Source of the DNA: Acidobacteriota bacterium
Lineage (GTDB): Bacteria; Acidobacteriota; Terriglobia; Terriglobales; Acidobacteriaceae
NCBI GenBank assembly: GCA_021780315.1
Contig: JAJXYY010000024.1
Location: 1-64,000 of the forward strand
DNA: 64,000 nt
Direction of reading: 5' to 3'
The notes beneath the pieces were generated by a model, which was not told where the DNA came from, did no database searches, and saw only the letters and a list, made by a program, of their open reading frames with translations. A program made the translations under genes and the position numbers. How positions within the stretch are numbered: position 1 is the first letter of the stretch; every line of letters begins with the position of its first letter. Positions 1-64,000 of the stretch are shown one piece after another.

Positions 1-4
1 CGGA

Positions 5-2695
5 GTGACGGCGACGTTGCCAGCCGGGACTACAGGTACGGTGACGTTTACCAGTGGCGGTGTAGTGATTGGGTCGGGCACGGTGAGTTCGACGGGTACG
101 GTGACGATCACAACGACGAATCTACCTGTGGGCAGCGATCCGATCACGGCGAGCTATGGCGGTGACTCGAACAACAACCCAGTAAGCGGAACGGTGACTC
201 AGACTGTGTCGAAGCTGTCGCCGACGTCAACGCTGACGTCGTCGCTGAATCCTGCTGCACCTGGAAACTCAGTGACATTTACGGACACGTTACCTACCAG
301 TGTGACTGGGACAGTTACATTCAGCAGCAATGGAACGGTGATCGGTACTGGCACGGTTGTGAACGGTGTTGCGACCATCACGACCTCGACATTGCCTGGC
401 GGCAACAACGTGGTGACGGCAACCTATAACGGTGACACCAATAACAATTCCTCTGTGGCGACGTTGACGGAGGTCGTACAGAAGCTGACGCCTACGTTGA
501 GCGTGACGGCATCCGGTCCGGCTACTTACGGCACTCCGGTTACGATTACCGCAAGCGTTCCTCCCGGGACGACGGGTACGGTTACATTTACCAGTGGCGG
601 AGTAGTGATCGGGTCGGGCACGGTGAGTTCGACGGGCACGGTGACGATTACAACGAGCACGCTGCCAGTAGGAAGCGATCCGATTACGGCCAGCTATGGA
701 GGCGACAACAGCAATAATCCAGTGACGGGGACGACGACGCAGGTGATCACAAAGGTTACGCCAACGGTTTCGCTGACTTCTTCGGTGAATCCTTCGACGG
801 TGGGAAGTCCGGTGACGTTTACGGCCACTGTTCCTACCGGTGCAACTGGTACGGTGACGTTCCTGAATGGAACTACGGTATTGGGTACAGGCACGATTGC
901 AAATGGGGTTGCAACCTTGACAACCTCGACGTTGCTGGCTGGGTCGCAGACGATCACGGCGAGCTATGGTGGAGATTCGAATAATAATGCGGCTACGTCG
1001 GCTCCGCTGACGCAGACCGTGAACAAGCACAGCCCAGTACTTCCAGCGCCGGTAGTGTCATCGAGCAACGTGACTACGATCGATCCGGTGACGATCACCG
1101 AGACGGTTCCTGCTGGTGTGAGTGGTCCTGTGAGTTTCTACAGTGGCGGGAGTTTGCTGGGTACGGCGTCGATTGTGAACGGGGTTGCGGTTTTGACGGT
1201 GCCTTCGTTGCCTGCTGGAAGCGACCTGATAACCGCGACGACGCCGGCGGACGCGAATAATAACGCAGCGACTTCTCCAGCGACGCTAGTGACGGTGACG
1301 AAGATTACGCCGACATTGGGTGCCCCGACCGTATCGTCGACGAATCCGCCTGCCGGAACGCCGGTTACGATTACCGAGACGATTCCTCCAGGTGTGACCG
1401 GCACGATTACCTTTACCAGTGGTGGTACGGTGATTGGAACGGCACCGATTGTGAATGGAGTTGCTACTGTGACGGTTACGACATTGCCGGTGGGTCCACA
1501 TCCGATTGGAGTGGTTGCTTCTTCCGGCCCTACGAATAATCCTGCGAACTCTCCGACGACTCTGGTGACGGTGATACGAGCGACACCGACGGTGACGCTG
1601 AGTTCGTCGGCTAACCCAGCGGCTGTAGGACAGACGGTGGTGTTGAGTGCGTCGGTGGCAGTGAATGCAACTGGAACAGTTACGTTTAGCGATGGTTCGA
1701 CGATTCTGGGAACGGGAGTGCTGAACAGTGCTGGTGTGGCGACGTTTACGACTTCCAGTTTGACGATCGGCACGCACCCGATTACAGCGTCTTATGGAGG
1801 GGACACGAATTACTTCAATGCCGCATCCGCAGTGCTTCCGGAGGTGATCAGCAAGGCGGCGACGGCGGTGATGTTGAGTGAGAGCACTCCGGTTGAGTTA
1901 CTGGGGACGATGGTTACATTCACCGCGAACGTGACCTCTTCGTACCCTGCTACTTTGACCGGCACGGTGACGTTTATGAACGGGACGACGGTGATCGGCT
2001 CTGCACCGATGACGGCCAACGGTGGCGTGACGGTGACGTTTGCAGCGAGCGGGAACGCTACGTTTGCGACGAGCACCCTGACGGCTGGAGCACACCAGAT
2101 CAGCGCGGTATATTCGGGCGATGTGAACTTTGCATCGAGCAGCGCCGCTCCAGTCACGAATACGGTGGAGGACTTTACCAACACCAACAGTGGCGCTGCC
2201 AGTCAGAACGTGTTCCCTGGTGACAGCACGAGCTACACATTTACGCTGGCACCAGTTGGGGCGAAGACGTTTCTGGACGATGTATCGTTGACGATTACGG
2301 GACTTCCGGCAGGGAGCACGTATACCTTCTCGCCGGCTACGGTGGCGGCGGGTGGCGGTTCTGCGACGGTGACGTTGACGGTGAAGACGAGCAACACCCT
2401 GAGCGCTCAGAACCGCGCTCCTCGGGGTGGCAGCGAGTCGAGTGGCCGCGGGACGATCACACTGGGTATGCTGGGCCTGGCCGGGCTGGAAGCGATCCGC
2501 AGACGGCGGCGCCAGATTCCGCGGATTCTGCTGATGGTGCTGCTGGCGGCTGCGTCTCTGCTACCCATTGCAGCGATGAGCGGGTGCGCGGGAGGCGGCT
2601 ACTTTGCGCTGTCACCTACGACGTACTCGATTACCGTGACCGGTAGTGAGAGTTCGATACAACATGCTGCAACCGCAACCTTGATCGTGCAGTAG
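5..2695 (+). CDS. Ig-like (Big_5-type) tandem repeat surface protein, probably truncated by the window start
   Basis: About 90-aa repeats with GTVTFxSGGxVIGxGTV...ITASYGGDxNNN signature; C-terminal hydrophobic/Arg-rich segment. Confidence 0.85.
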   Translation: MTATLPAGTTGTVTFTSGGVVIGSGTVSSTGTVTITTTNLPVGSDPITASYGGDSNNNPVSGTVTQTVSKLSPTSTLTSSLNPAAPGNSVTFTDTLPTSVTGTVTFSSNGTVIGTGTVVNGVATITTSTLPGGNNVVTATYNGDTNNNSSVATLTEVVQKLTPTLSVTASGPATYGTPVTITASVPPGTTGTVTFTSGGVVIGSGTVSSTGTVTITTSTLPVGSDPITASYGGDNSNNPVTGTTTQVITKVTPTVSLTSSVNPSTVGSPVTFTATVPTGATGTVTFLNGTTVLGTGTIANGVATLTTSTLLAGSQTITASYGGDSNNNAATSAPLTQTVNKHSPVLPAPVVSSSNVTTIDPVTITETVPAGVSGPVSFYSGGSLLGTASIVNGVAVLTVPSLPAGSDLITATTPADANNNAATSPATLVTVTKITPTLGAPTVSSTNPPAGTPVTITETIPPGVTGTITFTSGGTVIGTAPIVNGVATVTVTTLPVGPHPIGVVASSGPTNNPANSPTTLVTVIRATPTVTLSSSANPAAVGQTVVLSASVAVNATGTVTFSDGSTILGTGVLNSAGVATFTTSSLTIGTHPITASYGGDTNYFNAASAVLPEVISKAATAVMLSESTPVELLGTMVTFTANVTSSYPATLTGTVTFMNGTTVIGSAPMTANGGVTVTFAASGNATFATSTLTAGAHQISAVYSGDVNFASSSAAPVTNTVEDFTNTNSGAASQNVFPGDSTSYTFTLAPVGAKTFLDDVSLTITGLPAGSTYTFSPATVAAGGGSATVTLTVKTSNTLSAQNRAPRGGSESSGRGTITLGMLGLAGLEAIRRRRRQIPRILLMVLLAAASLLPIAAMSGCAGGGYFALSPTTYSITVTGSESSIQHAATATLIVQ

Positions 2696-2705
2696 GAGAC
2701 GAATA

Positions 2706-3296
2706 ATGCGCTTAGTGCGAAGAGTAGTCCTGATAATTCTGGCGGTAATGACGGTGGCGTTGCATGGGCAGGCGCGATCGAGCGGCACTGCAGGGTATGG
2801 ATTGGAAGCTGGAGATGTTCCGCGGATGGAGGCGGGACTGAACTACGATTACGTCCATGCGAATGCACCGCCGGGACAGTGCGGTTGCTTCTCGCTGAAT
2901 GGCGGAAGCGCTACGTTCACATACAACATCCGTCCTAGTTGGGCGGGGGTGGCGGACGTGATGGTTGCCCATGCCAGCAATGTAGGGGCTACACAGCAGA
3001 ACATCACGATTGTGAACTACTTGTTTGGGCCACGTTATTCGTACCGAAACCATACACGGTTTGTGCCATACGGACAGTTTCTGTTTGGTGGGGCGAAAGA
3101 GGATGTTAACTTTCAGTTCACGATCAATCGCAATGCCTTCGGGTTTGCCACCGGTGGCGGTGTGAATACGCGATTGAGCCGGAGGTGGGGAATGACGATT
3201 GTGCAGGGCGACTGGGTGTATACGCGGATTCCGAATGCGAAGAATGATCGTCAGAACGATGTTCGCATCAGCACTGGAGTGTTGTATCGGTTCTAG
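2706..3296 (+). CDS. Outer-membrane beta-barrel protein
   Basis: Signal peptide, alternating beta-strand pattern, C-terminal aromatic residue (GVLYRF). Confidence 0.7.
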   Translation: MRLVRRVVLIILAVMTVALHGQARSSGTAGYGLEAGDVPRMEAGLNYDYVHANAPPGQCGCFSLNGGSATFTYNIRPSWAGVADVMVAHASNVGATQQNITIVNYLFGPRYSYRNHTRFVPYGQFLFGGAKEDVNFQFTINRNAFGFATGGGVNTRLSRRWGMTIVQGDWVYTRIPNAKNDRQNDVRISTGVLYRF

Positions 3297-3350
3297 AGTT
3301 TTTCAATGTTGAGGGAACCGGATTTTCAGGTATCAAGCCCGGGAAAGGGT

Positions 3351-3388
3351 GCCGCTTATCCTGCGTGGATAAGCGGCTTTTTTTGTTT
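3351..3388 (+). terminator. Rho-independent terminator
   Basis: GCCGCTTATCC-tgcgt-GGATAAGCGGC followed by TTTTTTTGTTT, 55 nt after the stop of the beta-barrel gene. Confidence 0.9.
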
Positions 3389-4775
3389 AGCTGAAGCTGG
3401 ATTCGAAGTTGTAAGGAGCTCGCTGAGGTCTTGAGAGCATGGCGTTGGCTTCATCGTCATTGTGGAAGCGCTCGCGTTCGGGATCCCAGTGGAGGCGGCG
3501 GTTGGTCTTCATGGCGATGTGGTGAAGGAGGCAGGTTGAGCAGGCGCGGTGGCCGATCTCGACGGGAGCGGTGGGTTGTTTACGGGAGCGGATGCACTCG
3601 ATCCAGTTGAGGTGCTGCTCGGTGCTGGTGTAGAGGTGGATTTCGTCGGGGCCGATAACAGAGTCGAGGATTTTGGGATCGCTGGCGATGAGGGGCTGGA
3701 TGTTGACCTTTTGTCCGGCAGCGGCGGTGGGGGAGGCTTGTTCGTCGCGGGTTACAAATAGCGAGCCTTTGGTGCCGTACCACTTGATGCCGTTGGGGAA
3801 GTCGCCGGAGATATCCATGGTGACGCCGTTGGCGTAGATGGCGTGGGTGAGGAATTTTCCGTGGACGTCCCAGAGGCCGTGGGTGGGGAACTCGGCGGTA
3901 CCCCAGATTTCGACGGGGCCGGTGTACTCGGTGTTCATGCCCCAGTGGGCGGTGTCGACGTGGTGTGCTCCCCAACCAGTGATCATGCCGGCGCCAAACT
4001 GCTCCATGCGGAGCCAGCCGGGACGGTCGTAGCCCTGGAGAGGCATGACGCGATCGAGGGTGTAGGGGACTTCGGGGGTGGAGCCGAGCCAGGCGTCGTA
4101 GTTGAAGCCATCGGGGATGGGCATGGGGGTGGGATCACCGCCGGCGGGGTCGCCGGGGAGGCCGATTTCGACATGCTTGACTTCGCCGATGCGGCCGTTG
4201 CGTACGAGTTCGCAGGCGCGATGGAACTGCTTCCAGGAGCGCTGCTGGCTGCCGATCTGGAGGATGCGTCCGGAGGCCTGTACGGCGTCTGAGAGGTAAC
4301 GGCCTTCGGCGATGGTGAGTGAGGCCGGTTTCTGGAGGTAGACGTCCTTGCCAGCGCGTACTGCTGCCGCGGCGAGGATGGCGTGCTGGTGGTCGGGGGT
4401 ACTGATGACGACGGCGTCGATGTCCTTGTTGGCGAGGAGGTCGCGGTAGTTTGCGTAGCCGGTGACGCCGTCGTAGGGGTTGCCGGACTGTTTGGCGTAG
4501 AAGTCGTTGACGAGTTTCTTGCCTTCGACGACGCGGTGTTCGGCCAGGTCGCAGACGGCGATGATGCGAGTGTTCTCGACCTTGAGGATGCTGGGCATGT
4601 CGTGGCCGCGGGAGATACGGCCAACCCCGATGGCTCCGATGTTGATGCGGTTGCTGGGGGCCATCTGGCCGAAGACGGACGAGGGAACAATGGTGGGGAA
4701 GCCAACCACGGCTGCAGCCGTCAAGGACGACTGCAGGAATTTACGCCGGGAAACGGGGGTGAGTCTGGTGGTCAT
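3387..4775 (-). CDS. Gfo/Idh/MocA family oxidoreductase with Tat signal
   Basis: SRRKFLQSSLTAAAVVG twin-arginine signal; NAD-binding Rossmann GAIGVGRISRGH; EKPA-like LQKPASLT motif. Confidence 0.9.
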   Translation of the reverse strand: MTTRLTPVSRRKFLQSSLTAAAVVGFPTIVPSSVFGQMAPSNRINIGAIGVGRISRGHDMPSILKVENTRIIAVCDLAEHRVVEGKKLVNDFYAKQSGNPYDGVTGYANYRDLLANKDIDAVVISTPDHQHAILAAAAVRAGKDVYLQKPASLTIAEGRYLSDAVQASGRILQIGSQQRSWKQFHRACELVRNGRIGEVKHVEIGLPGDPAGGDPTPMPIPDGFNYDAWLGSTPEVPYTLDRVMPLQGYDRPGWLRMEQFGAGMITGWGAHHVDTAHWGMNTEYTGPVEIWGTAEFPTHGLWDVHGKFLTHAIYANGVTMDISGDFPNGIKWYGTKGSLFVTRDEQASPTAAAGQKVNIQPLIASDPKILDSVIGPDEIHLYTSTEQHLNWIECIRSRKQPTAPVEIGHRACSTCLLHHIAMKTNRRLHWDPERERFHNDDEANAMLSRPQRAPYNFESSFS

Positions 4776-4802
4776 GAGCGGGCACTCCGTTGAGGGTTGC
4801 GA

Positions 4803-6008
4803 TTAGCTTTTGAGGTGCACCATCGTGGCTTTGAGCTGGGCTTTGATGACGAGTTCTGCGGCGAGGAGACACTGGGCCTGGTCTTGTGCGATGTGGGTTC
4901 GGTTGACGATGTCGGCGACGAAGAGTGGGCCGAAGGGCAGGGTGACGTTGTTGCAGTCGATGTAACGCTGCTCGGTTTTGTTGACGAGGAAGAGATTGTT
5001 ACCGGATTTGCTGACGGCGACGTTGGTGTATTTCCGGACTTCGATGTAGCCTTCGGTGCCGAGGATGAAGAGGCGACCGTCGCCCCAGGTGCCGAGTGCG
5101 TCGGGGGTGAACCAGTCGAGGCGGACGTAGCCGAAGCCGCGGTCGCCGCGGAGCATCATGTCTCCGAAGTCCTGGAAGCGTGGGTGCTGCGGGTGCTGGA
5201 TGTTGGCGATCTGGGAGGCTACGACCTCGGCCTCGGTAGAGCCGGTGTAGTAGAGGAATTGATCTACCTGGTGGGAGCCGATGTCGCAGAGGATGCCGCC
5301 GTAGAGTTCGGGCTCCCAGAACCAGTCGGGGCGGGAGGAGGCTCCGCCGTTGTATTCCTGGCCGGGGCGGCGCGGCTGTTCGACCTGGTGGGGTGCAATG
5401 TTGATGGTCTGGATGACGCGGCCGATAGCTCCTGCATGGACGAGTTCGCCGGCTTTGACGGCACCTTTTACTTCGAGGCGCTCGCTGTACATGATGCCGT
5501 AGATGCGTTTGGTTTCGGCGATGGTTTTGCGGACATCGGCGAGTTGCTCCAGGGTGGTGATGCCGGGTTTGTCGCTGAGGAAGTCTTTGCCATGCTGCAT
5601 GACTCGGACGCCGAGGGGGGCGCGGTGGCTAGCGATGGTGGAACTGAGGACGAGTTGGATGGAGGGATCGTTGAGGATTTCTTCGTCGGAGTTGACTCGT
5701 TTGGCCTCTGGGAAGCGTTTGGCAAAGGCAGCTACTTTTTCAGGTTCTTCGCCTTTGAAGGCTACGAGGATGCCGCCGCCGCGTTGGATGGCACCGACCA
5801 TGCCGTAGATGTGGTCGTGGCTCATACCGCAGACGGCGAATTTGATGGGATGTTTCGGGAGGGCGTCGGCGTCCTGGGCTGGCGCTGCAACTTCGTGGAT
5901 GAGGGAGCTGGAGGGTTGGGCAAAGGCAAGCTCGGGGAGAGCGGAGATCATGCCGGTGGTGCCGATTGCCTTGAGAAAAGAACGTCTGTTGACTGCATCC
6001 ATGGTCAT
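4803..6008 (-). CDS. Gfo/Idh/MocA family oxidoreductase with Tat signal
   Basis: NRRSFLKAIG Tat signal; start placed at MTMDAVNRRSF rather than the upstream M of the ORF track. Confidence 0.85.
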   Translation of the reverse strand: MTMDAVNRRSFLKAIGTTGMISALPELAFAQPSSSLIHEVAAPAQDADALPKHPIKFAVCGMSHDHIYGMVGAIQRGGGILVAFKGEEPEKVAAFAKRFPEAKRVNSDEEILNDPSIQLVLSSTIASHRAPLGVRVMQHGKDFLSDKPGITTLEQLADVRKTIAETKRIYGIMYSERLEVKGAVKAGELVHAGAIGRVIQTINIAPHQVEQPRRPGQEYNGGASSRPDWFWEPELYGGILCDIGSHQVDQFLYYTGSTEAEVVASQIANIQHPQHPRFQDFGDMMLRGDRGFGYVRLDWFTPDALGTWGDGRLFILGTEGYIEVRKYTNVAVSKSGNNLFLVNKTEQRYIDCNNVTLPFGPLFVADIVNRTHIAQDQAQCLLAAELVIKAQLKATMVHLKS

Positions 6009-6214
6009 TGTGAGCCCCTCGCCTGTAGTGTGATTCGTTTCGTTTTGGAATGGCCTGTTCGTTGGCGGAACACGAATAGGAGATTTTCCTTGCGTCGAAA
6101 TCATACTTTAGTTTCGAGTAAGAATTTATGTTGGGGCTGAAATTCATGTGGATGAAGGGGTGCAGGATACGGCGGGAGGATGAGGATCACCGCATCCTGC
6201 AGGAGTTGGGCGTG

Positions 6215-7453
6215 TTAGTCGGCGGCCATGGCTGGCTCTTCGATGGGGTTGCTAATGGCACGGCCGCCTTTTCCGACCCAGGTGCTGGTCCAGCCCCTGG
6301 AGACGATACGCAACATGATGAGGATGAGGAAGGCCAATGCTGCGTAGACGATAAAGCCCATGCGGTAGGAGCCGGTATGTTGTTTGGACTGGCCGAGGAG
6401 GTTGGGCAGGATGCCGCCGCCGAGTGCGCCGATTTCGCCGATCATACCGCCAGCGACGGCGGTGGTGATGGGCCAGCGGAGGGGGACGAGTTGGAAGGTG
6501 GCTCCGTTGCCAGCGCCCAGTGCGGCGAAGCAGAGCATGAAGAGCAAGGTGGTGGCGAGGAGCGAGGGGGCGGCCATGAGGCCGAAGAGTCCGGCGATGG
6601 CGATGAGGAAGATGACGGAGAGAGTGGTGATGCCGCCGATGCGATCAGCAAACCAGCCGCCGACGACGCGGGTGGCGGAGCCGGTAAGGGTAGCGAGGAC
6701 AGTAAGGCTGCCAGCCTGGATTTTTGTGACGTGGAACTGCTTGACGTAGAACGAGGGTAGGAAGGTGGCGAGGCCAATGAAGCCGCCGAACGTAATGATG
6801 TAGACGAAGTTGAAGGCCCAGCCATCTTTCTCCCAGAGGCACTTGAGGTGCTGGCTGAGGGACTGGTGCTCGATGTCTGGCGGCTCCTTGGCGAAGAGGA
6901 CCATGACGAGCAGGGGCAGGAGCATCATGGCGGCGGCGAATCCGTATACGTGCTGCCAGCCAAAGTGGGTGGCTAGTCGCGGGGCGAAGAGCGCGGCGAG
7001 GGCTGTGCCGCTGTTGCCTGCACCTGCGATACCCATGGCGAGGCCTTTGTATTTTGGTGGGAACCAGCCGGAGCCGAGGGAAAGGGCTACACCGAAGCTG
7101 GCTCCGGCGATGCCGAGGAGGACGCCCATGGCGAGTACGTCGTTGAAGGACTTGACGAAGTAGAAGCCGTAGAGGAGGGCGATGATGATGGCGGACATCT
7201 CGACGATGGCGGCTTTTTTTCTGCCGATGTACTGGGAGAGGACGCCGAGGGGGAAGCGCATGAAGGCACCGGCGAGGGTGGGGACGGAGACCATGAGCCC
7301 GACCTGACCCTGGGTGAGGTGGAACTGCTCGGTGATGAATGGTCCCATGGCGCCGTTGAGTACCCAGACTGCGAAGCTGAAGTCGAAGTACAGGAAGGCG
7401 GCGAACAGGGTGGGCGGGTGTCCCGACTTGAGAAAAGCCTTGTAGCTTGCCAT
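6215..7453 (-). CDS. narK: MFS nitrate/nitrite transporter (NarK/NasA type)
   Basis: 12-TM MFS; GSGWFPPKYKGLAMGIAGAGNSGTALA nitrate-signature-like motif; operonic with nitrate reductase. Confidence 0.9.
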   Translation of the reverse strand: MASYKAFLKSGHPPTLFAAFLYFDFSFAVWVLNGAMGPFITEQFHLTQGQVGLMVSVPTLAGAFMRFPLGVLSQYIGRKKAAIVEMSAIIIALLYGFYFVKSFNDVLAMGVLLGIAGASFGVALSLGSGWFPPKYKGLAMGIAGAGNSGTALAALFAPRLATHFGWQHVYGFAAAMMLLPLLVMVLFAKEPPDIEHQSLSQHLKCLWEKDGWAFNFVYIITFGGFIGLATFLPSFYVKQFHVTKIQAGSLTVLATLTGSATRVVGGWFADRIGGITTLSVIFLIAIAGLFGLMAAPSLLATTLLFMLCFAALGAGNGATFQLVPLRWPITTAVAGGMIGEIGALGGGILPNLLGQSKQHTGSYRMGFIVYAALAFLILIMLRIVSRGWTSTWVGKGGRAISNPIEEPAMAAD

Positions 7454-7567
7454 GATGAAGTCCCTCAGGAGGATGGATTTGCGAAACGGGGCTGGGGCGT
7501 GGAATGAACGTCGGGGTTCATGGGTGGAGCGGTGAAGCGAGCCTACGTCGGCGTGGACGGAGGCAGG

Positions 7568-9733
7568 TTAGTGCAAACTTGTTGGCAGTTTTTCGATGCG
7601 TACCGCGCATTGCTTGAAGTTGGGTTCGCGGGAGATAGGATCGAAGGCACCGAGGGTTACGAGATTGGAGTTGGTCTCGGAGAAGTGGAAGGGCATGAAG
7701 ACCTGGCCGGGAGCGACGATTCCGGTGATGCGGAGTTCGAGGTTTTTGACGGCGCTACGGCGGGAGACGACGTTGACGCGGTCGTGGGGGCGGAGTTCGA
7801 GGCGGGCGGCGTCGAGAGGGTTCATTTCGAGCCAGGCGTTGGGGACCATGGCGTCAAGCATCTCTACCTTGGCGGTTTTGGTGCGGGTGTGCCAGTGTTC
7901 GACGGTGCGTCCGGTGTTGAGGATGAAGGCGTATTCTTCGTTGGGCTGCTCGGTGAAGGGCAGGCAGGGGACGGTGTGAAGGATGGCTTTGCCATCGGGG
8001 GTGGGAAAGATGCCGTCGTTGTAGAGGCGCTCGCCACCCCATTGGACTCCGCCCTGATCTTCAATTTGCTGCCAGGTGAAGTTGCTGTAGTCGCACATAC
8101 GTCCGGCGGAGACGCGCTGCCACTCCTGGAAGGCGTCGTGGGTGGTCTTCCAGCCGGGGAAGAGTTGTTCGCGGACGCCGAGTTTTTCGGCGATGCTGAG
8201 GAAGATGTCGAAGTCGGGGCGGGCTTCCGCGGGTGGTGGAACGAAGGCGTTGACCTTGCTGATGCGTCGCTCGGAGTTGGTGTAGGTGCCTTCTTTTTCT
8301 CCCCAGATGGCTGCGGGTAGAACGAGGTGCGCGAAGTCGGAGGTGGGGGTGGGGTGGAAGCCGTCCTGCACGACGAGGAAGTCGACGTTGCGTAGGGCCT
8401 GCTCGAGGACGGAGTAGTTGGGGAAGGAGACGACCGGGTTGGTGGCGATGAACCAGAGGGCTTTGACTTTGCCGGCGACTGCGGCTTCGATGATGTCGGG
8501 ATAGGCGAGGCCACGGGCAGTGGGGATGGTATCGACGTCGATGTTCCAGAGGCGGGCGAGGTCTTCGCGGTCCTGATGGTTGTCGAATTTGCGATAGCCG
8601 GGGAGGCTGGAGGTGAAGCCGGTCTCGCGGGTGCCCATGGCGTTGCACTGGCCGGTGATGGAGAACGGCGCTGCTCCGGCGCGGCCGATATTGCCGGTGA
8701 TGAGAGCGAGATTGTTGATGGCGGTGACGGTAGCAGCGCCCTGAGTGGAGTGATTGACGCCCATGGTCCATCCGATGAAGGCTGCTTTGGCGCGGCCGTA
8801 GAGGTGGGCGGTGCGGAGGATCTGGGCCTCGGTGAGGCCGGTGACCTCGGCGACGTGTTCCGGGGTGAAGGTGGCGACGAAGGCTGCATACTCTGCGAAG
8901 CCGGTGGTGTGCTGGTCGATGTAGGTCTGGTCGATGAGGCGGTCGCGAATGAGGATGTGGGCGATGCCGTTGAGCAGGGCGATGTCGCTGCGGGGTTTGA
9001 CGGGGAGATGGAGGTCGGCCATCATGGCGGTCTTGGTGACGCGCGGGTCAGCGACGATGAGGGTACGAGTTTGGTCGCGTTCGAGGCGGTGGCAGAGGAT
9101 GGGGTGGTTGTCGGCGATGTTGGCTCCGATGAGGAGGACGACGTCGGCGTGCTGCATGTCCGCGTAGGAGCCGGGAGGGCCGTCGCTGCCGAAGGAGAGT
9201 TTGTATCCGGCGACGGCGGAGGCCATGCAGAGGGTGGTGTTGCCGTCGTTGTTGCGGGTGCGGAAGCCGAGTTGGACGAGTTTGCCGAGGGTGTAGCACT
9301 CTTCGGTGAGGAGTTGGCCGGTGCCAATGACACCGAGGGCGTCTTTGCCGTACTGGGTCTGTACGGCGCGGAATTTTTCGATCATGGTGTCGAGGGCTTC
9401 GTCCCAGGAGACGGGTACGAGTTTGCCGTCTTTACGGAGTAGAGGCAGGCGCGCGCGTCCGGGAGCGTCGAGGATGTGATGTTCGCTGAGACCTTTGGGG
9501 CAGAGTTTGCCGCGGTTGACGGGGTGGTCGGGATTGCCGCGGGCGGCGACGGCTTTGCCATCCTTGATGCCGATGAGCATTCCGCAGCCGACGGAGCAGT
9601 ATCCGCAGGTGGTCTTGACCCAGGAGTCTGCGACGCGGGCGGAGGCGATGTGTCCGAAGCGGGGATCGCGCTGGAAGGAATAGCTGGATTTGCGTGTGTC
9701 GATGCCGAGGGCGCGGCGGAGTCGGTTCCACAT
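7568..9733 (-). CDS. Molybdopterin oxidoreductase, assimilatory-type nitrate reductase catalytic subunit
   Basis: N-terminal 4Fe-4S CGYCSVGCGM...RGKLCPKG; GANIADNHPI; molydopterin dinucleotide-binding C-terminal domain. Confidence 0.9.
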   Translation of the reverse strand: MWNRLRRALGIDTRKSSYSFQRDPRFGHIASARVADSWVKTTCGYCSVGCGMLIGIKDGKAVAARGNPDHPVNRGKLCPKGLSEHHILDAPGRARLPLLRKDGKLVPVSWDEALDTMIEKFRAVQTQYGKDALGVIGTGQLLTEECYTLGKLVQLGFRTRNNDGNTTLCMASAVAGYKLSFGSDGPPGSYADMQHADVVLLIGANIADNHPILCHRLERDQTRTLIVADPRVTKTAMMADLHLPVKPRSDIALLNGIAHILIRDRLIDQTYIDQHTTGFAEYAAFVATFTPEHVAEVTGLTEAQILRTAHLYGRAKAAFIGWTMGVNHSTQGAATVTAINNLALITGNIGRAGAAPFSITGQCNAMGTRETGFTSSLPGYRKFDNHQDREDLARLWNIDVDTIPTARGLAYPDIIEAAVAGKVKALWFIATNPVVSFPNYSVLEQALRNVDFLVVQDGFHPTPTSDFAHLVLPAAIWGEKEGTYTNSERRISKVNAFVPPPAEARPDFDIFLSIAEKLGVREQLFPGWKTTHDAFQEWQRVSAGRMCDYSNFTWQQIEDQGGVQWGGERLYNDGIFPTPDGKAILHTVPCLPFTEQPNEEYAFILNTGRTVEHWHTRTKTAKVEMLDAMVPNAWLEMNPLDAARLELRPHDRVNVVSRRSAVKNLELRITGIVAPGQVFMPFHFSETNSNLVTLGAFDPISREPNFKQCAVRIEKLPTSLH

Positions 9734-11352
9734 TAGTGTGTTCCTCCGCGAGTGAAGGTGAGAGCCATGTTGAGGGGTACGACGGAGACGAAGAAGAGGT
9801 AGCGAGCGAGCAGGATTCCGAGGGTGGCTGCGACGCAGGCGAGGACGGGATTGCCGACGATGGTGAGGACGGTGGTGGCAGCGACGAGTCCGAAGCAGGC
9901 GATGAGTGCGGCGCGGAGGTCGGGCAGGTTGAGCAAGGTGGCTGATGCACGCTGCTCAAAGAGTGGTGAACGATGGAGACGGACGAGGCGGGTGATTTGG
10001 TTGGTGAGCCAGAGAAGAGTGGCTATGGCTACGGGCCAGGTGGAGTTGTGCTGGGAGGTCGCCGTGGTGAACTGCCACAGGAGTGGGAGATGGGTGATGA
10101 GGGCTTCGATGACGCTGCTGAGGACGGGGTGCAGCGTGGTGCCGAGGAGCAGGGCACTGAGGAGGAAGTCGATAGGAGTGTGGAGCATGTTCCAGGAGGG
10201 TCGAGCGGGAACCAGATAGATGTATGCGCTGGCCAGGATTCCGGCGATGCCGAGCAGGGTGGCGAGGGTACCGAGGGAGTTCTGCAGTACGGAGTTGGTG
10301 GCGAGGGGTTGGAGGCGCTGGAGCGCGGGGATGGGGAGAATGCCAGCCCATGCGATGAGGGTAGCGGTGGTGAGGGTGAGGAAGAAGAGACCGAAGAGGA
10401 GGACCTCGCGGCTGAGCCAAGAGCGCTTCCACATTTTGAGGGCCCGCCAGGCATAGGCAGGGCGGCCAAGATGGAAGACGGATATGTTGAGAGCGACGGC
10501 GGTGATGCCGAGGAGCAGGGTGAGGAACAGCGGAGATGCTGTGTGGCTGAGGAGGGTTACGGCGAGGGCTCCGGTGACGGCCTGCATGAGGGTGGTCATG
10601 AAGACGAGCGAGAGATGCGCGTGCTCGGGACGGATACGTCCGGTATCGACGCGCTCTAGTTGCGCAGAGGACTGGGAGGGCAGGGTGATACGGGTGGTGG
10701 AGATGGTGTGTCCGGCGGCGGGCATGCCGGGGGATTCTGCGGCGGCGTAGTCGACGCGCCATGCGGTCATGTTGACGACTTCGATCTCGATGGCGGCTTC
10801 GGGGCAGGCGTTGACGCAGGCGGGTTCGAGACCATCGGTGAGGCGGCCGTGGCACATATCGCATTTGCCGACGACGCCGCGCTCGGGGTTGAACTGGGGG
10901 ACGGAGTAGGGGCAGTTCCAGACACAGTACTGGCAGCCGATGCAGGCGTCGGCGGAGTGGAGGACGATGCCGGTGACGGGGTCTTTGGTGTAGGCGTCGA
11001 CGGGGCAGCCTTTGACGCACTCGGCATCGAGACAGTGGTTGCAACCCATGGAGAGATAGTGCCGCTGGGTGTCGGGGTAGGAGCCACCTTCGATCTCGCC
11101 GATGCGTCGCCAGCGGATGTCGGTGGGGTTACCGTTCTGCTCGTTGCAGGCGATCTCGCAGGAGCGGCAGCCGATGCACTTGGTCATGTTGAAGTGGAAG
11201 CGGAACTGCTCGTCGGGCAGGAGGGCGCGCTGGGGGATGAGGGAGTCTACTATCTGTGGACCGAAGGAAGGTTTGCCGAGATCATCGAGGGTCATGCGAA
11301 CGAGAGAGCCATCGCTACCGGCGAGTGCGCGATCATGAAGTGGAAGGGACAC
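9733..11352 (-). CDS. Fused DmsB-like 4Fe-4S ferredoxin / DmsC-like membrane anchor subunit
   Basis: CIGCRSCEIACNEQN, CNHCLDAECVKGCP, CIGCQYCVWNCPY, CDMCHGR cluster motifs followed by about 8 TM helices. Confidence 0.85.
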   Translation of the reverse strand: MSLPLHDRALAGSDGSLVRMTLDDLGKPSFGPQIVDSLIPQRALLPDEQFRFHFNMTKCIGCRSCEIACNEQNGNPTDIRWRRIGEIEGGSYPDTQRHYLSMGCNHCLDAECVKGCPVDAYTKDPVTGIVLHSADACIGCQYCVWNCPYSVPQFNPERGVVGKCDMCHGRLTDGLEPACVNACPEAAIEIEVVNMTAWRVDYAAAESPGMPAAGHTISTTRITLPSQSSAQLERVDTGRIRPEHAHLSLVFMTTLMQAVTGALAVTLLSHTASPLFLTLLLGITAVALNISVFHLGRPAYAWRALKMWKRSWLSREVLLFGLFFLTLTTATLIAWAGILPIPALQRLQPLATNSVLQNSLGTLATLLGIAGILASAYIYLVPARPSWNMLHTPIDFLLSALLLGTTLHPVLSSVIEALITHLPLLWQFTTATSQHNSTWPVAIATLLWLTNQITRLVRLHRSPLFEQRASATLLNLPDLRAALIACFGLVAATTVLTIVGNPVLACVAATLGILLARYLFFVSVVPLNMALTFTRGGTH

Positions 11353-11425
11353 TGGACTCTCCTTTCGTTGGTGGGGCTACTGACCGTGGTGGTGGCTGAT
11401 CCGGGTTGCGTGGGACTGATCGGAG

Positions 11426-13222
11426 TTAGTAGACGTCGCGGTGATAGCGGTGCTGCTCCTTGAGGGAGTTGACGTACTCGCTGGCTGCGGCGGGGTCGAG
11501 GTGGCCTTGCTGCTCGACGATGCGGTGGAGGGTGGCATCGACGTCCTTGGCCATGCGGGCAGCGTCTCCGCAGACGTAGATGCTGGCACCTTCCTGAAGC
11601 CATTTCCAGAAGTGGGAGGCTTTTTCGAGCATCTTGTCCTGCACGTAGACCTTGTGCTCCTGGTCGCGGGAGAAGGCCAGGTCGAGGCGGGTGAGGTGTT
11701 GGTCGGTGACCATGGACTCGAGTTCATCGCGGTAGAGGAAGTCGGTGGTGGCGGAGCGCTCGCCGAAGAAGAGCCAGTTGCGGCCAGTTGCGGCGAGGGC
11801 GCGGCGCTCGTGAAGAAAGGAACGGAAGGGAGCGATGCCGGTGCCGGGACCGATCATGATGATGGGGGCGTCGGACTGTTTGGGTAGGCGGAATTTCTTG
11901 TTTGGTTGGATATAAATGGGCAGCGATTGCCCGGTGGGGGTGCGATCAGCGAAGAGGGTGGAGCAGACACCGCCGCGTTCGCGGTTGTGCGAGCGATAAC
12001 GGACGACGGCGACGGTGGTGTGGATTTCGCCTGCGTGCGCGACGGGACTGGAGGAGATGGAGTAGAGGCGCGGGGTGAGTTTGGGCAGCATGGCGACGAG
12101 GTCAGCGGGATCGTGGAGGACGCCAGGGTAATCGAGGAGGAGGTCAATGAGACCACGGTCCGAGGTGTAGGCGTCGAGGTGGGATTGCTGCTCCGGGATG
12201 AGGAGACCAAAGAGAGTGTGGCACTGGCCGATAGTGGCGTAAGCCTCAATCATTTTGCGAGTGAGACGGGTTATCTGGAGATGATTGAGGAGGGCATCGT
12301 GAAGGGTTGTTGCTCCGACCTTCAAGAGTTGCACAGGAGCGGAGCCGCTGAAGTTGAGCTTGTGCAGGATCTCCTCGACGAGGCGTGGATCATTCTGGGG
12401 GATGACGCCACAGGCATCTCCGGCCTCGTAGTGGATGGCGGAGTCCTGAATAGAGAAGGCCATGTGCAGGGTGAGTTTGCTGGAGACGTCGAGGGTGAGA
12501 GGACGCTTGTCGACGAGGGGTGCGAGGAAGGGATTTTCGCGATTGTGCAGGGGGGCGCTGGTGTTTGCACGGGCGGCGATGGGCAGGCTTGTGGCGATGG
12601 GGGTGGACGCGGGACGGGAGGCACGAGGAGCTACGATCTCATTGAGCTTGCCGAAGAGGGTGGACTTCCAGGTGGCGAGCGGGAGATCGAGATCGATGTC
12701 GCAGTCAACGCGGTCGGCGATGCGGGTGGCACCGAGGGCGGTGAGTTTATTGTCGAGGTCGACACCGAACTTGCAGAAGTGCTCGTAGTTGGAGTCTCCC
12801 AGGGCGAGGACCGCGTAGGAGAGGTTCTCGTAGCGGGGAAAGTGCTCGAGGCAGAGTTGCTCGTAAAAGGGCTGAACTGCGTCGGGAGCGTCGCCCTCGC
12901 CGTAGGTGCTGGCGATAAGGATGGCGTAACGCTCTGCGGCCAGGGCTGCGGGGGTATAGCCTTCGAGCGAGAGCAGGGAGGCGACGTGTCCTTTGGCTTT
13001 GAGCTCTTTGGCGAGCTTGCGGGCGATGCCTTCGGCGGTACCGGACTGCGAGGCGTAGAGTACGGCAATCTTGAGCGTGGGTGGTGCTTCCGGCGCAATT
13101 GCAGGTACGGCGGAGGAGTAGACACCGGCGAGGAACCCGTTGAGCCAGGCACGCTGGTCATCGGAGAAGGGTGCGTTGTCGGGGATGAAGGGCACGAGTG
13201 TGGGCTGGGGCGTGGAGGTCAT
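11426..13222 (-). CDS. Sulfite-reductase-type flavoprotein (CysJ-like; flavodoxin + FAD/NADPH domains)
   Basis: Flavodoxin YASQSGTAEGIARKLAKEL; FAD/NADPH domain RLYSISSSP, GPGTGIAPFRSFLHER; start placed at MTSTPQPTLV, overlapping the upstream stop. Confidence 0.85.
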   Translation of the reverse strand: MTSTPQPTLVPFIPDNAPFSDDQRAWLNGFLAGVYSSAVPAIAPEAPPTLKIAVLYASQSGTAEGIARKLAKELKAKGHVASLLSLEGYTPAALAAERYAILIASTYGEGDAPDAVQPFYEQLCLEHFPRYENLSYAVLALGDSNYEHFCKFGVDLDNKLTALGATRIADRVDCDIDLDLPLATWKSTLFGKLNEIVAPRASRPASTPIATSLPIAARANTSAPLHNRENPFLAPLVDKRPLTLDVSSKLTLHMAFSIQDSAIHYEAGDACGVIPQNDPRLVEEILHKLNFSGSAPVQLLKVGATTLHDALLNHLQITRLTRKMIEAYATIGQCHTLFGLLIPEQQSHLDAYTSDRGLIDLLLDYPGVLHDPADLVAMLPKLTPRLYSISSSPVAHAGEIHTTVAVVRYRSHNRERGGVCSTLFADRTPTGQSLPIYIQPNKKFRLPKQSDAPIIMIGPGTGIAPFRSFLHERRALAATGRNWLFFGERSATTDFLYRDELESMVTDQHLTRLDLAFSRDQEHKVYVQDKMLEKASHFWKWLQEGASIYVCGDAARMAKDVDATLHRIVEQQGHLDPAAASEYVNSLKEQHRYHRDVY

Positions 13223-13223
13223 G

Positions 13224-14987
13224 TCAGCGGGCCTCATGAGGAGAGCAGAATGATTTGAGTTGAGCGATGTCGTGGCGGCGGCTGAAGCTGAGGAACGACT
13301 CGTCTGGCAGGCGTTGGGTGGTGTAGGCGTGGAATAGCCGCTCCATGACAGGGGGTAGGTCTGCGAACTTGATGGCGGGGATGAGTTCGCGGGCGATGCT
13401 CTGATCCTGATCGGAGCCGCCGCCGATAACGACCTGGTAGCCTTCTTCGCCACCGATTTTGACGCCCATGAGGCCAAGGTCGCCGATGTAGTGCTGGGCG
13501 CAGGAGTGGCTGCAGCCGGTGACGTGGAGGTTTACGGGCTGGTCGATCGGGAAGCGTGCGTCGAGCAGGTTGGCGAGGGCAACGGCATGCTTTTTGGTAT
13601 CGCTGGCGGCGAAGCGACAACCCTGGTTGCCGGTGCAGGCTACGGTGCCGCGGAGCACGGCGCCGGCGGTGATGTTGAGGCCGGCGTCAATGACGGCTAG
13701 TTGCGCGGCTGCGAGGTGCTCGGTTGGGATGTTGGGGATGATGATGTTTTGCCAGACGGTGAGGCGAAGTTCGCTGGAGCCGAAGCGGTCGGCGATGTCG
13801 GCGAGGGCAAGCATTTGGGCGACAGGGAGTTGCCCGACAGGGATCGAGATGCCGATGTAGTGCAAGCCGGACTGGGATTGCGGATGAACGCCGAGGTGAG
13901 CGGCTCGGTCGATGTGGTTGCGCGGTTCGCAGTCTGCGAGGGGGAAACGGATGAGGGGAAAGTCGAGTCGGCTTTCGGTTTCGGCGAGAAAGCGTTCTAC
14001 ACCCCAGCGATCGACGAGGTACTTGAGGCGGGCTTTTTTCCGGTCGGTGCGGTCGCCGTTCTCGGAGAAGACACGGATCATGGCGGCGGTGACGGCTACG
14101 GTCTGGTCGGGGCGGAGGAGCAGGCCGCAGTCGGACGCGAACTGCTTGTGGCCGGTGATGCCGCAGAGGAGGACGCGGAAGTAGATGCCGGCGGGGATGC
14201 CGTGACCTTCGTTGACGCGTACGGCGATGAAGCCGATGTCGTTGGTGTCGGCGACGACGCTGATGGCTCCGCCGTTGTCGAAGGCGACGTTGAACTTACG
14301 GGGGAGGCCAAAGAGATCGCGAGAGTTGAGGATGTAGAGGTTGAGGGCTTCGGCGAGGTGGGCGACGTCGTAAAGTTCGGTAGGGTCGATGCCAGTGATG
14401 GGGGAGGCGGTGATGTTGCGGATATTGTCTGCGCCGGCACCACGGGAGGACATGCCAAGGGCCTGAATTCGAGCGAGGACACGGATGATGTCCTTGGGCT
14501 GGAACTGACGGATCTGGAGGTTGCCGCGGGTTGTGATGTCGCAGCGTCCCGAGCCCCAGTCCTGGGCCATCTGGGCGAGGCCTCGCATCTGGTAGGACGT
14601 GAGTTGGCTGCCGGGGACGCGCATCCTTAGCATGAATGAGTCCTGCGTTGGGGCGACGTAGAAGAGACCATGGAACTTGAAGCGGAAGAGATCGTCGGGG
14701 GTGGGGGGCTTGTTTTCGCTGGCGTGGGCGAGGAGTTTGTCCCAGATATCGAGGGGGTTTTCTTCAAACTTCCAACGTTCTTCTTTACAGAGGTCGGAGA
14801 CGGGGGTGCCGAGGTATGTTTCGTCAGAAGCTTCGTCGGTGTTGCTGGGGAGCGTAGCGGGGGATTGATTTTCAGGAGCGGCAACTGTCGGGAGAGCGAC
14901 CCGGTGAGCAACCCCTGCGAAGAAGCCCTGGAGGTACTGCTTCTGCTGTGAGTCGAAGTCGGCGTAGGTGGTGGATTGCGAATTCAT
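13224..14987 (-). CDS. nirA: Siroheme/4Fe-4S nitrite or sulfite reductase (NirA/CysI family)
   Basis: TGNQGCRFA and TGCSHSCAQHYIGDLGLMG siroheme/FeS cysteine motifs; two NIR_SIR half domains. Confidence 0.85.
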   Translation of the reverse strand: MNSQSTTYADFDSQQKQYLQGFFAGVAHRVALPTVAAPENQSPATLPSNTDEASDETYLGTPVSDLCKEERWKFEENPLDIWDKLLAHASENKPPTPDDLFRFKFHGLFYVAPTQDSFMLRMRVPGSQLTSYQMRGLAQMAQDWGSGRCDITTRGNLQIRQFQPKDIIRVLARIQALGMSSRGAGADNIRNITASPITGIDPTELYDVAHLAEALNLYILNSRDLFGLPRKFNVAFDNGGAISVVADTNDIGFIAVRVNEGHGIPAGIYFRVLLCGITGHKQFASDCGLLLRPDQTVAVTAAMIRVFSENGDRTDRKKARLKYLVDRWGVERFLAETESRLDFPLIRFPLADCEPRNHIDRAAHLGVHPQSQSGLHYIGISIPVGQLPVAQMLALADIADRFGSSELRLTVWQNIIIPNIPTEHLAAAQLAVIDAGLNITAGAVLRGTVACTGNQGCRFAASDTKKHAVALANLLDARFPIDQPVNLHVTGCSHSCAQHYIGDLGLMGVKIGGEEGYQVVIGGGSDQDQSIARELIPAIKFADLPPVMERLFHAYTTQRLPDESFLSFSRRHDIAQLKSFCSPHEAR

Positions 14988-15718
14988 GCGGAAGATCCTC
15001 TTGGGAAAGCTTCAGAAGACTGAAGGTTGCCGTAAAGTTCGTGAACGCGTGGTGCGATGCTGGAGCAGCAAAGCCGACCATGCAGGGCCAGATCGGACAT
15101 CGATATCCTTGATGGAGTTCAAGGCGATGGATTCAGGGCTCTTCGCGGAGCATGAACTGTGATGTGTGAGGAAGTTGCCCGCTCCACGGCATGGTGAGGG
15201 GCGTGTCAGAGAGGCGTTATACGTGCCTACTATGGAGCAACTATAACCTTGTCAGGATGCATGGCAAATCGGAATAGAAAAAAGCTATACGGCGTATTGG
15301 GGGAAATGAATATGCAGTGCGTCAAGCGGGTTTCGGGTCATAAAAAGGTTGCGTGGCACCTGTGCGCATGTTACAAACGCGTTACTGCTACGACCAAGCC
15401 ACGACACCTTGACGTGTCATAATCTGCACGTTGGCAGAGCGTCCGCCTGAAGATCTTGTGGATGTTTCCGCTGATGTTGAGCCTGGCCCTGATAGCCTGG
15501 CATACACCTCCCAATAGTTACTGAAGCAGCATCCTGCTGGCAAGATGACGGTTACACCATGGTGTCTCTGTCGCTTGTTTGCGGATTTGTTGGTATCGAG
15601 TCCCTCGCTGGTTGCAGGAGATTTTCATCCATTCGGTGGATTCGACTCTTCATGGATTCCTGTAGGTTCGGTGTCGAACACCAACACAATTGAAAGTTAC
15701 TTTTTCCCCTGGAGAATT

Positions 15719-17206
15719 ATGAGAGTTTTTGTCGCCTCGCTATTTTTGACTACAGTTGCTTCGCTGGGACAAACGTCAGTTCCGTCTGCTCCCAAGCCTG
15801 CTGTAACGGGCAAATTGCCGTTTAGCGTGAGTGTGTACGACCGGACGCGTGTGGATACATGGCAGTGGTTTGCGGCGCCTCCGGAGACGGAGACGTACGG
15901 TTATGTCGAGTCGCTGGTGCGGCTGGGGATAGCGCAGCGGATCAAGCATGTGGACTGGCAGTTGGAGTTGTCGCAACCAGCGATGCTGGCGCTGCCGAGT
16001 GCGTCGATCTCACCGGTTGCCGCACAGGGACAGTTGGGGCTGGGAGGCACGTACTATGCCTCGAACGGGAACAACTCGTATCCTGCCGCGGCTTCGCTGA
16101 AGCAGGGATTTGTGCGGTACCACTTTCCGGGCGAGGACAAGTCGGTACGGTTGGGACGGTTTGAGTTCTTTGATGGTCAGGAGTTACAGCCGAAGAATGT
16201 TGCGATGAGTTGGTTGCAGACAAACCGGATTGCACAACGGTTGATCGGCAACTTTGGATTTTCCAATGCGCAGCGGAGTTTTGATGGAATCGACGCACAC
16301 TACGGTGGTAGCGACTGGGATGTCACTGGGATGGCGGCAAGGGCTGATCAGGGTGTGTTCAACATGAATGCAAATCCAGAGCTGAACGTGGATTTGCAGT
16401 ATCTGGCGTTGAGCCGGTTTGAATTAAAGCGGCATTTGCTGTGGCGTGTTTTTGGAATTGGATACCATGACGGTCGGACGGGAGTTTTAAAGACGGACAA
16501 TCGTCCATTGGCAGTGCGCACCGCAGACCATCACAATATTCGTGTGGGCAGCTACGGCGGGGATGTGTTGACTGTGGCACCTGCAGGTCGCGGGCAGTTT
16601 GATTTTCTGGCCTGGGGCGTATTGCAGAATGGCAACTGGGGCGTTCAGCATCATAGCGCGGGAGCGGTGGCGGTTGAAGGTGGGTACCAGTTTACTAAGG
16701 TCGCTTCGCAGCCGTGGGTACGTGGCGGATTCTATCGTGGGACGGGCGATAACAACCCGAATGACGATCAACACAATACGTTCTTCCAGGTGGCTCCGAC
16801 TCCTCGTGTGTATGCGCGGTTTCCATTCTTCAATTTGATGAACAACAAAGACCAGTTCGTCCAAGTGATTGATAAACCGACCAAGAAGCTTGAGTTGCGT
16901 GGCGATCTGCACTGGTTGCAACTGACCTCTGCCAACGATCTTTGGTACCAAGGCGGTGGTGCATTCGACAACAAGGTATTTGGCTTTGTGGGTCGGCCGG
17001 CGAATAGCCACTCGAGCTTTATTTCGTTGGCGGACATTAGCGCGGACTGGCAGGCTACTCATACTCTGGCGTTGAACTTTTACTATGGCCATGCGTGGGG
17101 AAAGTCGGTAGTACGCTCAATTTATCCGACCGGTAGTACAACCCAGTTTGGGTATGTTGAGATGGTTTACCGGTGGGGTGCTGCACAAAGGGCAGCGAGC
17201 AAGTAG
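15719..17206 (+). CDS. Alginate-export-domain outer membrane porin-like protein
   Basis: Signal peptide MRVFVASLFLTTVASLGQ; beta-barrel sequence resembling the alginate_exp family; YGHAWGKSVV...YVEMVYRW C-terminus. Confidence 0.75.
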   Translation: MRVFVASLFLTTVASLGQTSVPSAPKPAVTGKLPFSVSVYDRTRVDTWQWFAAPPETETYGYVESLVRLGIAQRIKHVDWQLELSQPAMLALPSASISPVAAQGQLGLGGTYYASNGNNSYPAAASLKQGFVRYHFPGEDKSVRLGRFEFFDGQELQPKNVAMSWLQTNRIAQRLIGNFGFSNAQRSFDGIDAHYGGSDWDVTGMAARADQGVFNMNANPELNVDLQYLALSRFELKRHLLWRVFGIGYHDGRTGVLKTDNRPLAVRTADHHNIRVGSYGGDVLTVAPAGRGQFDFLAWGVLQNGNWGVQHHSAGAVAVEGGYQFTKVASQPWVRGGFYRGTGDNNPNDDQHNTFFQVAPTPRVYARFPFFNLMNNKDQFVQVIDKPTKKLELRGDLHWLQLTSANDLWYQGGGAFDNKVFGFVGRPANSHSSFISLADISADWQATHTLALNFYYGHAWGKSVVRSIYPTGSTTQFGYVEMVYRWGAAQRAASK

Positions 17207-17266
17207 GCGGAGTGGCGGCGAATATGTTGTTGAATTAGATGTTTTTGCGCAGGCTGTGCGGCGCGT

Positions 17267-17296
17267 CAGAACCGGTACTGCAAGGTGCCGGTTCTG
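17267..17296. other. Perfect-stem hairpin (12 bp, one G-T wobble, 6-nt loop) without U-tract
   Basis: CAGAACCGGTAC-tgcaag-GTGCCGGTTCTG between porin stop and HemD-GAF-ANTAR start. Confidence 0.8.
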
Positions 17297-17509
17297 TCGT
17301 GCGTCCAGCGGCAATGAAGTGTGGGTTGGGCGAGACGATTTTGTCTGGAGCGCACTTAGCCGCTAGTATCGTGAACAACAGATGAATCGACAGATGCCTG
17401 GGATTGATTGGAAGTGCAACAGGGACGACTGCAGAGCAGGTTTGGCTGCTGTCCGAATAGATTGCGCGCTGAGATTTGACGTTTTATAGATTGTCTTTTG
17501 GGAGAATGT

Positions 17510-19192
17510 ATGGCTCACGCGAGCTTCGACGGACTACGAGTTTTGTCACTGGAGTCACGTCGAGCAAAAGAAGTTGCGAAGTTAATTCGCACATATGGCG
17601 GAGAGGCCTTTGTTGTGCCTTCAATGCGTGAGGTTGGGCTGGAGTCGAATCATCAGGCGTTAGAGTTTTCGGATCGTTTAGTGGCTGGTGATTTTGATCT
17701 GGTACTTTTTTTTACGGGTGTTGGGGTGCGTGCGTTGGTGGACATAGCCGCGACGCGACATCCGCGGGAAGAGTTTCTGGATGCGTTGCGCAAAGTTAAG
17801 GTCGGTGCACGCGGACCGAAGCCTGTGGCGGCGTTGCGGGAGTTGAAGATTCCAGTGACGGCGACGGCATCGGAACCTGCGACCTGGCGCGAGATGATGG
17901 CGGCGTTGGAGATGGAGTTTGGAAGTTCTCTGAGCGAGTTTCGGGTGGCCGTGCAGGAGTATGGGGCTTCGAATCCCGAGTTTTTAGCGGAGTTGACGGA
18001 CCGTTGTGCCGAAGTGACGAAGGTTCCGGTGTACCAGTGGGCGTTGCCTGAAGACCTTCGTCCGCTGCGGGAGTGTGTTCTGGGAATTGCGAACGGTAGC
18101 ATCGATGTGGTGCTGTTTATGACGGCGGTGCAGGTGATCCATCTATTTCAGGTTGCGGAAGAGATGGGGTTTCGGGAGGAGTTGCGAGCGGGGTTGTTGT
18201 CCACTGTGGTGGTGTCCATTGGTCCGACGACCACGGAGGAGTTGGCGCAGTATCAGATTGTCCCTGATTTTGAGCCTTCGAGGCCGAAGATGGGTTTTAT
18301 CGTGAATGAAGCGGCCCAGTACTCGGCCAAGATATTGAAGGAGAAGCGAAGTGGGATTGCGAGTATTGCAATCAAGCCTGCGGCTACGACGACGTTGAAT
18401 GTGACTGCGGCCAAGAGTGCCAGAGGCGTTCCGCGGGTGGCTGCTTCTTCGCCGACGATGGCTGGTTTCCGGGATGGGCTGACGTCGATCGATTTTCTGC
18501 ATGAGGTGAGCAGCCGGATTGCTGCGGCTGACTCGTTTCACGTAGTGCTGGCCAGCATTGTCGATTTTGTGACGACTGTGATCCCTTGTGATTCATGTTT
18601 TATCTATGTGCAGGAGCATGACAAGCTCGTGCTGCGCGCGTCGAAGAATCCGCATGCGGATCTAGTGGATCAGTTGGGCGTGCAGGTTGGGCAGGGAATC
18701 ACTGGCTGGGTTGCCGAGCATCGTGAGCCTGTGGCGATTGCTTCTGGTGCGTCGAATGATTCTCGGTTTGTGATCTTTCGAAATTTACCAGAGGACCATT
18801 TTGAGGCGATTCTGTGTACGCCGATTCTGTGTGCGAACCGCGTGGTTGGGGTGATCAATCTACAGCATCGGTTGACCTATGCGCATACGTCGGAGCAGGT
18901 ACGCTTGCTGTCGATGTTGGGATTTCTGGTGGGTGCGGAGATTGAACGCACGCGACTGGAGACGGAAAACGTGCAGTTGGCAGGCCGCTTGGAGGCACGC
19001 AAGGTGCTGGATCGGGCGAAGGGAATTCTGCAGCGCGATCTGGGGATCAGCGAGGAGGAGGCGTATCGCACGATGCAGCGGGAGAGCCGGCAGCGGCGCA
19101 AGTCGATGCGTGAGATTGCAGATGCGATTGTGCTGGGGGATGACCTAAAGAAGGGGCAGCAGGATGATGAGCACAAGCGTGCTCGCGTGTAA
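17510..19192 (+). CDS. HemD-like (uroporphyrinogen-III synthase) - GAF - ANTAR fusion regulator
   Basis: N-terminal HemD fold (LSLESRRAKEVAKLIRTYGGEAFVVPSMRE...LVLFFTGVGVRALVD); GAF (ITGWVAEHREPVAIASG...AILCTPILCANRVVGVINLQH); ANTAR (RLEARKVLDRAKGILQRDLGISEEEAYRTMQRESRQRRKSMREIADAIV). Confidence 0.9.
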   Translation: MAHASFDGLRVLSLESRRAKEVAKLIRTYGGEAFVVPSMREVGLESNHQALEFSDRLVAGDFDLVLFFTGVGVRALVDIAATRHPREEFLDALRKVKVGARGPKPVAALRELKIPVTATASEPATWREMMAALEMEFGSSLSEFRVAVQEYGASNPEFLAELTDRCAEVTKVPVYQWALPEDLRPLRECVLGIANGSIDVVLFMTAVQVIHLFQVAEEMGFREELRAGLLSTVVVSIGPTTTEELAQYQIVPDFEPSRPKMGFIVNEAAQYSAKILKEKRSGIASIAIKPAATTTLNVTAAKSARGVPRVAASSPTMAGFRDGLTSIDFLHEVSSRIAAADSFHVVLASIVDFVTTVIPCDSCFIYVQEHDKLVLRASKNPHADLVDQLGVQVGQGITGWVAEHREPVAIASGASNDSRFVIFRNLPEDHFEAILCTPILCANRVVGVINLQHRLTYAHTSEQVRLLSMLGFLVGAEIERTRLETENVQLAGRLEARKVLDRAKGILQRDLGISEEEAYRTMQRESRQRRKSMREIADAIVLGDDLKKGQQDDEHKRARV

Positions 19193-19392
19193 TGCAACGA
19201 TATCGTCCGCCCGTCGCACTTAGTTCAATGTTGACAAAGTATCTGTAGTCGTTCAGGCTAGTAAGCAATGGTTATCACTTCCACCACGATGGCATGTTGC
19301 ATGTACGGCACGATGTGTTGCTGTATGGCATGTGCACGTGGGTGTGAGTGTTGTTGATAGCTATCTAAATCTATCTCGATAACTCGAAACAC

Positions 19393-19436
19393 AAGCCCCC
19401 ACACTCTGCAGTTCAGGAATGTGGGCTTTTTGTTTT
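19393..19436 (+). terminator. Intrinsic terminator-like hairpin in the cysD 5' leader
   Basis: AAGCCCCCACA...TGTGGGCTTTTTGTTTT (two-C bulge), 41 nt upstream of cysD ATG and 200 nt after the preceding stop. Confidence 0.75.
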
Positions 19437-19476
19437 GTGCTACTCCGCTTTCTCACTACTTTAGACAGGATTGATT

Positions 19477-20415
19477 ATGGGATCTTCCGCAACGCTGGAA
19501 ATGGTCGTGCCGAGTGCCGCGAAGCTGAGTCATCTGCAGATGCTGGAGGCGGAGAGTATTCATATCTTCCGCGAGGTGGCATCGGAGTTTCAGAAGCCGG
19601 TGATGTTGTATTCGATCGGCAAGGACTCGTCGGTGATGTTGCGCCTGGCGCAGAAGGCATTTTTCCCTGGACCGATACCGTTTCCTCTGTTGCATGTGGA
19701 CACGGGATACAAGTTCAACGAGATGATTACGTTTCGCGATGAGCAGGCGGCCTCGCTGGGGCTGGATCTGCGGGTGTGGCGAAATGAGCAGGCACTGGCG
19801 GATGGAGCGAATCCGGTACGACTGGGGACGCAGCGGTGCTGCGGTCTGCTGAAGACGACCGCTTTGCTGGATGGCTTGCGGGCGCATGGCTTCGATGCTG
19901 CGTTTGGCGGTGCACGGCGCGATGAAGAGAAGTCCCGTGCGAAGGAGCGGATCTTTTCGTTCCGCGACCGGGCGGGCCAGTGGGATCCGAAGAACCAGCG
20001 TCCGGAGGTTTGGAACCACTACAACGGGCGGATCTCACCGGGGGAGAGCATTCGTGTGTTTCCTTTATCGAACTGGACGGAGTTGGACATCTGGCACTAC
20101 ATCCTGCTGGAGGAGATACCGATTGTGCCGCTGTACTTCGCGAAGGAGCGACGGATGATTGTGCGGGCGGACAGCCTGATTCCGGTGGAGCAGACGTTTG
20201 TACATGGCCTGCCGGGTGAGGAGCAATGGGTGCGTTCGCGGCTGCGTTCGCTGGGGTGCAGTCCTTGCACGGGCGCCATACGGTCGGATGCGGATACGAT
20301 TCCGAAGATCATTGCCGAGTTGGTTTCGTTTCGATCATCGGAGCGTGCGAATCGAGTGATTGACCACGACCAAGACGGATCGATGGAGATCAAGAAACGC
20401 GAGGGGTATTTCTAA
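19477..20415 (+). CDS. cysD: Sulfate adenylyltransferase subunit 2
   Basis: [47 protein letters not shown]. Confidence 0.95.
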
Positions 20416-22077
20416 ATGACGACTACCGGTGGAATGTTGGATAGCGAGCAGAGTGAGTTTGCGATCGAAGAGTTTTTGGCGCTGGAACAGACGAAAGACC
20501 TGCTGCGTTTTAGTACAGCGGGTAGCGTGGATGATGGAAAGTCGACTTTGATTGGGCGACTGTTGTACGACTCGCGCAATGTTTACGAAGACCAAGTACG
20601 AGCGGTTACGGGCACGCGGGTCGGACAGAAACATGGCGTGATCGACTTTGCACAATTGACCGATGGACTGCGTGCGGAGCGCGAGCAGGGTATTACGATC
20701 GACGTTGCATATCGCTATTTCTCGACGCAGCGGCGAAAGTTCATTATTGCGGATACCCCGGGCCATGAGCAGTACACGCGAAATATGGCGACTGGCGCGT
20801 CTACGGCGGACCTGGCGATCATCCTTATTGATGCGCGGAAGGGGATTCTTACGCAGTCGCGGAGGCATGCGTATATTGCGTCGCTGCTGGGGATTCGTCA
20901 TCTGGTGGCAGCGGTGAACAAGATGGATCTGGTTGAGTTTTCCGAGGAGGTATACCGGAGTATTGAAGGGGAGCTGGAGGAGCTGGTTGCTAGCTTCGGA
21001 CGGGCCAAGCTCGTGACGATTCCGGTGAGTGCACTGGACGGCGACAACGTAGTTGAAGCCAGCGAGCGTATGCCGTGGTATACGGGGCCGACGCTGTTGG
21101 AGCATCTGGAGGCTGTACCGGTGTGGAAGGAAGAGGCCAGCCAGGCGTTGCGCCTGCCGGTGCAGCGGGTGATTCGGCCGGACCAGAATTATCGCGGATT
21201 TGCCGGGCAGATAGCCGCAGGCACGGTGCGTAAGGGAGATGTTGTGGCGGTGTTGCCGTCGGGACAGTCAAGCCGGATTGCATCGATCACTACGTTTCAT
21301 GGGGATTTGGACGAGGCCAGTGCGCCACTTTCGATTGCGGTGACGCTGGAGGATGAGTTGGATATCAGTCGCGGCGATGTGCTCGTTGACGCAACGCGAT
21401 TACCGCAGCAATCAAGTTCGCTGGAGGCGTCGCTGGTATGGTTCGACGGGGATCGGCTGGAGACGCATAAGCCTTATCTGCTGAAGCATGGAGCGCAGAC
21501 GGTGAGTGCGCGCGTGAGTCGGGTACTGCATCGCACCAACATCCAGACTGTGACAGCGGAGGCGGTAAGTTCGCTGGCGATGAATGATATTGGCGTGGTT
21601 CAGGTTGAGCTGATTCGCCCGATTTTTTTCGACGCTTACGAGGAAAACCGTGCGAGCGGGAGTTTTATCCTGATCGATCCGGTGACGAATGCGACTGTGG
21701 CTGCGGGGATGATTCGCGGCGGGCTGCAGGCTGCAGGGAGTGGAGATGTGGCGCGGCAGAAGGCGGGGGTGATCTTCGCTGAGGATGATTCGATGGCTGC
21801 TGCCGTGGAGTCGATTTTGTTGGCGGAGGGATGGCCGGTAGTTACGACGTGTGTGCAGGATGAGCAACTGTTGCGAGCTTTGCTGAGCCTGAGAGTGGCG
21901 GTGATCGTCCGTGCTACCGGGGGAGATGGATTGAACCTGAACGGCTTGAACGTACTGCATGTGAGCGATTTTGTTGGTCAAGACGGCGCAGTCGAAGACG
22001 GTGACGCTGCGGCTGCCGTGGTCGATGCGCTACGAAACTGGAGCGGAGTTGCCGGTCAAAAAGGAGATGGACGATGA
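20416..22077 (+). CDS. cysN: Sulfate adenylyltransferase subunit 1 (GTPase) with about 100-aa C-terminal extension
   Basis: GSVDDGKSTLIGRLLYDS, DTPGHEQYTRNMATGAS, NKMDLV GTPase motifs. Confidence 0.93.
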   Translation: MTTTGGMLDSEQSEFAIEEFLALEQTKDLLRFSTAGSVDDGKSTLIGRLLYDSRNVYEDQVRAVTGTRVGQKHGVIDFAQLTDGLRAEREQGITIDVAYRYFSTQRRKFIIADTPGHEQYTRNMATGASTADLAIILIDARKGILTQSRRHAYIASLLGIRHLVAAVNKMDLVEFSEEVYRSIEGELEELVASFGRAKLVTIPVSALDGDNVVEASERMPWYTGPTLLEHLEAVPVWKEEASQALRLPVQRVIRPDQNYRGFAGQIAAGTVRKGDVVAVLPSGQSSRIASITTFHGDLDEASAPLSIAVTLEDELDISRGDVLVDATRLPQQSSSLEASLVWFDGDRLETHKPYLLKHGAQTVSARVSRVLHRTNIQTVTAEAVSSLAMNDIGVVQVELIRPIFFDAYEENRASGSFILIDPVTNATVAAGMIRGGLQAAGSGDVARQKAGVIFAEDDSMAAAVESILLAEGWPVVTTCVQDEQLLRALLSLRVAVIVRATGGDGLNLNGLNVLHVSDFVGQDGAVEDGDAAAAVVDALRNWSGVAGQKGDGR

Positions 22078-22784
22078 GTGAATTCGCTTTGACGTATCAG
22101 CAGAAAGTTGCTGCAGCCCATGCACTTGTGGAACTCGAGTTAGAGCGTGGGGGAACAGATGTTTGCGTGACGAGCAGCTTCCAAGCTGAGGACGTGGTGG
22201 TGCTGCAGATGGTTCGGCAGATACTGCCAGAGGTGCCGGTGATCTTTCTTGACACGGGTTATCACTTTGCTGAGGTTTATTCGTATCGGGATGCAATGGC
22301 GCGAACGTGGTCGCTGAACCTGACGAGTCTGCAACCGGAGTTGACGGTAGCAGAGCAGGAGAGCAAGTTCGGGATTCTGAACCAAAGTGATCCGGGGCGT
22401 TGCTGCGGGATGCGGAAGGTGACGCCGTTATTTGCGGCACTGGATCAGTACCGATTGTGGTTTACGGGACTGCGACGAGAGCAGGCCAAGAGCCGTGCCG
22501 CACTGCAGATCGTGGAAGATTTTCGGTTGCCAACGGGGCGGGATATTCGCAAGATCAGTCCGTTGACGGATTGGACGACGAAGGATGTGTGGAGCTTTGC
22601 GGCTGAGCAGGGTATTCCACTTCTGAGTTTGTATGACAAGGGCTATTCGAGCATTGGGTGTGAGCCGTGTACGAGCCTGCCAATGGACCCGAACGATCCG
22701 CGTTCCGGACGTTGGGGCGGGCAGAAACAGGAGTGTGGGATTCATCTACAGCCAAGCCGGAGTAGCGAACAAGAAAGCGTGTGA
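22074..22784 (+). CDS. cysH: Adenylyl-sulfate (APS) reductase, 4Fe-4S type
   Basis: TSSFQAEDVVVL, GRCCGMRKV and GCEPCTS paired Cys motifs; ATGA overlap with cysN. Confidence 0.9.
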   Translation: MSEFALTYQQKVAAAHALVELELERGGTDVCVTSSFQAEDVVVLQMVRQILPEVPVIFLDTGYHFAEVYSYRDAMARTWSLNLTSLQPELTVAEQESKFGILNQSDPGRCCGMRKVTPLFAALDQYRLWFTGLRREQAKSRAALQIVEDFRLPTGRDIRKISPLTDWTTKDVWSFAAEQGIPLLSLYDKGYSSIGCEPCTSLPMDPNDPRSGRWGGQKQECGIHLQPSRSSEQESV

Positions 22785-23539
22785 TTGTGGACTTTTTGAT
22801 TGGATTTGTTATTGCGGTGGTGATTGCATTGACCGGAGTGGGGGCGGGTGTGATTACCGCTCCGCTGCTGATCCTGTTCCTGGGGGTTCCGGTAGAGGTA
22901 GCGGTGAGCACGGCGCTGGCCTACTCGGCGATTGTGAAGTTGATTGTGGTTCCGGTGCAGGTGGTTCGTAAGCAGGTGTCGTACCGTGTGCTGGGGATGA
23001 TGCTAATGGGGGGCTTGCCGGGAGTGGTGGCCGGTTCGCTTCTGTTTAAGCATGTTGCGATGCACGGACCACGAACGGTGCTGTACTTTGTGCTGGGCGC
23101 GATCATTATGTTTACTTCGGGATGGCATTTGTTTCGGCACTTTCGTCCGGCGGGAATTGCGCGGCCGGTGGTGGAGCGACCAAGATGGATTGCGGCGATC
23201 ATGCTGCCAATTGGGGCTGAGGTTGGATTTTCTTCGTCTGGGGCCGGGGCTTTGGGTACGGTTGCGTTGCTGAGTTTGACGTCATTGACGGCCGCGCAGG
23301 TGGTGGGGACGGACCTGGCGTTTGGGTTGTGCATTGCGTTGGCTGGAACGGGAGTTCACCTGATTGGTGGGACTTACGCCGGGCCGCTGTTATTGAAGAT
23401 GGCGATGGGTGGTGTGGCGGGCGGAGTTGTAGGAAGTACTGCGGCACCGAAGATTCCAAACCGTAAGCTGCGGTTTGCGTTGTCGGTGTGGCTGATGATG
23501 ATTGGGCTGCAGTTCTGCTACCAGGCGGCGATGAAGTAG
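22781..23539 (+). CDS. TauE/SafE family sulfite exporter-like permease
   Basis: Multi-TM, GVGAGVITAPLLILFLGVPVEVAVSTALAYS; GTG start overlapping cysH stop. Confidence 0.88.
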   Translation: MIVDFLIGFVIAVVIALTGVGAGVITAPLLILFLGVPVEVAVSTALAYSAIVKLIVVPVQVVRKQVSYRVLGMMLMGGLPGVVAGSLLFKHVAMHGPRTVLYFVLGAIIMFTSGWHLFRHFRPAGIARPVVERPRWIAAIMLPIGAEVGFSSSGAGALGTVALLSLTSLTAAQVVGTDLAFGLCIALAGTGVHLIGGTYAGPLLLKMAMGGVAGGVVGSTAAPKIPNRKLRFALSVWLMMIGLQFCYQAAMK

Positions 23540-23638
23540 CGATATTAGCGCCCGGATATTTCGACAGCAGGTGATGCGCTGTAGTAGAACGGCATATATC
23601 TGATTTTCAGAGATGCTGGTTGAGAGCGAAGGATTTCC

Positions 23639-24400
23639 ATGTTGAGCCTTGCTGGTAAATGTGCGGTGGTGATTGGCGGGACCTCGGGAATAGGACGAGC
23701 GATTGCGCTGGGGTTGGCTGGAGCGGGTGCGAACGTGGTTGCGAGTTCGCGGTTGGCGCAGGGGGTGGAGTCCACGGCTCATGCGATTGAGGCCGAAGGT
23801 CGTAAGACGCTGCGGGTGACGTCGGATGTTTTGGACCGGAGTTCACTGGAGGAGTTGGAGCGTGCGGTGGTGGGAGAGTTTGGGCGGGTTGATATTCTGG
23901 TGAATTCTGCGGGCATTACCAAGCGCATATCGACACTGGAGTGTCCGGAGGCGCTGTGGGAAGGGATTATGGCAGTGAACCTGAAGGGAACCTTGCGGGG
24001 CTGCCAGGTGTTTGGGCAGCGGATGCTTGAGCAGGGGTACGGACGGATTATCAATATTGCTTCGCTATCGACCTTTGTTGCGTTTCGGGAGGTTGCGGCG
24101 TACGGAGCGAGTAAGGCTGCTGTGGGTGCTTTGACGCGATCGCTGGCAGTGGAGTGGGCGTCACAGGGGGTGTGCGTGAATGCAATTGCGCCAGGGATAT
24201 TCCCGACAGATCTAAATCGTGATCTGCTGAATTCTCCTCGTGGACGAGAGTTATTGCAGCGGACGCCGATGCAGCGTTTTGGAGCGGTGGAGGAGTTGGC
24301 GGGGACCGCTGTGTTTCTAGCGTCGGATGAGGCATCATTTGTAACTGGCCAAATATTTTCAGTGGATGGTGGTTATTTGGCCAGTGGGGTGAATCAGTAG
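23639..24400 (+). CDS. SDR family oxidoreductase
   Basis: GGTSGIGRAIALGLAGAGA, NSAG, YGASK motifs. Confidence 0.9.
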   Translation: MLSLAGKCAVVIGGTSGIGRAIALGLAGAGANVVASSRLAQGVESTAHAIEAEGRKTLRVTSDVLDRSSLEELERAVVGEFGRVDILVNSAGITKRISTLECPEALWEGIMAVNLKGTLRGCQVFGQRMLEQGYGRIINIASLSTFVAFREVAAYGASKAAVGALTRSLAVEWASQGVCVNAIAPGIFPTDLNRDLLNSPRGRELLQRTPMQRFGAVEELAGTAVFLASDEASFVTGQIFSVDGGYLASGVNQ

Positions 24401-24496
24401 GTGTAGGAGGCTTGCAGTTGCCGGTCTCGCGGCAGCTCTGCTGATTATTTTTGCGATGACGTGGGATGAAATCGGGAAGCAGAGTATCTTGATCAG

Positions 24497-27238
24497 GTGC
24501 CGATTTATCGGAATTCTGTAGTCTCTACGAACTATAAGGAGTTGCCTGTGCGGGGTCTTCGTTTCCGAAGCAGTTTTGCCGAAGCGATTGTTATCAGCCT
24601 TACGATTTTGATGATGCAGGGTGGGCTTGGTGTGGCGCAGGTGCATACGGTTTATGAAGACCCAACGCAGCCGATGGATCGACGTGTTGATGACCTGGTA
24701 AGTCGGATGACGCTGGAGGAAAAGGTATCGCAGATGATCAACACTTCGGTGGGGATTGCGCGACTGGGGGTGCCGGCGTACGACTGGTGGAGTGAAGGTT
24801 TGCATGGGATTGCGCGGTCGGGTTATGCGACGACATTTCCGCAGGCGATCGGATTGGCTGCGACCTGGGATCCGGGGCTGATGGGGCAGGTGGCAACGAC
24901 TATCTCGATGGAGGCGCGCGCGAAATATAACGAGGCAGTACGGCATGATGTTCATTCGATCTATTACGGATTGACGATATGGTCGCCAAACGTCAATATC
25001 TTCCGCGACCCACGGTGGGGCAGGGGGCAGGAGACGTATGGAGAAGATCCTTATTTGACTAGCAGGCTGGGCGTGGCGTTCGTTGAAGGGCTGCAGGGGG
25101 ATGATCCCAAGTACTTCAAGACGATTGCCACACCGAAGCACTATGCGGTGCATAGTGGACCGGAGTCGGAGCGGCACCGGTTCAATATAGATCCGTCGGC
25201 TCACGATCTGTGGGATACGTATCTGCCGGCGTTTCGGGCAACGATCACAGAGGCGAAGGCTTACTCGATTATGTGTGCGTACAACGCCGTGGATATGACT
25301 CCAGCGTGTGCGAACAAGGAGTTGCTGCAGACTATTCTGCGGGACGAGTGGGGCTTCCAAGGCTTCGTGACGTCGGACTGCGGCGCTGTCGATGATTTCT
25401 ATGAAATGGCGGCGCATAAGTACTCTGCGGATAAGGACAGTGCTGCGGTTGCGGGAGTTGAGGCGGGAACAGATACGAACTGCGGTACGACCTATCTGGC
25501 GCTGACAGATGCGGTGCATCGGGGACTGATAAGCGAAGAGCAGATCGATGTTTCGCTGAGGCGCCTCTTTTTGGCGCGATACCGGTTGGGATTGTTTGAC
25601 CCAGAGGAAGAGGTTGCGTACGCGAGGTTGCCGTTCGGCGAGGTGAACTCCGCAGAGCACCAGGCACTGGCGTTAGAGACTGCGAACAAGTCGATGGTGT
25701 TGTTGAAGAACGACCATGGATATCTGCCCTTGTCGCGGAACGTAGGCACGATTGCGGTGATTGGACCGAATGCGGCTACGCTGGCGGGGCTGGAAGGAAA
25801 CTACAACGCAGTGCCGCAACATCCAGTGTTGCCGGTGGATGGGATTGCGGCGGAGTTCAAGCATTCGCGGGTGTTGTATGCGCAAGGCTCGCCGTATGCT
25901 GCTGGGGTGGCTCTGCCGGTTCCTCGGAGTATGTTTCGGACGGAAGGGGCGAAGGTGGAGGAGGGCTTGAAGGCGGAGTATTTTGCCGATGACAGCCTGG
26001 ATGGGAAGCCTGTGCTGACACGGGTGGATAAGCAGATAGATTTTGACTGGAACTCGGCGAGTCCGGTGGCAGGTGCTCCGGCGGAGCATTTTGCAGTGCG
26101 TTGGAGTGGAACGATCACGGCACCGAAGGCTGGGAGCTACGATTTTATGATTCGGCTGGCACACTGCTATCCATGTGCTGACCACGAACGGTTTGCAGTG
26201 TATCTGGATGGCAAGGCGGTCGCGGGATTTGCTACGAAGCAGGATGCGGCAACGCGATCGAGTACGACGCCACAGTTTACGATGACGTTTGCGGATACGC
26301 GGCCGCACCAGTTCCGGTTGGAATATCTGCACAAGGCTACGCTGTTTGGTGCAGGACTCTCGCTGGAGTGGACGCCTGATCCGGCTGCATTGTTACCGGA
26401 GGCAGTGACAACAGCGAAGCAGGCGGATGTGGTGGTGGCGTTTGTGGGACTGTCTCCGGAGCTTGAGGGCGAGGAGATGAAGATTAATGTGGAAGGATTT
26501 TCCGGTGGAGACCGTACCGACATCAAGCTGCCCGCTGCGCAGGAGGCGATGCTGGAGGCAGTGGCAGCTACGGGCAAGCCACTGGTGGTAGTGCTGGTGA
26601 ATGGAAGTGCGTTAGCGACGAATTGGGCGCAGGAGCATGCGAAGGCGATTGTGGAGGCGTGGTATCCGGGGCAGTCGGGTGGCGAGTCGATTGCGCAGAC
26701 GTTGAGCGGGAGAAACAATCCGGGTGGTCGATTGCCGGTGACGTTCTATAGCTCACTGGAGCAGTTGCCTGCGTTTGAGGATTATTCCATGAGCAACCGC
26801 ACGTATCGCTACTTCCAAGGCAAGCCTCTCTATGGCTTCGGTTATGGACTCAGCTATACGACTTTTGTTTATTCGGGATTGAAGCTTTCGACGGAGCATT
26901 TGCGTGCTGGTGATCCGCTGGTAGTGGAGGCAGACGTAAAGAACAGCGGGACCCTTGAGGGTGACGAGGTTGCGGAGTTGTACCTGACACCGCCGCATAC
27001 GGAGGTGTCACCGGCTTTGGCGCTGGCGGGTTTTCAACGCATTCATCTGGAGGCGGGGGAGACGCGGCACGTACGGTTCAACCTGGATGCACGTGTGCTG
27101 TCGCAGGTAGATGCCCAGGGCGTCCGGGCAGTTACTCCTGGGGAGTATGGCATCTTTGTTGGTGGTGGACAACCGACGGAGGCTGGCGGGCAGAGGGGTG
27201 CGTTTGCGATTGAAGGCATGAAAGAGATGGCGCGTTGA
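24497..27238 (+). CDS. Glycoside hydrolase family 3 with PA14 domain (exact start uncertain)
   Basis: EDPYLTSRLG, GFVTSDCGAVDDF nucleophile motif, PA14-like insert, fibronectin III-like C-terminus. Confidence 0.92.
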   Translation: MPIYRNSVVSTNYKELPVRGLRFRSSFAEAIVISLTILMMQGGLGVAQVHTVYEDPTQPMDRRVDDLVSRMTLEEKVSQMINTSVGIARLGVPAYDWWSEGLHGIARSGYATTFPQAIGLAATWDPGLMGQVATTISMEARAKYNEAVRHDVHSIYYGLTIWSPNVNIFRDPRWGRGQETYGEDPYLTSRLGVAFVEGLQGDDPKYFKTIATPKHYAVHSGPESERHRFNIDPSAHDLWDTYLPAFRATITEAKAYSIMCAYNAVDMTPACANKELLQTILRDEWGFQGFVTSDCGAVDDFYEMAAHKYSADKDSAAVAGVEAGTDTNCGTTYLALTDAVHRGLISEEQIDVSLRRLFLARYRLGLFDPEEEVAYARLPFGEVNSAEHQALALETANKSMVLLKNDHGYLPLSRNVGTIAVIGPNAATLAGLEGNYNAVPQHPVLPVDGIAAEFKHSRVLYAQGSPYAAGVALPVPRSMFRTEGAKVEEGLKAEYFADDSLDGKPVLTRVDKQIDFDWNSASPVAGAPAEHFAVRWSGTITAPKAGSYDFMIRLAHCYPCADHERFAVYLDGKAVAGFATKQDAATRSSTTPQFTMTFADTRPHQFRLEYLHKATLFGAGLSLEWTPDPAALLPEAVTTAKQADVVVAFVGLSPELEGEEMKINVEGFSGGDRTDIKLPAAQEAMLEAVAATGKPLVVVLVNGSALATNWAQEHAKAIVEAWYPGQSGGESIAQTLSGRNNPGGRLPVTFYSSLEQLPAFEDYSMSNRTYRYFQGKPLYGFGYGLSYTTFVYSGLKLSTEHLRAGDPLVVEADVKNSGTLEGDEVAELYLTPPHTEVSPALALAGFQRIHLEAGETRHVRFNLDARVLSQVDAQGVRAVTPGEYGIFVGGGQPTEAGGQRGAFAIEGMKEMAR

Positions 27239-27295
27239 GGGTTGCGGGTTTGCTGAAAGAGACTAGTGAATTGTATGAGTTGAGGTGAGGAAGGC

Positions 27296-28504
27296 ATGAA
27301 GATAACTGCAGCGCGATTGATCGTGTGTTCGCCGGACCGCAATTTTGTGACACTTAAGATTGAGACGGACAGCGGGTTGTATGGATTGGGTGATGCGACG
27401 TTGAATGGACGTGAGCTTGCCGTGGCAAGTTATCTAACGGAGCATGTGCTGCCTTGCCTGATCGGCCGAGATCCGTTTGATACGGAAGATGTGTGGCAGT
27501 ATCTGTACCGCGGAGCGTACTGGCGGCGTGGCCCGGTGACGATGACTGCGATTGCTGCAGTGGATGTGGCGCTGTGGGACATCAAGGGCAAGGCTTTGAA
27601 TACGCCGGTTTATAACCTGCTAGGCGGTAAGAGTCGCGGCGGTGTGATGGTGTACACGCATGCGAATGGGCGGGATATCGCGGAGGCAATTGACTCGGTG
27701 CAGCAGCATATTTCAGAGGGCTATCTGGCGGTGCGGGCACAGTGTGGGGTTCCAGGAGTTGAGAGCAGCTACGGCGTACCCAAGGGTGGAAAGCCATACG
27801 AGCCAGCGGAGCGAGGATTGCCCTCGGAGAGTCTTTGGTCGACCGAGAAGTATCTGAATTTTGTACCGTCGTTGTTTGAGCAGGTACGGATGGCGGTGGG
27901 AAAAGATGTGCATCTGTTGCATGACGTTCATCATCGGTTGACGCCGATCGAAGCGGCGCGCCTAGGGAAGTCGCTGGAGCCGTATCACTTGTTCTGGATG
28001 GAAGATCCTTGCCCTGCCGAGTTGCAGGAGGGGTTTGAGTTGATACGCCGGCACACGACGACTCCGATTGCGACCGGGGAGGTCTTCAACTCGGTGTGGG
28101 ACGCGCACGACCTGATTCGTCGGCAGTGGATCGACTACATCCGCATGACGATAGTGCATGGCGGTGGGATTACTCATGCAAAGAAGACAGCAGACTTTGC
28201 GGCTCTGTATCAGGTGAAGACGGGATTCCATGGAGCGACGGATCTCTCGCCGGTAACGATGGCAGCCGCGTTACACCTGGGGATTGCGATCCATAACTTT
28301 GGGATTCAGGAGCATATGGCGCATAGTGCGCTGACGGATGAAGTGTTTCCGCACCAGTATCGGTTTGATGGAGGCTATATGCATCCAGGTGATGCGCCTG
28401 GACTGGGCGTGGATATTGATGAGGCGCTGGCGGCCAAGTTCCCGTACCAGCGGGCGTATTTGCCGATTGCACGGAAGTTGGACGGGACGCTGACGGACTG
28501 GTGA
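27296..28504 (+). CDS. Mandelate racemase/enolase superfamily, D-mannonate dehydratase (ManD/RspA) family
   Basis: [60 protein letters not shown]. Confidence 0.9.
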
Positions 28505-28523
28505 AGTTAGGATATGCGGCGCG

Positions 28524-29339
28524 CTAGTAGTGTTGGTATGCCTGGTTGAAGACTGGTCGCGGCTGTGCGTGTATGAAGGCAGAGACGTCGTAGGCTTGCT
28601 GGGCAGAGAGAATGCCCATGCGGTTTTGTGGCATGTTGTGCTTGACGAACGCGGCCATTTTGGCGACGTTGTTCATGCCGGCACCGTCGTTGAAAGAGTA
28701 CGGACCCCAGAGCGGCGGGAAGAGCGGCGCTCGGCCTTGTCCGTGTGAGCCATGACAGCCAGCACATTGTTCTTTGTAGATTTGCTCGCCATGGACAGGG
28801 TCAGGCTTGAGATCGGGCAGTTTGATGAGGCCTCGCCCGACGAAGGGTCTGCGGTCGGGTTGGGGAAGTGAAAGCCATTGGATGTACGCGACGATGTCCT
28901 GCATTTCCGTACCTTGGTAGTCGACGGGCTTTCCGTTTTCGCTGCGGACGAAGCACTCTTCGACTCGGTCCTGCAGGGAGATTTTACGTCCAGCGCGCTG
29001 GTTGAACATAGGAAAGAGAGCAGGAAGGCCGACCATGGGTGAGGCATAAGGCTGGATGCCACCTTCGGCGTGGCAGTTGGAGCAACTTACTTTGGACGAG
29101 GTGTATTTTGAGGCGTAGTGAGGGGTCTCATTGAAGAGGAGTTCACCGCGGCGGACGTTGTCTCCTTGTGGGCCGGGGGGAATGTTGCCGTGGCGTGGCG
29201 CCACCCATGCCATGGCGTGACGCGGCGGGTGAGGGGGATAGAAGAGCGACAGATGATGCAGGTGGAGTCCCCAAGCGATGATGCCAAGATACAGGAGAGC
29301 CGTCAGCAGGACGGTAACGATGGCCCAGTTTCTCTGCAT
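28524..29339 (-). CDS. Diheme cytochrome c, thiosulfate dehydrogenase (TsdA)-like
   Basis: CSNCH and CAGCH heme motifs; RVEECFVRSENGKPV...EMQDIVAYIQWLS and PPLWGPYSFNDGAGM...FVKHNMPQ match the TsdA pattern; start set at MQRNWAIV. Confidence 0.8.
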   Translation of the reverse strand: MQRNWAIVTVLLTALLYLGIIAWGLHLHHLSLFYPPHPPRHAMAWVAPRHGNIPPGPQGDNVRRGELLFNETPHYASKYTSSKVSCSNCHAEGGIQPYASPMVGLPALFPMFNQRAGRKISLQDRVEECFVRSENGKPVDYQGTEMQDIVAYIQWLSLPQPDRRPFVGRGLIKLPDLKPDPVHGEQIYKEQCAGCHGSHGQGRAPLFPPLWGPYSFNDGAGMNNVAKMAAFVKHNMPQNRMGILSAQQAYDVSAFIHAQPRPVFNQAYQHY

Positions 29340-30280
29340 CAATGATCTCGACTGGCGGTGATGTGCTTGAAGCCAAACTCGGCGTAGGCCGCTTGCGCTT
29401 GATCGGATTGGAGGTAGGCGATCCATGCGGCAGCGGCGGCGGAGTGCGGGGCGCTATGGACCACACCGGCGGCGTAGATGGCTGTGGTGTTGACATCGTC
29501 GGGAATCGCTACGCCAGAGATTGGATTCCCAATCTTCTGTTGGAAGCGAACCTCCGAGGCCCAGACGACGCCGGCATCGGCTTTGCCCTGCAGGATGCGC
29601 ATGGGAGTCTGGCGGTGGTGAATCTGAGTGAGCGATGTGGTGCCGTCGTGTACCTTTTGCGTGTAGACCGTATCCACCAGGGACTGCCCGCCGGCTTTAC
29701 GGAGTGAGTCGGATACCTGGCGCGCAACACCTTCGGTTTCAGGATTGGGCATCGCGAGGCGCAGGGTAGGGGCAGCGAGATCCTTGAGCCCAGTGATGTG
29801 CTTTGGATTTCCTGCGGCGACCATGATTTCAAGGTTGTTCGTGGCGTAGCGAACGACGTTGTCGACGATGCCTTGCTGGTGCAGGTCGTCGAGGACGCGG
29901 GCACCTGCCTCATAGACATCGGGGACGACGTGGAGGGTGAGATTGCCAACGGTGATGGTGTTGTCCTGCTGCATCTGCTTGCGCAGGATGCCGGGAGGGA
30001 GGGTCTCGTAAAAGATGTGGCCTGCCAGTTCCGGATGTTGCTTTTCAAAACCTGCGATGAGCCGGGGCAGGACGAAGAACTGATTGCCGCCAATGAAGAG
30101 CACCAGTTTAGCGTCCTGAGGGTTGCCGTGCAGGTCGGGTATGTTGTCCACGTCATCTACGTGAAAGACGAGCCCTTTGCTTGGGGCTGGATTGTTAGCG
30201 CCGGCACTCCATGGTGGCGCGGTCTGAGCGATGGCGCAGACCGGGAGCAGCAGTGTAGTTGCCAGAGTGATTTTACGCAT
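29339..30280 (-). CDS. Periplasmic substrate-binding protein, ModA-like fold (no ABC partner nearby)
   Basis: Signal peptide; PBP2-like features (LVLFIGGNQFFVLPRLIAGFEKQHPE..., GKADAGVVWASEV, AWIAYLQSDQAQAAYAEFGF). Confidence 0.75.
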   Translation of the reverse strand: MRKITLATTLLLPVCAIAQTAPPWSAGANNPAPSKGLVFHVDDVDNIPDLHGNPQDAKLVLFIGGNQFFVLPRLIAGFEKQHPELAGHIFYETLPPGILRKQMQQDNTITVGNLTLHVVPDVYEAGARVLDDLHQQGIVDNVVRYATNNLEIMVAAGNPKHITGLKDLAAPTLRLAMPNPETEGVARQVSDSLRKAGGQSLVDTVYTQKVHDGTTSLTQIHHRQTPMRILQGKADAGVVWASEVRFQQKIGNPISGVAIPDDVNTTAIYAAGVVHSAPHSAAAAAWIAYLQSDQAQAAYAEFGFKHITASRDH

Positions 30281-30304
30281 CTTGGTAGAGTCCTTCAGTG
30301 ATGG

Positions 30305-31015
30305 CTAAATGGTGATGTAGGTGAAGTGACCATCGGACTGGAGCAGGGAGACTGCGGCGACCATGGCAGGTACGATAAGAACGCCTGGGATGAGGTGTGC
30401 CTGCAGGTCTTGCACAATCTCTTCGACTGAGCTTTTGATTGCGTATTTGGCGACGAGTGCGTGTGCCTGTTCTTCGGTTGCGGTGTGGCAACTGAGGAAG
30501 AGGACGCCACGAGCCTGAAGGGCTTCGATGCTGGTGTCCTGCAGGGGGGAGTCAGCCTCGTTGGGGTTGGTCGAGGTGCCGCTGGATTTACGTAGATAGA
30601 TGTTGCGTGTGGCTGGCTTGCCGGTTTTAGGATCGGTGACCTGGAGCCACTCGCCGAGGCGATACTTCTCCCACATGGCGTCGTCGAAGTTGAGCATGTT
30701 GGATGGGCCGTGGAGGGCAGCGGCGAGCTTGATCTGGTTGGCGGGGATGTTGAAGCCGTAGTGAAAGCCGTTCAAGGAATTCTTGATGTTACTGAGAAAT
30801 TTGCCTTCGCCGATGGCGCGGATGTCAAAGACCTGTTTTGCGCGTGCGGGGTGTTTGATGAGTTGATCAAACTCCGCAAACTTCCAGTCGGAGTGCTGGT
30901 AGACCAGTTGAGCCTGAGCCGAGGGAAGAGCAAGGCTGGCGAAGGCAGCCATACCGGTGGAGATGGTTCCTACGAAGGATCTGCGTGAAAGGCTCATGGA
31001 GGCCAATCTTACCAA
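30305..31015 (-). CDS. Tat-exported DsrE-like protein
   Basis: SRRSFVGTIS twin-arginine signal; HGPSNMLNFDDAMWEKYRLGE and ARGVLFLSCHTATEEQA resemble secreted DsrE-like proteins. Confidence 0.55.
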   Translation of the reverse strand: MVRLASMSLSRRSFVGTISTGMAAFASLALPSAQAQLVYQHSDWKFAEFDQLIKHPARAKQVFDIRAIGEGKFLSNIKNSLNGFHYGFNIPANQIKLAAALHGPSNMLNFDDAMWEKYRLGEWLQVTDPKTGKPATRNIYLRKSSGTSTNPNEADSPLQDTSIEALQARGVLFLSCHTATEEQAHALVAKYAIKSSVEEIVQDLQAHLIPGVLIVPAMVAAVSLLQSDGHFTYITI

Positions 31016-32189
31016 AGTGCAAGGTGATTCGACCTGAGGTTCGCCGTGTTTAATTTTCGTGATCTGGGAGGGAAAAATGGAGTCGGATGCAGTCCGGTGC
31101 GAAGCGTACTCTGCGTGACACGCCTGCTAAAGGGGAAAATGCAACCAACTCCGTGTTTTAGCTCTTGATTTCGGCACAAAATTCCAATGAATATGGGCAC
31201 CTATGCGGTGTAGACGTTTTACTTAAACAGGGAAGAGTATGGAGCTATCCAGAGACCAGTTTCCTCCGCCGCCGAATCTTCCTCCGACGGCTCCCATCCC
31301 TGCCCCCAAAATTAGCTGATTCGAATGCTAAGAGGGTATTCGAATCGTGCCTCTCGCTCGACCAAGCGTCCTAGATGACGACAAGTGCATTGTTCAGGAC
31401 AGATCCGGTAGCTTCGGCCTTTGGATGAGTGCATGTAGTTGTTCTCGCCAACTGGGAATCAAAGTTACCGATAGTCAAAAACTTACGGATGGTTGGGCGC
31501 CTCGGAACCATAGTCAATATACCCAATGACCTCATGCTGCATGCTGGGTAGTCTAAGCCGGGCGTGACCGAGCACACCGTGATCAACTGATGCCAACGTT
31601 ATTGGAGCGACCGGAAAGTGGACTCTCTGCGTCCTCGCCCTGGTATTGCCATGCCTTCAGCCACTCCGGCCAGGCGGGGACTCTGGAGGAATGGTTCGAC
31701 GCGGCGCGTCTGGAGGTGGGTATGTTGCGAAGGGCTTCCACACGAGGCCGGGCCCAATCGAAGGGCACGAGAAAGGACTGGACTTGACGTCAGAGGAGAA
31801 GCGGGATCTGAGGCAATGATGCGGATGTCCATGCTTTACACGTGACGATCCCTGATCAGACCAGTTTTCGGTAAGGTGACAGGTCCGAGCCGTTCTTTGC
31901 GGATCCCAGAAACTAACGCTCAATGATTTTTAGCGTTACATTGGTTTGGCGTTCCAGGAGTTGGAATGCTGTCGAAGACCTGTTCTCCATCAGTCTGAGT
32001 CTGGGGCATTGGAGTGGAGAGGCTGATGCCGCTAGATACGAGCACTATCTAGTATTTCGTATTTCGAGGCGATGCTGCGGGACAGCTCTTCAACTTCGAT
32101 CATAGGAAGTTCAGGGAAAAAGGCGCCAAGCAGCCGACATCGTGAAAGTCCGAAGGCGTTTATGGCAGCCTTAGGCAAAAGGGGATGGA

Positions 32190-34625
32190 ATGGGTTCTCA
32201 GATTGATCGTTATCCGGATTGGAAAATACCAGTTTTGAGGATGGGACAGATTCTCATAGGGGTTGTGTCACTGGGAGCGATGGCCATGGCCCAAAGTGGG
32301 TCGCTGGTGTTGGCACGGGATGGCCGGGTGATTTCTTTGGAACCCTACGCCCCAAACATAGTGCGTGTGACGATGAGCACCGACAGGGCCAGAGCCACAG
32401 GCCGCCCTGGCTACGGGTTCGTAGCCCAGCCTTCGGCTCAGGGATGGATACACGAACGTGATTCTGAAGGCTACGACGTATTTCGATCTGCTCGGATGGT
32501 TGTGCGTGTGTCGCCCGAGAATCTTCGCAGGGAGAAACTATCGCAGCCCATGCCGCTCGACGCGTTGAATCTTAAACTACGGGATCCTTACTTCGGAGGC
32601 GGGGGTGGGCACGGACCTCAAGATGATGGTCTACAAGTGACCACGACGAGCGGCAAGATGTTGCTGCACATGCGCAACTGGGGGATGCTGTCGGAAAGTG
32701 ATGCGATGGCGGCGGATGCAGGGAAGAAGAGCTACAAGGTTACGGCTGCATTCGATTCACCTCAGGGAGAACACTACTACGGATTAGGACAGCAGCAAAA
32801 AGGCTGGATGGACCTCCGAGACCACGAAATACGCTGCTGGCATGACTACGGCGCACTTGGAGGCGAGAACGTTTGTGTGCCCTTTATGGTGTCAAGCCGT
32901 GGCTATGGTCTGGTATGGGACAATCCTTCCAAGACAACGATCAATCTGGGATTCAATGGAAACAATTCGTGGTCGTCCGAGATAGGAGAGCGCGTTTCGT
33001 ATTTCGTCATTGCAGGAGAGAGCAGTGACGAAATCTATGAAGGTTACCGCTTGCTCACGGGAGCGACACAAATGCTGCCAAAGGCGGCTTATGGATATAT
33101 CCAGAGTAAGGCGATCTATCCGACTCAGGCTCAGATTCTCGATGTGGCCAAGGAATATCGTCAGAAGAAGTTGCCGCTGGACGTGCTCGTGGTGGACTTT
33201 CTCAATATGACCAAACAGGGGGAACTTGACCTCGATCCAAAGCGGTGGCCGGACCCGGCTGCGATGAATCGTGAACTGCACTCGATGGGAGTGAAGACGA
33301 TGTTGAGCGTCTGGCCACACTTTGCAGCCGGAACGCAGTTCTATGACGAGCTACTCAGCAAAGGCTGGTTGATTCTTGATCGGAACGGAGCCCCGGATTC
33401 TGGCGGCTACAAAAAGAATATTGGGCCGAATATTGATACCACGAACCCGGAAGCCGCGAAGTGGTTTTGGGAGAAGATACGCGACAGGTACGTAAAACCT
33501 TATGGTTTCGATTACATCTGGCTGGATGAGACGGAGCCGGACGTCGATCCTGCGAATGATAGGTTTACGATCGGTTCGGGGACGCGGTACTACAACGTGT
33601 ATCCTCTGTTTCACACTGCCGCGGTGTATGAGGGCTTTCGGCGTGACTTTGGAGACAGCCGTCGGGTGCTGATCCTAGCCAGGGCTGCCTATCTCGGGGC
33701 GCAGCGTAACGGCACGTTATTTTGGTCGAGCGACATTGTCTCGACATGGGATATGCTCAAGCGCTCAATCCCTGCGGGGTTGAACTTCACCGCTACCGGT
33801 CTCCCTTACTGGGACACTGATATTGCTGGGTTCTTCTCGCCATCGGTTCCAGCGGACTACCACGCCGAACACAAACCGCTCATAGATGGATCCGATGTTC
33901 GTGCCACGATTGGCAACTATGAGGACTATCCCGAACTGTTCGTCCGATGGTTCGAATGGGGTGCCTTTCAACCAGTGATGCGTACCCATGGAGAAAGAAA
34001 TCACAACGAAGTATGGTCCTACGGCAAGCAGGCCGAACCGATTCTCGCGAAGTATCTGAAGCTGCGTTACCAGCTCCTGCCGTACACCTATTCGGTTGCC
34101 TATCGGAGCTACCAGACCGGTGCTCCATATATGAGGGCTTTGTTCATGGATTTTCCTTCAGATCCGAAGGCCGCCGATATCCCGGATGAATATATGTACG
34201 GTCCTGCATTCCTGGTAGCTCCAGTAGTGGATCAGGGCGCGACATCCCGAACTGTTTATTTGCCCGCTGGCTGCGACTGGTACAACTACTGGACGAACGA
34301 ACGGCTTCACGGCGGACAGACCATTGAGGTGGATGCACCCATCGATACGCTGCCGCTGTTTGTGAGAGCGGGAAGCATTGTGCCTGTTGGGTCCGAGATC
34401 GGGAGCACCGAGCAGGCGCAGACGATTGCATCCGTGCGGATATATCCGGGAGCGGACGTCAGCTTTACTCTGTTTCAGGATGACGGCAGAACCTATGGTT
34501 ACGAGAAAGGCGCTGGGTCGGTAACGAAGCTGACATGGGATGACAAAACTCAACGGCTGAATCATGAAGGTGCCCCAGCATGGCCAGGGCGGGACAAGCC
34601 AGTAGTAACAGTGGTAAGCAAGTAG
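32190..34625 (+). CDS. Glycoside hydrolase family 31 (alpha-xylosidase/alpha-glucosidase type)
   Basis: FDYIWLDETEPD catalytic motif, GLPYWDTDIAGFF, VLILARAAYLGAQRNGTLFWSSD. Confidence 0.92.
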   Translation: MGSQIDRYPDWKIPVLRMGQILIGVVSLGAMAMAQSGSLVLARDGRVISLEPYAPNIVRVTMSTDRARATGRPGYGFVAQPSAQGWIHERDSEGYDVFRSARMVVRVSPENLRREKLSQPMPLDALNLKLRDPYFGGGGGHGPQDDGLQVTTTSGKMLLHMRNWGMLSESDAMAADAGKKSYKVTAAFDSPQGEHYYGLGQQQKGWMDLRDHEIRCWHDYGALGGENVCVPFMVSSRGYGLVWDNPSKTTINLGFNGNNSWSSEIGERVSYFVIAGESSDEIYEGYRLLTGATQMLPKAAYGYIQSKAIYPTQAQILDVAKEYRQKKLPLDVLVVDFLNMTKQGELDLDPKRWPDPAAMNRELHSMGVKTMLSVWPHFAAGTQFYDELLSKGWLILDRNGAPDSGGYKKNIGPNIDTTNPEAAKWFWEKIRDRYVKPYGFDYIWLDETEPDVDPANDRFTIGSGTRYYNVYPLFHTAAVYEGFRRDFGDSRRVLILARAAYLGAQRNGTLFWSSDIVSTWDMLKRSIPAGLNFTATGLPYWDTDIAGFFSPSVPADYHAEHKPLIDGSDVRATIGNYEDYPELFVRWFEWGAFQPVMRTHGERNHNEVWSYGKQAEPILAKYLKLRYQLLPYTYSVAYRSYQTGAPYMRALFMDFPSDPKAADIPDEYMYGPAFLVAPVVDQGATSRTVYLPAGCDWYNYWTNERLHGGQTIEVDAPIDTLPLFVRAGSIVPVGSEIGSTEQAQTIASVRIYPGADVSFTLFQDDGRTYGYEKGAGSVTKLTWDDKTQRLNHEGAPAWPGRDKPVVTVVSK

Positions 34626-35059
34626 CTGAAAAGCAGCCCCGTAATTCCTTGGCGCCTCTGGAACTGGTATTTTGTTTTCGCTCGACGACTAGCCCGAAAG
34701 ACTGGTAGCACTGTTGTATCGGGTCGCCTAGTGTCGGCATTTTCCTGCTTCCTGTCGCGGTCGCTGCCAAGCTCACTGCCGGATGGCCCGCTTGCCTTGT
34801 GGACTAGTACGTCGTCAATCTAAAGCAGTACTGTGCAATCGCGATGAACGTGGGCGACCAGAATGGACTGCGCTTCGATGCGATCCAACTACATGAGGTA
34901 CTGGACTGTCATTCATTCTCAATATTTTTGCGATTTACCCGGCACACACTCCAGCTCTGTTACGGACCGCTACCAAAATGTTATTCTGCCGTTCTACAAC
35001 AAGAGCCTTAGCATCACGGCCGTCTGCTACTAGAGTTAAGCAACACCTTGGAGAATGCC

Positions 35060-37711
35060 ATGTCGCTTCGTCTGAAACTCTCACTCGCCTTCGGCGCCTT
35101 GTTCTCAGCGATGCTCCTGCCAGCTGCGGCGCAGCAGGACACGGCGCATATGCCGTTTATGAATCCACAACTTGCTCCGGAGCAGCGCGCCACGGATCTG
35201 GTGCATCGCATGACGCTCGCAGAGAAGGCGTCGGAGATGCAGAACAACTCCGCAGCCGTACCGCGCCTGAACATTCCGGCCTATCAGTGGTGGAGCGAGG
35301 CTCTTCACGGAGTGATCAACGAGGGTGTCACCGAGTACCCGGAACCGGTAGGCCTGGCCGCGACTTTTGACCCAGCAGGCATCCACACCATGGCCGCAGA
35401 GATCGGTGTGGAAGGCCGCATCAAGCATGTGCAGAACCTGCGCGAGGGCCACATCGGCATCATGGGTGGGCTGGATTTCTGGTCACCCAACCTGAACATC
35501 TTTCGCGATCCACGCTGGGGCCGCGGGCAGGAGACCTACGGCGAGGATCCGTTCCTGACCGGCCGCATGGGCGTTGCCTATGTGACAGGGTTGCAGGGTG
35601 ACAACCCCAAGTACTACTTAGGCATTGCGACTCCCAAGCACTTCGCCGTTCACAGCGGCCCCGAGCCGACTCGTCACTTTGCTGATGTCGACGTGAGCAG
35701 GCACGACGAGGTGGACACTTATGAGCCGGCTTTTCGCGCGGCCATTGTCGAGGGTAAGGCTGGTTCGGTGATGTGTGCCTACAACGCCATAAACGGCGAA
35801 CCGGCCTGCGCCAACCAGTACTTACTGCAGGATCAACTGCGGGGCAAGTGGGACTTCCATGGCTATGTTGTTTCTGACTGCGACGCTGTGCGCGATGTTG
35901 CCGCGAATCATCGCTATCGGCCCACGCAGGCACAGGGGGTAGCCATCTCGGTGATACGTGGCATGGACAACGAGTGCGTGACCTTCAACAAGCGCTTTGG
36001 CGAGCCGGTAGACAAGGCCTACATCGATGCCGTGCAGCAGGGCTATCTGCAAGAAAGTACACTCGATACTGCGCTCATCCGCCTGTTCACCGCTCGCATC
36101 AAGCTCGGCATGTTTGATCCGCCCGCCATGGTGCCGTACTCGAACATCGACGAGAAGGAACTGGACAGCGCTGAGCATCGCGCCCACGCACGCAAGCTGG
36201 CGGAGGAGTCGATGGTGCTGCTCAAGAATGATGGACTGCTGCCGCTCAAGTCGCAGATCCGCAAGATCGCGGTTGTCGGCCCGTTGGCGGAGCAGACCCG
36301 GCCGCTGATCGGCAACTATGCGGGCCACCCCACGCACATCGTCTCGATCCTTGATGGGCTGCACGCGCAGTTTCCCGGTGTCTCCATCACATATGTGCCG
36401 GGTACACAGTTTCTTAATCCTGATGGAACCCCCGTACCAAACGACGTACTGACCACTCCAGACGGCAAACCAGGATTGCATGCCGAGTACAACGAGGGCC
36501 GGCGTGGCTTCGACGATGTGCCTAAGAAGCTCGTAGAGCGCACTGAGCCCAATATCAATCTCACCAGAGCTACGTTGCCCAAAGAAGTCGCGGACAGGAA
36601 GCGCTTTGGCGTGCAGTGGACGGGCTTTCTCACGCCCTCGACGACAGGGGAGTACCTGCTCGGTGTGCGTAGCCAAGGCTTTGCTCACGTGAGCGTCGAC
36701 GGCAAGCAGGTGGCGTCGGACGGCGGCGGTGGCGACCTTGAACCTGTCATGGGCCGAGTGAAGCTTGAGAAAGGCCACAAGGTTGCACTCCTGATCACAG
36801 GTGGCACGCAGGACGGCAATGCGCATACCGAACTGATCTGGAGCAGATACGATCCCACAGTTTCGCCCGAAGCAGTTGCCGCTGCGCGCAGTGCGGACGC
36901 GATCATTGCCGTCGTAGGCATCACCAGCCAGCTCGAAGGGGAAGAGATGCCCGTGAGCGAACCGGGTTTTCTGGGCGGCGACCGCACCAGCATTGACCTG
37001 CCGCGGCCTGAAGAAGACCTGGTGGAAGCGGTGGCAGCGACAGGCAAGCCCCTCGCAGTAGTGCTGATCAACGGCAGCGCGCTAGCCGTTAACTGGATCA
37101 ACGACCACGCCAACGCCGTGCTTGAGGCCTGGTACCCCGGAGAAGAAGGCGGTGCGGCCGTGGCGGAGACGCTGAGCGGGAAGAACAACCCCGCGGGCCG
37201 GCTTCCGGTTACCTTTTATAAAGGTCTGGAAGGGCTGCCGAACTTTGAAGACTACGGCATGGCGAACCGCACATATCGCTACTTCACCGGAAAGCCGCTT
37301 TATGGCTTCGGCTACGGTCTCAGCTACACCACATTCCGCTATAGCAACCTGGCGATTTCTTCCACTGCCGTTGTCGCCGGGCAGCCCGTGGAAGCCGACG
37401 TCCTCGTGACCAATTCTGGCAAGCTCGCAGGTGATGAGGTTGTGCAGCTCTACCTCAAGTTCCCTGATGTCAAGGGAGCGCCGATAGTGGCTCTTCGTAG
37501 CTTCGAACGCATCCACCTTGATCCGGGTGCGAGCCAGAAGGTTCACTTCCATCTCAACCCGCGTGATCTGGGTATGGTGACCGACTTCGGCTCACCCATC
37601 ATCGCCGAAGGGGACTATACCCTCAGCTTGGGCGGCGGGCAGCCGGAAGGCAACAGCCCGGGAGTTACCGGCAAGTTTCACGTCGATGGTACCTACACGC
37701 TTCCTGAGTAG
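35060..37711 (+). CDS. Glycoside hydrolase family 3 with PA14 domain
   Basis: GYVVSDCDAVRD nucleophile motif; PA14-like insert; start set at MSLRLKLSLAFGA. Confidence 0.92.
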   Translation: MSLRLKLSLAFGALFSAMLLPAAAQQDTAHMPFMNPQLAPEQRATDLVHRMTLAEKASEMQNNSAAVPRLNIPAYQWWSEALHGVINEGVTEYPEPVGLAATFDPAGIHTMAAEIGVEGRIKHVQNLREGHIGIMGGLDFWSPNLNIFRDPRWGRGQETYGEDPFLTGRMGVAYVTGLQGDNPKYYLGIATPKHFAVHSGPEPTRHFADVDVSRHDEVDTYEPAFRAAIVEGKAGSVMCAYNAINGEPACANQYLLQDQLRGKWDFHGYVVSDCDAVRDVAANHRYRPTQAQGVAISVIRGMDNECVTFNKRFGEPVDKAYIDAVQQGYLQESTLDTALIRLFTARIKLGMFDPPAMVPYSNIDEKELDSAEHRAHARKLAEESMVLLKNDGLLPLKSQIRKIAVVGPLAEQTRPLIGNYAGHPTHIVSILDGLHAQFPGVSITYVPGTQFLNPDGTPVPNDVLTTPDGKPGLHAEYNEGRRGFDDVPKKLVERTEPNINLTRATLPKEVADRKRFGVQWTGFLTPSTTGEYLLGVRSQGFAHVSVDGKQVASDGGGGDLEPVMGRVKLEKGHKVALLITGGTQDGNAHTELIWSRYDPTVSPEAVAAARSADAIIAVVGITSQLEGEEMPVSEPGFLGGDRTSIDLPRPEEDLVEAVAATGKPLAVVLINGSALAVNWINDHANAVLEAWYPGEEGGAAVAETLSGKNNPAGRLPVTFYKGLEGLPNFEDYGMANRTYRYFTGKPLYGFGYGLSYTTFRYSNLAISSTAVVAGQPVEADVLVTNSGKLAGDEVVQLYLKFPDVKGAPIVALRSFERIHLDPGASQKVHFHLNPRDLGMVTDFGSPIIAEGDYTLSLGGGQPEGNSPGVTGKFHVDGTYTLPE

Positions 37712-38296
37712 CTCAACACCTCCAGAAAGAAACTCTATCCCTAGGCCCAGTATGTCCGTTGATCTGGCCTGATCACATAAACACGATCGGTTGCGTCTTG
37801 CAGCATTATCTTCCAAGGAGAGTGGCCTCCGTGGGTCAGCGAGCGTGGCGCTGTTCTGAATATCTCTCTCATGACGCGTAAGCTTCGTTCGATATATCAA
37901 GTCGCATTCTTCTTGCTCGGCTGAGAGAATGTGAGCAGTCGCTGAATTCCATCGACACCCGAGTCAGATCAGAAGTTTGTCTGCTTCGGAGCTGCTATTG
38001 AGTGGTTCCGCTTTCTGCGCATCCAAAGCGCCTCGTTGGGAATGAACCATCTCTAAAACTGATGATCTCCACAGTTTTTACTGACTTCTGGAACAAGTCC
38101 GTAAGTCAGAGGGAGGATTTCGCTATCTTCGTGACAGCTTCGGCAAGACTGGTTTTGCCGAAGCCAGGTATCTACCTCTTCTTTGAGAAAGGTGAGAGCC
38201 GAGACAGGTCGTATGCCCCTTGCTTGGCAAAGGCGGATTGTTGGCCAAACAGAAAGATGCGGTAGGTGCACCATTAGGATTTGTATTTCAAGTCAT

Positions 38297-39178
38297 TTAC
38301 CTGGTGGCGATACTGATAGCGTTGAGTTCGGTGAGTACTTCAGGTGCGAGCTGAAGTTTGGCTACGCTCAGGTTCTCGCGCAGGTGAGTACGCCTGGATG
38401 TTCCGGCAATAAGCAGGATGTTGGGTGAGCGATGCAGGAGCCAGGCTTGTGCAAGCTGCATGGGCGTGATGCCGAGTGAGGCTGCGACGGTGTCTAAGAC
38501 CGAGGACTGCAGCGGTGTGAAGCCGCCGAGAGGGAAGTACGGGACGTAGGCAATACCCTGTTCGGCAAGCCCGTCGACGAAGGCGTCATCGCCGCGGTTG
38601 GCGAGGTTGTAAAAGTTCTGGATGCAGACGACTTCAGTAAGGGCTTGGGCCTCGGCGAGCTGGTGCGGCGTGACGGTGCTGAGGCCGATATGGCGAATGA
38701 GCCCCTGCTGCTTGAGTTCGATGAGCACTTTCAGAGGTTCCGCTATGGATCCCGGTTCAGGCGCAGTAAAACCACCCATGCGGAGGTTCACGATATCAAG
38801 AGCTTCGACGCCGAGATTGCGCAGGTTATCGTGGATGCTCTCCACCAGAGTTTCACGAGAACGGTCGAGAATCCAAGATCCATCATTACCACGGCGCGCG
38901 CCGACCTTGGTGACCAGGATGAGGTCTTTCGGGTAAGGGTACAGGGCTTCCTTGATGATCTGGTTAGTGATGTGCGGTCCGTAGAAGTCGCTGGTATCTA
39001 TGTGATTTACGCCGGAAGCGATAGCCTCACGCAGAACGGCGATGGCCTCGGAGCGGTCGCGGGGCGGCCCGAAGACATGAGGGCCTGCGAGCTGCATGGC
39101 GCCGTAGCCGACGCGGTGGACGGAGAGCGCAGTGCGGGGAAAGGTGAAGGTGTCGCCGAGCTTGGTCTGTTTCGTCAT
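38297..39178 (-). CDS. Aldo/keto reductase
   Basis: NHIDTSDFYGPHITNQIIKEAL; VTKVGARRGNDGSW; GLSTVTPHQL. Confidence 0.9.
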   Translation of the reverse strand: MTKQTKLGDTFTFPRTALSVHRVGYGAMQLAGPHVFGPPRDRSEAIAVLREAIASGVNHIDTSDFYGPHITNQIIKEALYPYPKDLILVTKVGARRGNDGSWILDRSRETLVESIHDNLRNLGVEALDIVNLRMGGFTAPEPGSIAEPLKVLIELKQQGLIRHIGLSTVTPHQLAEAQALTEVVCIQNFYNLANRGDDAFVDGLAEQGIAYVPYFPLGGFTPLQSSVLDTVAASLGITPMQLAQAWLLHRSPNILLIAGTSRRTHLRENLSVAKLQLAPEVLTELNAISIATR

Positions 39179-39261
39179 GTTTATGTCTCCCATTGTGAGT
39201 GACTGGCTGCAACGTCTGGTATGTGTTTAGATGAAGAAAGCTTCAGGTTAGGACTTCGCAT

Positions 39262-39900
39262 TTGGCGCAACGGACAGCAACCCGCTCGGAACCAAGAAAG
39301 ACGCCGGTTCAGGCGCGTTCCACCGCAAGTGTAGGCGCGATCCTGGAGGCGACTGTTCAGCTTTTACTGAGGGTCGGCAAAGAGAAACTAACGACGACAC
39401 TTGTGGCAAAACGCGCTGGGGTATCCGTGGGAACGCTGTACCAGTACTTCCCGAACAAGAGCGCTTTGCTACAGGCTGCTCTGAGGCTCCATGTGAAGGA
39501 GATCGTCGCAGAGGTGGATAAGGTTTGCGTGGCGCAGCGGGGACAGCCGGTGGAGCAGATGGCTGAGGCGCTGGCTGTGGCATTCTTAGCTGTGAAGATG
39601 CGCGACCCGAGGAAGAGTCGCGCGCTGTATGCAGTCAGTTCAGATGTCGATGGCATGAAGATTACCGCCGCTGCTGAGGCGCGTGTAAAGCAGGAAATTG
39701 TTGGACTGTTGGAGAGTGCGCCCGAGTTGTTGACGACGGATTTGGTGTTGATGGCGACGGTGCTGCAGAGCACCATTGCGGGGGTGAAACGGCAGTTGTT
39801 GGAGTCCGATATGCCTGAGGCGCAGTTTGAGGTGATGCAGCGCGAGCTGGTTTTGGTAGTGCGAGGTTATGCCCAGGCCTGCGTGGCACAGTCCCGATAG
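39262..39900 (+). CDS. TetR/AcrR family transcriptional regulator
   Basis: N-terminal HTH: ILEATVQLLLRVGKEKLTTTLVAKRAGVSVGTLYQYFPNKSALL; divergent from the AKR gene. Confidence 0.92.
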   Translation: MAQRTATRSEPRKTPVQARSTASVGAILEATVQLLLRVGKEKLTTTLVAKRAGVSVGTLYQYFPNKSALLQAALRLHVKEIVAEVDKVCVAQRGQPVEQMAEALAVAFLAVKMRDPRKSRALYAVSSDVDGMKITAAAEARVKQEIVGLLESAPELLTTDLVLMATVLQSTIAGVKRQLLESDMPEAQFEVMQRELVLVVRGYAQACVAQSR

Positions 39901-40008
39901 GGTGCTAACGTTTATCGTTGCTGAGCGCAAATGGAGGGGATTATCCCCATCCTCCCACGTTGAGACCGCGGAAGGATGGGGCCCTGTGATCTTCCCCGCA
40001 AAGGTCTC

Positions 40009-40839
40009 TCAATTCAATGTGCCTTGAGCAGAGTTTGAAACGGACTCCCACTCTTCCCATGTGGCCAGTCGCTCGGCATAGGCAGCACGCACCCAGGATA
40101 GATTATGACTACCGAGAAAGAATCTTAGTGGTGGATTCTCTGCATCCACTATTTTGAAAAGGGCTTCTGGCGTCGCATTGGGATCTCCTCGTTCCGAGTT
40201 TTTCAGTCGCTCAAAAATCTGTGCTTTAAGTTCTGCGTAGATATCAAGACCTGCTGCAAACTTCAAAGACGCCTGGCTCCCGAACTCGGTGGCATAGGCG
40301 CCAGGTTCAATAATCGTGACATTAATCCCAAAAGGCTTCACTTCGATAGCCAGACTTTCGTGAATCGCCTCGAACGCCCATTTTGAGGAACAGTAATAGC
40401 CAATCAAGGGCATTGTGGCATGACCAAGGCTGCTTGATGTACCCAGAATGTGCCCCCTACCCTGCTTTCGCAGTAGCGGCAATACTGCTTGAATAACAGA
40501 AAGTGTGCCGAAGATGTTGGTCTCATACAGAGCTCGAACTTCGTCTGCGCTGGCTTCTTCGATCGTGCCGACAAGAGAGTAGCCGGCATTATTGAGAACA
40601 ATATCGAGCTTCCCAAAGTGATTGTGGGCCTGCGTCACAGCTGTCTTCACTTGATCAGGCCTGGTCACATCAAGTTCCAACGTCAGAGTGTTTGCGCCGT
40701 ACTTGTCTTTGAGATCGGCAATGCTTGCCAAGGTTCGTGCTGTAGCTGCGACTTTGTCGCCACGCTTCAGCGCGGCATCGGCCCAAACGCGACCAAAACC
40801 TCGCGAAGCGCCCGTGATGAACCAAACTTTTTCAGACAT
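40009..40839 (-). CDS. SDR family oxidoreductase
   Basis: FITGASRGFGRVWADAALKRGD, LNNAGY, YYCSSKWAFEA. Confidence 0.92.
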   Translation of the reverse strand: MSEKVWFITGASRGFGRVWADAALKRGDKVAATARTLASIADLKDKYGANTLTLELDVTRPDQVKTAVTQAHNHFGKLDIVLNNAGYSLVGTIEEASADEVRALYETNIFGTLSVIQAVLPLLRKQGRGHILGTSSSLGHATMPLIGYYCSSKWAFEAIHESLAIEVKPFGINVTIIEPGAYATEFGSQASLKFAAGLDIYAELKAQIFERLKNSERGDPNATPEALFKIVDAENPPLRFFLGSHNLSWVRAAYAERLATWEEWESVSNSAQGTLN

Positions 40840-40978
40840 GTGATTCTCCTTTGGTGACTTTGCTATATCGGCATAACCGTCGCATCATGGATGCGCAAGA
40901 GCCTGATTTATCCATTGGAGTATTCTGGGAAAGTAGTCGCACCATGCATTATTGGAATAGAAAGTATGTGTAGGAAGC

Positions 40979-41890
40979 ATGACAAAAATTCAATTCCGAA
41001 ACATTGACCTGAACCTCTTGATCCCACTCAAGGCTCTGCTGCATGAGCGCAATGTTACCCGGGCCGCAGAGCGCATCCATCTCAGCCAATCCGCTATGAG
41101 CCGCGCCCTGGACCGTCTGCGTTCGGAGTTAGAAGACGAACTGTTGGTTCGAGTGGGGCGCAACTACGAATTGACTCCTCGCGGGAGCGTACTGCTAGAG
41201 GAACTGGGGCAAGTCATGCCTCGTCTGGCTCGGCTTTGGGCAGGCGAACCTTTCACTCCGGCGCAAAGCGAAGCGCGCATCCGCCTGGCGATGACCGACT
41301 ATGCCAGCAGTGTCGTCCTGCCTCCACTCGCGGAGGTCTGTGGCCGAATTGCACCGGGGATCACGCTTGAGGTTGTTCCTTGGCATGAACGGACTCATGA
41401 AGAGGCCGGACTTGTGACAACCCACCTAATTCTCAGCCCAATGGCCGTGCCCTCCACGTTCCGCGTCGAGCCTCTCTTTGATGACGTCTTCCTTTGCGTT
41501 CTGGGCCGCAAACTAAAGCATGGCAAAAGCTCCCTCACGATGAAGGAGTATCTGAGCTTTCGCCATATTTCCGTGGAAACGCAGCCAACACTGCCGAACC
41601 TGATTGACCGTTCTCTTAGCGACGCTGGTCTCCAGCGTCGTGTTGCTGTTCATCTGCCGTATTTCCTCGCCGCGACTCGCATGCTGGAAGCCACTGACCT
41701 GGTGCTGACGATGCCCACTCGCATCGCAGACCCGGTGCTAGCTTCACTCGACCTGCCCCGCCTGAAAGCACCGAAAGAGATCCCCCCGATACGATACTCG
41801 ATGGTCTGGCATCCACGGTTCGACAGTGATTTACTACACGTTTGGCTACGGGAAACGGTACGCGAGATCTTTCGGCGTCGTCATCACTAG
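40979..41890 (+). CDS. LysR family transcriptional regulator
   Basis: LNLLIPLKALLHERNVTRAAERIHLSQSAMSRALDRLR HTH; divergent from the SDR gene. Confidence 0.93.
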   Translation: MTKIQFRNIDLNLLIPLKALLHERNVTRAAERIHLSQSAMSRALDRLRSELEDELLVRVGRNYELTPRGSVLLEELGQVMPRLARLWAGEPFTPAQSEARIRLAMTDYASSVVLPPLAEVCGRIAPGITLEVVPWHERTHEEAGLVTTHLILSPMAVPSTFRVEPLFDDVFLCVLGRKLKHGKSSLTMKEYLSFRHISVETQPTLPNLIDRSLSDAGLQRRVAVHLPYFLAATRMLEATDLVLTMPTRIADPVLASLDLPRLKAPKEIPPIRYSMVWHPRFDSDLLHVWLRETVREIFRRRHH

Positions 41891-42000
41891 CCAGTTGGAA
41901 CAGAGAAGTCAGCATGGCGAATGTGATCGGCTCCGGTATTTTCGTGCCGGTTGAAATGTATGTCTTCGACCAAAAACTGACCTGAGAGGGTGGAGGCTTT

Positions 42001-42258
42001 TGCAAGAAGAAGCGCTTTTCTGTGGAGCAGTTAGTAGGTGTATCAAAGCAAGCGAAGGTGGGAGTTTCTGTGGCTGTGGTGATCCTTAGGGTTGGGATCA
42101 GCGAGCGGATATTCTACGGATGAAAGACGAAGTATGCTGCACGCTTGCGCGAAGAGAAGGTCAAGCAGCCCACTGTTTCATGAACCTGAAAGAGGCAAAG
42201 CAGGTGATCAAAGCATGGAGGGAGTAATGCAATGTAAGCCGACCTTACGTATCGCTCG
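42001..42258 (+). pseudogene. Decayed IS3-family transposase remnant (OrfA N-terminus plus OrfB C-terminus)
   Basis: Frame read: KKKRFSVEQLVGVSKQAKVGVSVAVVILRVGISERIFYG*KTKYA (cf. canonical KKxRFSxEQIVxVLKQAExGxxVxExxRxxGISExTFYRWKxKY), then NLKEAKQVIKAWRE*CNVSRPYVSLA (cf. OrfB tail xxLxEAxxxIxxWRxxYNxxRPHxxL). Confidence 0.85.
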
Positions 42259-42333
42259 CGGCAGATCGCGGAAATACTTCCAGAGACGGAATGACCTGTG
42301 CCAGTGACTCTTGTATTTTTTGATTCTAGGCAA

Positions 42334-42428
<95 letters not shown>

Positions 42429-42648
42429 GTTTTGTGGGCCGTTCGGATCATCTCTGCGGAGCATGGCTTGCGTCTTGTTGACAGCGTTTTGGGCCAGTTT
42501 TCTGCGGAGAGTTTTACAGTGCGTAAAGAACGGTGGCGCAGCGTCTTTAGAATGAATCGAAATTGCGTGTGCCACAGTTAGTTTACTGGGGAAAGCCACT
42601 TGATTGCAATGCCTGCACGACGGTTATCGATTTGCTTGACGCGTGTGG

Positions 42649-44901
42649 TTAGCGGACCTGCCATTTGTTGCTGAGTTGGGCTAATTTGTCGTTGAGCGAG
42701 ATGGGTGCGGCAGTTGATGGCGCGGTGCGGGGCTGGCGTTGGGCTGGGGCCTGCAGGGCTTTGATGGAGAGTGCGATGCGTTTGGTTTTCGTATCTGCGG
42801 AGAGGACTTTGACGCGGACGATCTGGCCGGCTTTGACGGCTTCCGATGGTTCTTTGATGAAGCGGTTGGAGAGTTCGCTGATATGGACGAGGCCGTCCTG
42901 ATGGACGCCTATATCTACGAAGGCGCCGAATTTAGTGACGTTGGTGACGACGCCTTCGAGGACCATGCCGGGTTGAACGTCGGCCAGTTCGCGGACCTGC
43001 TCGTTGAAGCTGGGTGCGACAAACTGTTCGCGGGGGTCGCGTCCGGGTTTGCGGAGCTCTTCGATGATGTCATTGACGGTGAAGGTGCCGGCGGTGAGTT
43101 GGCTGCGGTTGAGCTTGGCGAGGAGTTGGGGGTTGCGAATGATCTCCGGGATGGGGGCATCGATGGATTGGGCGATTTGCTGGACGACCGGATAGGACTC
43201 AGGATGTACGGCGGTGGCGTCGAGGGGCTCTTCGCCGTTACGAATGCGGAGGAATCCGGCGGCCTGCTCGAATGTTTTGGCGCCGATGCCGGGGACCTGC
43301 TTGAGCTGGGTGCGGGAGCGGAAGCGTCCGTTCTGATCTCGGAAGGTGACGATGTTGAGGGCGGTGCGCTCAGTGATGCCGGCGACGTAGCGGAGCAAGG
43401 TCCAAGACGAGGTGTTGAGATCCACGCCGACGCGGTTGACGCAGGTCTCGATGGCGGCTTCGAGGGAGCTTTGGAGCTGGCGCTGATCGACGTCGTGCTG
43501 GTACTGGCCAACGCCGATGGCCTTGGGGTCTACCTTGACGAGCTCGGAGAGTGGGTCCTGGAGGCGGCGGGCGATGGAGATAGCACCGCGCACGGTGAGG
43601 TCGAGGTCCGGGAACTCCTGGCGGGCGATGTCGGAGGCAGAGTAGACGCTGGCGCCTGACTCGCTGACAGTGACGCGGAAGATTTCTCCCAGAGATTTCT
43701 CTTGGAGGAAGTCGCGGACGAAGGCGTCGGTCTCGCGCGAGGCAGTGCCGTTACCGATGGCGATGGCGCGGACTTTGTGAGTGCTGATGAGAGTGGCGAG
43801 GGTTTGGGCGGCGAGAGTGGTTTTGCCGGTGTGGGGGTAGATCACGTCGTGAGCGAGGAACTTGCCGGTCTCATCGACGATGGCGATCTTACAACCGGTG
43901 CGCAGGCCGGGGTCGATGCCGAGGACCGAGATGGGGCCAGCTGGCGCGCTGAGGAGAAGGTTGAAGAGGTTGTCGCGGAAGACCTGAATTGCGTCGGTAT
44001 CGGAGCGTTTCTTGAGCTCGAGGCGGAGCTCGGACTGGATGGAGGAGCTGAGCAGGCGTTGCCAGCAGTCTTCGATAGCCAGGAGGAGGTGCGGGGTCCA
44101 GTCGCCTTCTGCGCGGAGGATGTGAGCGCGGAGGAGGGAGGTTGCACGGAGCGGCTCCAGTTCGATGAGGAAGTAGAGGATGCCCTCGCTTTCACCGCGG
44201 CGTATGGCGAGCATGCGGTGGGAGGGGATGGTTTTGGCAGCCTCGCGGTAGTCGTAGTACATCTTGAATTTTGCCTGCTCGTCGACGGCGTCGAGAGACT
44301 TGCGGCTGACGACGATGCCCTCGTCGTACATGAGTTGGCGGGCAATTTTGCGGAGGTCAGCGGTCTCGCTGATGATTTCGGCCACGATGTGGCGGGCTCC
44401 TTCGAGTGCATCCTCGGGGGAGAGGACGGATTTTTCGGGATCGACGAAGGTGGCGGCGAAGGCACTGAGGGGAGTTCCGGTGGGTTGCTGGTTCCACAGG
44501 TAGAGGGCAAGCGGCTCCAGGCCCTTTTCGCGGGCGATGGTGGCTTTGGTGCGGCGCTTGGGCCGGTAGGGCAGGTAAAGGTCCTCCAGCTCGCTCTTGT
44601 CGAGGGTAGATTCGATGCGGAGCTTGAGGTCGTCGGTAAGCTTACCCTGTTCTGCGATGGAGGCAAGTATGGATTCACGTCGTGTGGCGAGGTCGCGGAA
44701 GTAGGCGAGCTGCTCCTCGATGGTGCGGATCTGGACCTCGTCGAGGTTGCCGGTTGCTTCCTTACGATAGCGTGCGATGAAGGGGACTGTGCCGCCTTCG
44801 TCCAGCAGAGTGATGACGGCAACAAGGCCTTGCAGGGGGAGGTTGAAGGTGGTGGAAAGGTGCTGGAGGATGGCGGGGGAGAGAGCTTTTGCGTCAGTCA
44901 T
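42649..44901 (-). CDS. tex: Tex family RNA-binding transcription accessory protein (S1 domain)
   Basis: VPFIARYRKEATGNLDEVQIRTIEEQL; IGNGTASRETDAFV; S1 domain GMVLEGVVTNVTKFGAFVDIGVHQDGLVHISELS; start at MTDAKALSP. Confidence 0.95.
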   Translation of the reverse strand: MTDAKALSPAILQHLSTTFNLPLQGLVAVITLLDEGGTVPFIARYRKEATGNLDEVQIRTIEEQLAYFRDLATRRESILASIAEQGKLTDDLKLRIESTLDKSELEDLYLPYRPKRRTKATIAREKGLEPLALYLWNQQPTGTPLSAFAATFVDPEKSVLSPEDALEGARHIVAEIISETADLRKIARQLMYDEGIVVSRKSLDAVDEQAKFKMYYDYREAAKTIPSHRMLAIRRGESEGILYFLIELEPLRATSLLRAHILRAEGDWTPHLLLAIEDCWQRLLSSSIQSELRLELKKRSDTDAIQVFRDNLFNLLLSAPAGPISVLGIDPGLRTGCKIAIVDETGKFLAHDVIYPHTGKTTLAAQTLATLISTHKVRAIAIGNGTASRETDAFVRDFLQEKSLGEIFRVTVSESGASVYSASDIARQEFPDLDLTVRGAISIARRLQDPLSELVKVDPKAIGVGQYQHDVDQRQLQSSLEAAIETCVNRVGVDLNTSSWTLLRYVAGITERTALNIVTFRDQNGRFRSRTQLKQVPGIGAKTFEQAAGFLRIRNGEEPLDATAVHPESYPVVQQIAQSIDAPIPEIIRNPQLLAKLNRSQLTAGTFTVNDIIEELRKPGRDPREQFVAPSFNEQVRELADVQPGMVLEGVVTNVTKFGAFVDIGVHQDGLVHISELSNRFIKEPSEAVKAGQIVRVKVLSADTKTKRIALSIKALQAPAQRQPRTAPSTAAPISLNDKLAQLSNKWQVR

Positions 44902-44983
44902 GTTCACTCTCGATGGTATCTGGATTTGGCGAGGAAAAGCAGACACGGTCGGGGCTATGATGAGTTGTCTGACGAGGTAAGCG

Positions 44984-46180
44984 ATGCTGAGAAATTTGTG
45001 GCTGTTTGTGCTTCTGTGTGTGGTGGTGACGAGTGCGGAGGGCCAATTTGTCCATGCCAAGGGTAAATTGATCATGGATGCTTCTGGTAAGGAACTGCAT
45101 TTGCATGGGACTAATCTGGGCAACTGGATGGTTCCTGAAGGCTATATGTTTCGGTTTGATGGTGGACCGCAGTCTCCGCGCGAGATCGAGGCGTTAGTGA
45201 ATGACCTGCTTGGCCCGTTGCAGGCGGCTGAGTTTTGGCAACAGTACCGGGCGAACTACGTGACGCAACGTGATGTTGCCGAACTGGGCCGTGCCGGAGT
45301 GAATGTTTTGCGGGTTCCGCTGCACTACAAGTTTTTTGTAGAGGGCGATGACGAGGGGTTTCGATTGGTCGATCGTCTGTCGGAATGGGCGAAGCATGCT
45401 GGAATCTATTTGATCTTGGATATGCATTGCGCGCCGGGTGGACAGACGGGAACCAATATCGATGATAGTTGGGGATACCCGTGGCTTTATGAGAGTGAAA
45501 GTGAGCAGCAGCAGACGGTGAAGATCTGGCGCCGTATTGCGGCGCACTATCGTGATAATCCAACCGTATTGGGGTATGACCTGCTGAATGAGCCGATTCC
45601 TCATTTTCCCCAGCTTCAGCGGCTAAATCCTTATCTGGAGCCTTTGTACAAGCGGTTGACGGCTGCTGTGCGAGAGGTTGACCGCAACCATATGGTGATC
45701 TTTGGAGGTGCCCAGTGGGATTCAAACTTCAAGGTGTTTGGGGCGCCCTTCGATACCAACTCGATGTACACGTTTCACAAGTATTGGACTCCCCCTACGC
45801 AGAATGTGATTCAGGAGTATCTGGATTTTCGGGACAAGTATGACGTTCCGATTTACATGGGGGAGTCGGGCGAGAATACTGACGAATGGATTAGCAGTTT
45901 TCGTATGGTGCTAGACAAGAACGACATTGCGTGGACATTCTGGCCGTACAAGAAGATGGAAGCACCCTCTGCAGTGATGTCCTTTGACAAGCCGATTTAC
46001 TGGGATGAAGTGGTGGCGTATGCCAAGCTCAGCAGGAGGAGCGGTGAGGCTGAGAAGTCCGTTGCGGCGCGTCCGAGTCGAGAGCATATTCAGGCGGCCT
46101 TCGCGGATCTTCTGCAGAAGATTCAATTGGACGAGTGTCATCGCAATGCGGGTTATATGGCCGCGCTTGGCCTGAAGTGA
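44984..46180 (+). CDS. Glycoside hydrolase family 5 (cellulase-like)
   Basis: LHLHGTNLGNWMVPEGY; YDLLNEPIPH acid/base; IYMGESGENT nucleophile. Confidence 0.9.
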   Translation: MLRNLWLFVLLCVVVTSAEGQFVHAKGKLIMDASGKELHLHGTNLGNWMVPEGYMFRFDGGPQSPREIEALVNDLLGPLQAAEFWQQYRANYVTQRDVAELGRAGVNVLRVPLHYKFFVEGDDEGFRLVDRLSEWAKHAGIYLILDMHCAPGGQTGTNIDDSWGYPWLYESESEQQQTVKIWRRIAAHYRDNPTVLGYDLLNEPIPHFPQLQRLNPYLEPLYKRLTAAVREVDRNHMVIFGGAQWDSNFKVFGAPFDTNSMYTFHKYWTPPTQNVIQEYLDFRDKYDVPIYMGESGENTDEWISSFRMVLDKNDIAWTFWPYKKMEAPSAVMSFDKPIYWDEVVAYAKLSRRSGEAEKSVAARPSREHIQAAFADLLQKIQLDECHRNAGYMAALGLK

Positions 46181-47353
46181 ATGAGGCGGGAAGGTGTGGA
46201 GATGCAGACTGATGGATGGACGCCAGAGCTTGAGGCGTGGGTGAGAGAAACGGCTCTGTCGGTTGGGTTTGATGCAGTGGGCGTGGCCGATGTTTCTGAG
46301 GAGTCGGCGGAGAGCAGCGATGCGGAACGGTTTGCTGCGTGGGTTGCCGCGGGACGCGCCGGAGAGATGGAGTATCTGAAACGACGCGATGATGTGGGCA
46401 CATTGCTGCGCAGTCGAGTGCAGGTGGCGATACCCTGGGCTGAGTCAGTGGTGGTTTGTGCCCTGAACTACAACGCAGGTGGGCCGAAGTCAATAACGGA
46501 GGCTGAGCCGGGTACAGGGTGGATTGCACGCTACGCCTGGAGTGGTCGACGTGCAGACGATGAGAGTGGTGACTCAGGGAGCCTGATGCCGACCGATTAT
46601 CACGAGGAGTTGTTGCGGCGATTGCGGGCCGTGGAGGGCGGACTGAAGGAGCGTGCGGCGTGCGGAACGCGCTGCTATGTAGATACCGGACCGATTGTGG
46701 AGCGGACGGTTGCTGCTCGCGCAGGGATTGGTTGGGTGGGTAAAAATACGTGTGTCATCAACCAGGGGTTGGGTTCGTGGCTGCTGCTGGGCGTGGTGGT
46801 GACTTCGCTGCGGGTTGCACCGAGGGCAGCGATCAAGGTGGTGTCGGACCGTTGCGGGAGCTGCACGCGGTGCATCGATGCTTGTCCTACAGGGGCTTTG
46901 GTCGCTCCGCGGGAGATGGATGCTTCGCGGTGTATTGCCTATCTGACGATCGAGAAGAAAGGGACGATTGCGGAGGAGTTGCGCGAGGCGATGGGGCGGC
47001 AGGTGTTTGGATGCGATATCTGCCAGGATGTGTGTCCGTGGAATCGGCGGTCGCCGATCGCGGTGAAGGAAGGCAGCGCGGCGCGGTTGGAGTTGATGAA
47101 TCCTGACCTTGGGTGGTTGGCGGAGATGGATGCTGGCGCTTTCCGGAGGTGGTTCAAGGGATCGCCGCTGGAGCGGACACGGCGGAAGCGGCTGCATCGG
47201 AATGTGGCGATTGCCATGGGCAACAGCGGAGAGCGAAGATTTTTAGAGCAGTTGCAGAAGTGGCGTGCGGGTGACGATGAGGTCTTGGCGGAGAGTGCTA
47301 GCTGGGCGATGGCACGGATCGAGCAACAAACTGGTAGGCAGGGGATGGTGTAG
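46181..47353 (+). CDS. queG: Epoxyqueuosine reductase
   Basis: CGSCTRCIDACPTGALVAPREMDASRCIAYLTIEKKG and CDICQDVCPWNRR. Confidence 0.95.
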   Translation: MRREGVEMQTDGWTPELEAWVRETALSVGFDAVGVADVSEESAESSDAERFAAWVAAGRAGEMEYLKRRDDVGTLLRSRVQVAIPWAESVVVCALNYNAGGPKSITEAEPGTGWIARYAWSGRRADDESGDSGSLMPTDYHEELLRRLRAVEGGLKERAACGTRCYVDTGPIVERTVAARAGIGWVGKNTCVINQGLGSWLLLGVVVTSLRVAPRAAIKVVSDRCGSCTRCIDACPTGALVAPREMDASRCIAYLTIEKKGTIAEELREAMGRQVFGCDICQDVCPWNRRSPIAVKEGSAARLELMNPDLGWLAEMDAGAFRRWFKGSPLERTRRKRLHRNVAIAMGNSGERRFLEQLQKWRAGDDEVLAESASWAMARIEQQTGRQGMV

Positions 47354-47461
47354 CTGCGATGAGAGTGGTAGGTAACGGTTAGGGATCTCCGGGCTCTGCT
47401 AGCATCGTTGCAAGGCGACCGTGGTTGTGGCGCATGAGCTTGTTACGAGCTAATTTCATTT

Positions 47462-48397
47462 ATGGATTCGATACTTCCAGATAAGCAGGACACTACCGTT
47501 ACGGGCAGTACTTCCGCTAATGCTGTGTCGATTGCCGAGGTTAGACCGGTCGTAGTCGCAGATGGATTCTGGCTACAGATGATGGCGTTGTTACGCTACC
47601 TTGCGAAGACCGAAGTCCATACCTATGCGTTCAGCGTAGCGGCGAATGCGATTCTCTCGTTGTTTCCGTTTATTGTTCTGTTGCTGACTCTGTCGCGGCG
47701 GGTGTTTCGGTCGCGGTCGATGGAGGATGTCGTTGGGGATTTGATGCGAAGCTTTCTACCGACTGGGCAGGACTTTGTGATGCGAAATATGCAGATGTTG
47801 GCACATCCTCACAAGCAGACGCAGATTTTTTCACTGCTAATGTTGTTGGTCACTTCCACGGGAGTGTTTTTGCCGCTGGAAGTTGCGCTCAACAATGTAT
47901 GGGGCGTGAAGCAGAATAGGACTTATGTGCGAAACCAGTTGGTTTCGTTCGGTTTGGCATTTGCCGTCGGTGCTCTGGCGATGGCTTCTGCGGCATTTAC
48001 TTCGGAACAACAGCGCTTGTTGACCTGGATATTCTGGGGGCATACAGATAACTTCGCGTTTGCCTTTGCTGCGCATGGGGTGTTGAAGTTTTTCGGTGTG
48101 ACATCGAGTATTCTGCTCTTCTTCCTGATTTATTGGATATTGCCAAATCGGGCGGTTCCTGCTCGAGCGGTGGTGCCGACGGCGATTGTGGTTGGACTGC
48201 TGTGGGAAGTTGCGAAGTATTTGTATATGCTGGCACTGCCGTGGCTGGATTTTCAGGCGGTTTATGGACCGTTCTACATTTCGGTTGGGTTGATGATGTG
48301 GGCTTTTCTTTCTGGACTGCTTCTGTTGGCAGGAGCACATTTTTCCGCGACACGGTATACGCTGCGTCTGGCGCGGAAGGCGGAGTTAGACCAATAG
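47462..48397 (+). CDS. YihY/virulence factor BrkB family membrane protein
   Basis: YAFSVAANAILSLFPFIVLLLTL; YWILPNRAVPARAVVPTAIVVGLLWEVAKYLY. Confidence 0.9.
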   Translation: MDSILPDKQDTTVTGSTSANAVSIAEVRPVVVADGFWLQMMALLRYLAKTEVHTYAFSVAANAILSLFPFIVLLLTLSRRVFRSRSMEDVVGDLMRSFLPTGQDFVMRNMQMLAHPHKQTQIFSLLMLLVTSTGVFLPLEVALNNVWGVKQNRTYVRNQLVSFGLAFAVGALAMASAAFTSEQQRLLTWIFWGHTDNFAFAFAAHGVLKFFGVTSSILLFFLIYWILPNRAVPARAVVPTAIVVGLLWEVAKYLYMLALPWLDFQAVYGPFYISVGLMMWAFLSGLLLLAGAHFSATRYTLRLARKAELDQ

Positions 48398-50599
48398 ATG
48401 ATGACAGGGACCGAGATAGGAACAAAGATTCGAAACTGGGTGCAGTTGCGTCCTCGTCAAGGGTTGGCGGGTGCTGCATTCTGGCTGGTGTTGTGGTTTG
48501 GGGTGTTGTGGCTGTTGCGCCAGTTGCCGGGAGCACTGGGTAGTTTTTGTGCGGTACTTCAGGTGATGGTTGGGGTTGCACTGGTAGGGGTGGGGGTTCC
48601 TTTGCTGGGACGCCTGGTGCGTCGGCGGATGCTATGGAGCTTGCGGAACAAGCTGGTGTTGACGTATCTGCTGATCGGGTTAGCTCCGGTGGTGCTATTC
48701 GTGACGCTAGTGTTGATCTCGGCCTACATTGCGGCGGGGCAGTTTGCGATCCATCTGGCGGACACGCGATTGCAGGGTGAGTTGACGCAGATGGGGGCGG
48801 AGAGTGGACACCGGACGGAGGTAATGCGTCGGATGCTGGAGAGCTCACCGACGGGTGTGTTGCCAATGGAGCCATCTGCGGATGTACAGAGAGCTGCGAC
48901 GGATGTGCCTCGTTTGCGGCTGGCGCGACAGACGACTGCGTTCCTGAACGGTGCGCCATTAGCAGTGCGTGTTGGACAGGGTAAGACCCCATTGGGTTTG
49001 CCAGCCTGGGCGGCGCAGTTGCCGGGTGGGGAGTTTCATGGGTTGGTGCTGGATGGCGGAGACCTGTACCTGGTAGCGATGCATCAACAGCGTATGGCTG
49101 ATGGGCGGATGTTCAGCCTGGTGAGCAGCCTTCCGGTAGATTCGGCTGTGATGGAGATGATTGCCGATGGGCTGGGTCGTGCCCGGCTTCTACCGCAAAG
49201 GACGGGCAACACGACCAACGAGGCTAATGCGGGGTCGAATCTGGTGCCGGATACGGTGCGCAGCGGGACCCCGGAACGGATCGACCGGACGACGGTTACG
49301 AGTAAGGATTGGGTTTCGGGTGGAGTTGAGCCTGATGCCGTGAATGTAGCTGATATCAAGGTGCGGTTCCTGTCTACGATGGCGATGACGGATTGGGAGA
49401 CTGGTGAGCGGGACAATATACCGATCGCGGTGGATTCTCGTCCCTCGTTGTTGTACCGGCAGTTATTTGGTGGATCGCTGGGCGGGATTGTTACGAGTGT
49501 GATCCGGATTGGGCTGATTGCTTTGTGCCTGGTGTTTGCGCTGATCGAGGCGCTGGCGCTGGTGATGGCGTATCGGCTGAGCCGGACGATTACGGCGTCG
49601 GTGACGGATCTGTACGATGCGACGCAGAAGATAGATCGGGGAGAGTTGAGCCATCGGATTGGGGTGGTGCGAGAGGATCAGTTGGCGGAGTTGAGCCGGT
49701 CGTTCAACCGGATGACGGGATCATTGCAGCGCTTGCTGGTGGAGCAGCAGGAGAAGGAACGGCTGCAGAATGAGTTGTCGATTGCGCAGGAGGTACAGGC
49801 GAATCTGTTTCCTCGGCATGCGAGCCATCTGCCTACGCTGGAGTTGCATGGAATCTGTCGTCCTGCGCGGTCGGTCAGCGGCGATTACTATGATTTTCTG
49901 ATGTTTCATGAGGAGGTTTTACAGGGGGGTGGGGGGGGGCGTGAGACTGGGGTAGGGATTGCATTGGGGGATATCAGTGGGAAGGGGATCTCGGCTGCGC
50001 TGCTGATGGCTACGCTGCACTCGGCGGTACGGGCGTACCGGTTTGCCAGTGAGGAGTTGGTGTTCAGTGAGTCCAGTGTGGCGGGGTTGACTGTTAGCCG
50101 GGAGGGGCGGGGCGGTGATGGCCATGAGCTGTTCCAGTCGCCTGGGCGGATACTGTCGCTGCTGAACCGGCATCTGTATCGGAGTACGCAGCCGGAGAAG
50201 TATGCGACGTTGTTCCTGGCGCACTATGACGTGGCGTCGTCGGTGTTGACGTACTCGAACGCGGGTCAGCTGCCACCGCTGGTGTTGAGCCGGGATGGGC
50301 GGATTCGGCGGTTGGATAAGGGTGGGACGGTGGTGGGCCTGATGGATGGGATGCAGTATGAGGAGGACCGGTTCACGATGGCTTCGGGGGATATTCTGGT
50401 GGCGTATTCAGACGGGGTGACAGAGCCTGAGAACGACTTTGGCGACTTTGGCGAGGAACGGTTGATGGAGGTGGTCAGCCGGTATCGGGACCAGCCTTTG
50501 CATGTAATTTCGACGCAGGTGATGCTGGCGCTGGATGCGTGGATTGGTGCTGAAGAGCAGCCGGACGACATTACCCTGGTGCTGGCTCGACAGATTTGA
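48398..50599 (+). CDS. HAMP-domain SpoIIE/PP2C-type serine phosphatase
   Basis: TM segments, HAMP (RLSRTITASVTDLYDATQKIDRGELSHRI), phosphatase GDISGKGISAALLMATLHSAVR, YSDGVTEPEN. Confidence 0.92.
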   Translation: MMTGTEIGTKIRNWVQLRPRQGLAGAAFWLVLWFGVLWLLRQLPGALGSFCAVLQVMVGVALVGVGVPLLGRLVRRRMLWSLRNKLVLTYLLIGLAPVVLFVTLVLISAYIAAGQFAIHLADTRLQGELTQMGAESGHRTEVMRRMLESSPTGVLPMEPSADVQRAATDVPRLRLARQTTAFLNGAPLAVRVGQGKTPLGLPAWAAQLPGGEFHGLVLDGGDLYLVAMHQQRMADGRMFSLVSSLPVDSAVMEMIADGLGRARLLPQRTGNTTNEANAGSNLVPDTVRSGTPERIDRTTVTSKDWVSGGVEPDAVNVADIKVRFLSTMAMTDWETGERDNIPIAVDSRPSLLYRQLFGGSLGGIVTSVIRIGLIALCLVFALIEALALVMAYRLSRTITASVTDLYDATQKIDRGELSHRIGVVREDQLAELSRSFNRMTGSLQRLLVEQQEKERLQNELSIAQEVQANLFPRHASHLPTLELHGICRPARSVSGDYYDFLMFHEEVLQGGGGGRETGVGIALGDISGKGISAALLMATLHSAVRAYRFASEELVFSESSVAGLTVSREGRGGDGHELFQSPGRILSLLNRHLYRSTQPEKYATLFLAHYDVASSVLTYSNAGQLPPLVLSRDGRIRRLDKGGTVVGLMDGMQYEEDRFTMASGDILVAYSDGVTEPENDFGDFGEERLMEVVSRYRDQPLHVISTQVMLALDAWIGAEEQPDDITLVLARQI

Positions 50600-50620
50600 A
50601 TAAGGGGCAGGGGGACCGGT

Positions 50621-51895
50621 TCAGGGGGTTGGGTGGATGGCTTTGACAACGATGGCGTTGGGGCTGCTTCCGGCGGGCAGGATGGTGAAGAGTGCGGGGC
50701 CAGCTTTGCCGTTGGTGCGGATGACGGAGACGTCACCGGAGTGGGCATCGGCGGCGAGGAGCAGGTGTTCGTCGGCAGAGAAGGCGAGGGCATCGGGTGC
50801 GGAGCCGGTGTGGATGCTGGCGACTAGCTTTCCGTCGTCGATGCTGTAGAGGCTTACGGAGTCGGCACCGAAGTTGGAGACCCAGAGCGAGGTGTTGTCG
50901 GCGCTGACGACGGCGTGGACTGGCTTGTTGCCGATGGTGTAGGTGCCGCTGACCTCGTTGGTCCAGGTGGAGACTTCGGAGATGGAGTCAGAAGCGAAGT
51001 TGGAGACGAAGAGCTCGCCGCCGTCGGGTTTAAGGGCGAGGTGTACGGGGGTTTGGCCTACGTCGAGGAAGGTGAGCAGGTGGTCGGTGGTGAGACTGGG
51101 GTCCTGGCGGGCGGCCCAGGAGTCGGGGGCTGCGGCGAGGTTGATGGCCATGATCTGGTGTCCACCGGAGCAGGCGACGAAGGCCTTGGAGGAGTCGGGG
51201 AGGATGACGGCGTCGGTGGCTCCGGGGCAGCCGGGGATGGCTGCGCGGAGGGTCAGGATCTGTCCGTAGGGCGGGGATGGCTTGTATGGTGCGACGTTGA
51301 AGATGGAGATGCTGCCGCTGGCGCGGTTGGTGACGACGAGGCTACGGGAGTCAGGGGCGATGCGGGCGACGCCGGGCTGCTCACCGGTGCCGGCGACGAA
51401 GATCTCGCGGTGATGTTCGAGGTCGAGGACGCTGACGGTATTGGAGCCGGAGTTGGCGACGTAGCCGCGGCGGCCTGCGGGATCGACGCTGATGAAGTAA
51501 GGCTGGCGATGGACGGGGATGGTGGCGGTGACGACATTGCTTTCGGCGTCGATGACGGAGACCGACCCGGACTGGTTGGCGGCGCCGGTGTTGACGACAT
51601 AAATCTCGTTACGGATGGGGTTTGCGGTGAGGCCGGTAGGGTTGATGCCTACCTGGAGGGTGCGGTCGGGGCGGAGATAGACGAGGTCGAGGACGCTGAC
51701 GGTGTTGGAGGCTCCGTTGGCGACGTAGGCAAACTCACGGTAGCCAGCAGGGACGTCGGGAAAGGCGTTGCGGCGGCAACCTGCGGTGAGGGCGAGGAGA
51801 GCGAGGGCACAGGTTGCTGGAACAGATCGGCTTGGCACTGATGCGAGTGTAGCGGGGCGGGTTGATGTGGTGCAAGGACTGGATGTTTGGCGCAT
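50621..51895 (-). CDS. YVTN/YncE-type beta-propeller lipoprotein
   Basis: Lipobox LLALTAGC; repeated YVANGASNTVSVLDL / GYVANSGSNTVSVLDL / VSNFGADSVSLYSID motifs. Confidence 0.85.
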   Translation of the reverse strand: MRQTSSPCTTSTRPATLASVPSRSVPATCALALLALTAGCRRNAFPDVPAGYREFAYVANGASNTVSVLDLVYLRPDRTLQVGINPTGLTANPIRNEIYVVNTGAANQSGSVSVIDAESNVVTATIPVHRQPYFISVDPAGRRGYVANSGSNTVSVLDLEHHREIFVAGTGEQPGVARIAPDSRSLVVTNRASGSISIFNVAPYKPSPPYGQILTLRAAIPGCPGATDAVILPDSSKAFVACSGGHQIMAINLAAAPDSWAARQDPSLTTDHLLTFLDVGQTPVHLALKPDGGELFVSNFASDSISEVSTWTNEVSGTYTIGNKPVHAVVSADNTSLWVSNFGADSVSLYSIDDGKLVASIHTGSAPDALAFSADEHLLLAADAHSGDVSVIRTNGKAGPALFTILPAGSSPNAIVVKAIHPTP

Positions 51896-51973
51896 GGTTG
51901 ATGCCTGTTGGTCTGGATTCGTTCCTTTGCGGGGTGGGCGAGTGGTGACACCCCCCTCCTCCCCCTTATTTAT

Positions 51974-52072
51974 GCAAAGTCTTCATTCGATAGACGTTAG
52001 CTGGTTCTTAGCTGGTAAAGTATTCGAACGAAAAGGGTTACGGGTAAAGTCTTCGAACGAAAGGAGATAGCG
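51974..52072. repeat. Three imperfect direct repeats, consensus about GgtAAAGTcTTCgaaCGAaAggrgtTAg
   Basis: Units near 51974, 52013 and 52042: GCAAAGTCTTCATTCGATAGACGTTAGC; GGTAAAGTATTCGAACGAAAAGGGTTAC; GGTAAAGTCTTCGAACGAAAGGAGATAG. Confidence 0.75.
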
Positions 52073-52194
52073 GTTTGGTGGTGATTTTGTGTCTACTTCT
52101 ATTGTATGGGAATGGAGGGAGGAGATTGTTCATGTGGATGTGTTCTGTTTTGAATGGGTTAGGTTGGTTTGGGGGTTGACACAGAGCAGGGTGT

Positions 52195-52255
52195 AGGGAA
52201 GAGGGAGTAGGGGCGAAGCAGGGAAGAGGGAGTAGGGAGTAGGGAGTAGAAGGCA
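52195..52255. repeat. GGGAGTA heptamer-type low-complexity repeat
   Basis: GGGAAGAGGGAGTAGGGG...GGGAAGAGGGAGTAGGGAGTAGGGAGTAG. Confidence 0.8.
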
Positions 52256-52357
52256 GAAACAGGGGGTGGGGAATCGGGCTCATTTGGGGTTGGTTTGGTT
52301 TGATGTGGAGGAGTTAGGGATGAAGTTGGATGAGTGGGGTGCCTGGCTGCAGTTGCG

Positions 52358-52384
52358 AATACCTCACCGTTTCGGTGAGGTATT
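52358..52384. terminator. Perfect 12-bp hairpin downstream of the ccm operon, no U-tract
   Basis: AATACCTCACCG-ttt-CGGTGAGGTATT, 29 nt beyond the ccmD stop. Confidence 0.6.
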
Positions 52385-52412
52385 GGGGGAGGGAGTGGTG
52401 AGGTTGATTGAT

Positions 52413-52556
52413 TCAGGGTTTGGGGGATTTGGGGTGTTTCCAGGCCCAGACTATGCGGGCGAAGTAGGCTGCCTGGAGGAAGAGGACGAAGGCGTAGGAG
52501 GCGAGGAGATGACGGTTCTCCATGGAGTGGAGGTCGAAGAAGGTGGACCAGGTCAT
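52413..52556 (-). CDS. ccmD: CcmD-like small heme exporter protein (47 aa, not in ORF track)
   Basis: Translates to MTWSTFFDLHSMENRHLLASYAFVLFLQAAYFARIVWAWKHPKSPKP*; single TM helix; ATGA overlap with ccmC. Confidence 0.85.
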   Translation of the reverse strand: MTWSTFFDLHSMENRHLLASYAFVLFLQAAYFARIVWAWKHPKSPKP

Positions 52557-53290
52557 TGGGGTATCTCCAGAGAGGCTTCCATGGCGCGGAGAGCGTCATC
52601 CTGCTCGGCGAGTTGGTTACGGCGTTCGAGGACGAAACGGGTGACGAGGAGGAAGATGCCCCAGAGGGCCCAGGCGGCGAGGTTCCAGAAGAATGCCGGG
52701 AGCATGGATTTGTCCATGCCGGAGTCGGGGCCTCCGCCGAAGACGGGGGACGGGTGTTGGGTGCGCCACCAGCGGATGGACATGTAGACGATGGGGACGT
52801 CTACGGCAGCGAAGACGGAGAGGACCGCGGCCAGGGAGTGAGTTTGTCCGGTGGCGGAGAAGCGGCGGAGCATGAGGTAGCTGACGTAGAGGAGCCAGAG
52901 GATCAACATGCTGGTGAGTCGCTCGTCCCAGGTCCACCAGATGCCCCAGGCGGCGCGACCCCAGAGGCTGCCGGTGACGAGGCAGATGGTGGTGTAGACG
53001 ACGGTGACTTCGGCTGAGGCGAGGGCGAGGGCGTCTGCGGCGAGAGCCTTGAGGGGGTCGCGGCGCTTCCAGTAGAGGAAGGCGAGGGAGGCTGCGAAGT
53101 TGATGTAGGGGAAGAGCAGGCTGAGCATGGCGATGGGGACGTGGTAGTAGAAGATTCGTCCTACATCACCTTGGGCTGCGTCGGAGGGTACGAGGAAGAT
53201 AGCTTCGCGGAAGCCAACGACCAGAACCACGAGCGTGGCCAGAAACCAGGGCCAGCCGATGAAGCGGAGTGTGCGCATGGTTGTCTGCAT
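52553..53290 (-). CDS. ccmC: Heme exporter protein CcmC
   Basis: WGIWWTWDERLTSMLILWLLYVSYL tryptophan-rich motif; 6 TM. Confidence 0.92.
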   Translation of the reverse strand: MQTTMRTLRFIGWPWFLATLVVLVVGFREAIFLVPSDAAQGDVGRIFYYHVPIAMLSLLFPYINFAASLAFLYWKRRDPLKALAADALALASAEVTVVYTTICLVTGSLWGRAAWGIWWTWDERLTSMLILWLLYVSYLMLRRFSATGQTHSLAAVLSVFAAVDVPIVYMSIRWWRTQHPSPVFGGGPDSGMDKSMLPAFFWNLAAWALWGIFLLVTRFVLERRNQLAEQDDALRAMEASLEIPQ

Positions 53291-53343
53291 ATCGAAATAA
53301 GTTTACTGCAAGTTGGGCTGGTTAGGGTGGCAGGGGTTGGGTG

Positions 53344-54030
53344 CTACTCGGCGTGGAGGACGGTTTCGAAGAGCAGGAGGCAGACGATGGTGAAGATGAT
53401 GTCGTAGCCGGTGAGCATGCGAATCCAGAGGTCGGGGTTGAGCATATCGTCGCCGGTGAGGATGCCGGTGGTGGACTGGATCATGGCGAGGAGTGCGGGG
53501 ATGGCGATGGGGAAGAGGATAAGTGGGAGGAGGAGTTCGCGGTTTCTGGCGCGGAGGCCGAGTGCCGCGAAGAAGGTGCCGTTGAGGACGAGGGCCCAGG
53601 TACCGAGGGGGACGACGAGGGCGAGGAGCCAGGTGCTTCCGAGGGGGTGCAGGTTGAAGAAGACGATGAAGATGGGTGCGAGGACTAGTTCGACGACGGA
53701 GACAAAGACCATGTTGGCGAGGGCTTTGCCGAGGAAGAGGGCGGAGGCGGGGGAGGGGGCCATGCGCTGTGCGTCGAGGACCTGGTTGCGCTGCTCGCGG
53801 GTCCAGGACTGGTTGAGGGCGGTGACGGAGGCGAAGAGGACGGCGACCCAGAGGACTCCGCCGGAGATCTGGCGGGCGGTGGTGGGGTAGCCGGTGGGAT
53901 CGAAGGCGAGGGAGAAGACGACGACGATAAGGAGGGAGAAGAAGAGCATTCCGTTGATGGAGTCGCGGGAGCGCCATTCGAGGCGGAGGTCTTTGCGGAG
54001 GTGGTTCAGGACGTGGTGGAGGTAGATCAT
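53344..54030 (-). CDS. ccmB: Heme exporter permease CcmB
   Basis: LRKDLRLEWRSRDSINGMLFFSLLIVVVFSLAF; starts at MIYLHHVLNHL inside a longer ORF. Confidence 0.92.
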   Translation of the reverse strand: MIYLHHVLNHLRKDLRLEWRSRDSINGMLFFSLLIVVVFSLAFDPTGYPTTARQISGGVLWVAVLFASVTALNQSWTREQRNQVLDAQRMAPSPASALFLGKALANMVFVSVVELVLAPIFIVFFNLHPLGSTWLLALVVPLGTWALVLNGTFFAALGLRARNRELLLPLILFPIAIPALLAMIQSTTGILTGDDMLNPDLWIRMLTGYDIIFTIVCLLLFETVLHAE

Positions 54031-54563
54031 GCGCCGTAGACCGCCGAGGTGGTTTGGATGGAGGGTTTGGTGATTGGCTTGGTGAGATCGGCGAGGAGGG
54101 CTTCGGTGGCGCGGAGGTAGTCTGCGGGTGCGAGGAGGATTTGGAGGCCTCGCTGGCCGGCGGAGATGGAGATGAGGTCGAAGAGTTCGATGGTCTCGTC
54201 GGCGAATGCGGGAAAGGGTTTGCGTGCGGCCATGACGGTGACGCCTCCACGGATATAGCCGGTGAGGGGCTCGACGTCTTTGAGGTAGGCGAGTTCGACT
54301 TTTTTGGAATTGGCGGCGTGGGCGAGTTTTTTGAGGTCGAGTTCGGCGTCGCCGGGGATGACGGCAAAGAGATGCTGTCCTTCGCTGGTGTGGGTGAGGA
54401 GGGTTTTGAAGACTTGTTCGGGGGGCAGGCCGATTTTTTTGGCGACGGAGATGGCGGTGAGGTCGTCTGGATCGACCTGGTAAGCGCGTAGTTCGTAGGT
54501 GATGCCGAGGGCGTCGAGCAGGCGTGCTGCGTTGGTCTTCGGGAGGGGGGTGTTGGGCTTCAC
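54027..54563 (-). CDS. ybaK: YbaK/EbsC family Cys-tRNA(Pro)/aminoacyl-tRNA deacylase
   Basis: TNAARLLDALGITYELRAYQVDPDDLTAISVAKKIGLPPEQVFKTLL; overlaps ccmB start by 4 bp. Confidence 0.92.
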   Translation of the reverse strand: MKPNTPLPKTNAARLLDALGITYELRAYQVDPDDLTAISVAKKIGLPPEQVFKTLLTHTSEGQHLFAVIPGDAELDLKKLAHAANSKKVELAYLKDVEPLTGYIRGGVTVMAARKPFPAFADETIELFDLISISAGQRGLQILLAPADYLRATEALLADLTKPITKPSIQTTSAVYGA

Positions 54564-55285
54564 AGGCTGGCCTCTGGAGTGCGTGGGGTGCGGGCGACGA
54601 TCTCACCGTTGCGCATGGTGAGGGTGAGGTCGGCGAGGGATTCGGCGAGGTGGGCCTGGTGGGTTGTGAGGATGATGGTGCGTGCCCGGGGAATTCCGTT
54701 GAGGGGTGCGACGGGCCAGGTGCGGAAGTCGGCGAGGAGTTCGACCATGTGTTGGGCGGAGAGGACGTCGAGGTTGGAGAAGGGCTCGTCGAGGAGGAGG
54801 AGTTCGGGGCTGGTGAGGAGGACGCGGGCGAGGGAGGCTCGCTGTCGCATGCCCTGAGAGTACTGTCCGACGGTGCGGGTGAGGTGGGGATCGAGGCCTA
54901 CTGCGCGGAGAGCCATCTCGGGACTGCTGACGCAGGGGCAGGTGGAGTCAAGATGGAGGCTGGCGAAGTAGGTGAGGTTTTCCATGGCGGTAAGCTCGTC
55001 GTAGAGCATGGGGGCGTGGCTCATGTAGGCGATGCGTCCGCGGTGTTGATGGGGTGATCCTGCGAGGACGGTGAGGGTGCCGCGGGTGGGGGTGATAAGT
55101 CCGGCGAGGATGCGGAGGAGGGTGGATTTTCCGGCGCCGTTTTCGCCGAGGATGACGGTGCAGGAGCCTGCGGCGAAGGTGGTGGAGACGTTGCGGAGTG
55201 CGGCGAAGGTGCCGTAGATGCGTGAGACGGATTGGAGTTCGGCGGCGGGCTGGAGGGAGCCCGAGAGGTGTGGCGCGGTTTGCAT
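54560..55285 (-). CDS. ccmA: Heme ABC exporter ATP-binding protein CcmA
   Basis: Walker A GENGAGKSTLLRILAG; signature YSQGMRQRASLARVL; Walker B LLLLDEPFSNLD. Confidence 0.92.
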   Translation of the reverse strand: MQTAPHLSGSLQPAAELQSVSRIYGTFAALRNVSTTFAAGSCTVILGENGAGKSTLLRILAGLITPTRGTLTVLAGSPHQHRGRIAYMSHAPMLYDELTAMENLTYFASLHLDSTCPCVSSPEMALRAVGLDPHLTRTVGQYSQGMRQRASLARVLLTSPELLLLDEPFSNLDVLSAQHMVELLADFRTWPVAPLNGIPRARTIILTTHQAHLAESLADLTLTMRNGEIVARTPRTPEASL

Positions 55286-55303
55286 CAGGGCTGGTCCGGA
55301 GAG

Positions 55304-55753
55304 CTATTGCTGGGTGGGAAGAGCCGAGGCGGTGGTGGTGGGTTTGGCGTTGGCTGCTGGCGCGTATTTGGAGGCGCACTTGGCCTGGAGCTGGGTGGCG
55401 TGGAAGACTCCGTCGCGACCGTAGGTTCCGATGGCGAGGGCCTGGGCGTCGTCCTTGAAGGTGTCAGGTGGGGGCTCGGTGCCTTGATAGCTGACGTGGA
55501 GGGAGCGTCCCTGCTCAAGGAGTTCGAAGTCTGCGCTGGTGCCGGTGCGATGGATGCTGCCGGGAGCGACGTTGCCGGCTACGCGGAGATGACGGACGTA
55601 AGCCTTGTTGCCCATAGCGTTGAGCTCGGAGATGGTGACGTAGTAGCTCTTGTTATCGCGGACACCGGTGAAGGTGAGCCAGCCGATGGTGGCGAGAATG
55701 ACGACAACGGCGAGGATGATTTTGACGGGGCTTTTGGACGCGATATTTGTCAT
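55304..55753 (-). CDS. ccmE: Cytochrome c maturation protein CcmE
   Basis: Single TM then YYVTISELNAMGNKAYVRHLRVAGNVAPGSIHRTGTSADFELLEQGRSLHVSYQGTEPPPDTFKDDAQALAIGTY. Confidence 0.9.
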   Translation of the reverse strand: MTNIASKSPVKIILAVVVILATIGWLTFTGVRDNKSYYVTISELNAMGNKAYVRHLRVAGNVAPGSIHRTGTSADFELLEQGRSLHVSYQGTEPPPDTFKDDAQALAIGTYGRDGVFHATQLQAKCASKYAPAANAKPTTTASALPTQQ

Positions 55754-55823
55754 GGTCTTCTAGAAATAGCTTACGCCGGTTTGGAGGAAGATGGGAGAGG
55801 GGAGTGGTGGCGGTGGATACTGA

Positions 55824-57356
<1,533 letters not shown>

Positions 57357-57381
57357 GGTGTTGCTGGAAGGATAGAAGGCA

Positions 57382-57410
57382 AAAGGGCGCTCCGGATGGG
57401 AGCGCCCTTT
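57382..57410. terminator. Terminator hairpin after thiC
   Basis: AAAGGGCGCTCC-ggat-GGGAGCGCCCTTT. Confidence 0.85.
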
Positions 57411-57425
57411 GCTTCGTCTGGATAC

Positions 57426-57584
57426 TTAGGAGTAGAGCGAACGTACGGCTCGACTCGGGGCCGGTGGTGCTGCATATGTGCTTCGCCGGGAGCGGACGGG
57501 GCTCCGGTGTGCATCCTTGGGGGCGGTGTTGGGCTTTTGTCCGAAGTACCGGTCGAGACGAACGGCGCTGAAGTTGAAAGCCAT
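57426..57584 (-). CDS. Possible small basic protein (52 aa), uncharacterised
   Basis: MAFNFSAVRLDRYFGQKPNTAPKDAHRSPVRSRRSTYAAPPAPSRAVRSLYS*; only weak support, downstream of another small ORF. Confidence 0.3.
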   Translation of the reverse strand: MAFNFSAVRLDRYFGQKPNTAPKDAHRSPVRSRRSTYAAPPAPSRAVRSLYS

Positions 57585-57657
57585 ACCGGCGACGCGCACC
57601 AGGATGAGGCGTGGTCTGGGGAGGCAGCAACAGTCTTCGGGGTAAGCCTCGGTTGGC

Positions 57658-57759
57658 TTAGAGGGAATCTTTCTCCTCCTTGCCAGAACGCATGGCGAGG
57701 AGAGCGGGGGCGATGATCATACCGAGAAATACGAAGGCGAGAACGAGATCGTGGACCAT
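57658..57759 (-). CDS. Small single-TM protein (33 aa), uncharacterised
   Basis: MVHDLVLAFVFLGMIIAPALLAMRSGKEEKDSL* preceded by strong SD (AAAGGAG, 6-nt spacer). Confidence 0.6.
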   Translation of the reverse strand: MVHDLVLAFVFLGMIIAPALLAMRSGKEEKDSL

Positions 57760-57967
57760 GGGGATGCTCCTTTGGAGAGCTCTGGGAGCCCTCTCTGGAG
57801 TCATCATCGGCTGGGTATCGAGTGGGGTACATAGCACTTTGGCAGGGGAGGGTGGTACGAAAGTTGTACTGCCAAGCAGGGAGTAGGGAGTAGAGAGCTC
57901 GTGCAACGGCGAGGGGCGCAGCAGGTCCCCGAGGTTAGTTGGGGACCTGCTGGAGGTTGTAGTTGGG

Positions 57968-60136
57968 TTATTTGGTGGCGGACTCGAGGGTGATGGCGGC
58001 TCGGTTGAGGGCTTCAGCCAGACTGGCGAGCTGGGCCTGGGCGCGGAGCATGTCGTTGGCTTCTATGCCTTCGTTGACACCTGGGATGACGACTGCGGCG
58101 TATCCGGTGAACTCACCGGGGGCGTATATGGCGTGTTTGTACCAGGGACGGTGGGGAAGACCTTCGGGGTTGAGGAGTGCGGTTTCGGCATCGCGGAGGG
58201 AGTGATTGAGGGCGGTGGGGTCGGTGGGCGGGGCGAGTTGGAGGTTGCGGATGACGGTACCGGCAGAGGCGAAACGCTGTGAGGCGGCGATGGCGGCGGT
58301 GAAGTCGAGGTGGAGGTGGATGGCGGCAGCGTGCTTCTGGGCTTCGACGAGGTAAGAGAATATCTCGCGTCCGTAGAGTTGATAGTCGTAGGGGAGGACG
58401 TCGGTGTCGGCCATGTGGAGGATCTCGAGGCCGAAGACGCGTGCTTGCTGCTGCTCGTAGACGAAGGTGGGGTCGGCGAATTTGATGAACCAGTTGTAGT
58501 CGTCGAAGGTGGAGTGGTAGACGCCGTAGGGTCCGTCGGAGCCTATGTCGGTGGAGGGGACGCCGAGGTGCTGGATGAAGGGTGTGTAGTCTGATCCGGA
58601 GCCGAGGTCGCCTACGCGGACGTCGTTTTCAGTGTGGGTGGAGTTGGAGGCGGCGGAGAAGGGATTGGCGTTGCGCCGGCGACCGGAGCCTTCGCTCTGG
58701 GCTTTTTTCCATTGGTCGTAGACGGTGCCACCGGCGGGACTGGGAACCTGGCGGGTGACTTCGCGGACGAACTGCTTGAGGGATGGGACTGCGGCGGCGT
58801 TGAAGTTGGGCCCGGAGACGCCGACGTCGGTGTTGAAGTATGCGACGGCGTGGGCGAGTTGTGCGGCGTGCTGCTCAGTCCACTCGGTGGAGCCGATGAG
58901 GCCTTCTTCTTCTGCGTCCCAACTGGCGATGATGATGGTTCGGCGGGGCTTCCAGCCTTGTTTGAGGAGGTCTCCTAGGCCGTGGACGGATTCGAGCATG
59001 GCGGCGGTGCCGGAGTTGGGATCGACGGCTCCGTAGACCCATGCGTCGCGATGGTTTCCGGCGACGACGGCATCGTCGGAGTGGTCGGTGCCGGGGATGG
59101 TTCCGATGACATCCCAGATGGTGCGCAGGGCGATGTCCTGCTCGAGGTGCATGTGTACAGTGACTTTGCCGGGGCCGAGGTGGTAGGTGAAGGGGAGGGC
59201 GCCTTGCCATTCGCGGGGCGAATCGAGGCCAGTAAGGGCGCGCAGGATGGGGGTAGCGTCTTTGTAGGACAGCGGGTTGACGGGGATGTGGGGCTGGTTG
59301 TTCTGGGCGAAGCCGCGGGTCTGGTCGGCGGGGATGCGTTTGGAGTCGGGGAGGTCGGGGGTGGAGGCAATGCCGGGGGTTTCAGGGTCTCCGGGATAGA
59401 TGGGGAGGAACTGGACGGAGCCACGCTGGACGGCGGACTCGGGCCGGAATGGGCCTTTGGGATACATGTCTCCGCGGAAGTATCCGTCGTCGGCGGGGTC
59501 GGAGTAGATGAGGACGCCTTTTGCACCGTACTGCTGGGCGAGATAAGCTTTGACGCCGCGGAAGTTCTCGCCGTAGCGGACGAGGACGATTTTGTCTTTG
59601 ACGGAGATGCCGAGGTCAGCGAGTTTTTTGAAGTCGGCAAGGTTTCCGTAGTTGGCGTAGACGACCTCTGCGGTGACATCACCGGAGGGCGAGGAGCCAT
59701 TGAAGGCGGGGAGGATGCGTGGGTCGTTCTGGAAGGGATCGCCGCCGTCGAGGTAGGGGTCTACATGTTCAGGGGTGGGGCCGGACATGATTTTTTTGCC
59801 GTCTGCATTGAAGGCTTCGATGAGGATTTTGACGGGCTTGTTGAGGAGGACGCGGTAGGGGACGATCTGGGTTTGGAGGCCTGCGGCTTTGAACTGTTCG
59901 GCGACGTAGAGGGCGGTGGCGTAGTCCTCGGGGGAGCTGGCCCAGTGGGGGGCAGCGGTGAGGGTTTTGAGGTGTTGACCGGCGAGGCTGGCATCGGGAA
60001 TGGCCATGAAAGCAGCGTCCCACCTGGCTTGCTGGGTGAAATCGCGGTATCCGAAGACCTGAGGAGCGGGGGGCTGAGCGAAGGAGAGGAGAGAGGAGAG
60101 CGGCAGCAGAAGAGCAATCGAGCGAAGATGGGTCAA
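57968..60136 (-). CDS. M28 family peptidase (glutamate carboxypeptidase II-like)
   Basis: PA-like domain; VVAGNHRDAWVYGAVDPNSGTAAMLE; SWDAEEEGLIGSTEW; Zn-ligand motifs. Confidence 0.93.
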   Translation of the reverse strand: MTHLRSIALLLPLSSLLSFAQPPAPQVFGYRDFTQQARWDAAFMAIPDASLAGQHLKTLTAAPHWASSPEDYATALYVAEQFKAAGLQTQIVPYRVLLNKPVKILIEAFNADGKKIMSGPTPEHVDPYLDGGDPFQNDPRILPAFNGSSPSGDVTAEVVYANYGNLADFKKLADLGISVKDKIVLVRYGENFRGVKAYLAQQYGAKGVLIYSDPADDGYFRGDMYPKGPFRPESAVQRGSVQFLPIYPGDPETPGIASTPDLPDSKRIPADQTRGFAQNNQPHIPVNPLSYKDATPILRALTGLDSPREWQGALPFTYHLGPGKVTVHMHLEQDIALRTIWDVIGTIPGTDHSDDAVVAGNHRDAWVYGAVDPNSGTAAMLESVHGLGDLLKQGWKPRRTIIIASWDAEEEGLIGSTEWTEQHAAQLAHAVAYFNTDVGVSGPNFNAAAVPSLKQFVREVTRQVPSPAGGTVYDQWKKAQSEGSGRRRNANPFSAASNSTHTENDVRVGDLGSGSDYTPFIQHLGVPSTDIGSDGPYGVYHSTFDDYNWFIKFADPTFVYEQQQARVFGLEILHMADTDVLPYDYQLYGREIFSYLVEAQKHAAAIHLHLDFTAAIAASQRFASAGTVIRNLQLAPPTDPTALNHSLRDAETALLNPEGLPHRPWYKHAIYAPGEFTGYAAVVIPGVNEGIEANDMLRAQAQLASLAEALNRAAITLESATK

Positions 60137-60292
60137 GGAGTAGGCCTAAGGGATCTGCGGTGCAGGCAGCGGGAGATCCGATCACAATCTGGATGAGCTA
60201 TCCGGAGTCAGGAGCGTTGTGAAATCCACTGTAATGAGGCTGGGTGGGATGCGCAAGTATGGAGCAGCATGGTGAGGTTGGGCGCGGGGCAA

Positions 60293-60330
60293 AGACAAAA
60301 AGACCGGCAGGCGATTGCCTGACGGTCCTT
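60293..60330 (-). terminator. Rho-independent terminator
   Basis: Minus strand GACCGTCAGGCAATCGCCTGCCGGTC-TTTTTGTCTTT. Confidence 0.85.
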
Positions 60331-60380
60331 TGCTGCGATCTGGTGAATGGATAAGCCAGATCGCGTTGTTGCTGGTGGAT

Positions 60381-61019
60381 CTAGGCGATGAAGCGACGAC
60401 GGATGGCGCCCGCGACGCCGAGGATACCGGAACCGAGCAGGACGAAGGAAGACGGCTCGGGGGTTACGCCGACGGAGTCTCCGTTGACCTTGAAGATGAG
60501 ATCAGCGGGTGCTCCGCAGCACTCGGTGTAGTTGAGGGTGAAGGCGTACATGCCGGAGGTGGGAGCAGTCACGGGGAAGGTGGATTTGACTTCGCTGGTG
60601 GGTCCGGGCTGGTTGAGAACGTTTCCAATACCACCCATGAAGGAGAGCACTGCACCGTCGTCGTGGGCGAGCTCGAGGTTGTTGACGCCTGCATTGAGGA
60701 AGGTGGAACCGGAGATGACGAGCTCAATGTTGTTGGCTGAGTTGGCAGCGTTCGGGGTGAATGTGCCGGTGATATTGGAGAAGGTGGGGTTATTGAGGAA
60801 GCCCGCGAGGGTGTATCCGCCAACCTGGCTCTGGAAGTCGATGCCTAGCGATCCGAGGGTGAAGGTGGCGCTGCCTTTGCTCTTGCTGATGTTCAAGGGA
60901 TCGATGGCGTTATTGGGATCGGGAATGCCGGTATAGACGGTTGCTGTCATCTGGGCGAATGCAGTGGTGGCTGCGAGGGCGAGAGTACCAATAGAAACGA
61001 GCTTCATGAGTTTGTTCAT
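60381..61019 (-). CDS. PEP-CTERM sorting domain protein
   Basis: Signal peptide; C-terminal VTPEPSSFVLLGSGILGVAGAIRRRFIA. Confidence 0.92.
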   Translation of the reverse strand: MNKLMKLVSIGTLALAATTAFAQMTATVYTGIPDPNNAIDPLNISKSKGSATFTLGSLGIDFQSQVGGYTLAGFLNNPTFSNITGTFTPNAANSANNIELVISGSTFLNAGVNNLELAHDDGAVLSFMGGIGNVLNQPGPTSEVKSTFPVTAPTSGMYAFTLNYTECCGAPADLIFKVNGDSVGVTPEPSSFVLLGSGILGVAGAIRRRFIA

Positions 61020-61302
61020 GTGCAGTTCTCCGGTGCGATGTGAACGTTTGGTGCCGCACTACTCGAAAAGCATGTAGATGGCCGAAGCGGGTTGTTTTTT
61101 TATCAAGGAGTTAGGGGTAAGGCGAAGATGGGAAGTGCAAATAATTGCAGTGCCGAGGAGATGGAAGTACTTATTGTTTAGGGATTTTTGGGCAGGCAGG
61201 TGGAGATAGGCCGCGTGGGATTGGATGATGGATGGAGTTGCGGGAGAGGTTTTTTGGGGTGGCGGGGTGTGGACGATAGCACCCCGCCGGTTGGCGCTTA
61301 TG

Positions 61303-61704
61303 TTAGACGGGTTGGGAGCAGAATTTGCAGCGGGAGGCGGCAACCGGAATGTCGCTGAGGCACTGGGGGCAGGGCTTGGTGGTGACAGGTTCGGCTGCTG
61401 CCGGTCCCTTGAGTTTGGCGAGGAGGTGATTGGCCGGGGCGACGATGAAGAAGTAGACGACGGCGGCCAACATGAGAAAGGAGACAAGGGCGTTGAGGAA
61501 GTTGCCGTAGGTGATGGCACCGCCGTTGATGTGGAGGATGAGGGCGGAGAAGTCCGGTTTGCCGACTACGGCTGCGATGAGTGGGGTGATGATGTCTTTG
61601 ACGAGCGAGTTGACGATGGCGCTGAAGGCAGCTCCGATGATGACGGCGACTGCGAGGTCGAGGACGTTGCCGCGGAGGATGAAATCGCGAAAGCCTTTGA
61701 TCAC
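61303..61704 (-). CDS. mscL: Large-conductance mechanosensitive channel
   Basis: IKGFRDFILRGNVLDLAVAVIIGAAFSAIVNSLVKDIITPLI; C-terminal CPQCLSDIPVAASRCKFCSQPV zinc-ribbon-like tail. Confidence 0.95.
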   Translation of the reverse strand: MIKGFRDFILRGNVLDLAVAVIIGAAFSAIVNSLVKDIITPLIAAVVGKPDFSALILHINGGAITYGNFLNALVSFLMLAAVVYFFIVAPANHLLAKLKGPAAAEPVTTKPCPQCLSDIPVAASRCKFCSQPV

Positions 61705-61791
61705 GGGATTGCTCCTGAAGAGAGTAGGTTAGATGCGGGAACCAGAGGATTATAGCGGTGGCGAGCGATATCCGCTAATGGATTGTTTGGG

Positions 61792-63378
61792 CTATTTGGG
61801 AGCGTTGGGGCTGGAGGTTAGCCAGGCTGGACGGGTGGGGTTGTTGGCGATAGCAGTGGCGAGGGCGGAGTAGAAGCGATTGAAGGTTACGGCTGCGTCC
61901 CAGACGATGGGGGTGTCGAGATCGTCCTGGGGTTTGTGGTAGCGGCGGTTGTACCAGTCGCGGTAGACGACCTCTTCGGGGGAGCCGGGGTTGTAGCCAA
62001 AGATGAAGCTGGCGATGGGGACTCCGATGCGGACGAAGTTGTAGTTGTCAGCGCGGCGATAAAGTTGGCGCTCGGGCTCGAGGTCGGGCCGGACTTCGAT
62101 GTGAAAGGTGGAGGCGAGGGTGCGGACGGTGGAGCCGAGGGTAGAGTCGTCGAGGCCTTCCATGGTGAGGATGTGGAGGGGGAAGATGGGGCGGAGTTGG
62201 TCGAGGTTGAGATCGGCGACGATGTTTTTGGCTGGGACGGTGGGGTGGGCGGTGAAGTAGGCGGAGCCGAGGAGACCTTTCTCCTCGCCGGTGAAGATGC
62301 AGAAGAGCAGGGAGCGGCGTGGGCGGGATTTGAGGGGGAGGGCGGCTTGCGTTTGGGCGAGTTCGAGGAGAGTGGAGACGTAGGCTGCGTCGTCGAGGGC
62401 TCCGTTGTAGAGACTGTCGCCTAAGACGGGGGTTCCGAAGCCGTAGCCGTCGAGGTGGGCGGAGAGGGCGACGTATTGGGGGGCGAGGGAGGGATCGGAG
62501 CCGGGGAGGATGGCGAGGATGTTGGGGGAGGAGATGTCCTTGGTTTCGGTGGTGAGGTGGAGATGGAGCGCGGCCTGCATGGAGAAGGTGGCGAGGGGCT
62601 GGCCGGTGGTGCCGAGGGTGAGGATGTCGGCGAAGGAGTGGCCGCAGGCAGAGAAGAGCAGGGGTGCGGCTTGGGCACTGATGCGGAGGAGTATGGGTGC
62701 GTTAGGGGGTGGGGCTGGGGTGGAGGCGAGGGTGACGGTGCGGGCGTAGGCGGCGGGCCAGTGGAAGGTTTCTATGGCGGCGGGGTTGTCGATGGCGAGG
62801 AGTGCGATGGCGCCGGATTTGGAGAGGGCGGCCATGCGTCGGGCGGCGAAGCTGAGGCGGTCGGCGGGAGCGAGGGAGGCGGGAGAGTTGCTGAAGAATA
62901 CGGCTATTTTGCCGTGAAGGTCGGTGATGGAGTCAGGGAGGCCGTAGCCGAGGAAGACGAGTGGAGCGGTGGTGAGGGCGGGAAGACCGTCGCGAGGAAC
63001 GAGGGTGATCTGCTGGAGGAACTGGATGGGAGTGGATTGGGTGGGGTTGGAGTCGGGGAGGAGTTCGACGGAGGATTTTTCGGTGAGGAGTGCGACCTGG
63101 TGCATGGGGACAGACTGGAAGTAGGTGGGCTTGGCGGGGTTGGTGAGGGGTTCTCCGGCGGGTTGGAGGCCGAAGGCGGCGAACTGATGGGCGACGTAGT
63201 CGGCGGCGCGCTGGTAGGCTGCGGTGCCGGTGTCGCGACCCTGCATGGAGTCGTTGGCGAGTGCGGTGGTATAGGCCCACCAGGTGGCTGCGGCGGGGGT
63301 GGGTTTCTGGTGAGTTTGGGCGGCGCAGGGGAGGGCGATGAGCAGGGTGATGCAGGCGAGGCGTTGGAGGGATTTCAC
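61792..63378 (-). CDS. M28 family peptidase
   Basis: YVALSAHLDGYGFG; LYNGALDDAAYVSTLLELA; FTGEEKGLLGSAYF. Confidence 0.9.
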   Translation of the reverse strand: MKSLQRLACITLLIALPCAAQTHQKPTPAAATWWAYTTALANDSMQGRDTGTAAYQRAADYVAHQFAAFGLQPAGEPLTNPAKPTYFQSVPMHQVALLTEKSSVELLPDSNPTQSTPIQFLQQITLVPRDGLPALTTAPLVFLGYGLPDSITDLHGKIAVFFSNSPASLAPADRLSFAARRMAALSKSGAIALLAIDNPAAIETFHWPAAYARTVTLASTPAPPPNAPILLRISAQAAPLLFSACGHSFADILTLGTTGQPLATFSMQAALHLHLTTETKDISSPNILAILPGSDPSLAPQYVALSAHLDGYGFGTPVLGDSLYNGALDDAAYVSTLLELAQTQAALPLKSRPRRSLLFCIFTGEEKGLLGSAYFTAHPTVPAKNIVADLNLDQLRPIFPLHILTMEGLDDSTLGSTVRTLASTFHIEVRPDLEPERQLYRRADNYNFVRIGVPIASFIFGYNPGSPEEVVYRDWYNRRYHKPQDDLDTPIVWDAAVTFNRFYSALATAIANNPTRPAWLTSSPNAPK

Positions 63379-63445
63379 CGCGGAGAGCTCCTGAGGTATC
63401 GCGAGGTAGATGCTGGTGTGGGGTGAGTATAGCGCGGGCAGGGAG

Positions 63446-63751
63446 TTAGTGGGATTGATCGAGCCAGTTGGCGTAGGGGTAGAGGAAGAAGAAGAGGATC
63501 ATGCTGACGGCCATGAGGTCCATGTAGATGAGCAGGAGGATTCCTCCATGGTAGAGGCTCCAGCGGCGTTGCATGCAGCGGACGGTGTCGGCGGTGCCGA
63601 TGGCGGCGAGGAGGGAGGGGATGGAGAGAAGGAGGGTGGCGCGGCTGTGGGGGAAGTCGGAGAGGAAGAGCGCGGCGACAAGGCTGAGGAGGACGATCAG
63701 GCTGCCGCGGAGGGGAGAGCGGAGGCGCGGATTGAAGAAAGGGGAGGTCAC
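63446..63751 (-). CDS. Small membrane protein of unknown function
   Basis: 101 aa with several hydrophobic segments. Confidence 0.5.
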   Translation of the reverse strand: MTSPFFNPRLRSPLRGSLIVLLSLVAALFLSDFPHSRATLLLSIPSLLAAIGTADTVRCMQRRWSLYHGGILLLIYMDLMAVSMILFFFLYPYANWLDQSH

Positions 63752-63882
63752 GGGGTTGGATACTGGCGCTGAGATAAGGATAGAAGGGTGGGAGTGGAGG
63801 TGTCTTGGGAGGATGGACGAGATAGAGGTTTGTGGCTGGATTTTTGACGGGAGAGGATTTTGAGGGAGTTTGGGTGGGGGTG

Positions 63883-63919
63883 GGCTGCTGCCGAGCGGGT
63901 GGACAGGTCGGCAGCAGCC
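63883..63919. terminator. Perfect 12-bp hairpin, no U-tract
   Basis: GGCTGCTGCCGA-N13-TCGGCAGCAGCC just past the stop of the partial CDS at the window end. Confidence 0.6.
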
Positions 63920-63933
63920 GGGTAGAGGGGAGC

Positions 63934-64000
63934 TTAGGCAGTGGCGAGTTCGGGGGTGGCGGCGTCCATGCGCTGAATGGATTCGGCGAAGGACGGGTAG
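63934..64000 (-). CDS. C-terminal fragment of a CDS running off the window
   Basis: ...YPSFAESIQRMDAATPELATA*. Confidence 0.5.
   Translation of the reverse strand, partial: YPSFAESIQRMDAATPELATA

Follow-up and report, generated by a model that had tools for sequence, protein, structure and literature searches.

A HEM4-GAF-ANTAR fusion protein of the Acidobacteriaceae as a probable RNA-output regulator of nitrate/nitrite assimilation

The gene at positions 17510..19192 (+) of the window, i.e. the whole 64,000-nucleotide stretch of DNA analysed here, encodes a 560-residue protein, denoted HGA, in which a HEM4 (HemD-like) domain, a GAF domain and an ANTAR RNA-binding domain are joined. The gene neighbourhood, the co-occurrence with nirA, the dual hairpins conserved in nirA leaders and the residues expected to contact loop position G4 together argue that HGA is probably a one-component regulator that controls nitrate/nitrite assimilation through an RNA output; it would bind the hairpins P1 and P2 of the nirA leader and employ its HEM4 and GAF domains as sensors. 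An initial annotation had proposed a siroheme-linked RNA regulator of the nitrate as well as the sulfate operon flanking the gene. The nitrate half of that interpretation is strongly supported by the present analysis and the link to siroheme is borne out in part, while the sulfate half is not supported.

The HGA reading frame is unbroken from the ATG at 17510 to the stop codon at 19190-19192. A ribosome-binding-site-like GGGAGAAT is located immediately 5' of this ATG, and a TTG at 17498 represents an alternative start. The proposed union of HemD-like, GAF and ANTAR domains in a single ORF was verified by Pfam searches, in which all three matches scored well over the gathering scores: HEM4 at 17570..18295 (+) (residues 21-262, 112 bits, 3e-32), GAF at 18539..18949 (+) (matched over residues 344-478 of a domain assigned to 344-480, 52 bits, 1.4e-13) and ANTAR at 18974..19132 (+) (residues 489-541, 62.5 bits against a cut-off of 27.3, 3.2e-17). 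In an AlphaFold2 model with 32 homologues as input (mean pLDDT 84.9), a disordered linker (~285-339) separates the HemD fold from the GAF fold, after which come a long helix and the helices of the ANTAR domain. By Foldseek, Thermus uroporphyrinogen-III synthase matches the HEM4 part (E about 1e-15) and PtsP-type GAF structures match the GAF part. The HGA GAF domain contains two invariant cysteines, C360 and C363 (CDSC; 18587-18598), also present in a stand-alone GAF-ANTAR paralogue, and this cysteine pair is a possible metal or redox site.

A census of the architecture retrieved the fusion from 76 of 299 genomes of the order (about a quarter, one copy being fragmentary), all belonging to one family, and its frequency in the order is far above chance. 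A scan of named genomes revealed 80 HGA loci, of which nearly all carry the label Acidobacteriaceae or Acidobacteria, with the genera Granulicella, Edaphobacter, Terriglobus, Acidipila, Acidicapsa, Paracidobacterium and Silvibacterium represented; two records labelled Rhodanobacteraceae are metagenome assemblies and may be mis-binned. More distant forms (L228 and L232, 48% identity) retain all three domains. At the threshold used, those genomes of a 297-genome sample of the phylum that fall outside the family yielded no fusion, but HEM4 or GAF-ANTAR parts only. Among the matches listed from open-access full texts, which omit most subscription papers, there was no description of a characterised HemD-ANTAR regulator, nor was this architecture described in those listed for ANTAR combined with Acidobacteria.

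On the minus strand HGA is flanked by genes encoding an MFS transporter, a molybdopterin oxidoreductase that is a probable assimilatory nitrate reductase (7568..9733), a DmsB/DmsC-like electron-transfer subunit (9733..11352), a CysJ-like flavoprotein reductase (11426..13477) and NirA, a ferredoxin-type nitrite reductase and siroheme enzyme (13224..14987), whose operon is the predicted target. The CysJ-like ORF as called overlaps nirA, its true start probably being located downstream, and the gene belongs to the nirA operon, which corrects the earlier assignment. An Alginate_exp-type outer-membrane porin gene (15545..17206 (+)), often found between nirA and HGA, occupies this place also here, and cysD, cysN, cysH and TauE are encoded downstream of HGA. 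The location of HGA between nitrate/nitrite and sulfate operons, as first described, is thus correct with respect to nirA and cysDNH, albeit cysI is absent from the cluster. The neighbourhood proved to be conserved for nitrate genes in most loci: HGA typically adjoins nirA (with the CysJ-like, DmsBC-like and molybdopterin genes after it), nirB or nitrate-reductase genes, and does so also in Terriglobus roseus, Granulicella rosea and Acidipila rosea. The most distant homologues, at 48% identity, display the order nitrate reductase-nirB-porin-HGA. Gene order around HGA is variable, being divergent or co-directional and with the porin gene in between or elsewhere, and the nitrate link has therefore been kept through rearrangement. 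Likewise, all 64 genomes carrying nirA also carry HGA, 62 in full length and 2 as contig-end fragments. The co-occurrence of full HGA with nirA corresponds to a Fisher p of 1e-47, an optimistic value considering that the genomes are related.

The predicted RNA target is a dual hexaloop hairpin in the nirA leader (15137..15199 (-)), composed of P1, CAC[CAUGCC]GUG (15185..15196 (-)), and P2, GCUC[CGCGAA]GAGC (15138..15151 (-)). Across nirA leaders P1 comprises ~5 pairs and usually a six-base loop with C first and G at position 4 (some loops are 7-8 nt), and it is harder to place in more distant genera; P2 has the general form GCUC[CNNGNN]GAGC. Both loops are closed by C:G and are hexanucleotide in most leaders, and the G at position 4 is invariant in both. 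Loop position 1 is C in nearly all of these hairpins, compared with A in the known ANTAR-target consensus, and the linker between P1 and P2 mostly spans ~24-41 nt (33 nt in the window) against a published range of 2-25 nt. A further hairpin, GACAC[CUUGAC]GUGUC (15403..15418 (+)), is located on the opposite strand upstream of the porin gene and HGA; this GACAC[CNNGAN]GUGUC element opposite nirA points to porin/HGA, and its partner, a second hairpin that relatives show clearly, is degenerate in the window.

Conserved dyads of this kind could instead be DNA operators of an unrelated transcription factor, the proximity to HGA then reflecting shared history only. Such an assignment would fit a P2 that never varies and has palindromic ends, as well as a window leader from which a canonical terminator is absent, but it requires a separate factor, because no DNA-binding domain was found in HGA. 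We consider it distinctly improbable, as the motif is strand-specific: the P2 pattern GCTCCNNGNNGAGC was observed on the sense strand in 44 of 51 nirA leaders and never on the antisense strand, at a density ~140x that of the rest of the same loci, and C1 and G4 are fixed in the mRNA sense only. Moreover, the sequence of P1 changes (GGCAC/GUGCC, GACAC/GUGUC, GAGAC/GUCUC and GGUAC/GUACC) while its pairing stays, the latter being kept through two-sided changes in 3 of 5 pairs. The covariation score observed was not equalled by any shuffle, a count which is not to be read as a probability because the sequences are related; P2 provides no covariation, since it never varies. Finally, the motif occurs in the leaders of HGA-linked genes and combines the features of an ANTAR target (closing C:G, hexaloop and G4).

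Other searches of the leader were less informative. An Rfam search of the region resulted in no family match, only in chance snoRNA-like matches; the bare P2 pattern was uninformative genome-wide (23 matches vs 38 in the control); folding of whole leaders gave no z-score signal; and RNAalifold applied to P2-P3 recovered P2 only. P3, CAUCG...CGAUG (15098..15129 (-)), follows P2, and in several relatives its outer extension could, with similar energy, compete for the 3' arm of P2, the U-tract there being weak or absent. Covariation is not claimed for P3, as its loop lengths vary and are misaligned by MAFFT. In the nirA leader of the window no convincing intrinsic terminator with a U-tract was found after P2, and consequently antitermination is, by analogy with known ANTAR systems, a plausible exact mode of action for HGA and is put no higher than that. 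Some actinobacterial ANTAR targets overlap the ribosome-binding site or start codon (PMC8164766); P2 is separated from the start by ~150 bases, which argues against direct blocking of the ribosome-binding site.

The distribution of the leader was further studied with R1, a covariance model of the nirA-leader dual hairpin. R1 was built from genomes containing HGA, and only held-out matches are independent. Unlike the bare P2 pattern, it is informative genome-wide: within the window's genome it returned a single strong match, the nirA leader at 15137-15199 (-) (60.5 bits, E 1e-12), the next best having an E of 0.57. Searching 299 genomes gave 11 matches with E<=0.001 at sites outside model building, and 10 of these precede nirA (G131, G250, G137 and G006), nirB (G136, G274 and G019), the porin gene (G131 and G180) and, off the HGA locus, a formate/nitrite transporter gene (G061). 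The eleventh (G229, 26 bits) is of no evident relevance. An R1-type dual hairpin directly before a formate/nitrite transporter gene is located at L140:3375-4381 (+), off the HGA locus of that genome. As the architecture of NirB differs from that of NirA, the leader follows function rather than gene. Similarly, in loci with a split operon (L050, L109, L111-L113), the nitrate-reductase genes are preceded by a dual hairpin of their own with nearly the same P2. In G019, from a sister family, a solo HEM4 gene, a GAF-ANTAR gene and nirB, the last preceded by an R1-type leader, adjoin one another unfused (L254 4621-10441), and the parts are thus associated outside the fusion too.

The protein side of the proposed interaction can be compared with the EutV-RNA structure, in which Tyr164 provides the stacking surface for G4, and Arg142, Lys149 and Glu160 hold this base (PMC8934654). 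The equivalents of R142, K149, E160 and Y164 in HGA are R497, K504, E515 and Y519, identical in 32 of 32 HGA proteins. Conversely, Met172, an essential plug in EutV, is replaced by Arg527 in all 32, and Met occupies this position in the aligned EutV, NasR, AmiR and Rv1626 chains. Since Arg527 in the protein is accompanied by C at loop position 1, the exchange of the Met plug for Arg together with that of A1 for C1 suggests that RNA recognition may have shifted in HGA.

A stand-alone GAF-ANTAR protein encoded on contig C12 of the window's genome has to be considered in this context. It shares 59% identity with HGA over the C-terminal half of the latter, with which it has the GAF domain, the helix and the ANTAR domain in common, and it likewise has Arg at the Met172 position, so that the leader hairpins could be its targets, with HGA acting elsewhere or competing. 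We regard this as rather improbable: stand-alone GAF-ANTAR proteins, which lack HEM4 and are not tied to nirA, are common in nirA-less genomes, whereas HGA tracks nirA, and it is HGA that is the physical neighbour of the nirA leader. In the window's genome the stand-alone gene and the hemC gene for porphobilinogen deaminase are convergent (L002:473-2184); in seven further genomes no hemC was seen to adjoin the GAF-ANTAR gene.

Several observations speak against recognition of this RNA by HGA, namely the C at loop position 1, the long linker, the Arg at the Met172 position, the invariance of P2 and the lack of a good terminator, in addition to the potential of the stand-alone GAF-ANTAR protein to bind the same RNA. 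HGA is, moreover, kept in several genomes without nirA or nirB, part of which is accounted for by a separate paralogue clade. Ten second copies of HGA (L042, L044, L053, L067 and L094-L099) form one supported monophyletic clade adjoining SPFH/SPOR, Mur ligase and PHP-like genes, with no nirA nearby and no R1 site in the surrounding sequence examined. At L048 and L100, in two genomes with neither nirA nor nirB, HGA lies beside genes that, judged from reading their sequence alone, resemble larC/larE (nickel pincer cofactor).

Turning to the sensory part, the HEM4 domain of HGA is of the NnaR-type subfamily, as determined by Pfam and by sequence comparison of its TGVG...RGPK signature. It is an NnaR-like paralogue and not the main uroporphyrinogen-III synthase of the cell; the NCBIfam model for the latter scores HGA at 131.8 bits, well under the equivalog cut-off of 233. 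The TG-G and RG-K signatures are common to HGA HEM4, Mycobacterium NnaR-type, Azospirillum and Bacillus proteins, and are present also in a stand-alone Deinococcus HEM4, 40% identical to that of HGA, which has no output domain and is encoded directly after nirB and nirD. Stand-alone relatives (49-58% identity) occur in acidobacteria lacking the fusion, and siroheme enzymes are encoded near HGA-type HEM4 in several lineages. The siroheme or tetrapyrrole link of the initial annotation is supported to the extent that an NnaR-type second HEM4 recurs near siroheme enzymes; the domain is most likely a sensor derived from the synthase, and its ligand would be a tetrapyrrole of the siroheme branch.

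It is also conceivable, though unlikely, that the HEM4 domain is an active uroporphyrinogen-III synthase making extra siroheme precursor, with GAF-ANTAR as the regulatory part. The fold predicted for HGA HEM4 is that of HemD, and in another acidobacterial family the subfamily is fused to uroporphyrinogen decarboxylase (HemD-HemE; L249:6060-8084 (+), L250:5042-7054 (-), L251 and L252, with Pfam applied to L249 and L250), because of which catalysis by some HEM4 members is possible. Long frames around HEM4 in that family were considered as further regulators and rejected, as they are these HEM4-URO-D fusions. HEM4 also adjoins siroheme and sulfite-reductase genes in a further family: at L259:2660-7621 the neighbours of a solo HEM4 gene are siroheme synthase-like and CysH-like genes and a sulfite/nitrite-reductase-like gene, the C-terminus of whose product is ThiS-like. 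Against an active synthase in HGA, a canonical HemD is present besides the HGA-type HEM4 in 20/20 genomes checked, all picked for having the second-type HEM4; the signature loops differ, TGVG/RGPK in HGA versus TSAN/IGPA in the HemD of the window's genome; and Streptomyces NnaR, with the same HEM4 type, is without HemD activity according to the mycobacterial NnaR paper (PMC6277429).

Control of the sulfate operon by HGA, in addition to that of the nitrate operon, was part of the original proposal. The window HGA does sit between nirA and cysDNH, the separate HGA paralogue is found ~4-8 kb from cysD in three genomes, and a solo HEM4 gene adjoins the sulfite-reductase-like gene at L259. Still, dual control is very improbable. 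Direct adjacency of HGA and cysD is limited to the window and a 95%-identical relative (L154), R1 gave no match before cysD, and the cysD leader contains a Cys-rich 29-residue leader peptide, MVITSTTMACCMYGTMCCCMACARGCECC (19268-19357 (+)), followed by a terminator hairpin with a T-run (19393-19436 (+)). Different Cys-rich peptides are encoded at the corresponding place before cysD in L094, L095 and L098. A Cys-rich leader peptide preceding a terminator is the usual appearance of an amino-acid attenuator; judged from its sequence, the cysD leader is probably a cysteine attenuator, and the terminator is therefore explained without HGA. The cysD terminator was accordingly rejected as an HGA target, given the Cys-rich peptide read there.

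In the proposed mechanism, HGA would dimerise through the helix after its GAF domain, and the dimeric ANTAR domains would bind P1 and then P2 on the newly made 5' leader of the mRNA for nirA, the CysJ-like gene, dmsBC and nitrate reductase; in relatives hairpins of this type stand before nirB, the porin gene, nitrite-transporter genes or nitrate-reductase genes with a transcript of their own. By analogy with NasR and EutV, binding would let transcription or expression proceed, i.e. HGA would be an activator rather than a repressor, possibly through antitermination. HEM4 would report a siroheme-branch tetrapyrrole and GAF would sense a second signal. This resembles NasR of Klebsiella and NasT/NasS of Paracoccus and Bradyrhizobium, where an ANTAR output is likewise combined with a nitrate/nitrite assimilation operon, and the NasR target, like the nirA leader, contains dual hexaloop hairpins with a C:G closing pair and G4. 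However, the sensor is HEM4 plus GAF in HGA and NIT or NasS in those systems, and HGA differs from the NasR type in that the loops of its predicted target have C1 instead of A1 and are set further apart by the linker, the Met plug is replaced by Arg, and a clear terminator is lacking in the window. NnaR of Streptomyces and Mycobacterium, in turn, shares with HGA the TG-G/RG-K HEM4 subfamily (32% identity), the nitrate/nitrite context and a separate canonical HemD, but its output is a DNA-binding domain rather than the RNA-binding GAF-ANTAR, and it occurs in a different phylum.

HGA thereby unites two known ideas in one protein, NnaR-type HemD-like sensing and ANTAR control of RNA, and makes the question of what the HemD-like domains of regulators sense directly testable. 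More tentatively, and with the odds somewhat against it, HGA may represent a new class of one-component riboregulator, in which an inactive HemD fold senses a tetrapyrrole of the siroheme pathway and gates an ANTAR domain of re-tuned RNA specificity (Arg plug, C1 loops). If so, nitrite reductase would be made only in the presence of both its siroheme cofactor and nitrate or nitrite, and HEM4 would be a general sensor module serving DNA (NnaR) or RNA (HGA) outputs, or acting alone. The paired changes from Met to Arg in the protein and from A1 to C1 in the loop offer a handle on ANTAR specificity. Acidobacteria are very abundant soil bacteria, and HGA suggests how they may control their use of nitrate, with exact RNA targets and residues to mutate being predicted.
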